A DNA stretch of 49,398 nt, taken from positions 1 through 49,398 of the forward strand of contig CAIMDZ010000206.1 in NCBI GenBank assembly GCA_903839875.1, written 5' to 3'. Below, piece by piece: positions 1-49,398 of the stretch. How positions within the stretch are numbered: position 1 is the stretch's first letter; each line of letters starts with the position of its first letter. A program made the translations under genes and the position numbers. The DNA is from an uncultured Bacteroidota bacterium. GTDB taxonomy: Bacteria; Bacteroidota; Bacteroidia; Chitinophagales; Chitinophagaceae. Under the pieces are notes generated by a model. That model was given only the letters and a program-made list of their open reading frames with translations, was not told the DNA's origin and made no database searches.

Positions 1-246
1 CGTGAGCACCAGGATATTTCACTCGGCGCCTCCACACGTAGCGGTATCGCCTTCCTGAAATGCCTCCGCGCCTATGCATTGGTGCATGGCCGCACTTATG
101 TGATAGAGGACGATGTTAAAGACACTGCACGCGCCGTACTCGAGCATCGCCTTATATACAGGAATAAAGATGGCAAACTAAAGGCATTGGAAGGCATTAT
201 AGCTAAAGAAACTGAACGTCTGGCCCGCCTAAAACTTTATTCATAA
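1..246 (+). CDS. MoxR-type AAA ATPase, C-terminal end (5' partial)
   Basis: The open frame enters from the left edge and stops at TAA 244-246, giving 81 residues. The peptide holds the typical C-terminal lid of MoxR ATPases: LGASTRSGIAFLK, then RAYALVHGR, then a VIEDDVKD...VLEHRL segment. MoxR proteins are AAA+ chaperone-like ATPases that mature or activate partner proteins, often beside DUF58 and von Willebrand A genes. The Walker motifs lie outside the window. The next gene on the same strand starts 101 bp later and could be co-transcribed, although a repeat array fills most of the gap. The assignment rests on the lid motif only. Confidence 0.82.
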   Translation, partial: REHQDISLGASTRSGIAFLKCLRAYALVHGRTYVIEDDVKDTARAVLEHRLIYRNKDGKLKALEGIIAKETERLARLKLYS

Positions 247-278
247 TAAATACTTGTCATCATGAACCCTGCCAAACG

Positions 279-347
279 GCAACCAATCAACAAGTCAACC
301 TATCAACCTGTCAACAGATCAACTAGTCAACCTGTCAACAAGACAAC
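279..347 (+). repeat. Octamer-phased TCAAC tandem repeat ending at a start codon
   Basis: TCAAC occurs at 287, 295, 303, 311, 319, 327 and 335, exactly every 8 bp, with variable triplets between (AAG, CTA, CTG, AGA, TAG, CTG, AAG). Degenerate units flank it at 279 (GCAAC) and 343 (ACAAC). The last unit abuts the GTG start of the next gene, so copy-number change would alter its 5' untranslated region. Confidence 0.9.
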
Positions 348-2486
348 GTGAATTTTGAATTTAAAAAGTCAATCGTCCTATTATGTACACTGGCATTGAT
401 GCTCAGTGCCGGGATTTTATCTGCACAGGACGATCCTTCAAAGGCAGCAGCCAGGGCACAACAAGGCAGGGACCAGCCGCATGGACAGGCTCATGGGCAG
501 CAACCAACCATTGCCCGCCAGTTCTGGCCGCCACACCCTGCCGATAAAATGCAGCAAAGGCTCTTCGACATAGACGCCAAGCGGGCAATCGGTATAAGCC
601 CTGAAGATATGTTGCCCCGCTCCCGGGAGTTCAAGCGTATAGACAGCACTTATTATGTTGGCTGGATGATTGAAGGCCAGTATAAATATGAACATGCCGC
701 CGATTATCTGGGCTATAAAAATGCAGCTATTCCGCTTGAGCGCGCGCTCGAACTTATTGAACATGACTATTCAAAAGCGCTTGCCACCCGCACCAGCGAT
801 ATAATGGTTTTGTATCCAATCCGCCAGTTCCCGCCCGATTATACCGCAATTGCTTACTACCTGATGACCTGCTATGCAAATACCGACCAGGTAGATAAAG
901 TATATGCCCTGCTCCGCCGTACCCTTAAATATAAATTCCAGCTCCATTATGCCATGGATACCTACAATTACCTGGCCTGGACCGTGCACCGCAATCGTTT
1001 TTATACCAGTTCGAAATATTCCTTTCTTAAAAATTCTATTGACGAAAATGAACAACTGGCAAACAACTATCTCGATACATGCATATTGATGATTGAGAAA
1101 AATAAGTCAATAAACGCTCCTATAGCTCAATACCTGGGCAACTATGAAACGAATGAAAAAATGAGTGTGTACCATTACAAGAACATTCTTTACAGTTATT
1201 CATTTAATATTGATTCCGCTGATCATTATTTTGAATTGATGCGTAAGGGGGGCAGGCTGCCTCATAACAACTATGCGAACTTCCGGGTTATCTGCGGTGA
1301 TTTCAAAACTGCTGAAGAAGAATACAACCTCGCTTCCATGCAGGATGCCAGCGACAAACGGCTGCAGGAATGGGTGTACTACACATCAATTCTGGATATT
1401 TATAAATCAAAACCAAAGACAGGTGAATTACTCTCCAGGAATATGATCAAGGCTGCAGGGTCTACACCCGGTTATGGCTGGTATAATATTGCACTTGCAC
1501 GATGCATGCTCTATGACGGACAGATTACTGAATCTCAAAAATATATTGACAGGGCCGCGGAATTTAAAGAATTACACATCGGTACAACGCTCGGGCAGAG
1601 CCATTATGATTTCAGCATCCAGCTCATAAAACTCATTAACAAGGAACAGTCCTGGCAAATGGATAAGTTCGAACACCGCAACTGGTGGTATAATCCAAAG
1701 GTATTGCTGAGCATGTCGGGCAAGCTGGGTGAAAAATACCTGCAGCAATTCCTGATCATCAATCAGTTTGCCCAGAACCCCGAACGCGACAAGGTAATCT
1801 ATAAGCTCTTCTCTACCGAAAGCACTGTATCGTGGGATGAGATCTGGTACCTGGTTCATGATTTCAGCAACAAGTTCTTTATTAACCGTTTTCAAAAAGA
1901 GGCAGAGATGGATAACCGCCCCATCATCCGTAAGTATTTCCAGCTTTTTGTAGCCCGCCTTAAAATGCAGCAGGGACACTATTCAGAGGCGAAAACTATT
2001 CTCGACAAATTACTGGTTGACCCTAATACAGACCCTGAATATGAAAAACTATTTACTGCACGGGTTTTTGAGGCAGAGGCCGGGTGCGCGCAGGAACTTA
2101 AAAAAACATCGGCTCATAACGACTGGCTGTACCGTTTGTATGTACTCTATCCGCAACTGGTTCCATTTACCGGAATGCCCATGAATATGAACCTCCATAT
2201 CAGTGGCAATGCAGACCCTGTCGTTGTAAACGGATTACGGGCATGCAACATCAACTGGGTTACCAACAGCAGCATACCGGCACCCGAAGCCTATGTGATC
2301 TTTGACCGGAAAGGCGATAAAAAAAATATCACCTACTATGTGCTGGATAAAGGAGGAAACTACATAGTGCAAAAGCAGTCCTTCGCATGGCAAAAGCCTG
2401 AAGAAACAGGCGCACAGATCGCTTACCGCTTATTTAATATCGGGGGTAAAGCTGAAGAGGATGCAACTACAAAGGAGGAAAACTGA
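348..2486 (+). CDS. Secreted hypothetical protein with helical (TPR-like) repeats
   Basis: The protein has 712 residues. An N-terminal signal peptide (about residues 6-26, KKSIVLLCTLALMLSAG, probable cleavage after SAQ) predicts export to the periplasm or cell surface. The first 70 residues after it are rich in Gln and Ala and low in complexity. The rest looks alpha-helical with repeated aromatic Tyr pairs spaced like tetratricopeptide repeats (for example around 125-200 and 540-580), but no canonical repeat was verified. There is no lipobox and no T9SS sorting domain. The GTG start at 348 is chosen because it gives a complete signal peptide; it directly follows an 8-bp repeat array. Function unknown. 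Confidence 0.75.
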   Translation: MNFEFKKSIVLLCTLALMLSAGILSAQDDPSKAAARAQQGRDQPHGQAHGQQPTIARQFWPPHPADKMQQRLFDIDAKRAIGISPEDMLPRSREFKRIDSTYYVGWMIEGQYKYEHAADYLGYKNAAIPLERALELIEHDYSKALATRTSDIMVLYPIRQFPPDYTAIAYYLMTCYANTDQVDKVYALLRRTLKYKFQLHYAMDTYNYLAWTVHRNRFYTSSKYSFLKNSIDENEQLANNYLDTCILMIEKNKSINAPIAQYLGNYETNEKMSVYHYKNILYSYSFNIDSADHYFELMRKGGRLPHNNYANFRVICGDFKTAEEEYNLASMQDASDKRLQEWVYYTSILDIYKSKPKTGELLSRNMIKAAGSTPGYGWYNIALARCMLYDGQITESQKYIDRAAEFKELHIGTTLGQSHYDFSIQLIKLINKEQSWQMDKFEHRNWWYNPKVLLSMSGKLGEKYLQQFLIINQFAQNPERDKVIYKLFSTESTVSWDEIWYLVHDFSNKFFINRFQKEAEMDNRPIIRKYFQLFVARLKMQQGHYSEAKTILDKLLVDPNTDPEYEKLFTARVFEAEAGCAQELKKTSAHNDWLYRLYVLYPQLVPFTGMPMNMNLHISGNADPVVVNGLRACNINWVTNSSIPAPEAYVIFDRKGDKKNITYYVLDKGGNYIVQKQSFAWQKPEETGAQIAYRLFNIGGKAEEDATTKEEN

Positions 2487-2524
2487 TCCATCATTCGTGA
2501 TTGCGCACCGATGGAATGTTACCC

Positions 2525-4228
2525 TTAATTCTGCGCTCCTGCACTTTCATCTTCCTTGTGTTCCTCCTCAGTATTAACCGGCTCATTCGCCTCAGCTGTC
2601 ATTTCATAAGGTACTTCAGAAATATCCTTTGGCGTTTCAGTATGCTCTGCTGTAGTTGATTCAGCATGCTTACTTTCTACGGCTTTCATATCCTTCTGTC
2701 CTTGTTCATATTTGTCTTTCAGACGTTGCAGGCTTGCTGTGCTTTCTTTGATCAGATTTTCAAGGTGGGCACGAAGCTCAGCGGCTTTCTTGCCCGGTGT
2801 AATATTTTCAATGCCGTTTTTGAAGTCTGCCAGTTTTTCTTCTTCCTCTTTAATATCATCCAGCAATTTTTTCACCATGCCCTTCGCCTCTGCAGCACGG
2901 ACAACTTTTTGCGTTTCATGATATTGTTTGCGCTGTTCCCGGTTCGCATCTTTACGGGCGAAGAAATATTTTCGTGCCGCATTGAAGTCCTCCCACATCT
3001 TATCTCCATACGAACGCGGTATAGGACCTATCTTTTTCCATTCTTCCAGCAGTTCTATCATCTCGGCTGTAGTATCATTCCACTGATTTGAATTCTTAAT
3101 TCTTTCAGCCCTGTCGTAGATGGCCTTTTTCAGGTTATAATTCTGCTCCTGCACACTCCTTATTTCTCCGAAATGCAGCTTCTTTGCAATGAAAAACTGA
3201 TCCTGTGCATCCACAAATCTTTTCCACAACTCATCGCCTCTTTCACTTGGAACACGTCCTGTTTTTTTCCACTCTTCCATCATAGTGGCATAGGCCTGTG
3301 AAGTAGCATTCCATTCAGTACTTTCTTTAACAGCCTCTGCGCGCTCTACTATAGCCAGTTTCTCTTCATAATTCTTTTCCTGCTCCAGGTGTATCTTCTT
3401 CGAATGGTCGCGCTTGCGGTCAAAAAATGCGGTCTTGGCTGCAATGAACCGTTGCCACAATTCTTCATTTTTTTTGTTTATCGTATGGCCAATGGTTTTC
3501 CATTCATCAGTAAGCCGCTGAAACGTATCCGACGTCTTCTTCCAGTCTTCCGATCCGGCAATCGCTTCAGCCTGTTCCACCAGGTCTATCTTCAGGTCCA
3601 GGTTGTGGAGCATGTTCTTTTCCTCATCCTCATGATGCAGCCTTTTACGATCCTGGAATGTTTTACGCGCCGCTTCTATCCTGTTCCACAGCTTGTCATT
3701 CCTGCCTTTATCTACATGCCCTGTTTGTTTCCATTTGTCTGCAATTTCCCGGAAGGCCTGTGTGGTCTCTTTCCATTCTTCACTATCGGAAAGGCTTTCT
3801 GCAAGCTCGGTAATCTTTAATTTTGAAGCGTAATTTTCTTCTGTTAAGGTGTATAGGGTATGCTCCCAGTCATGGATCAGCGCGCCCAATTTTAAAAAAT
3901 CGCCTACTGCTAAAAGCTGGTTATTATACTCCCTGATGTGCGCTACTTTCTCAGCAAGTTTCAGTTTGTCTTCAGTTGACATCCATTCCACCTCAAGTTC
4001 CATCACTTTTGATTCCGCAACGACAAATTTTTCTTCCAGATTTTTTAAAACAACATCATGGTTTTCTTCAGAAATATTTGCAATGGTTCGCTCTTTAATA
4101 TAGGTATTGGACAGAAGGATTAACTCCCCTGTTGTTTCGAGTTTAAATAGTTCTTTACCGGCAAAAGATTGCTCATTCCACCATGCAATAAGATCATAAT
4201 TTTGTTCCTGGTTCGGTTCCTGCGACAT
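2525..4228 (-). CDS. DUF349 repeat protein
   Basis: The protein has 567 residues. At least four copies of the DUF349 unit are visible, each with the pattern EW...T..F..L...WK..G.......D.LW.RF..A...FF.RK: roughly residues 150-205, 225-280, 300-350 and 370-425. The C-terminal 130 residues are coiled coil followed by an acidic tail rich in Glu. DUF349 proteins are cytoplasmic and alpha-helical; their role is not established in Bacteroidota. It is convergent with the 712-aa gene, 38 bp apart. TTTAATAAAA occurs three times in the 195-bp AT-rich leader before the next gene. Confidence 0.88.
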   Translation of the reverse strand: MSQEPNQEQNYDLIAWWNEQSFAGKELFKLETTGELILLSNTYIKERTIANISEENHDVVLKNLEEKFVVAESKVMELEVEWMSTEDKLKLAEKVAHIREYNNQLLAVGDFLKLGALIHDWEHTLYTLTEENYASKLKITELAESLSDSEEWKETTQAFREIADKWKQTGHVDKGRNDKLWNRIEAARKTFQDRKRLHHEDEEKNMLHNLDLKIDLVEQAEAIAGSEDWKKTSDTFQRLTDEWKTIGHTINKKNEELWQRFIAAKTAFFDRKRDHSKKIHLEQEKNYEEKLAIVERAEAVKESTEWNATSQAYATMMEEWKKTGRVPSERGDELWKRFVDAQDQFFIAKKLHFGEIRSVQEQNYNLKKAIYDRAERIKNSNQWNDTTAEMIELLEEWKKIGPIPRSYGDKMWEDFNAARKYFFARKDANREQRKQYHETQKVVRAAEAKGMVKKLLDDIKEEEEKLADFKNGIENITPGKKAAELRAHLENLIKESTASLQRLKDKYEQGQKDMKAVESKHAESTTAEHTETPKDISEVPYEMTAEANEPVNTEEEHKEDESAGAQN

Positions 4229-4423
4229 AACTTTCTATTGTTTAATAAAAAACTTATAAAGCTTTCTAAGCTATGTGCAAGATAAAGCTATTTAATAAAA
4301 TACCACAACCTTTAAGAAAACAGTGTGCAGTTAATTGCCGTTTCTTATTTTTTTAATAAAAACTTAATATAAAATAAACATTTATAAGTAAAGGATTACT
4401 AACAAATTCAGGAAGGAACGAAC

Positions 4424-5176
4424 TTAATTCTGGTTTCCAAATACTTTTTTAAGCAGGTCACTTACCCTTGCTGCCGGGTTGGTTCGTATTTTAGCCTCCT
4501 CTTCTGCGATGTAAACAAATACACCATTCAATGCCCGCTCGGTAACATAGGCTGGTAAGTCGGGATTAACTTTTTTAAAGGTTGTGGGCAATTTATTGTA
4601 AGTATTGAACATGGTTGCCCAGTATTTTGTTGCATTCACCTTATCCAGAGATTCCTGGATAACCGGGCGAAATGTGTTTGTAAGGGCAGTAGTGGTCTTA
4701 TCTTTCAGGTAATTGGTAGCAGCATTATTGCCGCCTTTCAGTATGGCCATCGCATCCTGGATAGACATCTTCATAATGGCGTCAATGAAAATTTCCACAG
4801 CTTTAGTGCACGCATCTTCTGCAGCCCGATTCATGGAAAGAATAGTATTATCCACCTGGTCGCCCAGGCCTACGTCCCTCAGTGTTTTTTCTACTTTCTG
4901 TGCTTCCGGCGGCATAAGTACTTTGATCAGCGCATTGCCAAAAAAACCATCGGGCGCCGATACTTTAGAGGTAGCGTTTTTAGCGCCTACACGCAGCGCT
5001 TCCTTCAGACCATCACCTACTTCAGATTCCGACAAGCCGCTGCCACCTTTTCTGGTCAGCTTTTTTACGGACTTTCCGGGATCATTCAAAAAATCACGTC
5101 CTAACTGCGCACTGGCGCCGGCTGATACGAATACGAACAGCGCAAAAACTACAATTACCCTTGATAATGAAGCCAT
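4424..5176 (-). CDS. DUF4197 family secreted protein
   Basis: The protein has 250 residues with a signal peptide (MASLSRVIVVFALFVFVSAGASAQ). The mature part matches DUF4197 as I know it: ALRVGAKNATSKVSAPDGFFGNALIKVLMPPEAQKVEKTLRDVGLG, then a helical region including MKMSIQDAMAILKGGNNAATNYLKDKTT and FRPVIQESLDKVNATKYW. The family is periplasmic in Bacteroidota and Proteobacteria; its function is unknown. A -7 element TATCTTTG lies on the minus strand at 5199-5206, 22 nt before the ATG, supporting an independent promoter. Confidence 0.88.
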   Translation of the reverse strand: MASLSRVIVVFALFVFVSAGASAQLGRDFLNDPGKSVKKLTRKGGSGLSESEVGDGLKEALRVGAKNATSKVSAPDGFFGNALIKVLMPPEAQKVEKTLRDVGLGDQVDNTILSMNRAAEDACTKAVEIFIDAIMKMSIQDAMAILKGGNNAATNYLKDKTTTALTNTFRPVIQESLDKVNATKYWATMFNTYNKLPTTFKKVNPDLPAYVTERALNGVFVYIAEEEAKIRTNPAARVSDLLKKVFGNQN

Positions 5177-5198
5177 AAAATCTTTTATCTGATTAAAT

Positions 5199-5206
5199 CA
5201 AAGATA
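5199..5206 (-). promoter_or_regulatory. -7 promoter element (TATCTTTG) of the DUF4197 gene
   Basis: Read on the minus strand the octamer is TATCTTTG, a full match to the Bacteroidota TAnnTTTG element. It lies 22 nt upstream of the start codon. No clear TTTG -33 element was found at the usual spacing. Confidence 0.5.
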
Positions 5207-5235
5207 ATACCAAATTATTAAAAGGAAATGTGAAA

Positions 5236-7863
5236 TTAATTATGACTTCCACCGCCATTCTCTTTCCTCTGGCCGCCGCCACTGCCACCACCCGGCTGGT
5301 CATTGTCGTCTCCTTCCTTCATGTTCTTTTCCCTGTCTTCATCCGATGGCTTTACAGGTTTTCCTTTTTCAGGTCCTTTGCCTTTCTTACCGCCCATTCC
5401 GCTGTATGCGCCCTTGCCCTGGTCGGTCTTTCCGAAACGATAAGTAAACGTAATGTTACCAATCCTCGTTTCCTTAACACGGTTAATGGTTTCGCTGAAT
5501 GCAGGCAGATCGTAAGTAGTATAGGTTGTGTGTGTATTAAAAATGTCAGAGCAGTTCAATACCAGGGTGGCTTTATTTTTCCAGAAACTTTTCTTCAGCG
5601 CCACATCTATCCAGTAGGTTTCCCTCAGCTTACCCTGTGTGATCACTTTAGGCGATTCATAATTGGCATTTACCTGGAATGAAAAGTTCTCAGGCAGTTT
5701 CAGGTTGGTATTTATTTTGCCAAACCACGTAAAGCCATTGTTGTTCTTTAGCGCAGTATCCGCACTTCCCACCACAAGCTGGTTTTCAAAAAAGTTCACA
5801 TTCAGTGTTGCATCCCATGCCCTGGTCATCTGAAAATGCCCGGTACCTTCAAGCCCGTAAGTGGTGCCGGAGGCGATATTCACCGGTTTTGACAACAACG
5901 AGTTCGACGGTACATTGTACTTCACGGCAGTTGCCGCGTCAATAGGCGTTGTGATCTTTTCAATCAGGTTTTCCGTTCTGGCATAATAGGCGCTGGCAAT
6001 GAAATTATCGCCCCGGTTATCTGATTTACTGTAGCTGAATTCCACACTATTGATAAACTCAGGTATAAGTCCCGGGTTACCGGTACTTACAGTGCCCGGA
6101 TTCGAAAGGTCAACAAAAGGCAATAGCTGCATAAAGCCCGGCCTGTTGGTGCGGCGGCTGTAATTCAGATAAACGCTTTGTTTGTCGGTCAGCATGTAGG
6201 AAATAAATGCTGAAGGAAAAAAGTTGAAGAAACTGGAATGGAATGACGCCTTGCTTGCGCTGCCATTGCTTGGCAGTAATCCACTCCCGTCGTAAATCAT
6301 ATCTTCAAAACGGAATCCTGCCTGGTAACTGAACTTTCCTAACTGATCATTCCAGTTTACATAGGCCGCATGTGTTTGCTGTGAATATTTATACTTGCTT
6401 AGCAAATTATAATCGGTGCTGTCAACGCCGCCTGCCCTGCTGATTATGGGATTGTTATCACTATGGAAGTCATAAAGCTGTGATTTGAAACCCATACCCA
6501 GTTTTCCGTTTTTGGTAAATATTGGGTCGGTATAATCCGCCCATACGGTCACCGTACTATTACCGCCGGTAGCGGGTGAATTTTCTTTGATTGGATTTCT
6601 GGGATGCTTCGAAGTGTCGGTGTAATAATTGCTGGTAATGTAGTTTTGTTTCCTTGTGAAGTCAGTAAAGGCAAATGTTCCGTCCACACTCAATTCTTCG
6701 TCCTTCTTTTTGAATTTGCGCTTCCAGTCAATGGCGGATGATGAGGATAATATTTTTACCCCGAAATCTGTAGAGCGGATTTGGTGAGACACAGAGTCGG
6801 CAGGGTTTTCACCGGCTCTGTTATAAACAAAGTAGTCCGACTGGTCTTTAAAAGAAAAGCCCATTGCGTTTATGTTTTCCGTTACAGTTATTGAGTTGTA
6901 TTTGTTGGGATCAAATGTAGCCCCGATAGAACTAAATGACCCTCCGAAAGTACGTGGCACGTGCTCGTAGGTATGGTAAGATTGGCCAAGCGCGCCGGAA
7001 TCCTGCCGTTTTGTTGTCACATCGTTGAACGTATTATTCACCCTGTAGCTGCTGTTCAGGAAAACACTCCATTTACCTTTTCTTGCATTAAGGCCAAGGT
7101 TACCGTTATATTTATCGTTTGTGCCTGCACCTAATGTTGCGGTACCATTCATCCCGAAGCGGCCATCTTTCTTCGTCACTATATTGATGATACCACTGGT
7201 TCCCTGCGCGTCATATTTAGACGATGGATTGGTAATTACCTCCACATTTTCTATGCTGGCGGCAGGCAGGCTTTGTAATGCAGATGTTACATCTGCTCCC
7301 AATAAAGTGGCAGGCTTGCCATCTATTAATATCGTCACATCGCTTTTACCTCTGAGGCTTACATTGCCACTGGCATCAACTGATACCGAAGGAACATTCT
7401 GCAGCACATCCGTGGCGCTTCCTCCTGCTGTAGTAGTGTTCTTTTCAACATTGAATACCTTCTTATCTACCTTAAGTTCCATGATAGGTTTTTCACCAAT
7501 CACATTTACTTCGCTAAGCTTATTTTCACTCGTGGTTAGTTTGATTTTTCCGAGTTTTTTACCAGGTGCATCAGCCGTTACCTGAAGACTGATGATTTTC
7601 CGTTCCATTCCTATTGACTCGATTCTCAAAAGATAGCTACCACCCGTAACTCCTGAAATACTGAATGACCCGCCATCATCCGACAGCGCTCCATTCACAA
7701 CCGACGAATCGGTTTTTAACAAAGTGATAGTGGCATAGGATACAGGATTACTACTGGCATCAATCAGTTTACCGGTAATGGCTCCGGTGGTTTGCTGTGC
7801 AAATACAGGTAAGTTTACCAATAAAAGCAACAACGTAAAATGGGCATACTTTACAAATCGCAT
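5236..7863 (-). CDS. TonB-dependent-receptor-like outer-membrane beta-barrel protein
   Basis: The protein has 875 residues. A signal peptide (about 1-22) is followed by a CarboxypepD_reg-like domain (about 24-105; TTGAITGKLIDASSNPVSYATITLL), a plug domain (about 125-235, with SLRGKSDVTILIDGKPATL and TSGIINIVTKKDG) and a large beta-barrel (OMP_b-brl_3 type) ending near ITFTYRFG. No FecR or SusD partner lies next to it, so the substrate is unknown. After the last barrel strand there is an unusual tail of about 45 residues rich in Gly, Lys and Asp, so the protein does not end in the aromatic residue typical of outer-membrane barrels. It probably faces the periplasm at its C terminus. Confidence 0.88.
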   Translation of the reverse strand: MRFVKYAHFTLLLLLVNLPVFAQQTTGAITGKLIDASSNPVSYATITLLKTDSSVVNGALSDDGGSFSISGVTGGSYLLRIESIGMERKIISLQVTADAPGKKLGKIKLTTSENKLSEVNVIGEKPIMELKVDKKVFNVEKNTTTAGGSATDVLQNVPSVSVDASGNVSLRGKSDVTILIDGKPATLLGADVTSALQSLPAASIENVEVITNPSSKYDAQGTSGIINIVTKKDGRFGMNGTATLGAGTNDKYNGNLGLNARKGKWSVFLNSSYRVNNTFNDVTTKRQDSGALGQSYHTYEHVPRTFGGSFSSIGATFDPNKYNSITVTENINAMGFSFKDQSDYFVYNRAGENPADSVSHQIRSTDFGVKILSSSSAIDWKRKFKKKDEELSVDGTFAFTDFTRKQNYITSNYYTDTSKHPRNPIKENSPATGGNSTVTVWADYTDPIFTKNGKLGMGFKSQLYDFHSDNNPIISRAGGVDSTDYNLLSKYKYSQQTHAAYVNWNDQLGKFSYQAGFRFEDMIYDGSGLLPSNGSASKASFHSSFFNFFPSAFISYMLTDKQSVYLNYSRRTNRPGFMQLLPFVDLSNPGTVSTGNPGLIPEFINSVEFSYSKSDNRGDNFIASAYYARTENLIEKITTPIDAATAVKYNVPSNSLLSKPVNIASGTTYGLEGTGHFQMTRAWDATLNVNFFENQLVVGSADTALKNNNGFTWFGKINTNLKLPENFSFQVNANYESPKVITQGKLRETYWIDVALKKSFWKNKATLVLNCSDIFNTHTTYTTYDLPAFSETINRVKETRIGNITFTYRFGKTDQGKGAYSGMGGKKGKGPEKGKPVKPSDEDREKNMKEGDDNDQPGGGSGGGQRKENGGGSHN

Positions 7864-8020
7864 AAAATGTTAAATAATTGCGCAAATTTGGTCGAAATAC
7901 ATGAGAATTGCGCTGTTGGGTAAATAAAGTATTGTTAATACCGCAATGTTAAAAAAAAGAGCCGGTAATGTATATAAATAGTAAGGTTTTTGCGGTGCTC
8001 CGGGGGATTAATCACCCTTT

Positions 8021-8971
8021 TTATAACCCTATTTTCTCTTCAGTCAGATAAACATTTCTGTCAACCGCGTTCCTTACAACCAGTTCGGCAATAAAGCCTG
8101 TAAAAAAACAAAGAGTACCGAGTATCATCATTGTAAGTGAAATATAAAAAGTAGGCTTGTTCGTAACTCCATAATCCACACCCAATCTCAGCTTATCTAT
8201 GACGATCCATGCAACTAAAATAAAACCTATAAGAAAGGTAAAAGATCCCAGTGTTCCGAACAGGTGCATAGGCTTCTTGCCAAACCTGCTCACAAACTGA
8301 ATGGACATCAGGTCCAGGAACCCATTGATAAACCGCTCCCATCCGAATTTAGATACACCATATTTGCGTGGCCTGTGCTGCACTACTTTCTCACCTATCC
8401 GGTTAAAACCCGCATGCTTGGCCAGTACCGGTATAAACCGGTGCATTTCGCCATATACTTCTATGCTCTTGATCACTTTTCGTTTATAAGCCTTCAGGCC
8501 GCAATTCATATCGTGCAGCTTTATACCGCTCACCCACCTGTTCACGCCGTTATAAAGCTTCGAAGGCAGATTTTTTGTGATCGCATTATCGTACCGCACC
8601 TTTTTCCAGCCGCTTACCAGGTCATACCCATCCTCCATTACCATCCTGTACAGTTCCGGTATTTCGTCCGGACTATCCTGCAGGTCAGCATCCATAGTTA
8701 TCACTACATTGCCGGAAGCAGCTTTAAAACCTTCGTGTAAAGCAGGGCTTTTTCCATAATTGCGCTGAAATTTAATCCCTTTTATTCCTGGATAGTCGCC
8801 TGAAAGGTTTTTGATCACATCCCAGCTATTGTCCTTACTGCCATCGTCAATAAGTATTACTTCATAAGAAAACTTATTTTCCGTGCATACACGGTCTATC
8901 CATGCAACCAGCTCGGGAAGGGATTCTTCTTCATTAAAAAGGGGTACTACAATAGAAATATCAGGTTGCAT
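8021..8971 (-). CDS. Glycosyltransferase family 2, polyprenyl-phosphate type
   Basis: The protein has 316 residues. The N-terminal GT-A domain shows SIVVPLFNEEESLPELV, the IDDGSKDNSW motif and DADLQDSPDE (the DxD metal-binding motif at 94-96). The C-terminal third has two hydrophobic segments (about 235-260 and 275-302), the layout of DPM1/GtrB/ArnC-like enzymes that load a sugar onto undecaprenyl phosphate at the inner membrane. The HRFIPVLAKHAGF and VVQHRPRKYGVSKFGWERFINGFLDL stretches are characteristic of the family. The donor sugar cannot be told. It lies 157 bp from the receptor gene on the same strand. Confidence 0.9.
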   Translation of the reverse strand: MQPDISIVVPLFNEEESLPELVAWIDRVCTENKFSYEVILIDDGSKDNSWDVIKNLSGDYPGIKGIKFQRNYGKSPALHEGFKAASGNVVITMDADLQDSPDEIPELYRMVMEDGYDLVSGWKKVRYDNAITKNLPSKLYNGVNRWVSGIKLHDMNCGLKAYKRKVIKSIEVYGEMHRFIPVLAKHAGFNRIGEKVVQHRPRKYGVSKFGWERFINGFLDLMSIQFVSRFGKKPMHLFGTLGSFTFLIGFILVAWIVIDKLRLGVDYGVTNKPTFYISLTMMILGTLCFFTGFIAELVVRNAVDRNVYLTEEKIGL

Positions 8972-9070
8972 GGGCCGCTAAAATACGCATTATAAACAAA
9001 TTAACGGTTATAGACTAAAGCGAATAAGGATTTTTAACGTTTGAACCCGCAAATAGCGCCTTGCAGTTAA

Positions 9071-9607
9071 TTATTTACCGTCCTTTTGCTGGAAGCCGAT
9101 CGGTTCTATTGGCCTGTCGTGGTACTTTATGAACTGGTCAAGATAATAAAACACAGTCTCTATATCTCCGCCCTGGGCCGCCAGTTCCTTTTCTACCTTT
9201 TCCATCCGCAGCAATAAATCTTTATTGGCCATTACTACCTCCTGCATTTTAGTAAATACTCTTATAATGCGGATATTTACATTTATTGCTACTTCGCTAT
9301 TGAGTACGCTTGATAACATTGCTACCCCCTGTTCCGTAAATGCATATGGTAGATATCGAGTACCACCCCAACTTGAGGTTTCAATTTGAAACCTCAAGTT
9401 ATCAAATTCCTCCCTTGTTAACTGAAACATGAAATCGTCCGGAAAACGCATCAGGTTACGCCTCACCCTCAGATTCAAGGATTTCGTTGGTACATCATAA
9501 AGTTCTGCCAGATCGCTATCCAGCATCACTCGACACCCACGGATATGAAGTATCTTGTTGATGATATTTTCCTCTGGAATTATTTGAATGTGAGTTGTTT
9601 TACCCAT
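9071..9607 (-). CDS. ORF6N domain protein (phage antirepressor-like, DNA-binding)
   Basis: The protein has 178 residues. The ORF6N domain covers about residues 10-115: IIHKILHIRG-like start (IINKILHIRGCRVMLDSDL), AELYDVPTKSLNLRVRRN, RFPDDFMFQLTREEF and LPYAFTEQGVAMLSSVLNS. This family is found in phages and as orphan genes in Bacteroidota and is thought to bind DNA. The usual LRSQ(I/F)VTS segment is LRFQIETS here, and its codons form a perfect 31-bp palindrome at 9370-9400. The C-terminal 60 residues are a helical extension (LLLRMEKVEKELAAQGGDIETVFYYLDQFI). A -7 element TATATTTG (9627-9634) and a second related palindrome (9639-9667) lie just upstream, the right place for self-regulation. Confidence 0.9.
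   Translation of the reverse strand: MGKTTHIQIIPEENIINKILHIRGCRVMLDSDLAELYDVPTKSLNLRVRRNLMRFPDDFMFQLTREEFDNLRFQIETSSWGGTRYLPYAFTEQGVAMLSSVLNSEVAINVNIRIIRVFTKMQEVVMANKDLLLRMEKVEKELAAQGGDIETVFYYLDQFIKYHDRPIEPIGFQQKDGK
9370..9400. repeat. Perfect 31-bp palindrome inside the ORF6N gene
   Basis: Two 15-bp arms around one central base. The inner 17 bp read GGTTTCAAATTGAAACC on the coding strand, in frame GG|TTT|CAA|ATT|GAA|ACC (Phe-Gln-Ile-Glu-Thr). It resembles the palindrome upstream of this gene (9639-9667) and the one inside the Bro-N gene (18453-18477). Confidence 0.95.
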
Positions 9608-9626
9608 AACAATTCAATGGTTATTG

Positions 9627-9634
9627 CAAATATA
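9627..9634 (-). promoter_or_regulatory. -7 promoter element (TATATTTG) of the ORF6N gene
   Basis: Perfect TAnnTTTG match on the minus strand, 19 nt before the ATG. The 29-bp palindrome 9639-9667 begins five bases farther upstream and so covers the -33 region, where a repressor would block RNA polymerase. Confidence 0.55.
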
Positions 9635-9638
9635 TGAG

Positions 9639-9667
9639 TTTTGAGGTCACAAATTGTGACCTCAAAA
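9639..9667. promoter_or_regulatory. Perfect 29-bp palindrome overlapping the ORF6N promoter
   Basis: Two 14-bp arms around one base; the inner 17 bp are GGTCACAAATTGTGACC. It sits over the -33 region of the ORF6N promoter, so it could be an operator. The same bases translate as LRSQIVTS on one strand and LRSQFVTS on the other, the conserved ORF6N peptide, and the flanking bases match the gene, so it is also the edge of an ORF6N remnant. Confidence 0.75.
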
Positions 9668-9706
9668 GATTCGCCATTCCTCATTGCTTAACTGGAACAT
9701 CAACAA
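9639..9706 (-). pseudogene. Decayed ORF6N gene fragment
   Basis: Read on the minus strand, this stretch gives MFQLSNEEW, then a frame change, then LLRSQFVTSK, which parallels FMFQLTREEFDNLRFQIETSS of the intact ORF6N gene next door. At DNA level ATTCCTC, TTAACTG and AACAT recur in the same order and spacing, with 10 versus 8 bases between CTCAA and ATTCCTC, which breaks the frame. Similarity stops exactly where the palindrome ends (9639). The rest of the copy is not recognisable on either side. Either a second ORF6N gene stood here, or a fragment was copied in through the palindrome. Confidence 0.65.
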
Positions 9707-9886
9707 TTTCATTGATTTCAGTACTCACCCGGCACCTGATCATCAACCCTTTTTCATTCCCAGTCAAAAAAATGTTGGTATGTCATGTGGGGTAACACAT
9801 ATTTTGTGGGTAACTCATTTTCTAAATCGGCTGAAATGCTTTACTGTGGCTTATATTATTAAAAATCGTTTTTCTCATTCTTTCCC

Positions 9887-9904
9887 TCCCGATAGCCATC
9901 GGGA
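9887..9904. repeat. Dispersed palindrome TCCCGATAGCyATCGGGA, copy 1
   Basis: Eighteen bases, one mismatch from a perfect palindrome. The perfect version is at 18023-18040. I recall this word as common between genes of many Bacteroidota. In this window both copies lie beside the two antirepressor-like genes. Confidence 0.7.
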
Positions 9905-10077
9905 TTACCACATAAAATTATCCACAATTTCATTGAACTATTTTCGGCATTAATCTTCATTTTAGTTTTACCGTGCTAACAATGTGTCACCCCTTTTTGA
10001 TTTTAGTTACCCCATAGATTTTGGTTATAGGCGTGAGGGGAAGTTTTAGTGAAAAATTAATTTGCCTAAATAAACGT

Positions 10078-10172
10078 GAATGTTTCAATTCTCCAGTAAA
10101 AATGAAAAACATTGCAATGTGATATTTTCATTTTTTTATTTGTCGAAATCATTGGGAATGTTTCAATTCTCC
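10078..10172 (+). repeat. 17-bp direct repeat pair around an inverted repeat
   Basis: GAATGTTTCAATTCTCC occurs at 10078-10094 and 10156-10172, 78 bp apart. Between them AAAAATGAAAA (10098-10108) is mirrored by TTTTCATTTTT (10125-10135), enclosing the palindrome ACATTGCAATGT. The order repeat, hairpin, repeat suggests a small inserted element. Confidence 0.6.
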
Positions 10173-10473
10173 CGGACAAATAATGGTATTATTTTGAAAG
10201 TTTCTCCTATGGAAACATTGAAAAGTATATAGAAGAAATTGCAATAACTTCTGTTCTTGTGGGATTGTTACAAAAGTACAACATACTTTTCAAATAAACA
10301 AATATAATATGCATGATAGTACAGTTTTGTGTCTATGATAGAAAGTTTTTTGAGGGCTAAACTATTTAGGAACAATTGGTTAGGTATTATGAAGTAGGGG
10401 AAATGAGGAAGTGATTAGGTGGGAGTCAATAGCCAATGAACAGTTTGACTTATGCGAGTTGTCCTGCGCGAGC

Positions 10474-10517
10474 CTGCCTGTAGGCAGACACGGTCGTTGG
10501 TGGAGAACACCAACGAC
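10474..10517. repeat. Two adjacent intergenic hairpins
   Basis: CTGCC-TGTA-GGCAG (10474-10487) is followed by GTCGTTGGTG-GAGAA-CACCAACGAC (10493-10517). Both words are of the dispersed hairpin kind that I associate with Bacteroidota intergenic DNA. Confidence 0.65.
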
Positions 10518-10604
10518 GGAGAAAATCAGACCAAGGTCCCCAGCCGAAATCCTATTCCCCAGTGAAGTCCCGGCACAAGGTCCCGATTTTTCAGCGGGAG
10601 GGAT

Positions 10605-10829
10605 TTAGGGTTGCACCTTTATCACCTTCACCGGGCAGGCATTCGCCACCCGCACATTTATTTCATCCTCGCCGGGTGAAACACGCAGTATGTGCAGGTT
10701 CTTCTTTTTGATGCCGCCTACAAGGGTTGCCTTGCCATCGGTGGTGGACATGCGCCACCGCACAGGCCACATCTCGAAACACACGTTGCAGCCTATGCAC
10801 TTGTCACGGTAGTGGATCAGCGTCGGCAT
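10605..10829 (-). CDS. Small [4Fe-4S] ferredoxin
   Basis: The protein has 74 residues. It carries one cluster-binding set: Cys11, Cys14 and Cys17 in CIGCNVC and the distant Cys65 in ANACPVKVI, as in single-cluster ferredoxins. The usual second cluster is absent. It begins inside the last 26 bases of the upstream U32 gene, in another frame, so the two are translationally linked and the ferredoxin is the likely electron donor to the U32 protein. Residues 20-60 are a beta-rich spacer. The ATG at 10829 is the only methionine before the cysteines. Confidence 0.85.
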   Translation of the reverse strand: MPTLIHYRDKCIGCNVCFEMWPVRWRMSTTDGKATLVGGIKKKNLHILRVSPGEDEINVRVANACPVKVIKVQP

Positions 10830-12066
10830 ATTCGGTGGGGATGAGTTTGTATAGTTTGTCGGTGGGGCGTATGTGGGCGCTGAAGGGGATGGTGAAGTTG
10901 AAGCCCTGTTTAACTATCTCCACCGGGCCGTTGTCCACATGAATGGTTTCCACCACCTGGCGAACAATACCTGTGACCGGGCCTATCACCAGCACCTCGT
11001 CGCCTACTTTTAGTTTGCCGCTTTCCAGTTTGAATTCGGCGACTTTTAGTTTGGGGTAGTAGCGCACGCCTTGTGCCAGGTACACTTTTTTCTGGGTGGC
11101 TTTCGATCCGTCGGTCTCGTTCCATTCACCCAGCTTGCGGCCCAGGTAGTAGCCCTCCCAGAATCCGCGGTTGAAGACGGTGGCCAGTTCTTTTCTCCAG
11201 CGGGCAATGTTTTCAGCAGTGTAGGCGCCTTCATCAATCGCGGCAAGCGCTTCTTTATACACCCGCACTGTTTCAAATACATAATCGGCAGTGCGGCCGC
11301 GGCCTTCTATTTTTAAAACAGATATGCCGGTTGCCGCAATTTTGTCGAGTATATCAATAGTACACAGGTCCTTAGCCGACATGATATACTCGTTATCAAT
11401 CTCCAGTTCCTGCTGGCTGTCCTGGTCTATGACGGTGTATTTGTGGCGGCAGTTTTGTATGCAAGCGCCGCGATTGGCAGAGGAGTTGTTGCTGTGCAGG
11501 CTCAGGTAGCACTTGCCCGATATGGCCATGCACAATGCGCCGTGCCCGAAGATTTCTATCTTCACCAGTTCGCCCGACGGGCCACGCACATCATGCCTTT
11601 CGATGCCGTGGGTTATGGCCTCTACCTGCTTCAGTGTCAGTTCGCGTGAGAGGACGATGAGGTCGGCGAAGGTGGAGAAGAACTTTACAGAGTCGAGGTT
11701 GGATACATTGGTCTGTGTGCTTATGTGCACCGGCATTCCCTGCCTGCGGCACTCCATGATGACTGCGAAGTCGCTGGCTATAATGGCATCTACACCTGCC
11801 TCTTTACTGGCGGTTATAATTTCGGTAAACAGGTTTTTGTCGTAGTCGTAAACGGTGGTATTCAGCGTGAGGTATTTGCGGATGTTGTGTTCATCGCATT
11901 TTGTGGCGACTGTGGCGATATCATCAATGGTGAACGCCCCGGCGGATTTCACACGCATGTTAAGTTGCTCTACGCCAAAGTAGATGGCATCGGCGCCTGC
12001 CTGCACTGCGGCGGCCAGGCTCTCAAAGGAGCCGACGGGTGCAAGTATTTTTATTTTTGTAGCCAT
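10804..12066 (-). CDS. U32 family protein (RNA hydroxylation type)
   Basis: The protein has 420 residues. It begins with the U32 signature KIKILAPVGSFESLAAAVQAGADAIYFGVEQLNMR, a TIM-barrel-like N-terminal domain, and has the family's four-cysteine set: Cys179, Cys186, Cys202 and Cys206 (GHGALCMAISGKCYLS...RGACIQNCR). The C-terminal beta domain spans about 320-410. U32 proteins were once called peptidases; studied members (RlhA, TrhP, UbiU/UbiV) are oxygen-independent hydroxylases of 23S rRNA, tRNA or ubiquinone precursors that depend on Fe-S clusters. The length and the single U32 unit fit TrhP best, but this cannot be decided here. The downstream overlapping ferredoxin supports a redox reaction rather than proteolysis. 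Confidence 0.87.
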   Translation of the reverse strand: MATKIKILAPVGSFESLAAAVQAGADAIYFGVEQLNMRVKSAGAFTIDDIATVATKCDEHNIRKYLTLNTTVYDYDKNLFTEIITASKEAGVDAIIASDFAVIMECRRQGMPVHISTQTNVSNLDSVKFFSTFADLIVLSRELTLKQVEAITHGIERHDVRGPSGELVKIEIFGHGALCMAISGKCYLSLHSNNSSANRGACIQNCRHKYTVIDQDSQQELEIDNEYIMSAKDLCTIDILDKIAATGISVLKIEGRGRTADYVFETVRVYKEALAAIDEGAYTAENIARWRKELATVFNRGFWEGYYLGRKLGEWNETDGSKATQKKVYLAQGVRYYPKLKVAEFKLESGKLKVGDEVLVIGPVTGIVRQVVETIHVDNGPVEIVKQGFNFTIPFSAHIRPTDKLYKLIPTEYADADPLP

Positions 12067-12130
12067 GTGGGTAGATCCGTTTTATTCTGTTTACACACCC
12101 CTGACCCCTCACTGACCCTTCCGCCTTCGG

Positions 12131-12156
12131 CACCTTCCCTTGAAAAAGGGAAGGTG
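12131..12156. repeat. Intergenic hairpin with 11-bp arms
   Basis: CACCTTCCCTT-GAAA-AAGGGAAGGTG, followed by TTTT on the plus strand. It lies between two minus-strand genes, where the T-run is on the wrong side for them. Together with the neighbouring word at 12161-12181 it looks like a dispersed repeat. Confidence 0.65.
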
Positions 12157-12160
12157 TTTT

Positions 12161-12181
12161 GGAAGAGTAACCTGTCCTTCG
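12161..12181 (-). repeat. Dispersed 21-bp repeat, copy 1
   Basis: On the minus strand this begins CGAAGGACAGGTTAC and continues with TCTTCC. A copy with one mismatch lies on the plus strand at 47161-47181, 35 kb away, also between genes. Confidence 0.65.
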
Positions 12182-12208
12182 TGAATGAGTTGCGTGAGTT
12201 TTTCAGTT

Positions 12209-12673
12209 TTACTTTTTTCTTTGCTCTTTTCTTATCAGCGCTTGTTCATAATGTAGTTCTTCTTCGGGTGTTTGGGGTTTAATATGCGGCACTTTAGCAG
12301 GCCGGGCATTTTCATCAAGAGCCACGAAAGTGAAGTAGGCTTCATTAATGGGATACGTTTCACGGCTTATGACTTTCCTGGCCCAGGCCTGTACAAATAT
12401 CTCCATAGAGGATTCAAAAGCCCTGGTCATTTTAGCCTTGATCGTAATGATGTCTCCAACTTTAGCCGGCCGTCTGAATAACATCTTATCCAATGATATG
12501 GTTGCCGCTATCCTTTCGGCATGGGTTTGGGCGCATACGGCAGAAGCAGTGTCCATCCACTGTACCAGCTTGCCGCCCTGCAGCATACCCATTGGGTTGG
12601 CGTCATTGGGGTACACCACCTCGGTCATTATGACCTCTGATTCCGAAGGGTATTTTTCGGTTTTAGATTGCAT
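12209..12673 (-). CDS. Acyl-CoA thioesterase, hotdog fold
   Basis: The protein has 154 residues, the length of a single-hotdog acyl-CoA thioesterase of the YciA/BFIT group. Visible family features are the MLQGGKLVQWMDTASAVCAQTHA helix, with the catalytic-region Asp in WMD, the ISLDKMLFRRPAKVGDIITIKAKM strands and the AYFTFVALDENARPAKVP ending. It hydrolyses fatty acyl-CoA in the cytoplasm. Its start overlaps the end of hemN by 11 bases, so both are probably on one transcript. The C terminus is a charged helix (EEELHYEQALIRKEQRKK). Confidence 0.9.
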   Translation of the reverse strand: MQSKTEKYPSESEVIMTEVVYPNDANPMGMLQGGKLVQWMDTASAVCAQTHAERIAATISLDKMLFRRPAKVGDIITIKAKMTRAFESSMEIFVQAWARKVISRETYPINEAYFTFVALDENARPAKVPHIKPQTPEEELHYEQALIRKEQRKK

Positions 12674-14024
12674 TGCTGTAGGTTCTTCCTGATTTTGCCT
12701 GGCTCCTCAATAAATAGAGATCAAATGCGCTGCAGATGTTCCTGATAAAGTTGCGGCCCAATGGGGTGATCTTTATGTCGTTGCCGTTCCATATGATCAG
12801 TTCATCAGCTTCCAGTTTTTTAAGTTCAGGGAAGGTATACTGTCTGAGGACATCCATGTGCAACGGGTTGAGCGTAGTTTTACCATGACAGCTAAGGTCG
12901 AGGATATATTGCCTGAAAGCCGAGTCTTCCTCTGTAAGGAAGTACCCTTTAATTACAGGCAGTATTCCGGAGTTTATCTTCTGGTAATAGTTATGGATTG
13001 TTTTGTCGTTTTGCGCAAAAGCATTGCCTGCGTCGCTGATGGCAGATACGCCAAGGCCGATAAGGATAGTGCTGCGCTGGGTGGTATAACCCATAAAGTT
13101 GCGGAACAGCCAGCCTTCCTGCGAAGCCTTATACAGGTCATCCTCAGGTAAAGCAAAATGGTCCATACCAATATCTTTGTAACCATGCTCCAGGAAAAGC
13201 TCTGTACCTAACTGGTAGAGGCGGATCTTTTCCTCAGCATCGGGAAGGTCGTTTTCATCGAAAAGGCGCTGGCCACGGCTGGTCCACGGCACATGGGCGT
13301 AACTGTAAAATGCCACACGGTCCGGCTTCAGGGAAATAGCCGCCCTGATGGTATTTTCCATCCGCTCCATATTCTGCAAAGGCAATCCGTATATCAGGTC
13401 GAAATTGACAGAGTGGAAACCGATCTCCCGCGCCAGTTCGGTTGCCCTTTTTACATTCTCAAAAGGCTGGATCCGGTTGATGACATGCTGCACCTCGGGG
13501 TTATTATCCTGAACGCCATAGCTGATCCTCCTGAAACCGAGATTGTACAAAGTTTGCAAGTGTTCCCTGGTGGTATTATTCGGATGCCCTTCTATACCAA
13601 ATTCATGATTCTCATGAATAATGCATTTGTTTAAAATGGCAGTCAATAACTTTTCCAGGTTCTGAGGAGAGAAAAAGGTAGGCGTTCCACCACCCAGATG
13701 TAATTCTTTGATGATGGGTTTTTCATCCATCAGATCAACATACATATTCCATTCTTTTAAGATAGCATCAATGTATTCATCCTCTACTGAATGATTTGAG
13801 GTGATCTTCTTATTACAACCGCAATAGGTGCAGAGCGATTCGCAAAACGGAAGATGCAGGTATAGGCTGATGCCGTTTTCTGCATTGCCGATATGGAACT
13901 GTTTCTGAAAACAGGCTTTCCATTGTCCCACATCTATATCATCTTTCCAGTGTGGAACAGTGGGGTAGCTGGTGTACCGGGGCACCGGTACATTATACTT
14001 TTTTAATAAACTAAGACTTACCAT
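12663..14024 (-). CDS. hemN: Oxygen-independent coproporphyrinogen III oxidase
   Basis: The protein has 453 residues, the normal length for HemN. The radical-SAM cluster ligands are Cys61, Cys65 and Cys68 with Cys70 following (PFCESLCTYCGC), the family's CxxxCxxCxC pattern. LHLGGGTPTFFSPQNLEKLL and GIEGHPNNTT follow, then the C-terminal HemN domain (about 360-440). It decarboxylates coproporphyrinogen III to protoporphyrinogen IX without oxygen, supplying heme when oxygen is scarce, which fits its position beside the cbb3 locus. An FNR-like box at 14071-14084 and a near -7 element at 14041-14048 lie upstream, so low-oxygen induction is expected. Confidence 0.95.
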   Translation of the reverse strand: MVSLSLLKKYNVPVPRYTSYPTVPHWKDDIDVGQWKACFQKQFHIGNAENGISLYLHLPFCESLCTYCGCNKKITSNHSVEDEYIDAILKEWNMYVDLMDEKPIIKELHLGGGTPTFFSPQNLEKLLTAILNKCIIHENHEFGIEGHPNNTTREHLQTLYNLGFRRISYGVQDNNPEVQHVINRIQPFENVKRATELAREIGFHSVNFDLIYGLPLQNMERMENTIRAAISLKPDRVAFYSYAHVPWTSRGQRLFDENDLPDAEEKIRLYQLGTELFLEHGYKDIGMDHFALPEDDLYKASQEGWLFRNFMGYTTQRSTILIGLGVSAISDAGNAFAQNDKTIHNYYQKINSGILPVIKGYFLTEEDSAFRQYILDLSCHGKTTLNPLHMDVLRQYTFPELKKLEADELIIWNGNDIKITPLGRNFIRNICSAFDLYLLRSQAKSGRTYSNAI

Positions 14025-14040
14025 AGACGAAATTTGAGTG

Positions 14041-14048
14041 TAAAATTA
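14041..14048 (-). promoter_or_regulatory. Near -7 element of hemN (TAATTTTA)
   Basis: Read on the minus strand it is TAATTTTA, one base off TAnnTTTG. Its centre is exactly 33 bp from the centre of the FNR-like box at 14071-14084 and it leaves about 17 nt to the hemN ATG. Confidence 0.5.
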
Positions 14049-14070
14049 CCCCATATAGTCTTATTATATT

Positions 14071-14084
14071 ATGATATTAGTCAG
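14071..14084. promoter_or_regulatory. FNR-like box upstream of hemN
   Basis: ATGA-TATTAG-TCAG, one base off the palindrome ATGA-N6-TCAT that recurs at four other promoters here. Its position relative to the -7 element matches an activator site near -42. No second box lies 22 bp away. Confidence 0.6.
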
Positions 14085-14130
14085 TAAGTGTAAAAAACCG
14101 TAAAACATGTAATTAATAAATATCCAAAAC

Positions 14131-14144
14131 ATGACCAAAATCAT
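14131..14144. promoter_or_regulatory. FNR-like box (distal) of the ric-like/ccoI operon
   Basis: ATGA-CCAAAA-TCAT, a perfect inverted repeat. It shares ACATGACCAARATCA with the distal box before ccoS (19440). A half site (TCAT at 14163-14166) lies in register 22 bp downstream, and that position is 33 bp from the -7 element at 14189. Confidence 0.7.
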
Positions 14145-14188
14145 ATTTTTCCCTCTTCTTTATCATTTTCTTACATTCTTTTTGAAAA

Positions 14189-14196
14189 TACTTTTG
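14189..14196 (+). promoter_or_regulatory. -7 promoter element (TACTTTTG) of the ric-like/ccoI operon
   Basis: Full match to TAnnTTTG. It leaves 18 nt to the ATG at 14215 and shows that an in-frame ATG at 14131 would lie upstream of the transcript. Confidence 0.6.
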
Positions 14197-14214
14197 CAAA
14201 AGAAAGAGGCTACT

Positions 14215-14763
14215 ATGAATATGTTAAACACCCCGATCAGTGAAGACCTGCAGCCATTTGTAAAAAGACTGGAGCAATCGCATTATAGTGCGATAAATGT
14301 GTTATGTGAAGGTACCAGAAAGCAAGCGAAGAAATTGCAAGAACTTGAAAATCACCAGGCGACTTCCCAATATATTACACTTTGCAACAGGCTGATTGAT
14401 GAAATTCAACACTATATTAAGAACAAAACTGATAATTTTATTCCGTATGTGAATAAATTGAATGAGAAGGAAAGTGAATCGCATGATTGCAATAATTGTA
14501 ACGGAAATTCCTGCAGCCTTCAACACACTGCACAACTGAACGAATTAAAGGAAGCACACGTCCAGATTAAAGATATCTTATACCGTTTGCAGATGGTTTC
14601 GCTGCCGCTTTACTCTGAAACAATTTACCCGGATGTATACAGGATATTGAGAAACCAGATGGCATTACTCGAAAATAACCTTACAGAACTTTTTCTGCTG
14701 GAAGAAACATATCTCATCCCGAAAGTGATAGAATTACAAAAAAGTATTCATGCCCTTGGTTAG
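14215..14763 (+). CDS. Divergent Ric/hemerythrin-like protein with degenerate iron ligands
   Basis: The protein has 182 residues from the ATG at 14215. An earlier in-frame ATG at 14131 falls inside the FNR-like box and upstream of the -7 element, so it is rejected. The all-helical sequence parallels Ric/YtfE/ScdA di-iron proteins that repair Fe-S clusters after nitric oxide damage: HYIKNKTDNFIPYV resembles the H...EE..LFP helix, EAHVQIKDILYRLQ the second, and LTELFLLEETYLIPKVIEL the closing HI.LEN..LFPRA helix. The closing-helix histidine is replaced by Leu, so a normal di-iron site is doubtful. A Cys-rich insert (HDCNNCNGNSC) lies about residue 112. It ends 14 bases inside ccoI. The assignment is from pattern reading only. 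Confidence 0.6.
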   Translation: MNMLNTPISEDLQPFVKRLEQSHYSAINVLCEGTRKQAKKLQELENHQATSQYITLCNRLIDEIQHYIKNKTDNFIPYVNKLNEKESESHDCNNCNGNSCSLQHTAQLNELKEAHVQIKDILYRLQMVSLPLYSETIYPDVYRILRNQMALLENNLTELFLLEETYLIPKVIELQKSIHALG

Positions 14764-17206
14764 TGAAATGCCCACCGAATATATTGGTAAGGTAATTAAG
14801 GAGCAAACTTTATGCTACCATTGCGGTACCCCATGCATAACTAATACCATTATTACTGAAGATAAAGTATTTTGCTGTGAAGGTTGCCAACTGGTATATG
14901 AAATTATAAATGAAAATGGGTTGTGCGATTATTATAAGTTACAGTCCCACCCCGGTATTTCGCAGATAAAAGCACTTCGTTCAGATAAATATGCCTACCT
15001 GGATAATGAAGAAATAGCAAAGCAACTTTATAAGTTTACCAATGGCGATTATACAATCGTTACCTTTTACATACCGGGTGTGCATTGCAGCTCGTGCATG
15101 TGGCTGCTGGAGCACCTGCACAAAGTGAACGGCAATATCATAGAAAGCCGGCTGAATTTTACTACAAAGGAAGTTACCATTCACTTTTCGAAAAGCAAAG
15201 TGAGCCTTCGCAAGATAGTGGAGTTGCTTACTACTATTGGGTATGAGCCCTATATAAGCCTGGATGAGGCCAACAAGAAAAAAGCAAAGAACTACAATAA
15301 ACAAAGGATATACAGACTGGGTGTTGCCGGGTTTTGTTTCGGGAACATAATGATGATGAGTTTCCCGGAATACCTTTCGGCTGTTACCGGCATTGAACAG
15401 CAGTATGTTCATTTGTTCAGGTACTGGAACCTGATCCTCGCTGTACCGGTATTTTTTTATTGCTCCCTGGAATTTTTTACAACGGCATGGAAAGGACTAC
15501 GGCAACGCACGCTGAATATAGATGCGCCGATAGCAATGGCTATCATTATAACCTTTGCCCGCAGTGTGTGGGAGATAGCGTTTAATACAGGTGCGGGTTA
15601 CCTGGACAGTATGAGTGGTATTGTATTCTTCATGCTGGCGGGCAGGGTATTACAGGAGCGCACTTACAAATCGATTGCGTTTAACCGTGATTATAAATCT
15701 TACTTCCCGATAGCAGTGAGTGTTGTGACCGCAGATGGTGTAGTGAGTAAGAAGCTGCAGGATCTGCAGGAAAAAGACGTATTGCAACTGCACAATGACG
15801 AGATAATACCGGCGGATTCAATGGTGCTGAAAGGCAAGCCGCTTATAGATTACAGCTTTGTAACCGGGGAAAGCGAGCCCGTTGCCGTGAAGCTGAATGA
15901 CATGGTTTATGCGGGCGGCAAGCAAGTGGGTGAGCAGATAACAGTGCAAGTAATAAAGCCTGTGGCGGGCAGTTACCTGACGTCGCTGTGGAACCATTAT
16001 GCATTTTCAAAGAACAAGCCGGAGCAGAATAATGCCGACAGTGTACTGCACCTGTTGGGCAAGTATTTTACGTGGGCATTGCTGGGGCTTGCATTGTGTA
16101 CTGCGGTTTACTGGGGCATTCACGATCCGTCGAAGATAATTGTGAGTGTATCGGCGATGCTGATCATTGCTTGTCCTTGTGCGCTGTTGCTTTCAGCAAC
16201 CTTCACCAATGGAAACATATTGAGGATACTGAGTAACAACGGACTATTTATCAGGGATGCAACGGTAATAGAGCAGCTTACGAAAATAGATCATATAGTT
16301 TTTGACAAGACGGGTACGGTGACTGAGAGCATGCATAACAATGTGGTTTACTCGGGTTATGAGCTAAATGAACAAGAGAAAGACATATTGTATAGCGTAA
16401 CGGCGGCGAGCAAACATCCATACAGTAAGATGATAGCAGCGTGGTTAGGCAAGCGCGACCCTGTGGATCTTTCGGGCTGGAAAGAAATACCTGGCAGGGG
16501 TCTGGAAGCTGTTTCGGCGGGGATAAGGATGCTGGTGGGCTCCGGTGAATTTATCTGTTTGCCGAAGGGGAAAATTATTGAAGGTAACGCGGCGGTTTAT
16601 GTGCGTATTGGTGATAAGATTACATCGTTCAATTTCTTTTCCGTATTCCGGAATTCGGTTCCGCAGATAATACCCATGCTGAAACAGGAATATAAATTAT
16701 CGCTTTTGTCGGGAGATAATGACAAGCAGCGGGAAGTACTTGGTGAATTGTTTGGTAATACCAGTGAGCTACTTTTCGCGCAAAAGCCGATAGATAAACT
16801 GCACTATATAGAATCGCTGCAGGCGGAGAGGAAGCATGTGATGATGATAGGCGATGGCCTCAATGATGCGGGAGCGCTGCAGCAGAGCAATGTAGGGATA
16901 ACACTTGCTGACGACATCAATAATTTTACGCCATCGTGCGATGCGATACTGGATGCGAAGAAATTTGCACTGCTGCCGGCGGTACTGAGGCTGGCGAAGG
17001 CTTCGCGGTACATAATAGGTTTGAGTTTTGCGATCTCGCTGGCATACAATATAGTTGGTGAATGGTATGCGATGCGGGGTATGCTGAAGCCGGTATATGC
17101 CGCCATATTGATGCCCTGCAGTACATTGAGTATAGTTCTCATAACATGGGGTTTGAGCAGCCTTATAGCATGGAGGTTGCACCTGAGTCTGAAGGTTAGC
17201 GAATAG
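14750..17206 (+). CDS. ccoI: Copper-transporting P-type ATPase for cbb3 oxidase assembly
   Basis: The protein has 818 residues. An N-terminal Cys-rich segment (CYHCGTPC...CCEGCQLVYE) is followed by a heavy-metal domain with GVHCSSCMW (Cys113, Cys116), six to eight membrane helices, the CPC copper motif (Cys475-Pro-Cys477), the phosphorylated Asp519 in DKTGTVTES, and GDGLNDAGAL. This order is that of CcoI/FixI, which exports copper across the inner membrane for insertion into cbb3 oxidase. The start at 14750 overlaps the preceding gene by 14 bases; an ATG at 14768 just after that gene's stop is also possible. It shares the FNR-like promoter of the ric-like gene. Confidence 0.95.
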   Translation: MPLVSEMPTEYIGKVIKEQTLCYHCGTPCITNTIITEDKVFCCEGCQLVYEIINENGLCDYYKLQSHPGISQIKALRSDKYAYLDNEEIAKQLYKFTNGDYTIVTFYIPGVHCSSCMWLLEHLHKVNGNIIESRLNFTTKEVTIHFSKSKVSLRKIVELLTTIGYEPYISLDEANKKKAKNYNKQRIYRLGVAGFCFGNIMMMSFPEYLSAVTGIEQQYVHLFRYWNLILAVPVFFYCSLEFFTTAWKGLRQRTLNIDAPIAMAIIITFARSVWEIAFNTGAGYLDSMSGIVFFMLAGRVLQERTYKSIAFNRDYKSYFPIAVSVVTADGVVSKKLQDLQEKDVLQLHNDEIIPADSMVLKGKPLIDYSFVTGESEPVAVKLNDMVYAGGKQVGEQITVQVIKPVAGSYLTSLWNHYAFSKNKPEQNNADSVLHLLGKYFTWALLGLALCTAVYWGIHDPSKIIVSVSAMLIIACPCALLLSATFTNGNILRILSNNGLFIRDATVIEQLTKIDHIVFDKTGTVTESMHNNVVYSGYELNEQEKDILYSVTAASKHPYSKMIAAWLGKRDPVDLSGWKEIPGRGLEAVSAGIRMLVGSGEFICLPKGKIIEGNAAVYVRIGDKITSFNFFSVFRNSVPQIIPMLKQEYKLSLLSGDNDKQREVLGELFGNTSELLFAQKPIDKLHYIESLQAERKHVMMIGDGLNDAGALQQSNVGITLADDINNFTPSCDAILDAKKFALLPAVLRLAKASRYIIGLSFAISLAYNIVGEWYAMRGMLKPVYAAILMPCSTLSIVLITWGLSSLIAWRLHLSLKVSE

Positions 17207-17486
17207 TGCCAATTGGGATATTTTCAGCTTCAGTTCCCTGCCCTGCCTGCCGGTAGTTCGGTAGTAGGTAAGTGTCGGTGGGGCCCCGCGATACACAAGG
17301 CTCTGCATTGGGAGAGTCGCCGAGGACAGAAGAATATAAAAATGACAGATGGCTATTTGATTGATTTTGAAAAAGAGTCCGTGGATGCCGCAAATACAGA
17401 CTTCATTTCAACCTTTAACCATATAAAGATTACACAAGCGAGAGACATAAAAACACCATAGTCAAGTAGGGCGTTATTAAAGTGCT

Positions 17487-17786
17487 TTATTGTGCCAATC
17501 CAACCATTAGCAGACTGCCAATTACAATTCCAATTATAGAAGAGGCTAAAAATCCAATTACAGGATGGTTGTTGAGAAATGACAATCTTGAAGGTTTAAT
17601 AGTTATTTTGGATTGATTTTTAGACCAGATTAGGAGTTGAACTCCTACACAAACAAAACCTATTAAAAATAATGTTATAAATTTACTTGTTGTGATTGTG
17701 TGCCTTTCTGATAAAGCAGAGCCAGTCGTAGCAATTGCTATACCTTCAAGCATGGCAATAACAACAAAAGGAAAAATTTTCTTCAT
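17487..17786 (-). CDS. Small membrane protein, unknown
   Basis: The protein has 99 residues with three hydrophobic segments (about 4-24, 36-54 and 76-97). It is not recognised. A -7 element TATATTTG on the minus strand (17809-17816), 22 nt before the ATG, with TTTG 16 bases farther upstream, supports a real promoter. It is transcribed against the cbb3 genes that flank it and sits in the interruption between ccoI and ccoS, so it is likely part of the accessory insert. Confidence 0.55.
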   Translation of the reverse strand: MKKIFPFVVIAMLEGIAIATTGSALSERHTITTSKFITLFLIGFVCVGVQLLIWSKNQSKITIKPSRLSFLNNHPVIGFLASSIIGIVIGSLLMVGLAQ

Positions 17787-17808
17787 AAACTCAACATTAA
17801 TTGGAATA

Positions 17809-17816
17809 CAAATATA
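17809..17816 (-). promoter_or_regulatory. -7 promoter element (TATATTTG) of the small membrane gene
   Basis: Full TAnnTTTG match on the minus strand, 22 nt from the ATG, with a TTTG 16 bases upstream as a candidate -33 element. Confidence 0.5.
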
Positions 17817-18022
17817 GGGTTATTTCAAAAGCCAAAGTTCTTTCACACTAATAGAGCATACTCTAAAATAATGATTTGTTATTTCTAATGGTACTTATTT
17901 GCTATTGCAATATGGAAGGAGTTCTATGATCGAGCGGACTGCATGTGCCTGGGAGATTACTTCGTTGTTAATGTCTATTCAAAGGTCTCAGTGATTTAGT
18001 TCTTCACTGCGCGGCTATGCAT

Positions 18023-18040
18023 CCCGATAGCTATCGGGAC
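18023..18040. repeat. Dispersed palindrome TCCCGATAGCTATCGGGA, copy 2
   Basis: A perfect 18-bp palindrome; copy 1 with one mismatch is at 9887-9904. Confidence 0.75.
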
Positions 18041-18096
18041 TATGCGCTTCGTTCAGAATAACTAATACTATTGGGCTTTTCTCTTGTGGTTGTATG

Positions 18097-18135
18097 AAGA
18101 AATCATTATCCTGCCATACACAATTTATTCTGATA
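18097..18135 (+). repeat. 39-bp direct repeat, left copy
   Basis: It begins AAGAAATCAT and ends AATTTATTCTGATA. It matches the right copy (19174-19212) at 34 of 39 bases with no gaps. The copies lie 1077 bp apart and bracket the Bro-N gene. Confidence 0.8.
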
Positions 18136-18283
18136 CCGGAATACCTTTGCCTGAAAGATACCTATTTATCAAGATAAAAAAGGAATGAAAATACAAAATT
18201 ATTCAACCAATTTTTCTACTTTTCCAAAAAAATATTTACAATCACCAAAATGTATTTCCCAACCAAACATTGTAGACTAAATC

Positions 18284-19111
18284 ATGAACAACATAAAATT
18301 ATTTGAAGAAAAGAATGTTAGAACACTTTGGGACGCAATGCAGGAGAAGTGGTATTTTTCTGTTATTGACGTAGTGGGCATTTTATCGGAAAGTTCTGAC
18401 GCGAGAAATTATTGGAAAGTATTAAAAAGCAGGTTAAAAAAGGAAGGGAGTGAGGTGGTTACAAAATGTAACCAACTGAAAATGCCTTCGGCTGATGGTA
18501 AAAACTACCTTACCGATGTTGCCGATACAGAAACCTTATTACGCATAGTTCAAACTATCCCCTCACCCAAAGCTGAACCTTTCAAACAATGGCTGGCAAA
18601 AGTAGGTTACGAACGTATGCAGGAAATGGCAGACCCTGCACAGAGCCTTGACAGGGCAAGGGAAAACTGGCAAAAACTGGGTCGGAGCGAAAAATGGATA
18701 CAGCAGCGTATGACCGGACAGGAAACCCGCAATAAGCTAACCGATTACTGGAAAGAGGCAGGAGTAAAAGAACAGGATGAATTTGCAATGCTTACCAATA
18801 TCATACACGAGGAATGGACAGGGCTAACTGTAAAGAAGCACAAAGATATAAAGGGACTAAAATCCCAAAACCTGCGCGATCATATGAATGAAGCGGAATT
18901 GATTTTTACAGCTCTTGCTGAGTTATCCACCCGGCAGATAGCAGAAAGCGAACAGGCTAAGGGGCTACCTGAAAATGCCAGGGCAAGTAAAAAAGGTGGG
19001 GCGGTAGCTAAAAATGCACGCCTCGAACTGGAAGCAAAAACAGGTAAAAGCGTTGTTACCGGAGAAAACTTTTTACCTCCTGCAAATGATAAAAGAAGGA
19101 TTGGGCGTTAG
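18284..19111 (+). CDS. Bro-N / DinD-like phage antirepressor-type protein
   Basis: The protein has 275 residues. The N-terminal Bro-N domain (about 1-105) shows IKLFEEKNVRTLWDAMQEKWYFSVIDVVGIL and PKAEPFKQWLAKVGYERMQE. The middle part (WIQQRMTGQETRNKLTDYWKEAGV, EEWTGLTVKKHKDIKGLKSQNLRDHM, AELIFTALAELSTRQIAE) matches the DinD-like group. Such proteins bind DNA and act as antirepressors in phages; the orphan bacterial ones have no settled role. Its codons for VTKCNQ form a palindrome (18453-18477) with the same core as those at the ORF6N locus, but in another frame. It is a stand-alone gene in the gap of the cbb3 cluster, bracketed by 39-bp direct repeats, which points to transfer. Confidence 0.88.
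   Translation: MNNIKLFEEKNVRTLWDAMQEKWYFSVIDVVGILSESSDARNYWKVLKSRLKKEGSEVVTKCNQLKMPSADGKNYLTDVADTETLLRIVQTIPSPKAEPFKQWLAKVGYERMQEMADPAQSLDRARENWQKLGRSEKWIQQRMTGQETRNKLTDYWKEAGVKEQDEFAMLTNIIHEEWTGLTVKKHKDIKGLKSQNLRDHMNEAELIFTALAELSTRQIAESEQAKGLPENARASKKGGAVAKNARLELEAKTGKSVVTGENFLPPANDKRRIGR
18453..18477. repeat. Palindrome inside the Bro-N gene
   Basis: Eleven-base arms with one mismatch around AAA. The core at 18457-18473 is GGTTACAAAATGTAACC, read G|GTT|ACA|AAA|TGT|AAC|C. It matches the ORF6N gene core at 14 of 17 bases. Confidence 0.9.
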
Positions 19112-19173
19112 CAATCCACTCTTCATTTTGATTGAGTATAGGAATCATTTAGACACTAACGCAACTTGGTAAA

Positions 19174-19212
19174 AAGAAATCATAATCCCGCCGTGCATAA
19201 TTTATTCTGATA
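19174..19212 (+). repeat. 39-bp direct repeat, right copy
   Basis: The partner of 18097-18135, 63 bp after the stop codon of the Bro-N gene; 34 of 39 bases are identical. Confidence 0.8.
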
Positions 19213-19439
19213 GCTGTTTGTAAAACTTCCCAATCGGGGCGCACCACTAAGATACTCTTTTGAATAAGTTTATAAATTGAATATCCGGTATTTTGAAATC
19301 GGGGTTTTTGCCAAACCCCGAATTTAGTTGGCAGGATAGTTCTGTGTGAGTATCGCTCAATTAAGGGGATGGTATCCCCCGAATTTGATTGGCAATGAGT
19401 TTCCCTATCTTATAATATACAAACAATTACATTATTAAC

Positions 19440-19475
19440 ATGACCAAGATCAGTTTTTTGATTGAGCATCGTCAT
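19440..19475. promoter_or_regulatory. Tandem FNR-like boxes of the ccoS-ccoNOQPGH operon
   Basis: Box 1 is ATGA-CCAAGA-TCAG (19440-19453) and box 2 is TTGA-GCATCG-TCAT (19462-19475). Their centres are 22 bp apart, so they lie on the same helix face. The centre of box 2 is 33 bp from the -7 element, placing it near -42, the usual class II activator position. Confidence 0.7.
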
Positions 19476-19497
19476 TTAATACTCTTTTATCCTTAAA

Positions 19498-19505
19498 TAT
19501 ATTTG
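19498..19505 (+). promoter_or_regulatory. -7 promoter element (TATATTTG) of ccoS
   Basis: Full TAnnTTTG match, 19 nt before the ccoS ATG. No TTTG -33 element lies at the usual spacing, as expected for an activator-dependent promoter. Confidence 0.65.
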
Positions 19506-19524
19506 TTTTACAAAATCCAAGTCT

Positions 19525-19683
19525 ATGAGTGCATTGTATCTATTAATAGGCGTCAGTATTGGCGTAGCCGGTTTCTTTCTCGCGGCTTTTATCTGGAGCG
19601 TGAAAAACGACCAGTATGAGGACAAAAAAGGAGCATCACTCAGAATGCTCTATGATGATGAATTCAAAGGAGAGATTTTTTAA
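19525..19683 (+). CDS. ccoS: cbb3 oxidase assembly protein CcoS
   Basis: The protein has 52 residues. A single membrane helix (about 3-22, LYLLIGVSIGVAGFFLAAFIW) is followed by the family's SVKNDQYEDKKGASLRMLYDD segment. CcoS is a small inner-membrane factor needed to put heme and copper into cbb3 oxidase. It leads the oxidase operon and ends 20 bp before ccoNO. In relatives I know, it normally follows ccoI directly; here 2.3 kb separate them. Confidence 0.93.
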   Translation: MSALYLLIGVSIGVAGFFLAAFIWSVKNDQYEDKKGASLRMLYDDEFKGEIF

Positions 19684-19703
19684 ATAATCAAAGCTAAACA
19701 CAA

Positions 19704-21872
19704 ATGGGTAATCCTTTCGATCAAACAAATGCAACTGAATCTGTGCAAACTGATAAATTCTTTTACGACAACAAGATTGTAAAATGGTTTGCTTATGCCA
19801 CCATGCTATGGGGCGTAGTGGGCATGCTGGCTGGTATCCTGGCAGCGTTTCAGCTGGTGTACCCGGTGCTGAATTTCGGAACTGCGTACACCACCTTCGG
19901 GAGGGTGAGGCCGATACACACCAACGCTGTAATCTTTGCCTTTGTGGGCAATGGTATGTTCATGGGGATATACTATTCGCTGCAGCGGCTTTGTAAAGCG
20001 CGCATGTACAGTGATCTGCTGAGTAAGATACACTTCTGGGGATGGCAGCTCATCATAGTGCTGGCAGCAGTGACACTATGCCTGGGCTATACTTCGGGCA
20101 AGGAATATGCCGAACTGGAATGGCCGATTGACATCCTGATCGCCCTTATCTGGGTGACCTTCGGTATCAACATGTTCGGCACGATCATCAAGCGCCGTGA
20201 ACGCCACCTGTATGTAGCTATCTGGTTTTATATAGCAACGTTTGTAACCGTTGCTTTGCTGCATATAGTTAACTCTATGGAGATCCCCTTCAGCTTTATG
20301 AAATCTTATTCGGCATATGCAGGTGTGCAGGACGCTTTGGTGCAATGGTGGTACGGGCATAATGCGGTTGCGTTCTTCCTTACTACACCCTACCTCGGCC
20401 TTATGTATTACTTTATGCCCAAGGCCGCAGGACGACCTGTTTACTCCTATAAACTTTCGGTTATCCACTTCTGGGCGCTGATCTTCCTGTATATATGGGC
20501 AGGGCCGCACCACCTGTTGTACACCGCATTACCCGACTGGGCTCAGTCATTAGGTACGGTGTTCTCTATTATGCTAATAGCGCCATCATGGGGTGGTATG
20601 CTGAACGGATTGCTGACACTGCGAGGTGCATGGGATAAAGTGCGTGAAGACCCGGTTCTTAAATTCATGGTGGTTGCGGTAACGGCTTATGGTATGGCCA
20701 CATTTGAAGGCCCGATGCTGAGCCTGAAGACCGTGAATGCCATCAGCCACTTTACCGACTGGACGATAGCCCACGTACATGTTGGCGCGCTTGGCTGGAA
20801 CGGCTTCCTGACATTTGGTATCCTTTATTACATCATTCCGCGAATATTCCGTACCAGGCTTTACTCGATAAAACTGGCCAACAGACACTTCTGGATAGGT
20901 ACGCTGGGTATTATCTTCTATGTAGTTCCGATGTACTGGGCAGGGTTTATGCAGAGCAGTATGTGGAAGGAATTCACCCCGGAAGGCACACTGAAGTATC
21001 AGTTCCTTGATACAGTAAAACAAATGCAGCCATTCTACCTGATGCGTGGTGTGGGTGGTGTCTTGTTCCTGGTGGGCGCACTTATGATGGTTTGGAACCT
21101 GTACAAGACTGTAAAGGCAGGTACTGCTCTGAATGATGAAGCTGCCGAGGCGCTGCCGTTAACAAAGGTGTATGAACCACATGGTAAAGTGTACTGGCAC
21201 AGATGGATTGAACGCCGCCCCATGCAGATGCTCGTTTACAGTTTAATAGTTGTCGCGATCGGTGGTGCAATAGAAATTATTCCAACTTTCATGGTAAAGG
21301 AAAACATACCTACCATAGCATCGGTTAAACCATATACGCCACTGGAACTACAGGGACGTGATATATATGTGCGGGAAGGTTGCTACCTCTGCCACAGCCA
21401 GATGATCAGGCCGTTCAGGAGCGAAGTGCTGCGGTATGGCGAGTACTCAAAGGCGGGTGAATTTGTATACGATCATCCGTTCCAATGGGGCAGTAAGCGC
21501 ACAGGCCCCGACCTGGCGAGGATAGGCGGCAAGTACTCGAATAAATGGCACTTCAACCATATGTACGATCCTCCAAGTGTATCCCCCTTCACGGTTATGC
21601 CTAATTATCCGTGGCTCTTCCATAACAATCTTGATACAGCAATTACCGGCGCTAAAATCAGGGCGATGATAACACTTGGGGTGCCCTATCCTGCAGGTTA
21701 TGATAAGATAGCCAATGAAGACCTGATGAAACAGGCCGATAAGATAAGGGATAATCTTGCAACAGAAGATGTAGCTATTAAGAGCAATAAAGAAATAGTA
21801 GCACTGATAGCCTACCTGCAGCGAGTGGGGACAGATATAAAACTGGAACAAAAAGCAGCAACTAAGCCATAA
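19704..21872 (+). CDS. ccoNO: cbb3-type cytochrome c oxidase, fused subunits I and II
   Basis: The protein has 722 residues, equal to CcoN plus CcoO. The N-terminal part (about 1-470) is the 12-helix heme-copper subunit with metal-ligand histidines in RPIHTNAVIF, WWYGHNAVAF, WAGPHHLLYT and TIAHVHVGALGWNG. A linker leads to a single helix (about 512-530) and a monoheme cytochrome c domain with CYLCH (Cys560-His564) followed by SQMIRPFRSEVLRYGEYSKAGE, typical of CcoO. This fusion is characteristic of Bacteroidota. The enzyme is the high-affinity terminal oxidase of the inner membrane that reduces oxygen and pumps protons. Confidence 0.96.
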   Translation: MGNPFDQTNATESVQTDKFFYDNKIVKWFAYATMLWGVVGMLAGILAAFQLVYPVLNFGTAYTTFGRVRPIHTNAVIFAFVGNGMFMGIYYSLQRLCKARMYSDLLSKIHFWGWQLIIVLAAVTLCLGYTSGKEYAELEWPIDILIALIWVTFGINMFGTIIKRRERHLYVAIWFYIATFVTVALLHIVNSMEIPFSFMKSYSAYAGVQDALVQWWYGHNAVAFFLTTPYLGLMYYFMPKAAGRPVYSYKLSVIHFWALIFLYIWAGPHHLLYTALPDWAQSLGTVFSIMLIAPSWGGMLNGLLTLRGAWDKVREDPVLKFMVVAVTAYGMATFEGPMLSLKTVNAISHFTDWTIAHVHVGALGWNGFLTFGILYYIIPRIFRTRLYSIKLANRHFWIGTLGIIFYVVPMYWAGFMQSSMWKEFTPEGTLKYQFLDTVKQMQPFYLMRGVGGVLFLVGALMMVWNLYKTVKAGTALNDEAAEALPLTKVYEPHGKVYWHRWIERRPMQMLVYSLIVVAIGGAIEIIPTFMVKENIPTIASVKPYTPLELQGRDIYVREGCYLCHSQMIRPFRSEVLRYGEYSKAGEFVYDHPFQWGSKRTGPDLARIGGKYSNKWHFNHMYDPPSVSPFTVMPNYPWLFHNNLDTAITGAKIRAMITLGVPYPAGYDKIANEDLMKQADKIRDNLATEDVAIKSNKEIVALIAYLQRVGTDIKLEQKAATKP

Positions 21873-21890
21873 ACAAAAAACGATTCAATC

Positions 21891-22055
21891 ATGAAATTCA
21901 TTAACTATCTGGAACGGATAACAGGTGTCGGAATATTCCCGCTTACCTCGCTTTTAATTTTCGTCGGTTTTTTTACGGTGCTGCTTTTATGGGTTTTGAA
22001 GGCCGATAAAAAGTACATGGAAATTTTGAAGAACATACCGTTCGAGGATAAATAA
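21891..22055 (+). CDS. ccoQ: cbb3 oxidase small subunit CcoQ
   Basis: The protein has 54 residues. One membrane helix (about 13-35, VGIFPLTSLLIFVGFFTVLLLWVLK) is followed by a charged tail ADKKYMEILKNIPFEDK, the pattern of CcoQ in Bacteroidota. CcoQ stabilises the oxidase and is not itself catalytic. It lies 18 bp after ccoNO and 29 bp before ccoP. Confidence 0.88.
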   Translation: MKFINYLERITGVGIFPLTSLLIFVGFFTVLLLWVLKADKKYMEILKNIPFEDK

Positions 22056-22084
22056 GGTGCAATATTTTTAAATAAAAAACAGGC

Positions 22085-23281
22085 ATGATCATGCGTTCAA
22101 ATAAAAAAATATCTTTGATTCTGGCAGTTGTAATGCTGCTATGTCCTACAATTATGTTTGCTGCGGGTGCTGCTGCACCTGCGAAAGATGAAGGTTATAA
22201 TATGGCGCTCATCAGTCTGGTATCATTGATGCTTGTGCTCTTATTTATAATTGGAATGCTTGCGAATACTGTGAGCCAGTTGTCGAATGTATTGCGCGAC
22301 AGGTTTCGTAAGGAACGGAAAGAAAAAGGTATTGTAAAAACAATTCTGCTACTCATCTCGTTGTGCTTGCCTGCCATGCAAGTATTAGCAGGTGAAGCAG
22401 TAAAAACATCCAAAGAAGCCGTTGCACCTGTTTCAAATATGATCAACGGAATTCCGAAGAATGATTTTTATACCATTATGTCTGTAATAGGGCTCGAACT
22501 TATTGTAATTTTCGCTCTGGTTATTTACACTAAATTGTTGCTGCGCGCTATCAGCAATAAACTTGAAGCAGAACCAAATGCATTGCCGAAAGTGGAGCGA
22601 AGCTGGTTTTGGGATAAGTTCAATGCCGCAGTACCATTGGAAAAGGAAAAAGACCTTTTACTTGACCATGATTATGACGGCATACAGGAATTGGATAATA
22701 GCTTGCCGCCCTGGTGGAAATACATGTTTTATGTGACCATTGTTGTTGCATGCATCTACTTCTACCGTTTCCACATTTCACATGACGGCCCCAGCACGCG
22801 GGATGAATATGTAGAAGAAATGAGGCAAGGCGAAGAGGCAAAAGCAGCGTACCTGGTCAAGTCGGGGAATAATATAGATGAGAACAATGTAACATTACTT
22901 ACGGATGCCAATGAAATAGGTGCAGGTAAGGAACTGTTTGTTAAAAACTGTGCTCCCTGCCACCTGGCAGATGGTGGTGGAATAGTGGGGCCGAATCTTA
23001 CAGATGATTATTGGATACATGGAGGCGGCATTAAAGACATTTTTAAAACCATTAAATATGGCTGGCAGGATAAAGGAATGAAGAGCTGGAAGGATGATTT
23101 TTCTGCAAAGCAGATACAAGAGCTTGCCAGCTTTATTAAATCGCTGAAAGGAACCAAACCCGCAATACCAAAGGCGCCACAGGGTGATTTATATATTGAG
23201 GCAGGGCAGGGCAGTCCTAAAGGAGATAGCACAAAAGTTAAAACAGACAGTGCATCGAAAGGGAAAGTAGTGGTTAAATAA
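22085..23281 (+). CDS. ccoP: cbb3 oxidase cytochrome c subunit CcoP, N-terminally extended
   Basis: The protein has 398 residues. Residues 1-175 are an extension with a signal-peptide-like start and three or four hydrophobic segments (about 8-26, 40-61, 85-101 and 132-150). Then comes the FixP_N signature HDYDGIQELDNSLPPWWKYMFY with a membrane helix (about 213-232). The periplasmic domain binds one heme c through CAPCH (Cys289-His293), with the axial Met probably in KYGWQDKGMKSW. Proteobacterial CcoP carries two hemes; this one carries one. The C-terminal 40 residues are a low-complexity Lys/Ser/Pro tail. It passes electrons to CcoO. Confidence 0.93.
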   Translation: MIMRSNKKISLILAVVMLLCPTIMFAAGAAAPAKDEGYNMALISLVSLMLVLLFIIGMLANTVSQLSNVLRDRFRKERKEKGIVKTILLLISLCLPAMQVLAGEAVKTSKEAVAPVSNMINGIPKNDFYTIMSVIGLELIVIFALVIYTKLLLRAISNKLEAEPNALPKVERSWFWDKFNAAVPLEKEKDLLLDHDYDGIQELDNSLPPWWKYMFYVTIVVACIYFYRFHISHDGPSTRDEYVEEMRQGEEAKAAYLVKSGNNIDENNVTLLTDANEIGAGKELFVKNCAPCHLADGGGIVGPNLTDDYWIHGGGIKDIFKTIKYGWQDKGMKSWKDDFSAKQIQELASFIKSLKGTKPAIPKAPQGDLYIEAGQGSPKGDSTKVKTDSASKGKVVVK

Positions 23282-23288
23282 ATACCTG

Positions 23289-24695
23289 ATGAGTGAAGAT
23301 ATTGTAAAGGGGGCGCCGTCGTTCAGAGATAAGATAGCTACGGTTGATCAGAAGGGCAAGAGGATATGGATGTTTCCCCACAAACCTTCAGGTAAATTAT
23401 ACAATCTCCGGATATGGGTAACTATAGTGTACCTGCTTGTTTTTTTTGGTTTACCGTTTATTAAGGTTAACGGACATCCAATATTCCTGGTAAATGTGCT
23501 TGAACGCAGGTTTATTTTGTTTGGCCAGATTTTCTGGCCCCAGGATTTTTTCATTTTCGCAATTGGGATGATCGTATTCATCCTGTTCATTGCTCTTTTT
23601 ACAGTTGTATTCGGGCGGGTATTTTGCGGATGGGCTTGTCCGCAGACCGTCTTTATGGAAATGGTTTTCCGGAAGATAGAGTACTGGATAGAAGGCGATG
23701 GCCCGGAACAGAAGTTACTGGCAAAGTCGCCATGGAATACGAATAAGATCACCAGGAAAGCAGCAAAATGGCTGGCGTTCTGGCTGATGAGTTTCATTAT
23801 AGCCAATACCTTTTTATGTTATCTGGAAGGGGTTGATGAAGTGGGAAAGAGTTTCACTGAGCCGTCAAAAAACATAGGCGGGTTTATTTCATTGTCTATA
23901 TTTACCACGGTATTCTTTTTTGTTTATTTGTGGTTGCGTGAACAGGTGTGTACGGTCATTTGCCCTTACGGCAGAATGCAGGGTGTGTTGCTGGACAGCG
24001 ATTCTGTGATAGTAGCCTACGATTACAAGCGAGGTGAAACCAGGGGGAAATTTCATAAAAATGAACAACGCACTATTGGCGATTGTATTGATTGTGCACA
24101 GTGCGTGAAAGTTTGCCCAACAGGTATTGACATCAGGAACGGTACCCAATTGGAGTGCATCAACTGCACTGCATGCATAGATGCCTGTAATAAAATGATG
24201 GATGCCGTAGGGTTGCCCACCGGACTTATCCGCTACGCTTCTGAAAATAATATTTCACAACAGAAGAAATGGCGGATGACGTGGCGAATGAAGGCGTATA
24301 GCATTGTTATGGTTTTGCTGCTGGGGGTACTTACCTGGCTGCTGGTAACCAGGACGGATGTGGGATTCACACTACTCCGTACCCCTGGCCAACTGTACCA
24401 GACGCAACCAAATAACCAACTGAGTAATGTATATAATTATAAGTTGCTTAATAAAACATTTAAAGATAAAGTGGTGGTGCTGAGACCTGATAATTTTACG
24501 GGGTCTATACAATTGATAGGCCTGGACAGACTGGTAATTCCAAAAGACGGGTATGCAACAGGTACATTATTTGTTTACATAAATTACAATGAGATCAAGG
24601 GACGCAAGACCCCGATTAGAATTGGAGTTTTTGAAGGAGATAAGAAAATAGGTACGATCAAAACATCTTTGCTTGGTCCGTTTTCCGGTGATTAA
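23289..24695 (+). CDS. ccoG: cbb3 oxidase accessory ferredoxin protein CcoG
   Basis: The protein has 468 residues. Five membrane helices are visible (about 37-56, 80-108, 158-178, 197-216 and 337-356). Two 4Fe-4S sets follow: CIDCAQCVKVCPTG (from Cys266) and CINCTACIDACNKM (from about residue 290). GWACPQTVFMEMVFRKIEYWIEGD is diagnostic for CcoG/FixG/RdxA. The C-terminal 100 residues form an Ig-like domain in the periplasm. CcoG is a copper(II) reductase serving oxidase assembly. It starts 7 bp after ccoP. Confidence 0.95.
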   Translation: MSEDIVKGAPSFRDKIATVDQKGKRIWMFPHKPSGKLYNLRIWVTIVYLLVFFGLPFIKVNGHPIFLVNVLERRFILFGQIFWPQDFFIFAIGMIVFILFIALFTVVFGRVFCGWACPQTVFMEMVFRKIEYWIEGDGPEQKLLAKSPWNTNKITRKAAKWLAFWLMSFIIANTFLCYLEGVDEVGKSFTEPSKNIGGFISLSIFTTVFFFVYLWLREQVCTVICPYGRMQGVLLDSDSVIVAYDYKRGETRGKFHKNEQRTIGDCIDCAQCVKVCPTGIDIRNGTQLECINCTACIDACNKMMDAVGLPTGLIRYASENNISQQKKWRMTWRMKAYSIVMVLLLGVLTWLLVTRTDVGFTLLRTPGQLYQTQPNNQLSNVYNYKLLNKTFKDKVVVLRPDNFTGSIQLIGLDRLVIPKDGYATGTLFVYINYNEIKGRKTPIRIGVFEGDKKIGTIKTSLLGPFSGD

Positions 24696-24735
24696 GATAT
24701 TGATTAGGTTAACATTTTTAAAAATTATGGGGAAG

Positions 24736-24747
24736 CCCCTTTAGGGG
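24736..24747. repeat. Small GC-rich hairpin between ccoG and ccoH
   Basis: CCCC-TTTA-GGGG within a G-rich context just before the ccoH start. Such words recur between Bacteroidota genes. It may lower downstream expression, but no T-run follows that would end transcription. Confidence 0.5.
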
Positions 24748-24757
24748 TTTGGGGTTT

Positions 24758-25201
24758 ATGAAAATAGGATGGGGGTGGAAAATAGCGCTGATGTATGGTG
24801 GGTTTGTAGTACTCATTATGGCACTTGTAATAGCAAGCAGCCGGCAGCATTTTGACCTGGTTTCTAAAAATTATTACGATGCTGAATTAGGATACCAGAA
24901 GGTAATAGATGCGGGAAAAAATCAATCTGCTTTATCTGCAGCAATAAACGTTCATGCGAATGCAACTGCCGTTTCACTTGATCTGCCCCCGGAATTCAGC
25001 GGTAAGCAGGTATCGGGTGATATTGAATTTTACTCACCGGTAAACGCCGAATGGGACAGAAATTTCAAAATAAGCGCGCAGAACAATAGTATAACTATTA
25101 ATCGGAGTTCTTTACAGAATACCAAGTATGTGATCAAGATAAATTGTGTGGTTGAAGGCAAAAGTTATTACCAGGAATCTGAAATTTTATTGCACCAATA
25201 A
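24758..25201 (+). CDS. ccoH: cbb3 oxidase assembly protein CcoH (FixH family)
   Basis: The protein has 147 residues from the ATG at 24758, preferred over an upstream TTG because it sits directly before the hydrophobic helix (about 8-27, KIALMYGGFVVLIMALVIAS). The following SRQHFDLVSKNYYDAELGYQKVIDAGKNQSAL is the FixH signature; the rest is a periplasmic beta domain. It is thought to act with CcoI in copper loading. Its stop overlaps the next ATG by one base. Confidence 0.87.
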   Translation: MKIGWGWKIALMYGGFVVLIMALVIASSRQHFDLVSKNYYDAELGYQKVIDAGKNQSALSAAINVHANATAVSLDLPPEFSGKQVSGDIEFYSPVNAEWDRNFKISAQNNSITINRSSLQNTKYVIKINCVVEGKSYYQESEILLHQ

Positions 25202-25908
25202 TGAACCCGGTAACATTTACAATGGCATTCCTCATGGGATTTACGGGCAGTCTGCACTGTGCAGGCATGTGCGGGCCTATTGTATGGATAATGCCCTTCC
25301 AGGTTTTTAGTGGGTTTAAAAAAGTTGTAGCAATGGCCCTGTATCATGCGGGCCGTATTTCGGTTTATGCATTGCTTGCATTGGTACTACATTCGTTCAG
25401 AGATTTGTTTAATCCCAAGGTTCAGCAGTATATTTCAATCGGGCTTGGCTGCATTTTACTGATTGCAGGGTTGCTTACATTTTTGCCTAATAGTTTTGTA
25501 AAGATAAAATTGCCATGGTCCGGGGCGGTGAAGGTAAGGCTGAGCCATTTGGTTGGCAATCCCTCCTTTGGCGCGATAACGGCTGCCGGTGTTTTAAATG
25601 GTCTGTTGCCATGCGGCCTTGTTTATATGGCACTTTCTGCATCATTTACCGTAAACTCGTCTGCCCAGGCGGCAGGGTTAATGTACATTTTCGGGTTGGG
25701 CACTATTCCAATGCTGGCTGCAATTACAATACTCAAAAGCCGGATGGCTTTTTTGCGCACCAGTCAGTTAAGGAAATTAGCACCCGTTATAGTTTTCGCT
25801 TTTGGTTGTTTGTTTGTTCTGCGGGGTATGAATTTAGGTATTCCCTACCTGAGCCCGAAAGTGGTGGTAGAGAACCATGAGATACATTCGTGCTGTCATA
25901 AGAAGTAG
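25201..25908 (+). CDS. SafE/TauE-like (DsbD_2) membrane protein of the cbb3 locus
   Basis: The protein has 235 residues with six hydrophobic segments. It shows the family motifs FTGSLHCAGMCGPIVW near the start and GVLNGLLPCGLVYMAL in the middle, each with conserved Cys or Pro in a membrane helix, and ends in a His/Cys-rich tail (ENHEIHSCCHKK) that could bind metal. Genes of this kind close many cbb3 operons and are presumed to move copper or reducing power for assembly. The translational overlap with ccoH supports this. Confidence 0.85.
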   Translation: MNPVTFTMAFLMGFTGSLHCAGMCGPIVWIMPFQVFSGFKKVVAMALYHAGRISVYALLALVLHSFRDLFNPKVQQYISIGLGCILLIAGLLTFLPNSFVKIKLPWSGAVKVRLSHLVGNPSFGAITAAGVLNGLLPCGLVYMALSASFTVNSSAQAAGLMYIFGLGTIPMLAAITILKSRMAFLRTSQLRKLAPVIVFAFGCLFVLRGMNLGIPYLSPKVVVENHEIHSCCHKK

Positions 25909-25955
25909 AGGCGGCATTACCTGGCGACGTCAGATAAATCTGGAAGTACAATTGG

Positions 25956-26258
25956 TTAAAGTGTGATAGAGAGATTGAGCTGTCCGCCGAGTCCAACTTC
26001 AATAATTTTCTGTAAGGTTGATATTCTTACGTCTTTGATGTTGTTTTCCACCCTTGAAATATAGGCTTTGTTAGTGCCGCACTTGTCGGCGAGCTCTTCT
26101 TGCGTCATGCCTTTTTCAATCCGGGCGTCATGGATCATTGCTCCAAGTTTAAATTCAACATAGCCAGCCTCTAATTTCTCTCTTTTTACCGAGCCTCTTT
26201 TGCCGTAGTGTTTTTCTTTAAACTGTTCGAGTGTCACCGTCTTGTTATTTGTCTTCAT
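25956..26258 (-). CDS. HigA-type antitoxin, XRE family
   Basis: The protein has 100 residues. A helix-turn-helix domain (about 37-92) reads LGAMIHDARIEKGMTQEELADKCGTNKAYISRVENNIKDVRISTLQKIIE, typical of Cro/CI-type antitoxins. It follows the toxin gene with a 14-base overlap, the order found in HigBA pairs, and should neutralise the toxin and repress the shared promoter. Confidence 0.9.
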   Translation of the reverse strand: MKTNNKTVTLEQFKEKHYGKRGSVKREKLEAGYVEFKLGAMIHDARIEKGMTQEELADKCGTNKAYISRVENNIKDVRISTLQKIIEVGLGGQLNLSITL

Positions 26259-26631
26259 AATATTCCTCCCTGATTTTTAGCGTTTTTTCTATTTCTTTTT
26301 TAGGTGTCTTTTGTGTTTTCTTTTGAAAGCCATTTGCCAGTACAACCAGTTTACCTTCATCAAAAAAGCGGAATATCCTGAAAATATCGCTAGCCTGTTG
26401 AACTCTTATCTCATAAAGCCCGTCAGTATCTTCTAAGTGTTTGAGATAGGTTTCAGGTATTTGCTGCAATTCTTCAATCAAGTCAAAAGTCCAGATAATT
26501 TTATCTTTTACTTTAGGGCGTTGGTTGGCAAAGAAGTCCTCAAAGTAGTTCTTATAAAAAATAATTTTCCTATTTTTTTTGATTGATTGCCACAAATGCA
26601 AATATAAGTTAGTTGTCCGAAAGTACAACAT
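26245..26631 (-). CDS. HigB-type toxin (RelE/ParE superfamily, Gp49-like)
   Basis: The protein has 128 residues as written from the ATG at 26631. The family normally begins near the RKIIFYKNYFEDFFANQRPKVKDKI segment, about 17-20 residues later. Homology runs from there through IPETYLKHLEDTDGLYEIRVQQASDIFRIFRFF and VVLANGFQKKTQKTPKKEIEKTLKI, the ribosome-dependent mRNase fold. A -7 element TATATTTG (26599-26606) lies inside the first codons, so transcription may begin after this ATG. There is no later in-frame ATG; the codon at the expected start is ATC. The true start is therefore unsure. Confidence 0.85.
   Translation of the reverse strand: MLYFRTTNLYLHLWQSIKKNRKIIFYKNYFEDFFANQRPKVKDKIIWTFDLIEELQQIPETYLKHLEDTDGLYEIRVQQASDIFRIFRFFDEGKLVVLANGFQKKTQKTPKKEIEKTLKIREEYYEDK
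26599..26606 (-). promoter_or_regulatory. -7 promoter element (TATATTTG) of higBA
   Basis: Full TAnnTTTG match on the minus strand. An imperfect inverted repeat GTTGT-N8-ACAAC overlaps just upstream (26612-26629) and could be the antitoxin operator. Confidence 0.5.
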
Positions 26632-27118
26632 TTTCAGACATTGGAATTTTATGGTTGTTTGGCGGAATGCGCAACCGGATTAGTATTTTTAGTGATGGAA
26701 CAATTGTTGACAGGATTAGTATAAAGAATTTAATTCGAAAGAACTGTTACTCAATCAATCCCGGTTGAATCGCTTTCTTCACCAGCCGGCCCAATATCTT
26801 TGTCTGGGGACTGCTAAATATTTCTGGAATTCAGCCTGGATTCAAAGATAACGCCCGCTTAACGGGAATTACTAATTGATAATTAATAAGGTTAGCGCGA
26901 TTGTGTCGTTAATAGAAAAAAGGTATCAATACTCCACTTGAGTCAGCTATTCGTTTATATCTTTGAGTAGATTCATATATACCTATGAAGGAAGTATTTT
27001 GTTTTTGGTTTGTTTATCTGTTTGGTCTGTCCTATCAGACCAGGTTTGTATTACATCACCTTTAAAGGGGAAAATGGAACCAAAGTATTGAAGTTTGTGA
27101 AAATGTAAAACATTGCAA
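26632..27118. other. Gene-free stretch after the toxin-antitoxin pair
   Basis: No gene is seen. GGATTAGTAT occurs twice, near 26677 and 26713. No promoter with full consensus was found for the following T9SS gene. Confidence 0.5.
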
Positions 27119-29128
27119 ATGAAAAATGTACTATTTCTTATCACTGGAATATTTTCAATTATTCTCTGCTCCCGGGATGCAATTGCGCAGACGGGAAACT
27201 GGGAATGGGCGCGAACAGGTGTCACAGGTCTTAATATCGAAGGCTGCTGCGCGGCTACTGATGCCCAAAATAATGTGTACGGGCTGATGTGGAATAACGG
27301 CGGAAACAATTCTGTTTCTTTTGGCGGTGTAGGTGTTTCCTGTGCTCCTGGACAAAGGAACTGTATTGTTGTAAAATACGATTCAGCGGGCACAGCACTG
27401 TGGGCATTTGCCGCACAGGGCAACAGCAGTCCCATAGGGATCACGACAGATTCGCATGGGAATGCGTATGTGTTTGGTGTTTTTTCGGATAGTGTGCGAT
27501 TTGGGTCGGTTATGCTGAGGAATACCAGGAATGAATTTTTTATTGTAAAACTTTCGCCATCGGGTTCCGTTCTCTGGGCGAAGAAGGATGGTGGTGGCTG
27601 TACGGACGGGTTCTGGCCGCTATATTATTATGCTGCCAGCGGAGCCATAAAGACAGATGCTGCCGATAATGTTTATGTAGCTACGTATTATAAGGATACC
27701 GTCATTCATATTGGAAGTTATACTATAGCCAATGCGGATCCAACCGGGCTTACATCGGACATGTTCATTGCAAAATACGATTCGAATGGCAACGTACAAT
27801 GGGCAAGGGGGGCTGGCGGGGTAAAGACGGATTACCTGCGTGCAATGACGGTTACACCGTCGGGTAAAAGCTGCATAGCCGGAACGTTTTATTCTCCATC
27901 TATGACATTCGGTAGTACTACCATTACTGACACCTCGGCATTGGGCCAGCAGATTTTCATAGCTATTTATGATGCATCCGGCAATCCTATCTGGGCAGAG
28001 AGTGCGGGAAAAAACGTTCTTTCTTCGCCACGGAGCTGGGCCAGTTGTCTTGCAGCAGACAAATCAGAGAATATCTATCTCACAGGTTCATTCAGCGACA
28101 CCCTTTATTTTTCCTCGACTATGATCGTGAACCCAAGACAAGGTGAATTGAGTCTCTACCTGGTAAAGTTTGACCCTAGCCAACATGTTTCCTGGTACAA
28201 GACGGCTTGCAGCCCCACAACAATGCCCGTAAACTATGGTACTATTTATAGCCTTGGTTTGGCCACCGATCCGTGCGGCAATGTATGGATAGAAGGCAGT
28301 ATGGGTAATACTGCCGGCATGCCGTACGTTAATGTGGCCGGCAATATTATTGATACTGCACGGTTAACCCATCATTACTATTCTTATTACCAGGACCCTG
28401 GTTTCGTAGCGGGGTTCAATTCGGCGGGAGGATATATTGGTGGTAAGGCGCTGCAAAGTGGTTTTGACGATAATAATTTCATAGTCTGTGGCAGAAGTGG
28501 TGAATTATACCTTTGTAGTGATTACGGACAGGGATATTTAATTGCAGGAAGGGACACGCTTTTAGACACAAGCGGCAACGAACGATTCCTGATGGCGAAA
28601 TATAAATACGATACTGCAGGCTGTTCGGGCTGCGGGTATGCAATAACGCCCAATTTTACCCATTCAGGAATATTTACTGTGAACTTCACCTATACAGGTA
28701 CCACACTTTATGACAGCCTGAAGTGGGATTTTGGTGATGGCGGCGCTTCAACTGTAACCAACCCCGCGCATACCTATACTGCGTCGGGTGTTTACCATGT
28801 TTGTCTAACAGTTTACACCATTTGCATTCCGGAACACCAGGTAACCATTTGCAAAGACATAATTGTAACCACTGGCACAGCCAATATTACGCTTGCTGAA
28901 GACGTGCAACTATTCCCCAATCCTGCGGGTGATGAACTGACGATAAAAATGGATAAGGGTTCGTACAATAATTTTGTTATAACCAACAGCATAGGCCAGC
29001 AGCTTATTCAGAAACAGTTAACTGGTGTGGAAACTAATTTTGATATAAGCAGGCTTTCGCCTGGGCTCTATTACATTACATTGTGCGGAACCAATAATAA
29101 GGCGGTAAGAAAGTTTGTAAAGTACTAA
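27119..29128 (+). CDS. T9SS-exported SBBP-repeat protein with PKD domain
   Basis: The protein has 669 residues from the ATG at 27119; an earlier in-frame TTG is rejected. A signal peptide (MKNVLFLITGIFSIILCSRDAIAQ) leads into SBBP-like beta-propeller repeats (about 25-500), each with a core such as VKYDSAGTALWA, AKYDSNGNVQWARGAGG or IYDASGNPIWAESAG. A PKD domain (about 510-590) shows LKWDFGDGGASTVTNPAHTY. The last 75 residues are a type A T9SS sorting domain (LFPNPAGDELTIKM...LSPGLYYITLCGTNNKAVRKFVKY). It is exported to the surface or medium. A shorter paralogue lies at 42502-44208. Confidence 0.9.
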   Translation: MKNVLFLITGIFSIILCSRDAIAQTGNWEWARTGVTGLNIEGCCAATDAQNNVYGLMWNNGGNNSVSFGGVGVSCAPGQRNCIVVKYDSAGTALWAFAAQGNSSPIGITTDSHGNAYVFGVFSDSVRFGSVMLRNTRNEFFIVKLSPSGSVLWAKKDGGGCTDGFWPLYYYAASGAIKTDAADNVYVATYYKDTVIHIGSYTIANADPTGLTSDMFIAKYDSNGNVQWARGAGGVKTDYLRAMTVTPSGKSCIAGTFYSPSMTFGSTTITDTSALGQQIFIAIYDASGNPIWAESAGKNVLSSPRSWASCLAADKSENIYLTGSFSDTLYFSSTMIVNPRQGELSLYLVKFDPSQHVSWYKTACSPTTMPVNYGTIYSLGLATDPCGNVWIEGSMGNTAGMPYVNVAGNIIDTARLTHHYYSYYQDPGFVAGFNSAGGYIGGKALQSGFDDNNFIVCGRSGELYLCSDYGQGYLIAGRDTLLDTSGNERFLMAKYKYDTAGCSGCGYAITPNFTHSGIFTVNFTYTGTTLYDSLKWDFGDGGASTVTNPAHTYTASGVYHVCLTVYTICIPEHQVTICKDIIVTTGTANITLAEDVQLFPNPAGDELTIKMDKGSYNNFVITNSIGQQLIQKQLTGVETNFDISRLSPGLYYITLCGTNNKAVRKFVKY

Positions 29129-29137
29129 GGCGCACGT

Positions 29138-29890
29138 TTACTTGCGCTCCCCGAGAAGACTGAATGGTTTATATTTCCTTATCTTCTTCAGCCCGAAACC
29201 TTCGATGGCGTACTTTTTTATATGGTTTATGGCCTCATCCACCGAATCGGTGAAGAGGAATAATTGCGCATCTTCAGGATTGATGGTTTTTTCATCAACC
29301 ATATTCCTGATGTATTTAAACAATTCTTCGTGGTAGGCCTTACCCATAAGTATCACGGGGAAACGGAGCGATTTGCCGGTTTGTATCATAGTGATAGCCT
29401 CAAAGAACTCGTCCATGGTGCCATAGCCGCCGGGCATAACAACGAATGCATAAGAATATTTGGTCAATAAGATTTTGCGTAAAAAGAAGTAATCAATGTC
29501 TACCCACTTATCCAGGTATTTATTTGGTTTTTGCTCCCTGGGCAATATTATATTGCATCCTATGCTCCGGCCGCCTCCTTCCTTTGCGCCACGGTTGGCT
29601 GCTTCCATAATACCGGGGCCGCCGCCGGTGATGACTGTAAACCCAAGCTTCACAATTTCACGCCCCATCCTCCTTGCTTCGTCATAGTAGGGATGGTCTT
29701 CGGTAAACCGGGCAGATCCGAAAACGGTAACACATGGCCCCAGGAAATGAAGTTTACGGAATCCATAAATAAACTCTCTGAGCACATTCAGTACAAACTT
29801 TAATTCATGTCTCCTGGAATGCGGGCCTTCAAGGAAAAAATTTTCCTCCTCTGATCCTACAGGCGTAAAATTAGTGCTGCCGGGGCTCAT
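29138..29890 (-). CDS. LOG-family protein (TIGR00730 Rossmann fold)
   Basis: The protein has 250 residues. It has GGGPGIMEAANRGA (89-102) and the PGGYGTMDE signature (153-161) of the LOG/lysine-decarboxylase-like family, which removes the ribose phosphate from cytokinin or related nucleotides. An N-terminal extension of 50 residues precedes the fold. The natural substrate in Bacteroidota is not known. It overlaps the YodC-like gene by 4 bases (ATGA), so the two are translated together. Confidence 0.9.
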   Translation of the reverse strand: MSPGSTNFTPVGSEEENFFLEGPHSRRHELKFVLNVLREFIYGFRKLHFLGPCVTVFGSARFTEDHPYYDEARRMGREIVKLGFTVITGGGPGIMEAANRGAKEGGGRSIGCNIILPREQKPNKYLDKWVDIDYFFLRKILLTKYSYAFVVMPGGYGTMDEFFEAITMIQTGKSLRFPVILMGKAYHEELFKYIRNMVDEKTINPEDAQLFLFTDSVDEAINHIKKYAIEGFGLKKIRKYKPFSLLGERK

Positions 29891-30102
29891 TGGTCGGTAA
29901 TGACCTTTATAATTTCATGCGTATAAAACGGGCAGTAGTGCACTTCCTGTTTGCCATCCTTGTCTTTTTCGAACCAGATACAATCATACATTTTATCATT
30001 ATATTCATTTGCAAGCACATCAAAGTGGAAGCCTCTTATGGTCATCGCAGGACCGCCGGATACCAGCTTCACTTGTTCGCCAGGGTGAAATTTTGATTCC
30101 AT
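29887..30102 (-). CDS. YodC-like (DUF2158) small protein
   Basis: The protein has 71 residues. It begins FHPGEQVKLVSGGPAMTIRGF, the DUF2158 core, a small beta-barrel-like domain, and continues with DCIWFEKDKDGKQEVHYCPFYTHEI. The function is unknown. Its stop shares four bases with the start of the LOG-family gene, a translational coupling that suggests a joint role. Confidence 0.85.
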   Translation of the reverse strand: MESKFHPGEQVKLVSGGPAMTIRGFHFDVLANEYNDKMYDCIWFEKDKDGKQEVHYCPFYTHEIIKVITDQ

Positions 30103-30165
30103 AAAAATATTTTTTTAAAAATAGGGGTGAATAAACGGCATAACAATGATTCCGGTCAGGAGTAC

Positions 30166-30987
30166 TTATTTATTAAAAGCGATGAACAGGGGAGATTTGA
30201 GGTTTCGCATCAGGGCATCTGTAAGGGTAACTTTAAAGGACCTGAGGACCGAACTTCTCTGGTAGCCGCCCATTACCACAATCGCATTGTCTTTTTGCCG
30301 CGCTATATATTCGGGAATTGCTTCTTCGGGCTTGCCATTGAGCATGGTGTAGGTGGCCTGAGGATACTGACGGTTCATAAATTCCCGGATAAGCCGCCCG
30401 TTTGATATCAGCAGATCATCATCATTTGGTTTCACCGAAACTACCTCAATCTCCAGCTGGTTTATGTTTTTGAATAAGTAATTGAATATTTTTATTGCAT
30501 AAACCGATGAAGGCGATCCATCGTACAACAAGATGATTTTGTTAACAGGTTTATATACTTCGGGTGCAATAAAGACAGGGCATTGCGTTTCTGCCAGCAA
30601 CTGGCGAATGCTTCTTGCCGGTGGCACTGTTGGGTATTGTGTAAAAGTTTCATTCACATTGATTACAAGCAGATCGGCATAAATACTTTCGTGCAATAAT
30701 TCGTGAATGGGAGCCTGGTTATCTCTGAAAACAGCATAGTTGATCCGGGCTTCTTTACAAGAGGTTTCAAAAGCCTTAATTACTTCTTTCCTGTCTTTTT
30801 TATGGCTGGCATTGATCTTTTTTGTTTCGCCGATGGTTCTTACCAGTGTATCGGCATTATGTTGGGTCTGGTCCTCTACAAATATACCGGTGATAATGGC
30901 GGGCAATTCTTTTGCAAGGTATAAGGAATAATCTTTGGTACTGTCAGAGAGTTTCAGGGCATCGAAAGCCGATATTATTTTCTTCAT
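30166..30987 (-). CDS. Universal stress protein (UspA family, two domains)
   Basis: The protein has 273 residues from the ATG at 30987, chosen because MKKIISAFDALKLSDSTKDY is the normal Usp N terminus; an in-frame ATG at 31056 would add 23 atypical residues. Two tandem Usp domains are seen, about 1-140 and 145-273. The second ends with AIVVMGGYQRSSVLRSFKVTLTDALMRNLKSPLFI, near the usual G-x2-G-x9-G(S/T) ATP motif but not fully matching it. Tandem FNR-like boxes and a TAGCTTTG -7 element lie upstream, so it is expected to be induced when oxygen runs low. Confidence 0.88.
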   Translation of the reverse strand: MKKIISAFDALKLSDSTKDYSLYLAKELPAIITGIFVEDQTQHNADTLVRTIGETKKINASHKKDRKEVIKAFETSCKEARINYAVFRDNQAPIHELLHESIYADLLVINVNETFTQYPTVPPARSIRQLLAETQCPVFIAPEVYKPVNKIILLYDGSPSSVYAIKIFNYLFKNINQLEIEVVSVKPNDDDLLISNGRLIREFMNRQYPQATYTMLNGKPEEAIPEYIARQKDNAIVVMGGYQRSSVLRSFKVTLTDALMRNLKSPLFIAFNK

Positions 30988-31109
30988 AAAATACGGTTTC
31001 TGTCTGCGAAATGAGTAGGTAAAATAAAGGCTTTGAAGCAATACTCTTCTGTACAATTATGCTTGTGCGCGGCTGTCAATACTTTTTTCATTGGCCTTAT
31101 TATCATTTA

Positions 31110-31117
31110 CAAAGCTA
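31110..31117 (-). promoter_or_regulatory. -7 promoter element (TAGCTTTG) of the usp gene
   Basis: Full TAnnTTTG match on the minus strand. Its centre is 33 bp from the centre of the proximal FNR-like box, the same distance as at ccoS. Confidence 0.6.
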
Positions 31118-31139
31118 TAGTGTGATCAAAACCATAAAA

Positions 31140-31175
31140 ATGATTACAAGCATGTTGGATTATGATTTATGTCAT
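31140..31175. promoter_or_regulatory. Tandem FNR-like boxes of the usp gene
   Basis: The proximal box is ATGA-TTACAA-GCAT (31140-31153, one mismatch) and the distal box ATGA-TTTATG-TCAT (31162-31175, perfect). Their centres are 22 bp apart. Confidence 0.68.
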
Positions 31176-31422
31176 TATTTTGCACATATTAAATAAAATA
31201 AATTATAGTTGAGTTACTAAAAAATGCGATTTTCCAAGGTGGTCACAAAAGGTGAAATTGTAAAGTTGCCTGCAAGAAATCTGTATGAGCAACAGGGATA
31301 TTGTTACTTATCCAGGCTGTGAGTATCGTCCATTGACTTTTATCCAAAATGCTTTTTAGGTATAAAAACCTAAACAAATATAGAATGATGTAAATATTTT
31401 CTTCTGTCAAGTCTTTTAATGG

Positions 31423-31453
31423 TTTGGGGTTTACCTTGTCCTGTCTATCTTTG
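31423..31453 (+). promoter_or_regulatory. Promoter of the M28 peptidase gene (TTTG-N19-TATCTTTG)
   Basis: TTTG at 31423-31426 and TATCTTTG at 31446-31453 are separated by 19 bases, a textbook Bacteroidota promoter. The ATG follows the -7 element by only 5 bases, so the transcript should be leaderless or nearly so. Confidence 0.7.
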
Positions 31454-31458
31454 CACAT

Positions 31459-32895
31459 ATGATAAGACTCCCCGGATTTTTAGTGTTTATCTTTTTGTTG
31501 TTCGTATATGGGGCCGGGGCCCAGGTAGAGCATCCTGCTGATACAGTAGTTAAAGATTATAATTCATATGATACAGTTTTGCCAAAGAATGACTTTGTGG
31601 ATACTGTTCATCATTTGGTATTTACGCAGGAAGACAGCCTGCGGGAGAAGGGAATCTATAAACTGGACCTTGTAAAGGCCGAAAATGAGCGGCGCTGGAT
31701 AAAAACACAAATAGTGAATCTGTCGTCTTACAAGATGCACGGCAGGGGATATGTAAAAGATGGCAGGGATTCAGCAGCCAGATACATCCTTAAAAAGTTA
31801 AGAGAATTTAAATTAAAGCCTGTCGGGGCTGATAACAGGTGGGCTCAGGGCTTCGCATTCCCGGTCAATACATTTCCAGGCCGCATGTTCCTGTCTGTGA
31901 ACGGAGATTCACTTTCACCGGGCATAGATTTCATCATTGATCCTGCAAGTCCTTCCTATTCAGGGGAACGGGTAAATGTAAAGGCCATAAACCTTAGTTA
32001 TATTACAGATACTGCTGCGTGGCACAGTACGCTTGGGTCTATGGACGGTGATCATGTCTATTATTTACAAAATCCTGATTCTTTTTGCCAGCATGTTCTG
32101 CATATCCGGATCAGCCAACTGGCAACAAAGCTGCCGGCCGGCTGTTTCATTATACCAATGAGGAAATTAACGTGGTCGGTGAGCAGGGAAACCATACCCG
32201 CCACTGTATTCTATGTAGATAAAGATGTATTGCCAAGGAACCTGAAAAAGGTGACAGCGGATGTGAACGCGGTATTGCTGCCGCACGCGCGCAGTGAAAA
32301 TATTATTGCCTGCATGCCGGGAGATGTGAAAGATTCTTTCATTGTATTCAGCGCCCATTACGATCATCTGGGTATGATGGGAGATACTACTTACTTTCCG
32401 GGAGCCAGCGACAATGCCAGCGGCATTGCCATGCTGCTGTACCTGGCATCTTATTACAGCAAGCACCCGCAACACTATACTATTGTTTTTATCGCCTTTG
32501 CCGGCGAGGAAGCTGCATTGATGGGCTCCGAATTTTTCGTGACCTATCCAATGATACCCTTAAAGAATATTAAGTTCCTTACCAACATAGATATTATGGG
32601 CGATGCCACTGATGGCGTAACGGTGGTAAACGCAACAGAAAATCCGAAGCAGTTTGAACTGCTGCAGAAGATAAACGAAAAGAACAAATACCTGCCCGAA
32701 ATCCGCAGCCGCGGCAAGGCTGCCAACAGTGATCATTATTATTTCAGCGAGGCAGGTGTGCCGGCATTTTTTATATATTCAAATGGTGGCAACGGTTTTT
32801 ACCACGATGTTTATGACCGCGCAAGGGAAGTGACCCTGAACCATATAGATGATGTAGCAAACCTGCTCGAGGATTTTGTGAAAAACATCAGATAG
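31459..32895 (+). CDS. Secreted M28-family metallopeptidase
   Basis: The protein has 478 residues. A signal peptide (MIRLPGFLVFIFLLFVYGAGAQ) requires the start at 31459. The catalytic domain (about 285-475) has the two-zinc ligands of family M28: His in FSAHYDHLG, the bridging Asp in GASDNASGIAM, Glu-Glu in AGEEAALMGSEFF, Asp in NIDIMGDATDG and His in NSDHYYFSEAG. It is an aminopeptidase-like enzyme acting in the periplasm or outside the cell. It is a single gene between divergent usp and the downstream lipoprotein. The start codon lies almost on the predicted transcription start. Confidence 0.9.
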   Translation: MIRLPGFLVFIFLLFVYGAGAQVEHPADTVVKDYNSYDTVLPKNDFVDTVHHLVFTQEDSLREKGIYKLDLVKAENERRWIKTQIVNLSSYKMHGRGYVKDGRDSAARYILKKLREFKLKPVGADNRWAQGFAFPVNTFPGRMFLSVNGDSLSPGIDFIIDPASPSYSGERVNVKAINLSYITDTAAWHSTLGSMDGDHVYYLQNPDSFCQHVLHIRISQLATKLPAGCFIIPMRKLTWSVSRETIPATVFYVDKDVLPRNLKKVTADVNAVLLPHARSENIIACMPGDVKDSFIVFSAHYDHLGMMGDTTYFPGASDNASGIAMLLYLASYYSKHPQHYTIVFIAFAGEEAALMGSEFFVTYPMIPLKNIKFLTNIDIMGDATDGVTVVNATENPKQFELLQKINEKNKYLPEIRSRGKAANSDHYYFSEAGVPAFFIYSNGGNGFYHDVYDRAREVTLNHIDDVANLLEDFVKNIR

Positions 32896-32970
32896 GTGAA
32901 TAAGGTATTAACCGGCAGTATAAAAAAAACCGCTCTTTTACCTTAAATAGGGGAAGAAAAAACATAGGTA

Positions 32971-33000
32971 TTGACTATTGAGGCGTATTTAGTATATTTG
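32971..33000 (+). promoter_or_regulatory. Promoter of the 362-aa lipoprotein gene (TTG-N19-TATATTTG)
   Basis: TTG at 32971-32973 and TATATTTG at 32993-33000 are 19 bases apart, 26 nt before the ATG at 33027. Confidence 0.6.
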
Positions 33001-33026
33001 GCTCTTTGTTGTTTAAAATTACCTGT

Positions 33027-34115
33027 ATGAAACGAATACATTTGCTGTACCTGGTTATTTTAATGCCTGCATTCTTTTGCATGCTGCCTTCGTGTACTAA
33101 GAATAAATACCATGATACTAACCCGACGCCTGATAATTACAGGCTGCTGAGTTATTCGAAAGTAATTACGCAAAGTGTTGTATATCCGTACTATATCGGA
33201 ACGCCTGTAAATACTGAAAATTACAGGTTTGTTTATGACGGGTACAACAGGGTTTCTGTAATATACTTTACATCGAATGATTCGAACAAAGTGAGAGACG
33301 GCCTGTCGAACCTGACCATGAAATTTGATTACACTGTACCGGGCACCATTTACAAAACTATTACTGATGTAAAAACAGCTACCATTAAAGAGATAGATAC
33401 CTTTTACCAGAACCCAAATGGACAGATCACAAGCGCTTATTTCCCCGGTGTTTACCACTCATATAATTATTACGGCAAGTTGCTGGCCAACGAAGGAATT
33501 ACTTACAGGAGCTTTAATACCACTATAGCTGGAAACGTATCCTACACATCCAATAACGGCGATTTTCTTTACCGCCTGTTTAACAATCAACTGACAGCTA
33601 CCTTCCCCGACAGCGGAATAATTTCCACATTCATTCCACCTGTGCTGGATAGCGACACAATACTTTCGCTGCCATTAACCGTTACCTGGACTGCCTATAA
33701 TCCGGATGGCACTTTAGGCATTATTACACATAATAATGTTAATGGTTTTTCAGACGGACTTTCGGGATATTCCGCGAATCTGATCAGGGTAGATGCCATT
33801 GATGCAAATGGTATTAAGGCCCGCCCATGTTATTTCCCCGCCGGCTATACCAATAAAATGTTCTACCAGATTTACGATTTCCTTAACGACCGTCCGGGAG
33901 ACTATCTGTGGCTTCAATCGTTTACGACCTATGGGGTAAACATTTACCAGACCACACATATGCTAAGGGCAATGACCAGTTCGGCTACAGCTACAGGTAT
34001 TTCTTATGTTATTGACGCTGACAGCAAAGTGAATTTTACGAATGCGATCATAAAAGACAGTGTAACGAAGAATATTATCAACGAGCAGTACAAGTTGCAA
34101 TACGAAACATACTGA
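33027..34115 (+). CDS. Lipoprotein with YD/DUF4595-like beta repeats
   Basis: The protein has 362 residues from the ATG at 33027. The signal ends in a lipobox (MPAFFCMLPSC, Cys at about 23), so it should be anchored to a membrane, probably the outer one. Residues 30-350 look all-beta with YD-type pieces (YRFVYDGYNRVSVIYF, FYQNPNGQITSAYF, WTAYNPDGTLGIITHNN), which recall DUF4595 or YD-repeat lipoproteins of Bacteroidota. No enzyme motif is seen and no neighbour points to a role. Confidence 0.75.
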   Translation: MKRIHLLYLVILMPAFFCMLPSCTKNKYHDTNPTPDNYRLLSYSKVITQSVVYPYYIGTPVNTENYRFVYDGYNRVSVIYFTSNDSNKVRDGLSNLTMKFDYTVPGTIYKTITDVKTATIKEIDTFYQNPNGQITSAYFPGVYHSYNYYGKLLANEGITYRSFNTTIAGNVSYTSNNGDFLYRLFNNQLTATFPDSGIISTFIPPVLDSDTILSLPLTVTWTAYNPDGTLGIITHNNVNGFSDGLSGYSANLIRVDAIDANGIKARPCYFPAGYTNKMFYQIYDFLNDRPGDYLWLQSFTTYGVNIYQTTHMLRAMTSSATATGISYVIDADSKVNFTNAIIKDSVTKNIINEQYKLQYETY

Positions 34116-34261
34116 TAGATAGGTCGCTATTCCGCAAAAATTAGATTATCACTATTGTTTAAGGTTATATAGGCTGCCTGTATAACCTTAATCATTTATG
34201 GAAATGATGGGAGAAAATAGTCGTAATTTTGCAGTTGTTAAGCATTGTCATTAACTTAGGG

Positions 34262-34342
34262 AAGTCCGGAGGACTTGAATGTGAATAGCCGCCGGTGAAA
34301 CCGGCGGTAGTATAGAAGAAGGACACAACCCCAGCGGGGTTG
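34262..34342. repeat. Array of three different hairpins
   Basis: AAGTCC-GG-AGGACTT-like (34262-34275), CCGCCGG-TGAAA-CCGGCGG (34289-34307) and CAACCCC-AGC-GGGGTTG (34326-34342). Two are followed by the word TTGAATGT. I recall such TTGAATGT-linked hairpin clusters as dispersed repeats in Bacteroidota. Confidence 0.75.
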
Positions 34343-34411
34343 AATGTAGTGTCGGAAATGACATAGTTGCTTAAGATAATAACATTGAACTGTTAAGTAA
34401 AAGTTTACTTT

Positions 34412-34924
34412 ATGGAAACCATTGTAAATAAAGTAGCGGAAAGCGGCATTATTACCCTTGACCTGGCGCCCTATATATCCGCGGCAGACATCGCCTTATT
34501 CGACCTGAAGCCATTTTTATTCAGGGAAATGATATTAAAGGAGAAAGATTACCGCGCGGCATTGCCCCTTCATGACTGGAAACAATATGAGGGAAAGCAT
34601 GTAGCGATAACCTGCACGGCGGATGCTGTAGTTCCGGTATGGGCTTATATGCTGGCGGCATCCTTTATGCAGCCGGTTGCTGCATCCGTATTTTTTGGTT
34701 CGGCAGAAGAACTTTTAAAAATACAGATCGTTAGCCGGATAGGACAAATAGATGCAGCGGAATACAAAGATAAACGTGTAGTTATAAAAGGGTGTGGCGA
34801 TACCCCAATACCTGAGACCGCTTATGTTGCGATTACTTTTCATCTGAGGCCCGTGGTAAAATCGCTTATGTACGGAGAGCCCTGTTCTACAGTGCCAATC
34901 TATAAAAAGCCCCTTATTGCCTGA
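34412..34924 (+). CDS. DUF2480 family protein
   Basis: The protein has 170 residues, the family's full length. Recognisable stretches are ADIALFDLKPFLFREMILKEKDYRAAL, HDWKQYEGKHVAITCTADAVVPVWAYMLAA, DKRVVIKGCGDTPIPETAYVAITFHLRPVVKSLMYGEPCSTVPIYKK. The family is a conserved cytoplasmic protein of Bacteroidota of unknown function. It stands alone, after a cluster of hairpin repeats and before a T9SS pseudogene. Confidence 0.9.
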   Translation: METIVNKVAESGIITLDLAPYISAADIALFDLKPFLFREMILKEKDYRAALPLHDWKQYEGKHVAITCTADAVVPVWAYMLAASFMQPVAASVFFGSAEELLKIQIVSRIGQIDAAEYKDKRVVIKGCGDTPIPETAYVAITFHLRPVVKSLMYGEPCSTVPIYKKPLIA

Positions 34925-34929
34925 GATCA

Positions 34930-35462
34930 CGGGAGCAAAGAAGTCTCGGGGAATTCACTTGCGGTATAAGGGTGATACTGTACTATTCACTAACACTTCG
35001 TACGGAGGACTGATAGAGACATCAATGATGCAAATATTCCGCTTGCTGCCTGGAAATGGAATACAGGCCAGACTACACCTGCAATAGCGGTCACAACGCC
35101 CGGTTACTATTCTGTGAAAGTAACAGTGAAAGGTTGCTAAGGAACGGATTTCATATTGGTGCAGAATGACTGCTACATGAATGTACCTAGTGTATTCACA
35201 CCAAACGGAGATGGGTTGAATGATTATTTTTTTCCGAGGCAGTTTTTAGCTAAAGGGCTTACTTCATTCAGGATGGAAATTTACAACCGGTGGGGCCAGT
35301 TGATTTTTGAAACAACAAATCTTGAGGAGTCAGGTTGGGATGGCAGACTCAATAATACAGAGCAGCCCGTGGGCGATATGTTTATGTTATAGACGCTACT
35401 TTTAAGGATGGGCAAAAGGAACACAGGAGGAAAATGTTACATTGCTAAGATAAATATATAGT
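34930..35462 (+). pseudogene. Broken T9SS type B (CHU_C) surface protein gene
   Basis: The surviving C-terminal part reads WKWNTGQTTPAIAVTTPGYYSVKVTVKGC, a TAA stop (35138-35140), then NVPSVFTPNGDGLNDYFFPRQ and RMEIYNRWGQLIFETTN, the gliding-motility-associated C-terminal domain. After PVGD the frame shifts (YVYVIDATFKDGQKE continues in another frame), and the final TQEENVTLLR lies in a third frame. At least one stop and two frameshifts disable it. It sits directly before an intact 1311-residue gene with the same kind of C terminus, so it may be a decayed tandem relative. Confidence 0.85.
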
Positions 35463-35704
35463 TGAATTCCAACCCTATACTATTTTTTATCCGTCTTACT
35501 ATAGGATATTGGCCAATTGCTATTATGAAATGAATGAATATATAATTCGATATAATAACTTATAGTTAATTAAGAAAAATATTTTTGCTATTGTTCAGGA
35601 AAAAATTACTACTTTACACAAACTTAAGTATATTTATAACCCAAATTATGCAAATTATACTATAACATTGAAAGGATTCTTCCGATTAACTTAATAATAC
35701 GATT

Positions 35705-38700
35705 ATGAAAAAACAGTACTCAGGCATTGCACTTATTTTGCTCACCCTATGTTTTTACAATACCAGCCGGGCTCAGATGGTAGGTGTTAACTGCTACCTG
35801 CAGGGAGCTTATCTTGAAATCGGCCTTTCAACAAATGCCGGTTTTGGTACTGTGGCCCCGCCAGCGGGCTACCATCCGCATAATGGTGGTACCACATGGA
35901 CGCCTGGTGTTCCGTTAGCTGAAGTGTACGATTATGGCCATGATGGCTGGTCGGTGGGTACGCCCGCTTTTATGGGTGATTACACCTATCCCGGTTCTCC
36001 GTTTGAAGGCTGGGAAATCCAGATGAATGGTACACGTTCACAGCAGTACGCAATTCCTTATTCGGGAACACCTTCTACTTACTCCGGTGCCTGTACAATG
36101 ACCGGCGCTGGCTTAGTTTCTTATTCCAATTCGGGAGGGACCGTAAAATGTTTGTGGGACGGGAATTATAATCAGGGTGCAACAACCCTGGTTATCAGGC
36201 AGGAAACACGTATTGATACTTATGCATCTGCTGTAACAGTAACAGTTAAAATTTACAATACCTCAGCTACCGCAGCTACCGGCGTTTATTACTGGCGTTC
36301 ATGCGACCCTGATAATGATGAGACATGGCCCGGTGGCGGTTTCCCGACAATGAATACCGTTAATGCACAAAACGACGTAGACCATCGGGTTGCGGTAACA
36401 GGCACCGGATACAGCTCCACTAACCCTCCATTAACATTATGCACCAAGGATGCCCGTGCGGTTGCATGTGTATATAATGCCTGGGGATTGACAGTAGCGC
36501 AGGATCTGGCAGCAGTATGGAATATGACTTATGGAACTGCATCCTACACAGTAGGAGCGCCTGATCCGGGTGATATCGGAATAGGACTTGTTTATAAACT
36601 GGGTCGTTGCCCTGGAACCGGCTCTATTGCCGCCGGCGACAGCGACGTACTTTCCTATGCGTATGTATTCAACGGATGGCACGGCATTGACAGCATCGGC
36701 GCATTCCCTGAACCTTCTGTTAGAATTGGCGGCGGACCACTTGTAGGTCCAGCGGCGCCTTATCCGAATGTAGTATTGGATACCTACAATGCATGTTTAA
36801 ATCCTGGTCTTACATTGGTGCCTGTTGATTTACCTTATGCAGATGAAACAGGCTGGACCTGGAGTAGCTGGACCTGGTCTCCCGGTACAGGGCTTTCTGC
36901 AACCACAGGTGCTCACGTGCTTGTTACTACCACCGCTCTTCCTCCGGTAATTACCTTTACAGTTACAGGAACTGATGCATGGACCTGCCAGACAAGAACC
37001 ATGTATATTACCTTCATTACCTGTAACACAGTAAGGGCCAATGCCCCTTGTTACGGTGATACTTTATTTTTGAGGCATATCGGAGATTCTACCGGTGCAA
37101 CCTATTCATGGACCGGACCGGGAGGATATACCAGTACACTGCAAAATCCATTCATTTTCCCGGCTACCTATATTGATTCAGGAAAATTTTATGTCACAAA
37201 GACCGTGGGAGGCATAAGCTTCCCGGACAGTTTTGCTGTTACCGTCCATCACAAACCGGATGTAATAGCCTCAAATAACTCACCATTGTGTCTGGGTATA
37301 GTTGATACTCTGCTGCTCGATGTCAATCCTGCTATGTCGGGTATGACCTATAGCTGGTCAGGGCCACCGGCATTTACATCGTCACTGAAAAATCCGTCCA
37401 TACAGCCATTCACAATGGCAAATGTGGGTACTTACCGTGTTATTGTTGCCTCACCGTTTGGCTGCAAGGATACGGCGACGACCTATGCGGATACGATAAC
37501 CCAGCCGCGTCCACCAATTATTACAGATCAGCAATATTGCCAGTTCCAGACATGGGTACCATGGACCATTACAGGACTTTCCCCCGGAGGTTATGTACTC
37601 TGGTACACTGCACCCACGGGTGGGGTAGGCGATACAACTGCACCTTCTGTACCAACCGGCACACCGGGATTATATACCTATTATTTCAGCCAGAAAAACG
37701 GCAGTTGTGAAAGCATTCGCGATACTATAAGCATCAGGGTGGTAACAACCCCGGCTGCGCCTGCTGTGAGCGGTAACTTCGCGTATTGCCAGCATGTAGG
37801 TCCATTTCTTCCGCTTACCTTATCGCTTACCTCTTCAGGCGTACCACGGTGGTATACAGTACCTGCGCCCGGCGGCAGCTATTCTACATCAGAACCGATA
37901 CCTGATCTCAATATAGTACCAACAGGCGGTAAGTATAAATATTATGTAAGCCAGTTTGATTCAGGCTGTGAAGGGCCAAGGACCTATGTACCCATCTGGG
38001 TCCACCAAAAGCCTAACAAGCCGGATGTGGTAAATGATTGGTACTGCCAGTTCCAGACGCCACATCAGATAGACCTCAATGGTAAGGTGAAAGTGGATTC
38101 CGGACTGCTGAACGTAGATACGACCGATCTGGCCGCAGTATTACGGTATTGGGGACCCGGCTGGCCTCCGGCAAGCACAGTTCCGCCCATACCTAATACA
38201 TCAATAGCACCTGATACGGCATACTATTATATAACTGAAACAACTACCTTCGGATGTGTAAGTGACAGCGCTAAAGTGCAGATAATAGTCAGGCTTAAAC
38301 CTGATGCGCCGGTAACAAGGAATTCGAGGTACTGCCAGAAAGATATGAATCCGCTGCCGTTGAATTACTTCGTGGATAGCCTCTGGAATTCAACCAACCT
38401 GTCATGGTATAAGAACACTGTACTGTTATCAGGCGCTCCGACTCCGGACACCTGGATACCACAGGGAACAACTACATGGTGGGTAAGCCAATGGGTGAAC
38501 CAATGCCAGAGCGACAGTGCGGCAATAAAAGTAGAGATCGTTTACAAACCGGTATTCTGTATTGCTCCAAGCAGTCCATGGGTATGCCAGTACGATTCTA
38601 TACAATTATATTATTCCTGCGGGCCAACACTTTTCGAACCTTATTATTACTGGACATTGTCACCTGGAGCTTTCCCGGCCAATGGCGCTAATGTCGGGGA

Positions 38701-39640
38701 CTCCATGATAACCGTAAAGTTTGATTCAGCCGGTCTGAGTACAGTAATGTTGCGTGCATTCGATGACAGCGGCTTCTGCCACTCTGATACATCTATAAAC
38801 ATAAAGGTAGTAACCCAGCCTACCCTGGTTGGCTATACTAAACCTGATGTGTGCCTGGGTGATACCATACAGCTTGCATTAACCTCAAGGTCAGACAATG
38901 CGTACACATTCAAGTGGTATGTGGATGACCTGCCGATGGCAAATTCACATGCAGTGGATATTGTTACCAGCAACAGCAACAGCGGAGGACCGTTCATGAT
39001 TACCTGGGTAGACAGCGGACGACATGTGATCACGATCACATCAAAGACAGCGGAAGGTTGTGAATCAGCGCCGGTATTTGATTCTATAGAAGTACATACG
39101 CTTCCTGATGCGACATTCTTTATATCATCAGTATCAAATAACAGTACATTGTGTTTAGATGACAGTATGCAGTTCACTGCGCACGCCACCAGTTACAGTT
39201 ATGCATACGAATGGTCTCCTGCTGATTATTTCCATAATGAGAACAAGCCTGTTGCATGGGGCAGGTTGCGTCAGGAAAGGAGTGTTATCACACTTAGGGT
39301 AACTGATCCGTTCGGTTGTTATGCAACTCAGAATTTGGAAGTAGATCCGGGTTCATGTTGTACTGTGCTGGTACCTAATGCGTTTACACCTAACGGATCG
39401 GGACCTGCTGAAAACAATGCGCTGAGGCCATATTCCAATGGCCGCCACCTGTTCCATGTGTTCCGTATCGTAAACCGCTGGGGACAAACAGTATTTGAGT
39501 CTGCCAACAACCAAGATGCTCAATGGGACGGAAGGTATAATGGCATACCGCAGGATATGGGCGTATACTATTACTACCTCAAGTTTGACTGCGGTGGCAA
39601 GACGATAGAGCAGAAGGGTGATGTGACACTGATCAGGTAA
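35705..39640 (+). CDS. Large T9SS type B surface protein with Ig-like repeats
   Basis: The protein has 1311 residues. A signal peptide (MKKQYSGIALILLTLCFYNTSRAQ) is followed by a 330-residue beta-rich N-terminal domain, then Ig-like or PKD-like modules of 75-90 residues. Several begin with a YCQ or WYCQFQT motif (about 610, 695, 780 and 875) and many carry SDS and DT endings. The last 90 residues are the CHU_C domain (VLVPNAFTPNGSGPAENNALRP...FRIVNRWGQTVFESAN...DMGVYYYYLKFDCGG), which directs T9SS export and attachment of type B cargo, such as gliding adhesins. A terminator follows at 39676. The ligand is unknown. Confidence 0.9.
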   Translation: MKKQYSGIALILLTLCFYNTSRAQMVGVNCYLQGAYLEIGLSTNAGFGTVAPPAGYHPHNGGTTWTPGVPLAEVYDYGHDGWSVGTPAFMGDYTYPGSPFEGWEIQMNGTRSQQYAIPYSGTPSTYSGACTMTGAGLVSYSNSGGTVKCLWDGNYNQGATTLVIRQETRIDTYASAVTVTVKIYNTSATAATGVYYWRSCDPDNDETWPGGGFPTMNTVNAQNDVDHRVAVTGTGYSSTNPPLTLCTKDARAVACVYNAWGLTVAQDLAAVWNMTYGTASYTVGAPDPGDIGIGLVYKLGRCPGTGSIAAGDSDVLSYAYVFNGWHGIDSIGAFPEPSVRIGGGPLVGPAAPYPNVVLDTYNACLNPGLTLVPVDLPYADETGWTWSSWTWSPGTGLSATTGAHVLVTTTALPPVITFTVTGTDAWTCQTRTMYITFITCNTVRANAPCYGDTLFLRHIGDSTGATYSWTGPGGYTSTLQNPFIFPATYIDSGKFYVTKTVGGISFPDSFAVTVHHKPDVIASNNSPLCLGIVDTLLLDVNPAMSGMTYSWSGPPAFTSSLKNPSIQPFTMANVGTYRVIVASPFGCKDTATTYADTITQPRPPIITDQQYCQFQTWVPWTITGLSPGGYVLWYTAPTGGVGDTTAPSVPTGTPGLYTYYFSQKNGSCESIRDTISIRVVTTPAAPAVSGNFAYCQHVGPFLPLTLSLTSSGVPRWYTVPAPGGSYSTSEPIPDLNIVPTGGKYKYYVSQFDSGCEGPRTYVPIWVHQKPNKPDVVNDWYCQFQTPHQIDLNGKVKVDSGLLNVDTTDLAAVLRYWGPGWPPASTVPPIPNTSIAPDTAYYYITETTTFGCVSDSAKVQIIVRLKPDAPVTRNSRYCQKDMNPLPLNYFVDSLWNSTNLSWYKNTVLLSGAPTPDTWIPQGTTTWWVSQWVNQCQSDSAAIKVEIVYKPVFCIAPSSPWVCQYDSIQLYYSCGPTLFEPYYYWTLSPGAFPANGANVGDSMITVKFDSAGLSTVMLRAFDDSGFCHSDTSINIKVVTQPTLVGYTKPDVCLGDTIQLALTSRSDNAYTFKWYVDDLPMANSHAVDIVTSNSNSGGPFMITWVDSGRHVITITSKTAEGCESAPVFDSIEVHTLPDATFFISSVSNNSTLCLDDSMQFTAHATSYSYAYEWSPADYFHNENKPVAWGRLRQERSVITLRVTDPFGCYATQNLEVDPGSCCTVLVPNAFTPNGSGPAENNALRPYSNGRHLFHVFRIVNRWGQTVFESANNQDAQWDGRYNGIPQDMGVYYYYLKFDCGGKTIEQKGDVTLIR

Positions 39641-39675
39641 AAAAAGTGTTGATCTTAGCAACACGCTGAAGATAA

Positions 39676-39707
39676 AAACGGGCTGTTCCTTACGGAGCAG
39701 CCCGTTT
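39676..39707 (+). terminator. Rho-independent terminator after the 1311-aa gene
   Basis: AAACGGGCTG (39676-39685) pairs with CAGCCCGTTT (39698-39707), the stem extended inward by TCC/GGA; AATTTT follows. It lies 36 bp after the stop codon. Confidence 0.75.
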
Positions 39708-39804
39708 AATTTTCAAAAATACTATTGATTCCACCTTGGCGTGCGTAAAAAAACAGAATGCAGGTTATGGCCTTTGCGGCTTGGCATGCGATTTTTTCAG
39801 CAGA

Positions 39805-40248
39805 TTATTTGCTTTCGAAAGTATAGGATTTGAGGTAGCGCATTCTTGTCGCTTTACGGTCACTGCTTACTTCGTAAAGGTCATTAAAGGTGGTATCATT
39901 AGCCATTTTAAAACCGATGATATACGTGTAAGGCAATGCACCCTTCCTTATCACGGGTGTAGCATCTTCAGCTCCTTTGGGTAAAGTGATCTGGCTCGTT
40001 GCGAAATTTGGCCCCATTTCGGCATCAACATCATAAATTCCGTTACTGACATTGCTGTCAGCAATAACTTTTACACTAAACATGAAATGGTTGAGCGAGT
40101 CTTCCGTTACAGGCATCCCGGCCTGAGCGATTATCGTGCCTGATTTAGGAAATTTTGGGGCATCCTGTTTGTTGCCAGCTTTATTTGCAGGGTTATTACA
40201 AGCCGCGAGGCTAACTAAGGTGAAGGAAATAAGTGCCGTTTTTCTCAT
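39805..40248 (-). CDS. Small hypothetical lipoprotein
   Basis: The protein has 147 residues. The signal ends in a lipobox (SFTLVSLAAC, Cys17). The mature part is a single soluble domain (FMFSVKVIADSNVSNGIYDVDAEMGPNFATSQITLPKG) rich in beta strands; it is not recognised. A -7 element TAAATTTG on the minus strand (40257-40264) lies so close to the ATG that the mRNA is probably leaderless. It is divergent from the M49 peptidase, whose product is also a lipoprotein. Confidence 0.75.
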   Translation of the reverse strand: MRKTALISFTLVSLAACNNPANKAGNKQDAPKFPKSGTIIAQAGMPVTEDSLNHFMFSVKVIADSNVSNGIYDVDAEMGPNFATSQITLPKGAEDATPVIRKGALPYTYIIGFKMANDTTFNDLYEVSSDRKATRMRYLKSYTFESK

Positions 40249-40256
40249 ATCGCAGG

Positions 40257-40264
40257 CAAATTTA
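40257..40264 (-). promoter_or_regulatory. -7 promoter element (TAAATTTG) of the small lipoprotein gene
   Basis: Full TAnnTTTG match on the minus strand, with 8 bases between it and the ATG. Confidence 0.5.
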
Positions 40265-40331
40265 AAGGTTTCCGTTTCTTTAAGCGGATGGATTAAAGTA
40301 TTTTTATGCCAATAATAAATTCATTCTAAAA

Positions 40332-42434
40332 ATGAGATACAATAAACACCTTAAATGGGCAATTCCGGCTATGGCTATAGGAGCGCAAATACTTGGTACA
40401 GGCTGCAATAACAGCAGCACAACAAAGACAACCACGCAAACCAAAACAGATACCGTGGCAAAATCAGCGGGCTACGATCCCAACTTTAATGTTGAAGCAC
40501 AATCATTCGCCGACCTGCAGGTACTTCGTTATGAAATACCGGGCTTTAATACGCTGAGCCTGCAGCAGAAAAAGTTATCTTACTACCTGTATGAAGCCGC
40601 GTTGTGTGGCAGGGATATGATCTACGACCAGAAGAGTAAGTATGGATTGCTGCTGCGCAAGACAATAGAAACCATATATGGTAGCTATAAGGGCGACAAG
40701 AACAGTGATGACTGGAAAAAGTTTGAAGTGTATTGCGGCAGGTTCTGGTTCAGCAATGGCAATCACCATCATTACAGTAATGCTAAGTTTATTCCCGAAT
40801 GTTCGTTTGAATCATTCAGTACAATGCTGAAAGGAAGTGACACATCCGCACTGCCGAAGGAGAATGGTGAAAGCGTAGATAAGTTCCTGGCGCGCATCAA
40901 GCCGGTAGTATATGATATGAATTTTGAGCCGAAGGTTGTGGATCAGCGCCCAAACATTGATAACGTAGAGAAATCTTCGAATAATTTTTATGAGGGTGTT
41001 ACCCAAAAAGAGGTAGAGGCGTTCTATACAAAGTTTGATACCAAGGGCAATGCGCCTTCATGGGGACTCAACAGCAAGCTGATAAAAGAAAATGGGCAGA
41101 TAACCGAAAAGACATGGAAAAGCAGCGGCATGTATGGAGCAAGCATAGACAAAATTGTTGGCTGGCTGGAAAAAGCATCCGCAGTAGCGGAAGACAGCGT
41201 ACAGAAAAAATCGCTGGATCTGCTGATTCAATATTACAAAACCGGGGACCTGAAAACATGGGATGATTACAACATAGCCTGGGTGCACGCGGCATCAAGG
41301 ATAGACGTAGTGAATGGATTTATAGAAGTGTACCTGGACGCTATTGGCAAGAAAGGCAGTTATGAAAGTACCGTATCACTAAAAGACCTGGAAGAAACAA
41401 AACGCATAGAAGCCATCGCCAACCAGGCCCAGTGGTTTGAAGATAACTCGCCCATAATGCCGGAACACAAAAAGAAAACAGTGAAAGGTATAACGGGCAA
41501 AGCGATAACTGTAATTGTGGAGTGCGGAGATGCGGCGCCCAGTACGCCAATTGGTATTAACCTTCCCAATGCGGAATGGATACGCAAGGAGCATGGATCA
41601 AAATCGGTATCGCTTAGCAACATCATTCACTCTTATAATGTAAGCAGCTCAAAGAGCGGTATGCTGGATGAATTTGCTGCTAATGATACCGTGAAAGCAC
41701 GACTGAAAAAATACGGACCACTTGCTTCCGACCTGCATACCGATATGCACGAGTGTATAGGCCACGCGTCAGGGCAGCTGAATCCCGGGGTGGAAACAAC
41801 AGATAAGACACTGAAGAACTATGCAAGCTGCCTGGAAGAAGCCCGGGCCGACCTGGTGGGCCTTTACTTCATTATGGACAAGAAACTGGTGGACATAGGC
41901 GTGATGCCCGACATGGATGTAGCCATGGCTGAATACGACAGCTACATGATGAACGGCCTGATGACACAGCTTACCCGCCTGAAACCGGGTGAGCAACTGG
42001 AAGAAGCTCATATGCGCAACCGCGCGCTGAATGCACATTGGGTATATGAACATGGCAAAAAAGATAACGTTGTTGCATTTGTAAAAAAAGACGGCAAAAC
42101 TTATGTTCAGGTAAATGACTACAACAAACTCCGCGATTTGTTCGGCCAGTTGCTGAAAGAAATACAGCGGATAAAATCAGAAGGCGACTTTAAAGCAGGA
42201 AAAGACCTGGTGGAAAACTATGGTGTAAAAGTAGATGCCACCCTTCATAAAGAAGTGCTGGCGCGTTTTGCAAAACTGAATATCAAACCATATCGCGGGT
42301 TCATACAACCAAAGCTGGTGCCGGTAATGAATGGCAATGAAATTACTGATGTAAAAGTAGAGTACCCCGATAACTTCTTTACGCAGATGATGGAGTATGG
42401 TAAGAACTATGGTTATCTGCCTGTGAAGAACTAG
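40332..42434 (+). CDS. Dipeptidyl peptidase III, family M49, as a lipoprotein
   Basis: The protein has 700 residues, as usual for M49. The zinc motif is HECIGH (His473-His478, HExxGH) and the third ligand lies in EEARAD (Glu502/503). It removes dipeptides from the N terminus of short peptides. The N terminus (MAIGAQILGTGCNNSS) has a lipobox, so this copy is exported and membrane anchored, unlike the cytosolic eukaryotic enzyme. Bacteroidota homologues are sometimes mislabelled dihydrofolate reductase. A bidirectional terminator follows. Confidence 0.93.
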   Translation: MRYNKHLKWAIPAMAIGAQILGTGCNNSSTTKTTTQTKTDTVAKSAGYDPNFNVEAQSFADLQVLRYEIPGFNTLSLQQKKLSYYLYEAALCGRDMIYDQKSKYGLLLRKTIETIYGSYKGDKNSDDWKKFEVYCGRFWFSNGNHHHYSNAKFIPECSFESFSTMLKGSDTSALPKENGESVDKFLARIKPVVYDMNFEPKVVDQRPNIDNVEKSSNNFYEGVTQKEVEAFYTKFDTKGNAPSWGLNSKLIKENGQITEKTWKSSGMYGASIDKIVGWLEKASAVAEDSVQKKSLDLLIQYYKTGDLKTWDDYNIAWVHAASRIDVVNGFIEVYLDAIGKKGSYESTVSLKDLEETKRIEAIANQAQWFEDNSPIMPEHKKKTVKGITGKAITVIVECGDAAPSTPIGINLPNAEWIRKEHGSKSVSLSNIIHSYNVSSSKSGMLDEFAANDTVKARLKKYGPLASDLHTDMHECIGHASGQLNPGVETTDKTLKNYASCLEEARADLVGLYFIMDKKLVDIGVMPDMDVAMAEYDSYMMNGLMTQLTRLKPGEQLEEAHMRNRALNAHWVYEHGKKDNVVAFVKKDGKTYVQVNDYNKLRDLFGQLLKEIQRIKSEGDFKAGKDLVENYGVKVDATLHKEVLARFAKLNIKPYRGFIQPKLVPVMNGNEITDVKVEYPDNFFTQMMEYGKNYGYLPVKN

Positions 42435-42453
42435 ATTTTATTTCAATGGAACA

Positions 42454-42492
42454 AAAAAGGGAAAGGGGCGACATTCGCTCCTTTCCCTTTTT
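42454..42492. terminator. Bidirectional Rho-independent terminator
   Basis: AAAAAGGGAAAGG (42454-42466) pairs with CCTTTCCCTTTTT (42480-42492), extended inward by GCG/CGC around ACATT. It serves both the M49 gene and the converging SBBP gene. Confidence 0.88.
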
Positions 42493-42501
42493 ATAATGTC
42501 G

Positions 42502-44208
42502 TTACTTCATAATCACCAGCTTCTTCACTACCACATTTCCATTCCCCGAAATGATTCTGCACTGGTACATGCCGGAAGCGTAGCCGGCAACAGCGATAAC
42601 AGTACTTTTCCCGGTCAATGAATAACTGCTTATCAGCCTGCCGGTGATGTCATAGATTTCGGCTTTTGATCCTTCAGGAAATATCGCATCACTTTCAATC
42701 GTTAGTTTATAATTTGTGGGATTAGGGTAAATGGTTATTTCTTGTTTTTGGGGGTTTATAGAACTTACGATTGAAGGAGGATAATGATTGAATTGCAAAC
42801 ACCCAAATGAATCATACCTGAACTTCGCAATCATCAGGGCTTCGCCAGGCGGACCGGGAAGTACACTGTGCCCGAAAACCATGCTAAAAATATAGTCACC
42901 GCCAATATAAAAGTTTCCATTGTTGTCCACCACGATCCGGCTGAAATCATCACCACCGCTTATAAGACTTAGGCTGTTTTGATAGTTTCCTGATGTATCA
43001 TATTCTGCAATAAACATCGGTTCCAAACCGGTCGTGCCCTGGTGTAAAACATGCGTTCCAAATTGTATTGAATAACCCGTAGAACCCTGGCTCCCCATTT
43101 CGCCGCAAATAAACAGATTTCCGCAATCATCAATGGCAATGCCATAACCGATGTCCATGGTAGTGCCACCGGCGCTGTGTGCCCACGCCACAGCCCCCGA
43201 GGTCGTAAATTTCGCCGTTATAATATCATAGTTGCCATAGGTCGTGAATGTATCCGCGCCCATCCTGGTATTGGTGTCTATATATCCCGTCAGGTAGGTA
43301 TTGCCGATGGCGTCAGACACCATTTGCTGGGCATTGACATGGGGTATTTCTTTCGCCCAGTTCGGGTTGCCGTTGATATCAAAGCTGGCTATAAAGGAAC
43401 TGATATTGGGAGCAATCGAATTGGTCAGGGTATTAGTGCCAATAATCATAACGGAAGAAGAAAATTGTCCTGATACCGAGACAGTTCCATTTTTTGCCAC
43501 CGATAATGCCAGCGGTTCGTCGGAATATGTTCCTCCGAAACTTGTCGCCCAGATAGCATTGCCCGCAGTGTCAAATTTTGCTACGTAAACATCAGATCCC
43601 CAGGTTCCGTGATTTGTCAATGTGGTGGTCCCGATTGTCAGAGAAGGCTGGCTGAATGTTCCGGTCATGTAAAGATGCTGTGCGGCGTCAATTCCTAAAC
43701 ATGAATTGACATACGAGCCGTCACCAATAACATTAGCCCATTGTACGCTGCCCGCCGGAGAGATCTTTGCCAAAAATACTGCGAAAGCCGAACCGGGATT
43801 TGACAGGGTTATTGTACCCAAGGTACAGGTAGCGCTGTCGAAGATACCAACTATATATAGATTGCCCATTGTGTCTGTGACCATACCGGTGGCATCACAG
43901 GAGGAATGAAGTGTATGGATGGCCCACAGAAAATTACCCGAAGAATCCGCCTTTACGATCACCAGCGGCCTTGCTGCCGTGGGGTTACTGATTGTTATGG
44001 TTCCGAAACTCATGGATGCGCCCCATCCGTAGCCGGCTGCAAAAACATTTCCCTTCCGGTCAATTGCTGTTTGCTGAACGTCTATACCCCCGGGATAGAC
44101 CGGGTGTGTACTGCATAAACCCCATTGCCATCCGGGTTGTCCATTTGTGGTTGCCGAAAGCAACATACCTGCAAAAACAGCCACGACTATAAATAAAAAT
44201 TTTTTCAT
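42502..44208 (-). CDS. T9SS-exported SBBP-repeat protein
   Basis: The protein has 568 residues. A signal peptide (MKKFLFIVVAVFAGMLLSATTNGQ) precedes about seven SBBP-like repeats (cores such as VKADSSGNFLWA, AKFDTAGNAIWATSFGGTYSD and AKFTTSGAVAWAHSAGG). The last 80 residues are a type A T9SS sorting domain (IYPNPTNYKLTIES...GKSTVIAVAGYASGMYQCRIISGNGNVVVKKLVIMK). It is a paralogue of the product of 27119-29128 but lacks the PKD domain. It should be surface exposed or secreted; the ligand is unknown. Confidence 0.9.
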   Translation of the reverse strand: MKKFLFIVVAVFAGMLLSATTNGQPGWQWGLCSTHPVYPGGIDVQQTAIDRKGNVFAAGYGWGASMSFGTITISNPTAARPLVIVKADSSGNFLWAIHTLHSSCDATGMVTDTMGNLYIVGIFDSATCTLGTITLSNPGSAFAVFLAKISPAGSVQWANVIGDGSYVNSCLGIDAAQHLYMTGTFSQPSLTIGTTTLTNHGTWGSDVYVAKFDTAGNAIWATSFGGTYSDEPLALSVAKNGTVSVSGQFSSSVMIIGTNTLTNSIAPNISSFIASFDINGNPNWAKEIPHVNAQQMVSDAIGNTYLTGYIDTNTRMGADTFTTYGNYDIITAKFTTSGAVAWAHSAGGTTMDIGYGIAIDDCGNLFICGEMGSQGSTGYSIQFGTHVLHQGTTGLEPMFIAEYDTSGNYQNSLSLISGGDDFSRIVVDNNGNFYIGGDYIFSMVFGHSVLPGPPGEALMIAKFRYDSFGCLQFNHYPPSIVSSINPQKQEITIYPNPTNYKLTIESDAIFPEGSKAEIYDITGRLISSYSLTGKSTVIAVAGYASGMYQCRIISGNGNVVVKKLVIMK

Positions 44209-44615
44209 AATGAATTCGTTTTATAGATGACTTTCTTTTTTAACGGCCAACAATCATGCCAAACTACTGAAGGTACCTGCTTTTTTCAAAACAACTTTCT
44301 TAACGGTCGAAATAGTTGTTAAACGGTAAAAAAGCTGCAACAGGTTTTGGATACTATCAAATATAATGAATACATACGCATTCCCCGCTGATTTCATGTG
44401 TCAATTTAAAATTGTTTTCCGCCAAAACCGGTCGTTCTGCGTTCTGACTTGAATCAATGGTATTACTGATACCAGTCATGGTATAAAGATCAGTAAAAAA
44501 GTACTTTTAGTTTTTGAAAAGAGTGGGGGTATTTTTATAGTTAATATTTTGGGATTACGAACGCTATTTTAAAGACGAACACAACAAAGACCTTTGGTTA
44601 AAAAAACAGATAAAT
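44209..44615. other. Gene-free stretch
   Basis: AT-rich, with no repeat, RNA gene or full promoter consensus recognised. It should contain the promoter of the minus-strand SBBP gene and that of the membrane protein at 44616. Confidence 0.45.
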
Positions 44616-45011
44616 ATGAAACGGTTTTTTATAAATTCAACGAATATCCTTGATGCAATTCTTTTTATTGCAAGAATAGTTACTGTCATTCTTTTTATCA
44701 TCTTAATAACCATTTATTTCAGCCAGCCGGCACATAGCAGGAGCTTAAATCCGTTTATCCTACCCCTGTATGAAGCTATAATGGTCATTTCTTTCTATGT
44801 TGCATTAGGGGGGCTTTTAATTGCCTGGTCAACAGACGGATATGGAGGTTTTTTAACCATAGCAGCATTAATTTGTTTTTCTGTCGTAGATTATTTCTAC
44901 AACGGGAAAATTTTATGGAATATCTGGATTATAGCAATTCCTGCTTTTTTGTATATTATATATTGGTGGTACACCAATGTTTCAGAGAATTACGATATTT
45001 ACAGGAGTTAG
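44616..45011 (+). CDS. Small four-helix membrane protein, unknown
   Basis: The protein has 131 residues with four hydrophobic segments (about 13-36, 49-70, 78-93 and 98-118). The WSTDGYGGFLTIAALICFSVVDYF stretch between helices 2 and 3 is the most conserved-looking part. The family is not recognised with confidence. It stands alone between a T9SS gene and etfB, with 250 bp of unassigned DNA after it. Confidence 0.65.
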   Translation: MKRFFINSTNILDAILFIARIVTVILFIILITIYFSQPAHSRSLNPFILPLYEAIMVISFYVALGGLLIAWSTDGYGGFLTIAALICFSVVDYFYNGKILWNIWIIAIPAFLYIIYWWYTNVSENYDIYRS

Positions 45012-45182
45012 GGAGCGCTTGCCAGCATCCCATTTCTAAGGGAAGTTGCTCAATAGAAATAGTCCGGTTGAGGATATGCTCTTGTCAAGCCACGGAACAA
45101 GGTCCGGCTGTTTCAGCGGTAGAGGTTTAGGGCTCCCTGACAAAAATCATCTTTCCCGTTCCAAAAATCGCTGTTTTTTGTC

Positions 45183-45190
45183 TACTTTTG
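45183..45190 (+). promoter_or_regulatory. -7 promoter element (TACTTTTG) of etfBA
   Basis: Full TAnnTTTG match, 72 nt before the etfB ATG. No FNR-like box lies upstream of it. Confidence 0.5.
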
Positions 45191-45262
45191 CACCCTGTTT
45201 TAAACGGCTTTCACCGGCTTTTTACAACTTTTTGGTTTTCACATTTAAATTTTGAGTTCATA

Positions 45263-46006
45263 ATGAAAATCCTGGTTTGCATTTGCCCCGTCCCTGATAC
45301 CACTACCAAAGTAGCTTTCTCCGACAACAATACACATTTCAATACCCAGGGAGTCACATTTATCATTAATCCATATGATGAATGGTATTGCCTCGTGCGT
45401 GCACTTGAACTGAAAGAAGCGGGTATCGCCACTGCCATACACCTCGTTACTGTTGGCAAGGCCGATGCCGAGCCGGTTATCCGTAAGGCGCTGGCACTGG
45501 GTGGCGACGAGGCTGTGCGCATAGACATGGACAGCAACGACACCTATGCAGTGGCAGCCCAGATAGCTGAATATGCCAAAGGTATAGGTTACGACCTGGT
45601 GCTCTGCGGCAAAGAATCAATAGATTATAACAACGGCTCGGTAGGCGGCATGGTGGCCGAATTGCTGGACATGAATTATCTTGGATTTGTTGCAAAACTG
45701 GATGTATCAGGCAATACCGTTACGGTAAACCGTGAAATAGATGGCGGTGAAGAAACAGATACATGCCCAATGCCATTGGTCATCTCGTGCCAGAAGGGTG
45801 TGGCCGAAGCACGCATACCCAACATGCGCGGCATTATGGCTGCAAGAACGAAGCCGCTGAAAGTGGTTCCCCCGGCAGCAATAGACATACTTAGCACAAT
45901 AGTATCTTACGAATTGCCCCCTGCAAAATCAGGCGTGAAAATGATAGCTGCTGATAATATGGATGAATTAGTGAACCTGCTCCACAGTGAGGCGAAGGTG
46001 ATATAG
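45263..46006 (+). CDS. etfB: Electron transfer flavoprotein, beta subunit
   Basis: The protein has 247 residues from the ATG at 45263, which begins MKILVCICPVPDTTTKV as the family does; an upstream in-frame start is rejected. The EtfB signature appears around VAKLDVSGNTVTVNREIDGGEETDTCPMPLVISCQKGVAEARIPNMRGIMAARTKPL. With EtfA it forms the FAD/AMP heterodimer that carries electrons from acyl-CoA dehydrogenases to the quinone pool. It precedes etfA by 87 bp containing a hairpin repeat. Confidence 0.94.
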   Translation: MKILVCICPVPDTTTKVAFSDNNTHFNTQGVTFIINPYDEWYCLVRALELKEAGIATAIHLVTVGKADAEPVIRKALALGGDEAVRIDMDSNDTYAVAAQIAEYAKGIGYDLVLCGKESIDYNNGSVGGMVAELLDMNYLGFVAKLDVSGNTVTVNREIDGGEETDTCPMPLVISCQKGVAEARIPNMRGIMAARTKPLKVVPPAAIDILSTIVSYELPPAKSGVKMIAADNMDELVNLLHSEAKVI

Positions 46007-46020
46007 AGGCCTCTCCCCGG

Positions 46021-46039
46021 CCCTCTCCAAAGGAGAGGG
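46021..46039. repeat. Hairpin repeat between etfB and etfA
   Basis: CCCTCTCC-AAA-GGAGAGGG, followed by AGGTG, a word common between Bacteroidota genes. A run of TTTTTAATTTTT units (46056-46089) lies next to it. Confidence 0.8.
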
Positions 46040-46093
46040 AGGTGTCGCGTAGGTGGTTTTTAATTTTTAATTTTTTCTTTTTAATTTTTGATA

Positions 46094-47068
46094 ATGAGCG
46101 TTCTTGTTTTAGTTGAACATACAAATGGCACTTTTAAGAAAAAATCTTTAGAGGCTGTGCAATATGCCGCGCATATCGCAAAGGAAATGAACAGTACGGT
46201 TACTGCAGTTGCCACAGGCAATGTGAGTGATGCAGCGATGCAGGAACTCGGCGCATATGGCGCGCAGAAAGTGCTCCATACCACAGATGCACGCCTCGAT
46301 AACTTCAGTTCGCGCGCATTCACCAGGGTTATGCTTGCTGCAGCAGCAAAAGAAAGCGCAAAGGTGATCATCGGCATTCATGATACTACAGGCAAGGCGG
46401 TAACCCCCCGCATTGCTGCCAGCCTGAAAGCCGGTATTGTAGCAGGCGCTGTTGCCTGGCCCGACCTTTCCAAAGGATTTGTAGTCAAGAAAAACGTGTT
46501 CTCAGGCAAAGGATTTGCCTATGTAAATATTACCAGTGAAGTAAAAGTAATCACTATGATGCCTAATACCTATCCTGTGGTAAAGGGCGAAGGTTCAGCT
46601 GCAGTTGAAAAACTGGAGGTCACTTTCGATGACAAAGATTTTGCAGTGCAGGTAAAAGAAGTACTGAAAGCAACCGGAGAAATCCCATTGTCTGAGGCTG
46701 AACTGGTGGTAAGTGGTGGCCGTGGCATGAAAGGCCCTGAAAACTGGGGTGTGCTCGAAGACCTTGCAAAGGAACTGGGCGCAGCACTTGCATGCTCGCG
46801 TCCGGTCGCAGATAGCCACTGGCGTCCGCACAACGAACACGTAGGCCAGACAGGCGGTACCATCCGTCCGAATCTTTATATAGCAGTAGGTATCTCAGGA
46901 GCTATACAGCACCTGGCAGGCGTTAACGGCAGCAAAACCATAGTGGTGATCAACAAAGATCCTGAAGCGCCATTTTTCAGCGCCGCCAATTACGGTGTGC
47001 TTGGCGATGCCCTTGAAATCGTACCAAGGCTGACAGAGGCTGTGAAGAAATATAAGGCGAATCATTAA
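46094..47068 (+). CDS. etfA: Electron transfer flavoprotein, alpha subunit
   Basis: The protein has 324 residues from the ATG at 46094 (MSVLVLVEHTNGTFKK); a TTG six bases earlier is rejected. The C-terminal FAD-binding domain is clear: VVSGGRGMKGPENWGVLEDLAKELGAALACSRPVADSHW, GQTGGTIRPNLYIAVGISGAIQHLAG and INKDPEAPFFSAANYGVLGDALEIVPRL. It pairs with EtfB in fatty-acid and amino-acid oxidation. A palindromic terminator follows at 47108. Confidence 0.95.
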   Translation: MSVLVLVEHTNGTFKKKSLEAVQYAAHIAKEMNSTVTAVATGNVSDAAMQELGAYGAQKVLHTTDARLDNFSSRAFTRVMLAAAAKESAKVIIGIHDTTGKAVTPRIAASLKAGIVAGAVAWPDLSKGFVVKKNVFSGKGFAYVNITSEVKVITMMPNTYPVVKGEGSAAVEKLEVTFDDKDFAVQVKEVLKATGEIPLSEAELVVSGGRGMKGPENWGVLEDLAKELGAALACSRPVADSHWRPHNEHVGQTGGTIRPNLYIAVGISGAIQHLAGVNGSKTIVVINKDPEAPFFSAANYGVLGDALEIVPRLTEAVKKYKANH

Positions 47069-47107
47069 TCGTATACTCAAGTTGTTTTAGTTGAATAACA
47101 CAAGTAG

Positions 47108-47127
47108 CCACGACCAGCTGGTCGTGG
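47108..47127 (+). terminator. Perfect 20-bp palindrome, likely terminator of etfBA
   Basis: CCACGACCAGCTGGTCGTGG followed by TTTTAGTT, 39 bp after the etfA stop. It is also a dispersed-repeat-like word. Confidence 0.65.
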
Positions 47128-47160
47128 TTTTAGTTAACATAAAAATGAGCTCAATTGTCG

Positions 47161-47181
47161 CGAAGGACAGGTTACACTTCC
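47161..47181 (+). repeat. Dispersed 21-bp repeat, copy 2
   Basis: CGAAGGACAGGTTACACTTC plus one base; matches 12161-12181 (minus strand) at 20 of 21 bases. Confidence 0.65.
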
Positions 47182-47325
47182 CCTCTGGAGAGTAATGGCG
47201 CTAACTTAAATATTTTTATTATCATGGCGGCATATCAAAACCAGGATAACATGAAAATAACCGGTCATTGGCTATAAGCAGCCAAATTCAGGATTGCAAG
47301 GTTACAAATCCGAAAGAGAACTTAA

Positions 47326-47634
47326 AAACCGGAAGAAGTTTTTCGAAATCCATATGTGCTTGAATTTCTTGAATTGGAAGAAAAACATGAGTACAATGAG
47401 TCGGATTTAGAACAGGCAATTATCAATCATCTGCAATCCTTTTTGCTTGAATTAGGCCGGGGATTCTGTTTTGAAGCGCGTCAAAGAAGAATAACTTTTG
47501 ATAATAAACATTACCATATTGATCTTGCATTCTACCATCGCCTGTTGATGTGCCATGTATTAATTGACCAGAAGCTTGTTGAATTTCTGCCTACTCGACT
47601 GAAGAACACCAACAACGGCGGAGGGCGTTTATAG
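47326..47634 (+). pseudogene. YhcG-type (DUF1016) PD-(D/E)XK nuclease remnant
   Basis: The readable part is PEEVFRNPYVLEFLELEE, ESDLEQAIINHLQSFLLELG, GFCFEARQRRITFDNKHYHIDLAFYH and CHVLIDQKLVEF, the first half of the DUF1016 nuclease domain. The full family is about 350 residues; here the N-terminal domain is gone (an in-frame TAA lies at 47323-47325) and the sequence after VEF is not family-like before the stop. The lysine motif expected as IDLK reads IDQK. It is a truncated and probably dead copy, unrelated in function to the neighbouring etf and nor genes. Confidence 0.8.
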
Positions 47635-47744
47635 AACGGGTTTTATTAGTTGTTTGCGATGACCCTTTCGGAAAATATCACGAACAACGCGCAAATTATT
47701 GCAGGTTTGTATGCGATTCGGAATCGGAGGCTTCGGTATTTGGA

Positions 47745-47764
47745 GACTAAGCGGACGCTTAGTC
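47745..47764. repeat. Hairpin in the norC upstream region
   Basis: GACTAAGC-GGAC-GCTTAGTC. It lies 60 bp before the FNR-like boxes, with no coding sequence on either side. Confidence 0.6.
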
Positions 47765-47824
47765 CAGTGGGCATTTTTCGCTACTTATTCATCTTTTTTA
47801 AATGAATTCTATCTTATTTTGTTA

Positions 47825-47860
47825 ATGACCATAGTCATAAATTAAAATGATAGGGCTCAT
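47825..47860. promoter_or_regulatory. Tandem FNR-like boxes of norCB
   Basis: ATGA-CCATAG-TCAT (47825-47838) and ATGA-TAGGGC-TCAT (47847-47860), both perfect inverted repeats with centres 22 bp apart. A short -7-like TATTTTG (47883-47889) lies 32-33 bp from the proximal box, which rejects an earlier TTG start at 47887. Confidence 0.75.
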
Positions 47861-47910
47861 AATTAAACAAAAGATAGATTGGTATTTTGCATTCAAATCT
47901 TTTAGGAAAA

Positions 47911-48324
47911 ATGGCTTCTAAGATATGGGGCATGTTATTGGTAATTTTTGCAGCTTTTTCATGGATGGTGTATGCTCATTGTGATGATAATAATAAAGAA
48001 GGCTCCCCGGATCAGCAGATAATTGCCGGGTGGAATACCTGGCAGACAAAAAATTGTCAAAGCTGTCACCAGCTTTATGGCCTGGGCGGGTATATGGGGC
48101 CAGACCTTACTAATGTTTGTTCGGATAAGAATAAAGGGAAAAGTTATCTGAAAGTTTTCATTATGAATGGTACAGGACGTATGCCGAATTTTCATCTTAG
48201 CGATAAAGAAACTGATGACGTGATTAGTTTCCTTTCGTGGGTAGATAAAAGCGGCGAAAGTAAAATATCAGCTGACAAAGTTCACTGGTCAGGGACCTAC
48301 GAACTGGAAAAACACACTAAATGA
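47911..48324 (+). CDS. norC: Nitric oxide reductase cytochrome c subunit, NorC-like
   Basis: The protein has 137 residues from the ATG at 47911. One N-terminal membrane anchor (about 3-20) is followed by a monoheme domain: WNTWQTKNCQSCHQLYGLGGYMGPDLTNV, heme c at Cys49-Cys52-His53, and GTGRMPNFHLSDKETDDVISFLSWVDKSG, with the likely axial Met in RMPNF. This is the NorC pattern. It delivers electrons to NorB at the inner membrane, where nitric oxide is reduced to nitrous oxide. Its stop and the norB start overlap (ATGA). Tandem FNR-like boxes lie upstream. Confidence 0.9.
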   Translation: MASKIWGMLLVIFAAFSWMVYAHCDDNNKEGSPDQQIIAGWNTWQTKNCQSCHQLYGLGGYMGPDLTNVCSDKNKGKSYLKVFIMNGTGRMPNFHLSDKETDDVISFLSWVDKSGESKISADKVHWSGTYELEKHTK

Positions 48325-49398
48325 CGTCCTTATTTCGGCTATATATTCAGTTTGCACTGGCATTGTTTATCGCATCGCTCGCATTTGGTTTGCTGGCGAC
48401 ACTGGCTTTTTTATATCCTGAACAGTTCAATAATTATCTGCCATTTTATCAGTTAAGGCCTTTCCATGTTTCCGCTGCGTTGTTTTGGATAATCAGCGGC
48501 GCCACCGCAGGCATCATGTATTATAAGCACGAAGTTTTTTCAGATGTAAAAAGGGCTGCCACTAAAGATAAAATATTTATTATTACCTGGATAGGTACTA
48601 TCCTTGCCATCTTCGGATGTTATGCCTTCAGGATTTTCGGTGGCCGGGAATATTGGGAATTTCCCCCAATACTTGGCCTCCCGCTTCTGATCGCATGGCT
48701 GATTTATTCCTGGAGTTATTTCGCATGCTGGTTCAAATCAAAAGCGCACAAGCCTGCATATGTGTATATGTGGTCAACGGGTATTTTTTTCTTCCTGCTC
48801 ACATTTATAGAACAGAATCTGTGGCAAATACCCTGGTTCAGGTCTTCATTTTTAAAGGAGATAACGGTGCAGTGGAAATCGAACGGATCTATGGTAGGCG
48901 CCTGGAACCAGATGATTTATGGTACCATCTTATACATAATGGTGAAAATAAGCGGAAGGAAAGAAATTGCAGAAGGCTGGAAAGTTTACTTCTTTTATTT
49001 CCTTGGGTTTATTAACTTAATATTTAACTGGGGCCATCACGTATACAACGTACCTAACGGCTCCTGGATCCGCAATGTTTCCTATATTATCAGCATGACC
49101 GAATTGCTTTTCTTAGTGAATATAATAATGGGATTTAAAAAGACGCTTGAAGATAATAAAAGGCTGAAAAATCTGATTCCGTATCGTTTTTTAATTGCCG
49201 CTGAGTTCTGGGTGTTTGCAAATCTCCTGTTGGTGTTGTTCATGTCGGTACCGGCAGTGAACCGCTATACTCATGGCACTCACATTACTGTGGCGCATGC
49301 TATGGTAGCTACAATTGGTATCAATAGTATGATCTTATTGGGCAGCCTCGGGTACATAATAAGAGTAGACGAACAGACAGACAAAATGAAGCGTGCGA
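48321..49398 (+). CDS. norB: Nitric oxide reductase large subunit, NorB-like (3' partial)
   Basis: The first 359 codons are open to the right edge of the window. Heme-copper superfamily ligands are visible: His49 in RPFHVSAALFW (low-spin heme), His239-His240 in FNWGHHVYNVP (non-heme iron site) and His318, His321 and His326 in THGTHITVAHAM. A Glu in LTFIEQNLWQ (about 169) matches the NorB-specific glutamate near the active site. The short N terminus and the preceding norC fit the cytochrome-c-dependent cNOR type. Together they remove nitric oxide or respire it. Confidence 0.9.
   Translation, partial: MTSLFRLYIQFALALFIASLAFGLLATLAFLYPEQFNNYLPFYQLRPFHVSAALFWIISGATAGIMYYKHEVFSDVKRAATKDKIFIITWIGTILAIFGCYAFRIFGGREYWEFPPILGLPLLIAWLIYSWSYFACWFKSKAHKPAYVYMWSTGIFFFLLTFIEQNLWQIPWFRSSFLKEITVQWKSNGSMVGAWNQMIYGTILYIMVKISGRKEIAEGWKVYFFYFLGFINLIFNWGHHVYNVPNGSWIRNVSYIISMTELLFLVNIIMGFKKTLEDNKRLKNLIPYRFLIAAEFWVFANLLLVLFMSVPAVNRYTHGTHITVAHAMVATIGINSMILLGSLGYIIRVDEQTDKMKRA

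What the first reader, a model, noticed from the sequence alone, without database searches (positions are those of the whole stretch)
9370..18477. The same DNA palindrome is built into two unrelated antirepressor-like genes in different reading frames
The ORF6N gene (9370-9400) and the Bro-N/DinD-like gene (18453-18477) each contain a strong palindrome in coding sequence. Their 17-bp cores are GGTTTCAAATTGAAACC and GGTTACAAAATGTAACC, 14 of 17 bases identical. The upstream ORF6N remnant has GGTCACAAATTGTGACC, also 14 of 17 identical to the Bro-N core. The ORF6N gene reads it GG|TTT|CAA|ATT, the Bro-N gene G|GTT|ACA|AAA, so the encoded peptides differ (FQIET versus VTKCN) while the DNA is kept. 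From memory, the usual family peptides (LRSQIVTS in ORF6N, QLVTNCNQLK in DinD-like proteins) can also be spelled by near-perfect palindromes. Possible meanings: the binding site of these DNA-binding proteins carried inside their own genes, a recombination or copying site that lets such genes spread, or a palindromic element inserted into both families.
Basis: partly seen in the sequence, partly recalled or inferred. Interest (0 to 1): 0.85.

Follow-up and report, generated by a model that had tools for sequence, protein, structure and literature searches.

The report
Genes carrying their own protein's binding site
Several families of bacterial DNA-binding genes carry, inside their own coding sequence, a DNA palindrome whose letters match the part of the encoded protein that reads DNA, which suggests that each protein binds and controls its own gene wherever that gene lands.

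Summary
The window's ORF6N gene (palindrome 9370-9400), its upstream ORF6N remnant (9639-9667) and the Bro-N/DinD-like gene (18456-18474) each hold a palindrome. Most relatives keep one at the same protein position, mostly in one frame per family (ORF6N 0, Bro-N/DinD 1). RhuM (frame 2) and YhcG/DUF1016 genes (frame 0) have it too. Keeping the protein and redrawing synonymous codons does not reproduce it (ORF6N score 10.2 against 2.7). Arms change in a compensated way, with no G·U excess, so the constraint acts on DNA.

Outside the palindrome, the protein columns that covary best with its inner arms lie in the helix-turn-helix. ORF6N shows a code at residue 46: arm TCA with Q 79/79, TCG with E 66/66, GC with R 28/29. 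Helix residues predict the inner arm from relatives under 60% identical in 164/186 ORF6N, 59/64 RhuM and 18/18 DinD cases. ORF6N genes with a weak internal palindrome more often have one upstream (8/14 against 25/112); upstream arms fit the own helix in 19/29.

Best reading: a self-operator inside the gene. Binding and repression are untested.

The parts
9071..9607 (-). ORF6N gene (178 aa, P0001); modelled helices 30-37 and 41-50 taken as the helix-turn-helix; the palindrome encodes residues 70-79 (NLRFQIETSS)
   Evidence: Pfam PF10543 2.4e-34; translation; model helices
9370..9400 (-). 31-bp perfect palindrome inside the ORF6N gene (proposed self-operator); arm AACTTGAGGTTTC
   Evidence: homologues
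9639..9667 (-). 29-bp palindrome in an ORF6N remnant, centre 46 bp upstream of the intact gene's start (position of an upstream operator)
   Evidence: remnant reading MFQLSNEEW.. seen by eye
18284..19111 (+). Bro-N/DinD-like gene (275 aa, P0002)
   Evidence: Pfam Bro-N 1.1e-9; translation
18456..18474 (+). 19-bp palindrome TGGTTACAAAATGTAACCA in the Bro-N/DinD-like gene; arm GTTA with residues N42/K45/V46, the commonest combination for that arm (8 of 17)
18407..18421 (+). codons of residues 42-46 of P0002, which include the three columns that covary best with the palindrome arm (42, 46, 45)
   Evidence: coordinates by arithmetic from the start codon
9470..9481 (-). codons of residues 43-46 of P0001, which include the two columns that covary best with ORF6N inner arms (46, 43); here S43 and L46 with arm TTT, outside the common classes
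   Evidence: coordinates by arithmetic from the start codon

Best explanation
Each palindrome is the binding site of the protein that its own gene encodes. A homodimer of a helix-turn-helix/winged-helix protein reads the two equal half-sites. Residues of the recognition helix (ORF6N 43 and 46; RhuM 47 and 51; DinD 42, 45, 46) read bases about 4-7 from the centre on each arm. Because both half-sites meet the same residues, both arms change together when specificity changes, and the centre is freer. The site usually lies inside the coding sequence, under the codons that follow the helix-turn-helix; in ORF6N it is sometimes found upstream, usually 25-75 bp before the start codon. Likely outcome: autorepression, by a roadblock inside the gene or by operator binding upstream, in a form that travels with a mobile gene that can sit in other operons. 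Shown by sequence: DNA-level symmetry, helix-to-arm code, position, upstream copies. Inferred: dimer binding, repression, the portability argument.
For: Synonymous-codon null rejected: ORF6N mean 10.2 vs 2.69 (146 windows, 125 at or above all 200 nulls), RhuM 8.85 vs 3.09 (103; 77), DinD 8.80 vs 2.58 (65; 58). Compensated pairs: ORF6N k=4 119/124 vs 40 expected, RhuM k=5 93/103 vs 30, DinD k=5 56/64 vs 21. No excess of G-T over A-C mismatches: 26 vs 47, 29 vs 33, 24 vs 29. Covariation with the inner arms: RhuM's seven top columns of 113 lie in the HTH; ORF6N L46 0.657 and S43 0.416, next 0.096; DinD N42, V46, K45. Code and prediction of the inner arm from relatives under 60% identical: ORF6N 164/186 vs majority-class baseline 69, RhuM 59/64 vs 6, DinD 18/18 vs 10. 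ORF6N and RhuM share partners: E with CG, R with GC, K with TTC. Upstream palindromes: 33/126 ORF6N genes vs 10/481 control windows, no filter on core; more often when the internal one is weak, 8/14 vs 25/112, p=0.009. Upstream and own internal arms are alike beyond shuffling (27 pairs, p=0.0002). Upstream arms fit the own residue-46 code 19/29 vs 9.5 shuffled, none of 5000 shuffles as high; among genes with internal score 5 or less, 7 of the 8 sites tested (6 of 7 genes) fit. Both models have a helix-turn-helix-like pair of helices before the palindrome-encoded segment; the ORF6N model resembles the Dachshund/Ski DNA-binding domain (prob 0.96, E 0.13).
Against: No binding or expression data. 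Flavobacterium 3' arrays do not fit the own code (33/72 vs 30.8 shuffled, p=0.34), so not every such palindrome is an operator of its neighbour. Ten of 29 upstream sites miss the code. One more weak-internal gene (L187) has an upstream palindrome that my core filter dropped; its arm TCA would not fit its helix (R43/E46). The code is clear only near the centre: ORF6N residues 42-43 predict bases 7-8 worse than the majority class (86/170 vs 96/170), RhuM residues 46 and 50 predict bases 8-10 only slightly better (32/72 vs 24/72), and outer ORF6N arms do not covary with the HTH (p=0.74). The window's own ORF6N (S43/L46, arm TTT) is outside the common classes and its upstream copy has arm TCA. YhcG shows no clear helix code (49 sequences). 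RhuM and DinD seldom have upstream palindromes (5/84 and 3/60) and no significant link with a weak internal one. The columns used for prediction were chosen on the same data.
Confidence: 0.82

Rival explanations
1. Self-perpetuating coding palindromes: hairpins form during replication and template switching copies one arm onto the other, so symmetry persists without function.
For: Both-arm changes outnumber single ones in close pairs (19 ORF6N pairs: 11 compensated, 5 single, 3 changed on both sides but unpaired). Some extragenic palindromes extend symmetrically into local flank (L123, L487). The mechanism is described for yeast coding genes (PMC8604942, abstract) and proposed for Nematomorpha mitochondria (PMC6649704, abstract and discussion).
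Against: Does not predict that the helix of the same protein goes with the arm sequence or that upstream palindromes fit the helix. Extragenic copies beside the gene are less symmetric than in-gene ones: asymmetric outer arms 32/103 vs 1/58, though co-inheritance of both sides of the module could also give this.
Confidence: 0.08
2. Recombination hotspot: the palindrome is kept because hairpin cleavage or homology at its core lets the specificity module be swapped between genes.
For: In 90 Flavobacterium ORF6N genes the module type changes at least 29 times on the backbone tree, with well-supported sister pairs of different type; close pairs of different type differ most in the outer arms (identity 0.44 and 0.33) while the core stays alike (0.81); ten hybrid extragenic palindromes join arms of different types at the core.
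Against: Recombination does not need the arm to match the protein's helix. No hybrid was found inside a gene (58 examined). Module exchange can be a consequence of selection on specificity.
Confidence: 0.06
3. mRNA hairpin in the coding sequence (translation pausing, RNA processing or attenuation).
For: The arms would form a stable hairpin with a 3-nt loop in mRNA (inference from sequence; not folded here).
Against: G-U pairs are not preferred over A-C: G-T 26 vs A-C 47 in ORF6N, 29 vs 33 in RhuM, 24 vs 29 in DinD. Does not explain the recognition-helix code.
Confidence: 0.02
4. A mobile REP-like or Rickettsia-type palindromic element that inserted into several gene families.
For: Tandem palindromes about 34-42 bp apart inside or beside genes. 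Five of 29 loci found by pattern in 296 genomes had no ORF6N match, and in viral contigs only 6 of 206 sites of two exact 15-mers lay within 100 bp of an ORF6N or DinD match, some unlinked ones with long arms (e.g. L320, L393).
Against: Core sequence differs between families and within them; the position is fixed in each family; the own genome has only three symmetric copies of the ORF6N/Bro-N form, all in these genes or the remnant; 400 kb of a same-family genome show no dispersed family. Does not explain the helix code.
Confidence: 0.02

Closest known systems
Autoregulatory operators of homodimeric helix-turn-helix repressors, including operators inside coding sequence (general knowledge, recalled)
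   Same: Two-fold symmetric site, half-sites read by the same recognition helix, site and helix co-vary among paralogues, site in or near the regulator's own gene
   Different: Here the site lies under the codons that follow the regulator's own helix-turn-helix, as a family-wide trait in several families and phyla; binding is not yet shown
Coding palindromes in mitochondrial genes of Nematomorpha (PMC6649704; abstract and discussion read)
   Same: Perfect inverted repeats inside protein-coding genes that keep coding for functional protein
   Different: Those are scattered, gained and lost, up to 284 bp, without known function; here the position is fixed by family and the sequence follows the protein's DNA-reading helix
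Rickettsia palindromic elements (one passage in PMC4316617 citing Ogata et al. 2000; the Ogata papers not read)
   Same: Palindromes in frame inside coding sequence
   Different: RPEs are described there as selfish 100-150-nt elements inserted in intergenic regions, RNAs and coding sequence; these are mostly 19-35 bp and kept at one place per family
Template-switch homogenisation of inverted repeats in yeast coding genes (PMC8604942, abstract)
   Same: Paired changes in both arms, non-synonymous
   Different: A mutational process without functional site; does not predict a helix-to-arm code
DdrC of Deinococcus radiodurans (PDB 8u0g, 7qvb)
   Same: Best structural match of the RhuM model (prob 0.93 and 0.75) and weak sequence match of the DinD profile (E 0.46)
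   Different: Matches are weak (E 0.015 and 0.044); the ddrC gene was not examined

Membership tests
ORF6N domain protein (PF10543) | Match to the Pfam model over its cut-off | tested here: met
   117.9 bits, cut-off 27.8
Bro-N domain protein (PF02498) | Match to the Pfam model over its cut-off | tested here: met
   39.2 bits, cut-off 25.6
Autoregulatory operator of the encoded protein | Two-fold symmetric DNA site kept beyond coding constraint | tested here: met
   synonymous null; pair counts
Autoregulatory operator of the encoded protein | Site sequence tracks the recognition helix of that protein | tested here: met
   three families, inner arms; not for outer ORF6N arms, not clear for YhcG, and the window's own ORF6N lies outside the common classes
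Autoregulatory operator of the encoded protein | Site located in or directly upstream of the regulator's gene | tested here: met
Autoregulatory operator of the encoded protein | Protein binds the site and changes its own transcription | not testable with these tools
   needs gel shift or DAP-seq and a reporter
REP/BIME or Rickettsia palindromic element | Dispersed copies of one sequence family in unrelated loci | tested here: not met
   own genome three symmetric copies; 24 of 29 loci found by pattern in 296 genomes hold an ORF6N match; no dispersed family in 400 kb; unlinked copies exist in viral contigs
Functional mRNA hairpin | G-U pairs tolerated more than A-C | tested here: not met
Template-switch quasi-palindrome | Symmetry equal inside and outside genes, arm changes concerted | tested here: inconclusive
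   in-gene symmetry is stricter, which module co-inheritance could also cause; concerted changes and symmetric extensions are present

The most novel reading that the evidence does not exclude
At least three families of mobile DNA-binding genes (ORF6N, Bro-N/DinD, RhuM), and perhaps the YhcG nuclease, are self-addressed: one stretch of DNA encodes part of the DNA-binding domain and is itself the address that domain reads.
Probability: 0.6. Interest if true: 0.92.

Novelty: new variant of a known kind. Interest (0 to 1): 0.88.

Why it matters
It gives a testable DNA target, from sequence alone, for many orphan ORF6N, Bro-N/DinD and RhuM proteins now annotated as antirepressor-like, virulence or unknown. 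It yields natural recognition codes with over three hundred protein-site pairs here (199, 84 and 55 proteins), useful for learning protein-DNA specificity. It shows coding DNA that must serve as protein and as a symmetric binding site at once, with non-synonymous compensated changes. It suggests how mobile regulators keep control of themselves when they land in foreign operons such as type I restriction loci.

Tried and rejected
RNA hairpin: no G·U excess. Dispersed mobile palindrome: 24 of 29 loci found by pattern in 296 genomes hold an ORF6N match, 5 do not, two of which look like remnants by eye. Silent-cassette model for Flavobacterium 3' arrays: the units seen hold the palindrome with little flank and do not fit the own code. 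Template switching as full account: does not explain the helix code. KilA-N as another carrier: 0 of 7 loci had a comparable internal palindrome, one had a weak one in another place (L602). YhcG helix code: no clear signal in 49 sequences. Profile-profile homology: co-linear but weak for RhuM and DinD (P 0.009), nothing significant for ORF6N with DinD, ORF6N with RhuM or RhuM with YhcG. Solved relatives by sequence: none significant. Failed scripts: repeated in corrected form. misread some genes because the downstream motif matched too early; one search replaced it.

Limits. Helix columns for the code were picked on the data and then used for prediction. The prediction counts loci, near-copies included as test cases, but used only donors under 60% identical; loci with fewer than two such donors were not tested. 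Of 199 ORF6N proteins 13 have rarer arms not listed. ORF6N code set: loci with score 7 or more in frame 0, plus 90 Flavobacterium genes of 94 offered (no score filter), identical aligned proteins counted once. RhuM: 116 loci offered, 112 mapped, 103 unique windows, 84 proteins used (score 7 or more). DinD: 89 offered, 73 mapped, 64 unique windows, 55 proteins used (score 7 or more, frame 1). The window's own genes are among the loci. HTH ranges: RhuM and ORF6N from the models, DinD set by me without a model. YhcG synonymous test: 15 of 30 loci parsed. One search used palindromes with score 5 or more in frame 0, duplicates removed.


Full report
Observation. The window's ORF6N gene contains a perfect 31-bp palindrome and its upstream remnant a 29-bp one; the Bro-N/DinD-like gene contains a 19-bp palindrome with a 3-nt centre. 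In the window's genome the loose core occurs at five places and only the three in these genes and the remnant are symmetric.

Relatives. ORF6N relatives come from the same order, from 80 named genome contigs of several phyla and from 49 viral contigs. Of 158 loci offered 150 were parsed; 142 of these score 5 or more and 131 score 7 or more at the place of LRSQxVTS or nearby. The arms vary and the variation is compensated: at position 4 from the centre 119 of 124 pair (40 expected), at 5 115 (57), at 8 103 (48), at 13 108 (57), and pairing stops after position 15 (set chosen for a score of 5 or more, frame 0). Bro-N/DinD relatives show the same, mostly in frame 1 (50 of 57), sometimes with the core replaced. 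RhuM genes (PF13310) have a palindrome mostly in frame 2 (79 of 82) before the YYNLD motif, also on plasmids of Epsilon-, Gamma- and Alphaproteobacteria (6 of 7 plasmid regions read; the Bacillota one is degenerate) and in the four E. coli regions with a complete gene that were read, two of which carry the same protein. YhcG/DUF1016 nuclease genes have one or more in frame 0 before the nuclease domain (20 of 30 loci by my count; 49 of 61 genes score 6 or more, 42 score 8 or more, which looked at frame 0 only). Seven KilA-N loci showed none comparable.

Not the protein, not the RNA. Redrawing synonymous codons while keeping the protein gives much lower symmetry in ORF6N, RhuM and DinD and in 15 parsed YhcG genes (7.87 against 3.40; 11 of 15 at or above all 100 nulls). 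Mismatches of G·T type are not commoner than A·C, as they would be if an RNA stem were selected. Long palindromes are rare in a same-family genome: 14 scoring 9 or more in 400 kb, 6 inside ORFs.

The code. The protein columns that covary best with the inner palindrome arms, outside the palindrome-encoded residues and after average-product correction, are in the helix-turn-helix in all three families. In ORF6N, of the proteins with arm TCA 79 of 79 have Q at residue 46; with TCG 66 of 66 have E; with AGC or TGC 28 of 29 have R; with TTC 11 of 12 have K. Residue 43 follows: V, A, T, I or S; R; mostly Q; mostly N. Thirteen of the 199 proteins have rarer arms not listed. In RhuM residue 51 is E in 13 of 17 with TCG and 8 of 9 with CCG, R or K in 18 of 18 with TGC, K in 8 of 8 with TTC, and mostly uncharged with CAA or TAA. 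In DinD residues 42, 45 and 46 go together with the four arm bases. Using only relatives under 60% identical, these residues predict the arm in 164/186, 59/64 and 18/18 cases, against 69, 6 and 10 for the majority class. Farther from the centre the code fails or weakens: ORF6N 42-43 for bases 7-8 86/170 against 96/170, RhuM 46 and 50 for bases 8-10 32/72 against 24/72. The residue-base partners (Q with A, E with C, R with G) are usual in protein-DNA contacts (recalled). I conclude that the protein most likely reads the palindrome in its own gene.

Upstream copies. Palindromes of any core also lie 15-130 bp before the start codon in 33 of 126 ORF6N genes against 10 of 481 control windows (a few of the 33 look like other inverted repeats), and more often when the internal palindrome is weak: 8/14 against 25/112, p=0.009. 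In RhuM (5/84) and DinD (3/60) they are rare and show no significant link. Those with the usual core resemble the gene's own internal arms (27 pairs) and fit the own residue-46 code in 19 of 29 tested, 9.5 by shuffling. For genes with internal score 5 or less, 7 of the 8 sites tested fit; one further gene (L187), dropped by the core filter, would not. A Chloroflexota DinD gene without a clear internal palindrome has one at -26, and a Bacillota ORF6N gene has an upstream copy at -29 with the arms of its internal one. The window's remnant palindrome sits at -46, an operator-like place; its arm (TCA) differs from that of the intact gene (TTT), whose helix (S43, L46) is outside the common classes, so whether it serves the intact gene is open.

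Structure. The RhuM model (mean pLDDT 81.7) puts the palindrome-encoded residues in the first strand of a hairpin right after the helix-turn-helix, as in a winged helix; in the ORF6N model (79.8) they are the end of a helix and a loop. Best folds: DdrC for RhuM and the Dachshund/Ski DNA-binding domain for ORF6N, both with weak E-values.

Results that do not fit or go further. In Flavobacterium, ORF6N genes with similar backbones carry different modules (A, B, C); the type changes at least 29 times on the backbone tree, although few columns and many open forks weaken that tree. After the stop codon many of them carry an array of palindromes, often of all three types, with ten hybrid units among 103 extragenic palindromes and none among 58 in-gene ones. 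These arrays do not fit the own helix code (33/72 against 30.8) and remain unexplained. YhcG shows no clear code. Some palindromes with long arms in viral contigs lie away from any ORF6N or DinD match.

Literature. Searches for ORF6N, Bro-N, RhuM, DUF1016/YhcG, KilA-N or DinD together with palindromes, inverted repeats or restriction loci listed no paper that, by title and start of abstract, reports this (listings only, open-licence papers only). The nearest that I read in part are Nematomorpha coding palindromes (PMC6649704, abstract and discussion), yeast template switching (PMC8604942, abstract) and a passage on Rickettsia palindromic elements (PMC4316617).

Verdict. Real, general, and best explained as a self-operator inside the gene. 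The sequence evidence for recognition near the centre is strong; autorepression and portable regulation are inference.

Noticed in passing
L199, L122, L499, L507, L519, L537, L542 and others (Flavobacterium), 0-250 bp after the ORF6N stop codon: Arrays of palindromes of up to three arm types, often about 40 bp apart, some hybrid with arms of different types joined at the core; they do not fit the neighbouring protein's code.
   Followed up: partly
L495/L533, L472/L516, L466/L526, L511/L535: ORF6N sister pairs on the backbone tree with different modules; two pairs aligned show a swapped stretch of roughly 100-190 bp around the palindrome.
   Followed up: yes
L638, L640, L643: RhuM gene overlapping the end of hsdM and followed by hsdS in type I restriction loci on plasmids.
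   Followed up: partly
L796 501-1397: Bro-N/DinD-like gene between cas4 and cas1b of a type I-B CRISPR locus on an Arcobacter plasmid.
   Followed up: no
L601 about position 1376 on the reverse strand: ORF6N-type palindrome about 70 bp before the open frame of a KilA-N gene that has none inside.
   Followed up: no
L320 about 12607 and L393 about 3119: Long ORF6N-type palindromes in viral contigs without an ORF6N or DinD match within 100 bp.
   Followed up: no
window 47335-47595: Partial YhcG_C (DUF1016) match, a family that carries such palindromes.
   Followed up: no
window 9887-9904 and 18022-18039: TCCCGATAGCNATCGGGA palindromes near both genes, a short repeat seen by eye.
   Followed up: no
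window 34159-34191 and 42454-42492: Two other long inverted repeats of the window, terminator-like by eye.
   Followed up: no
L786, L791, L792: E. coli chromosomes carry a rhuM fragment, in two of the three read beside the tRNA-Sec gene; 4442 of 5426 genomes have some match to the query.
   Followed up: partly
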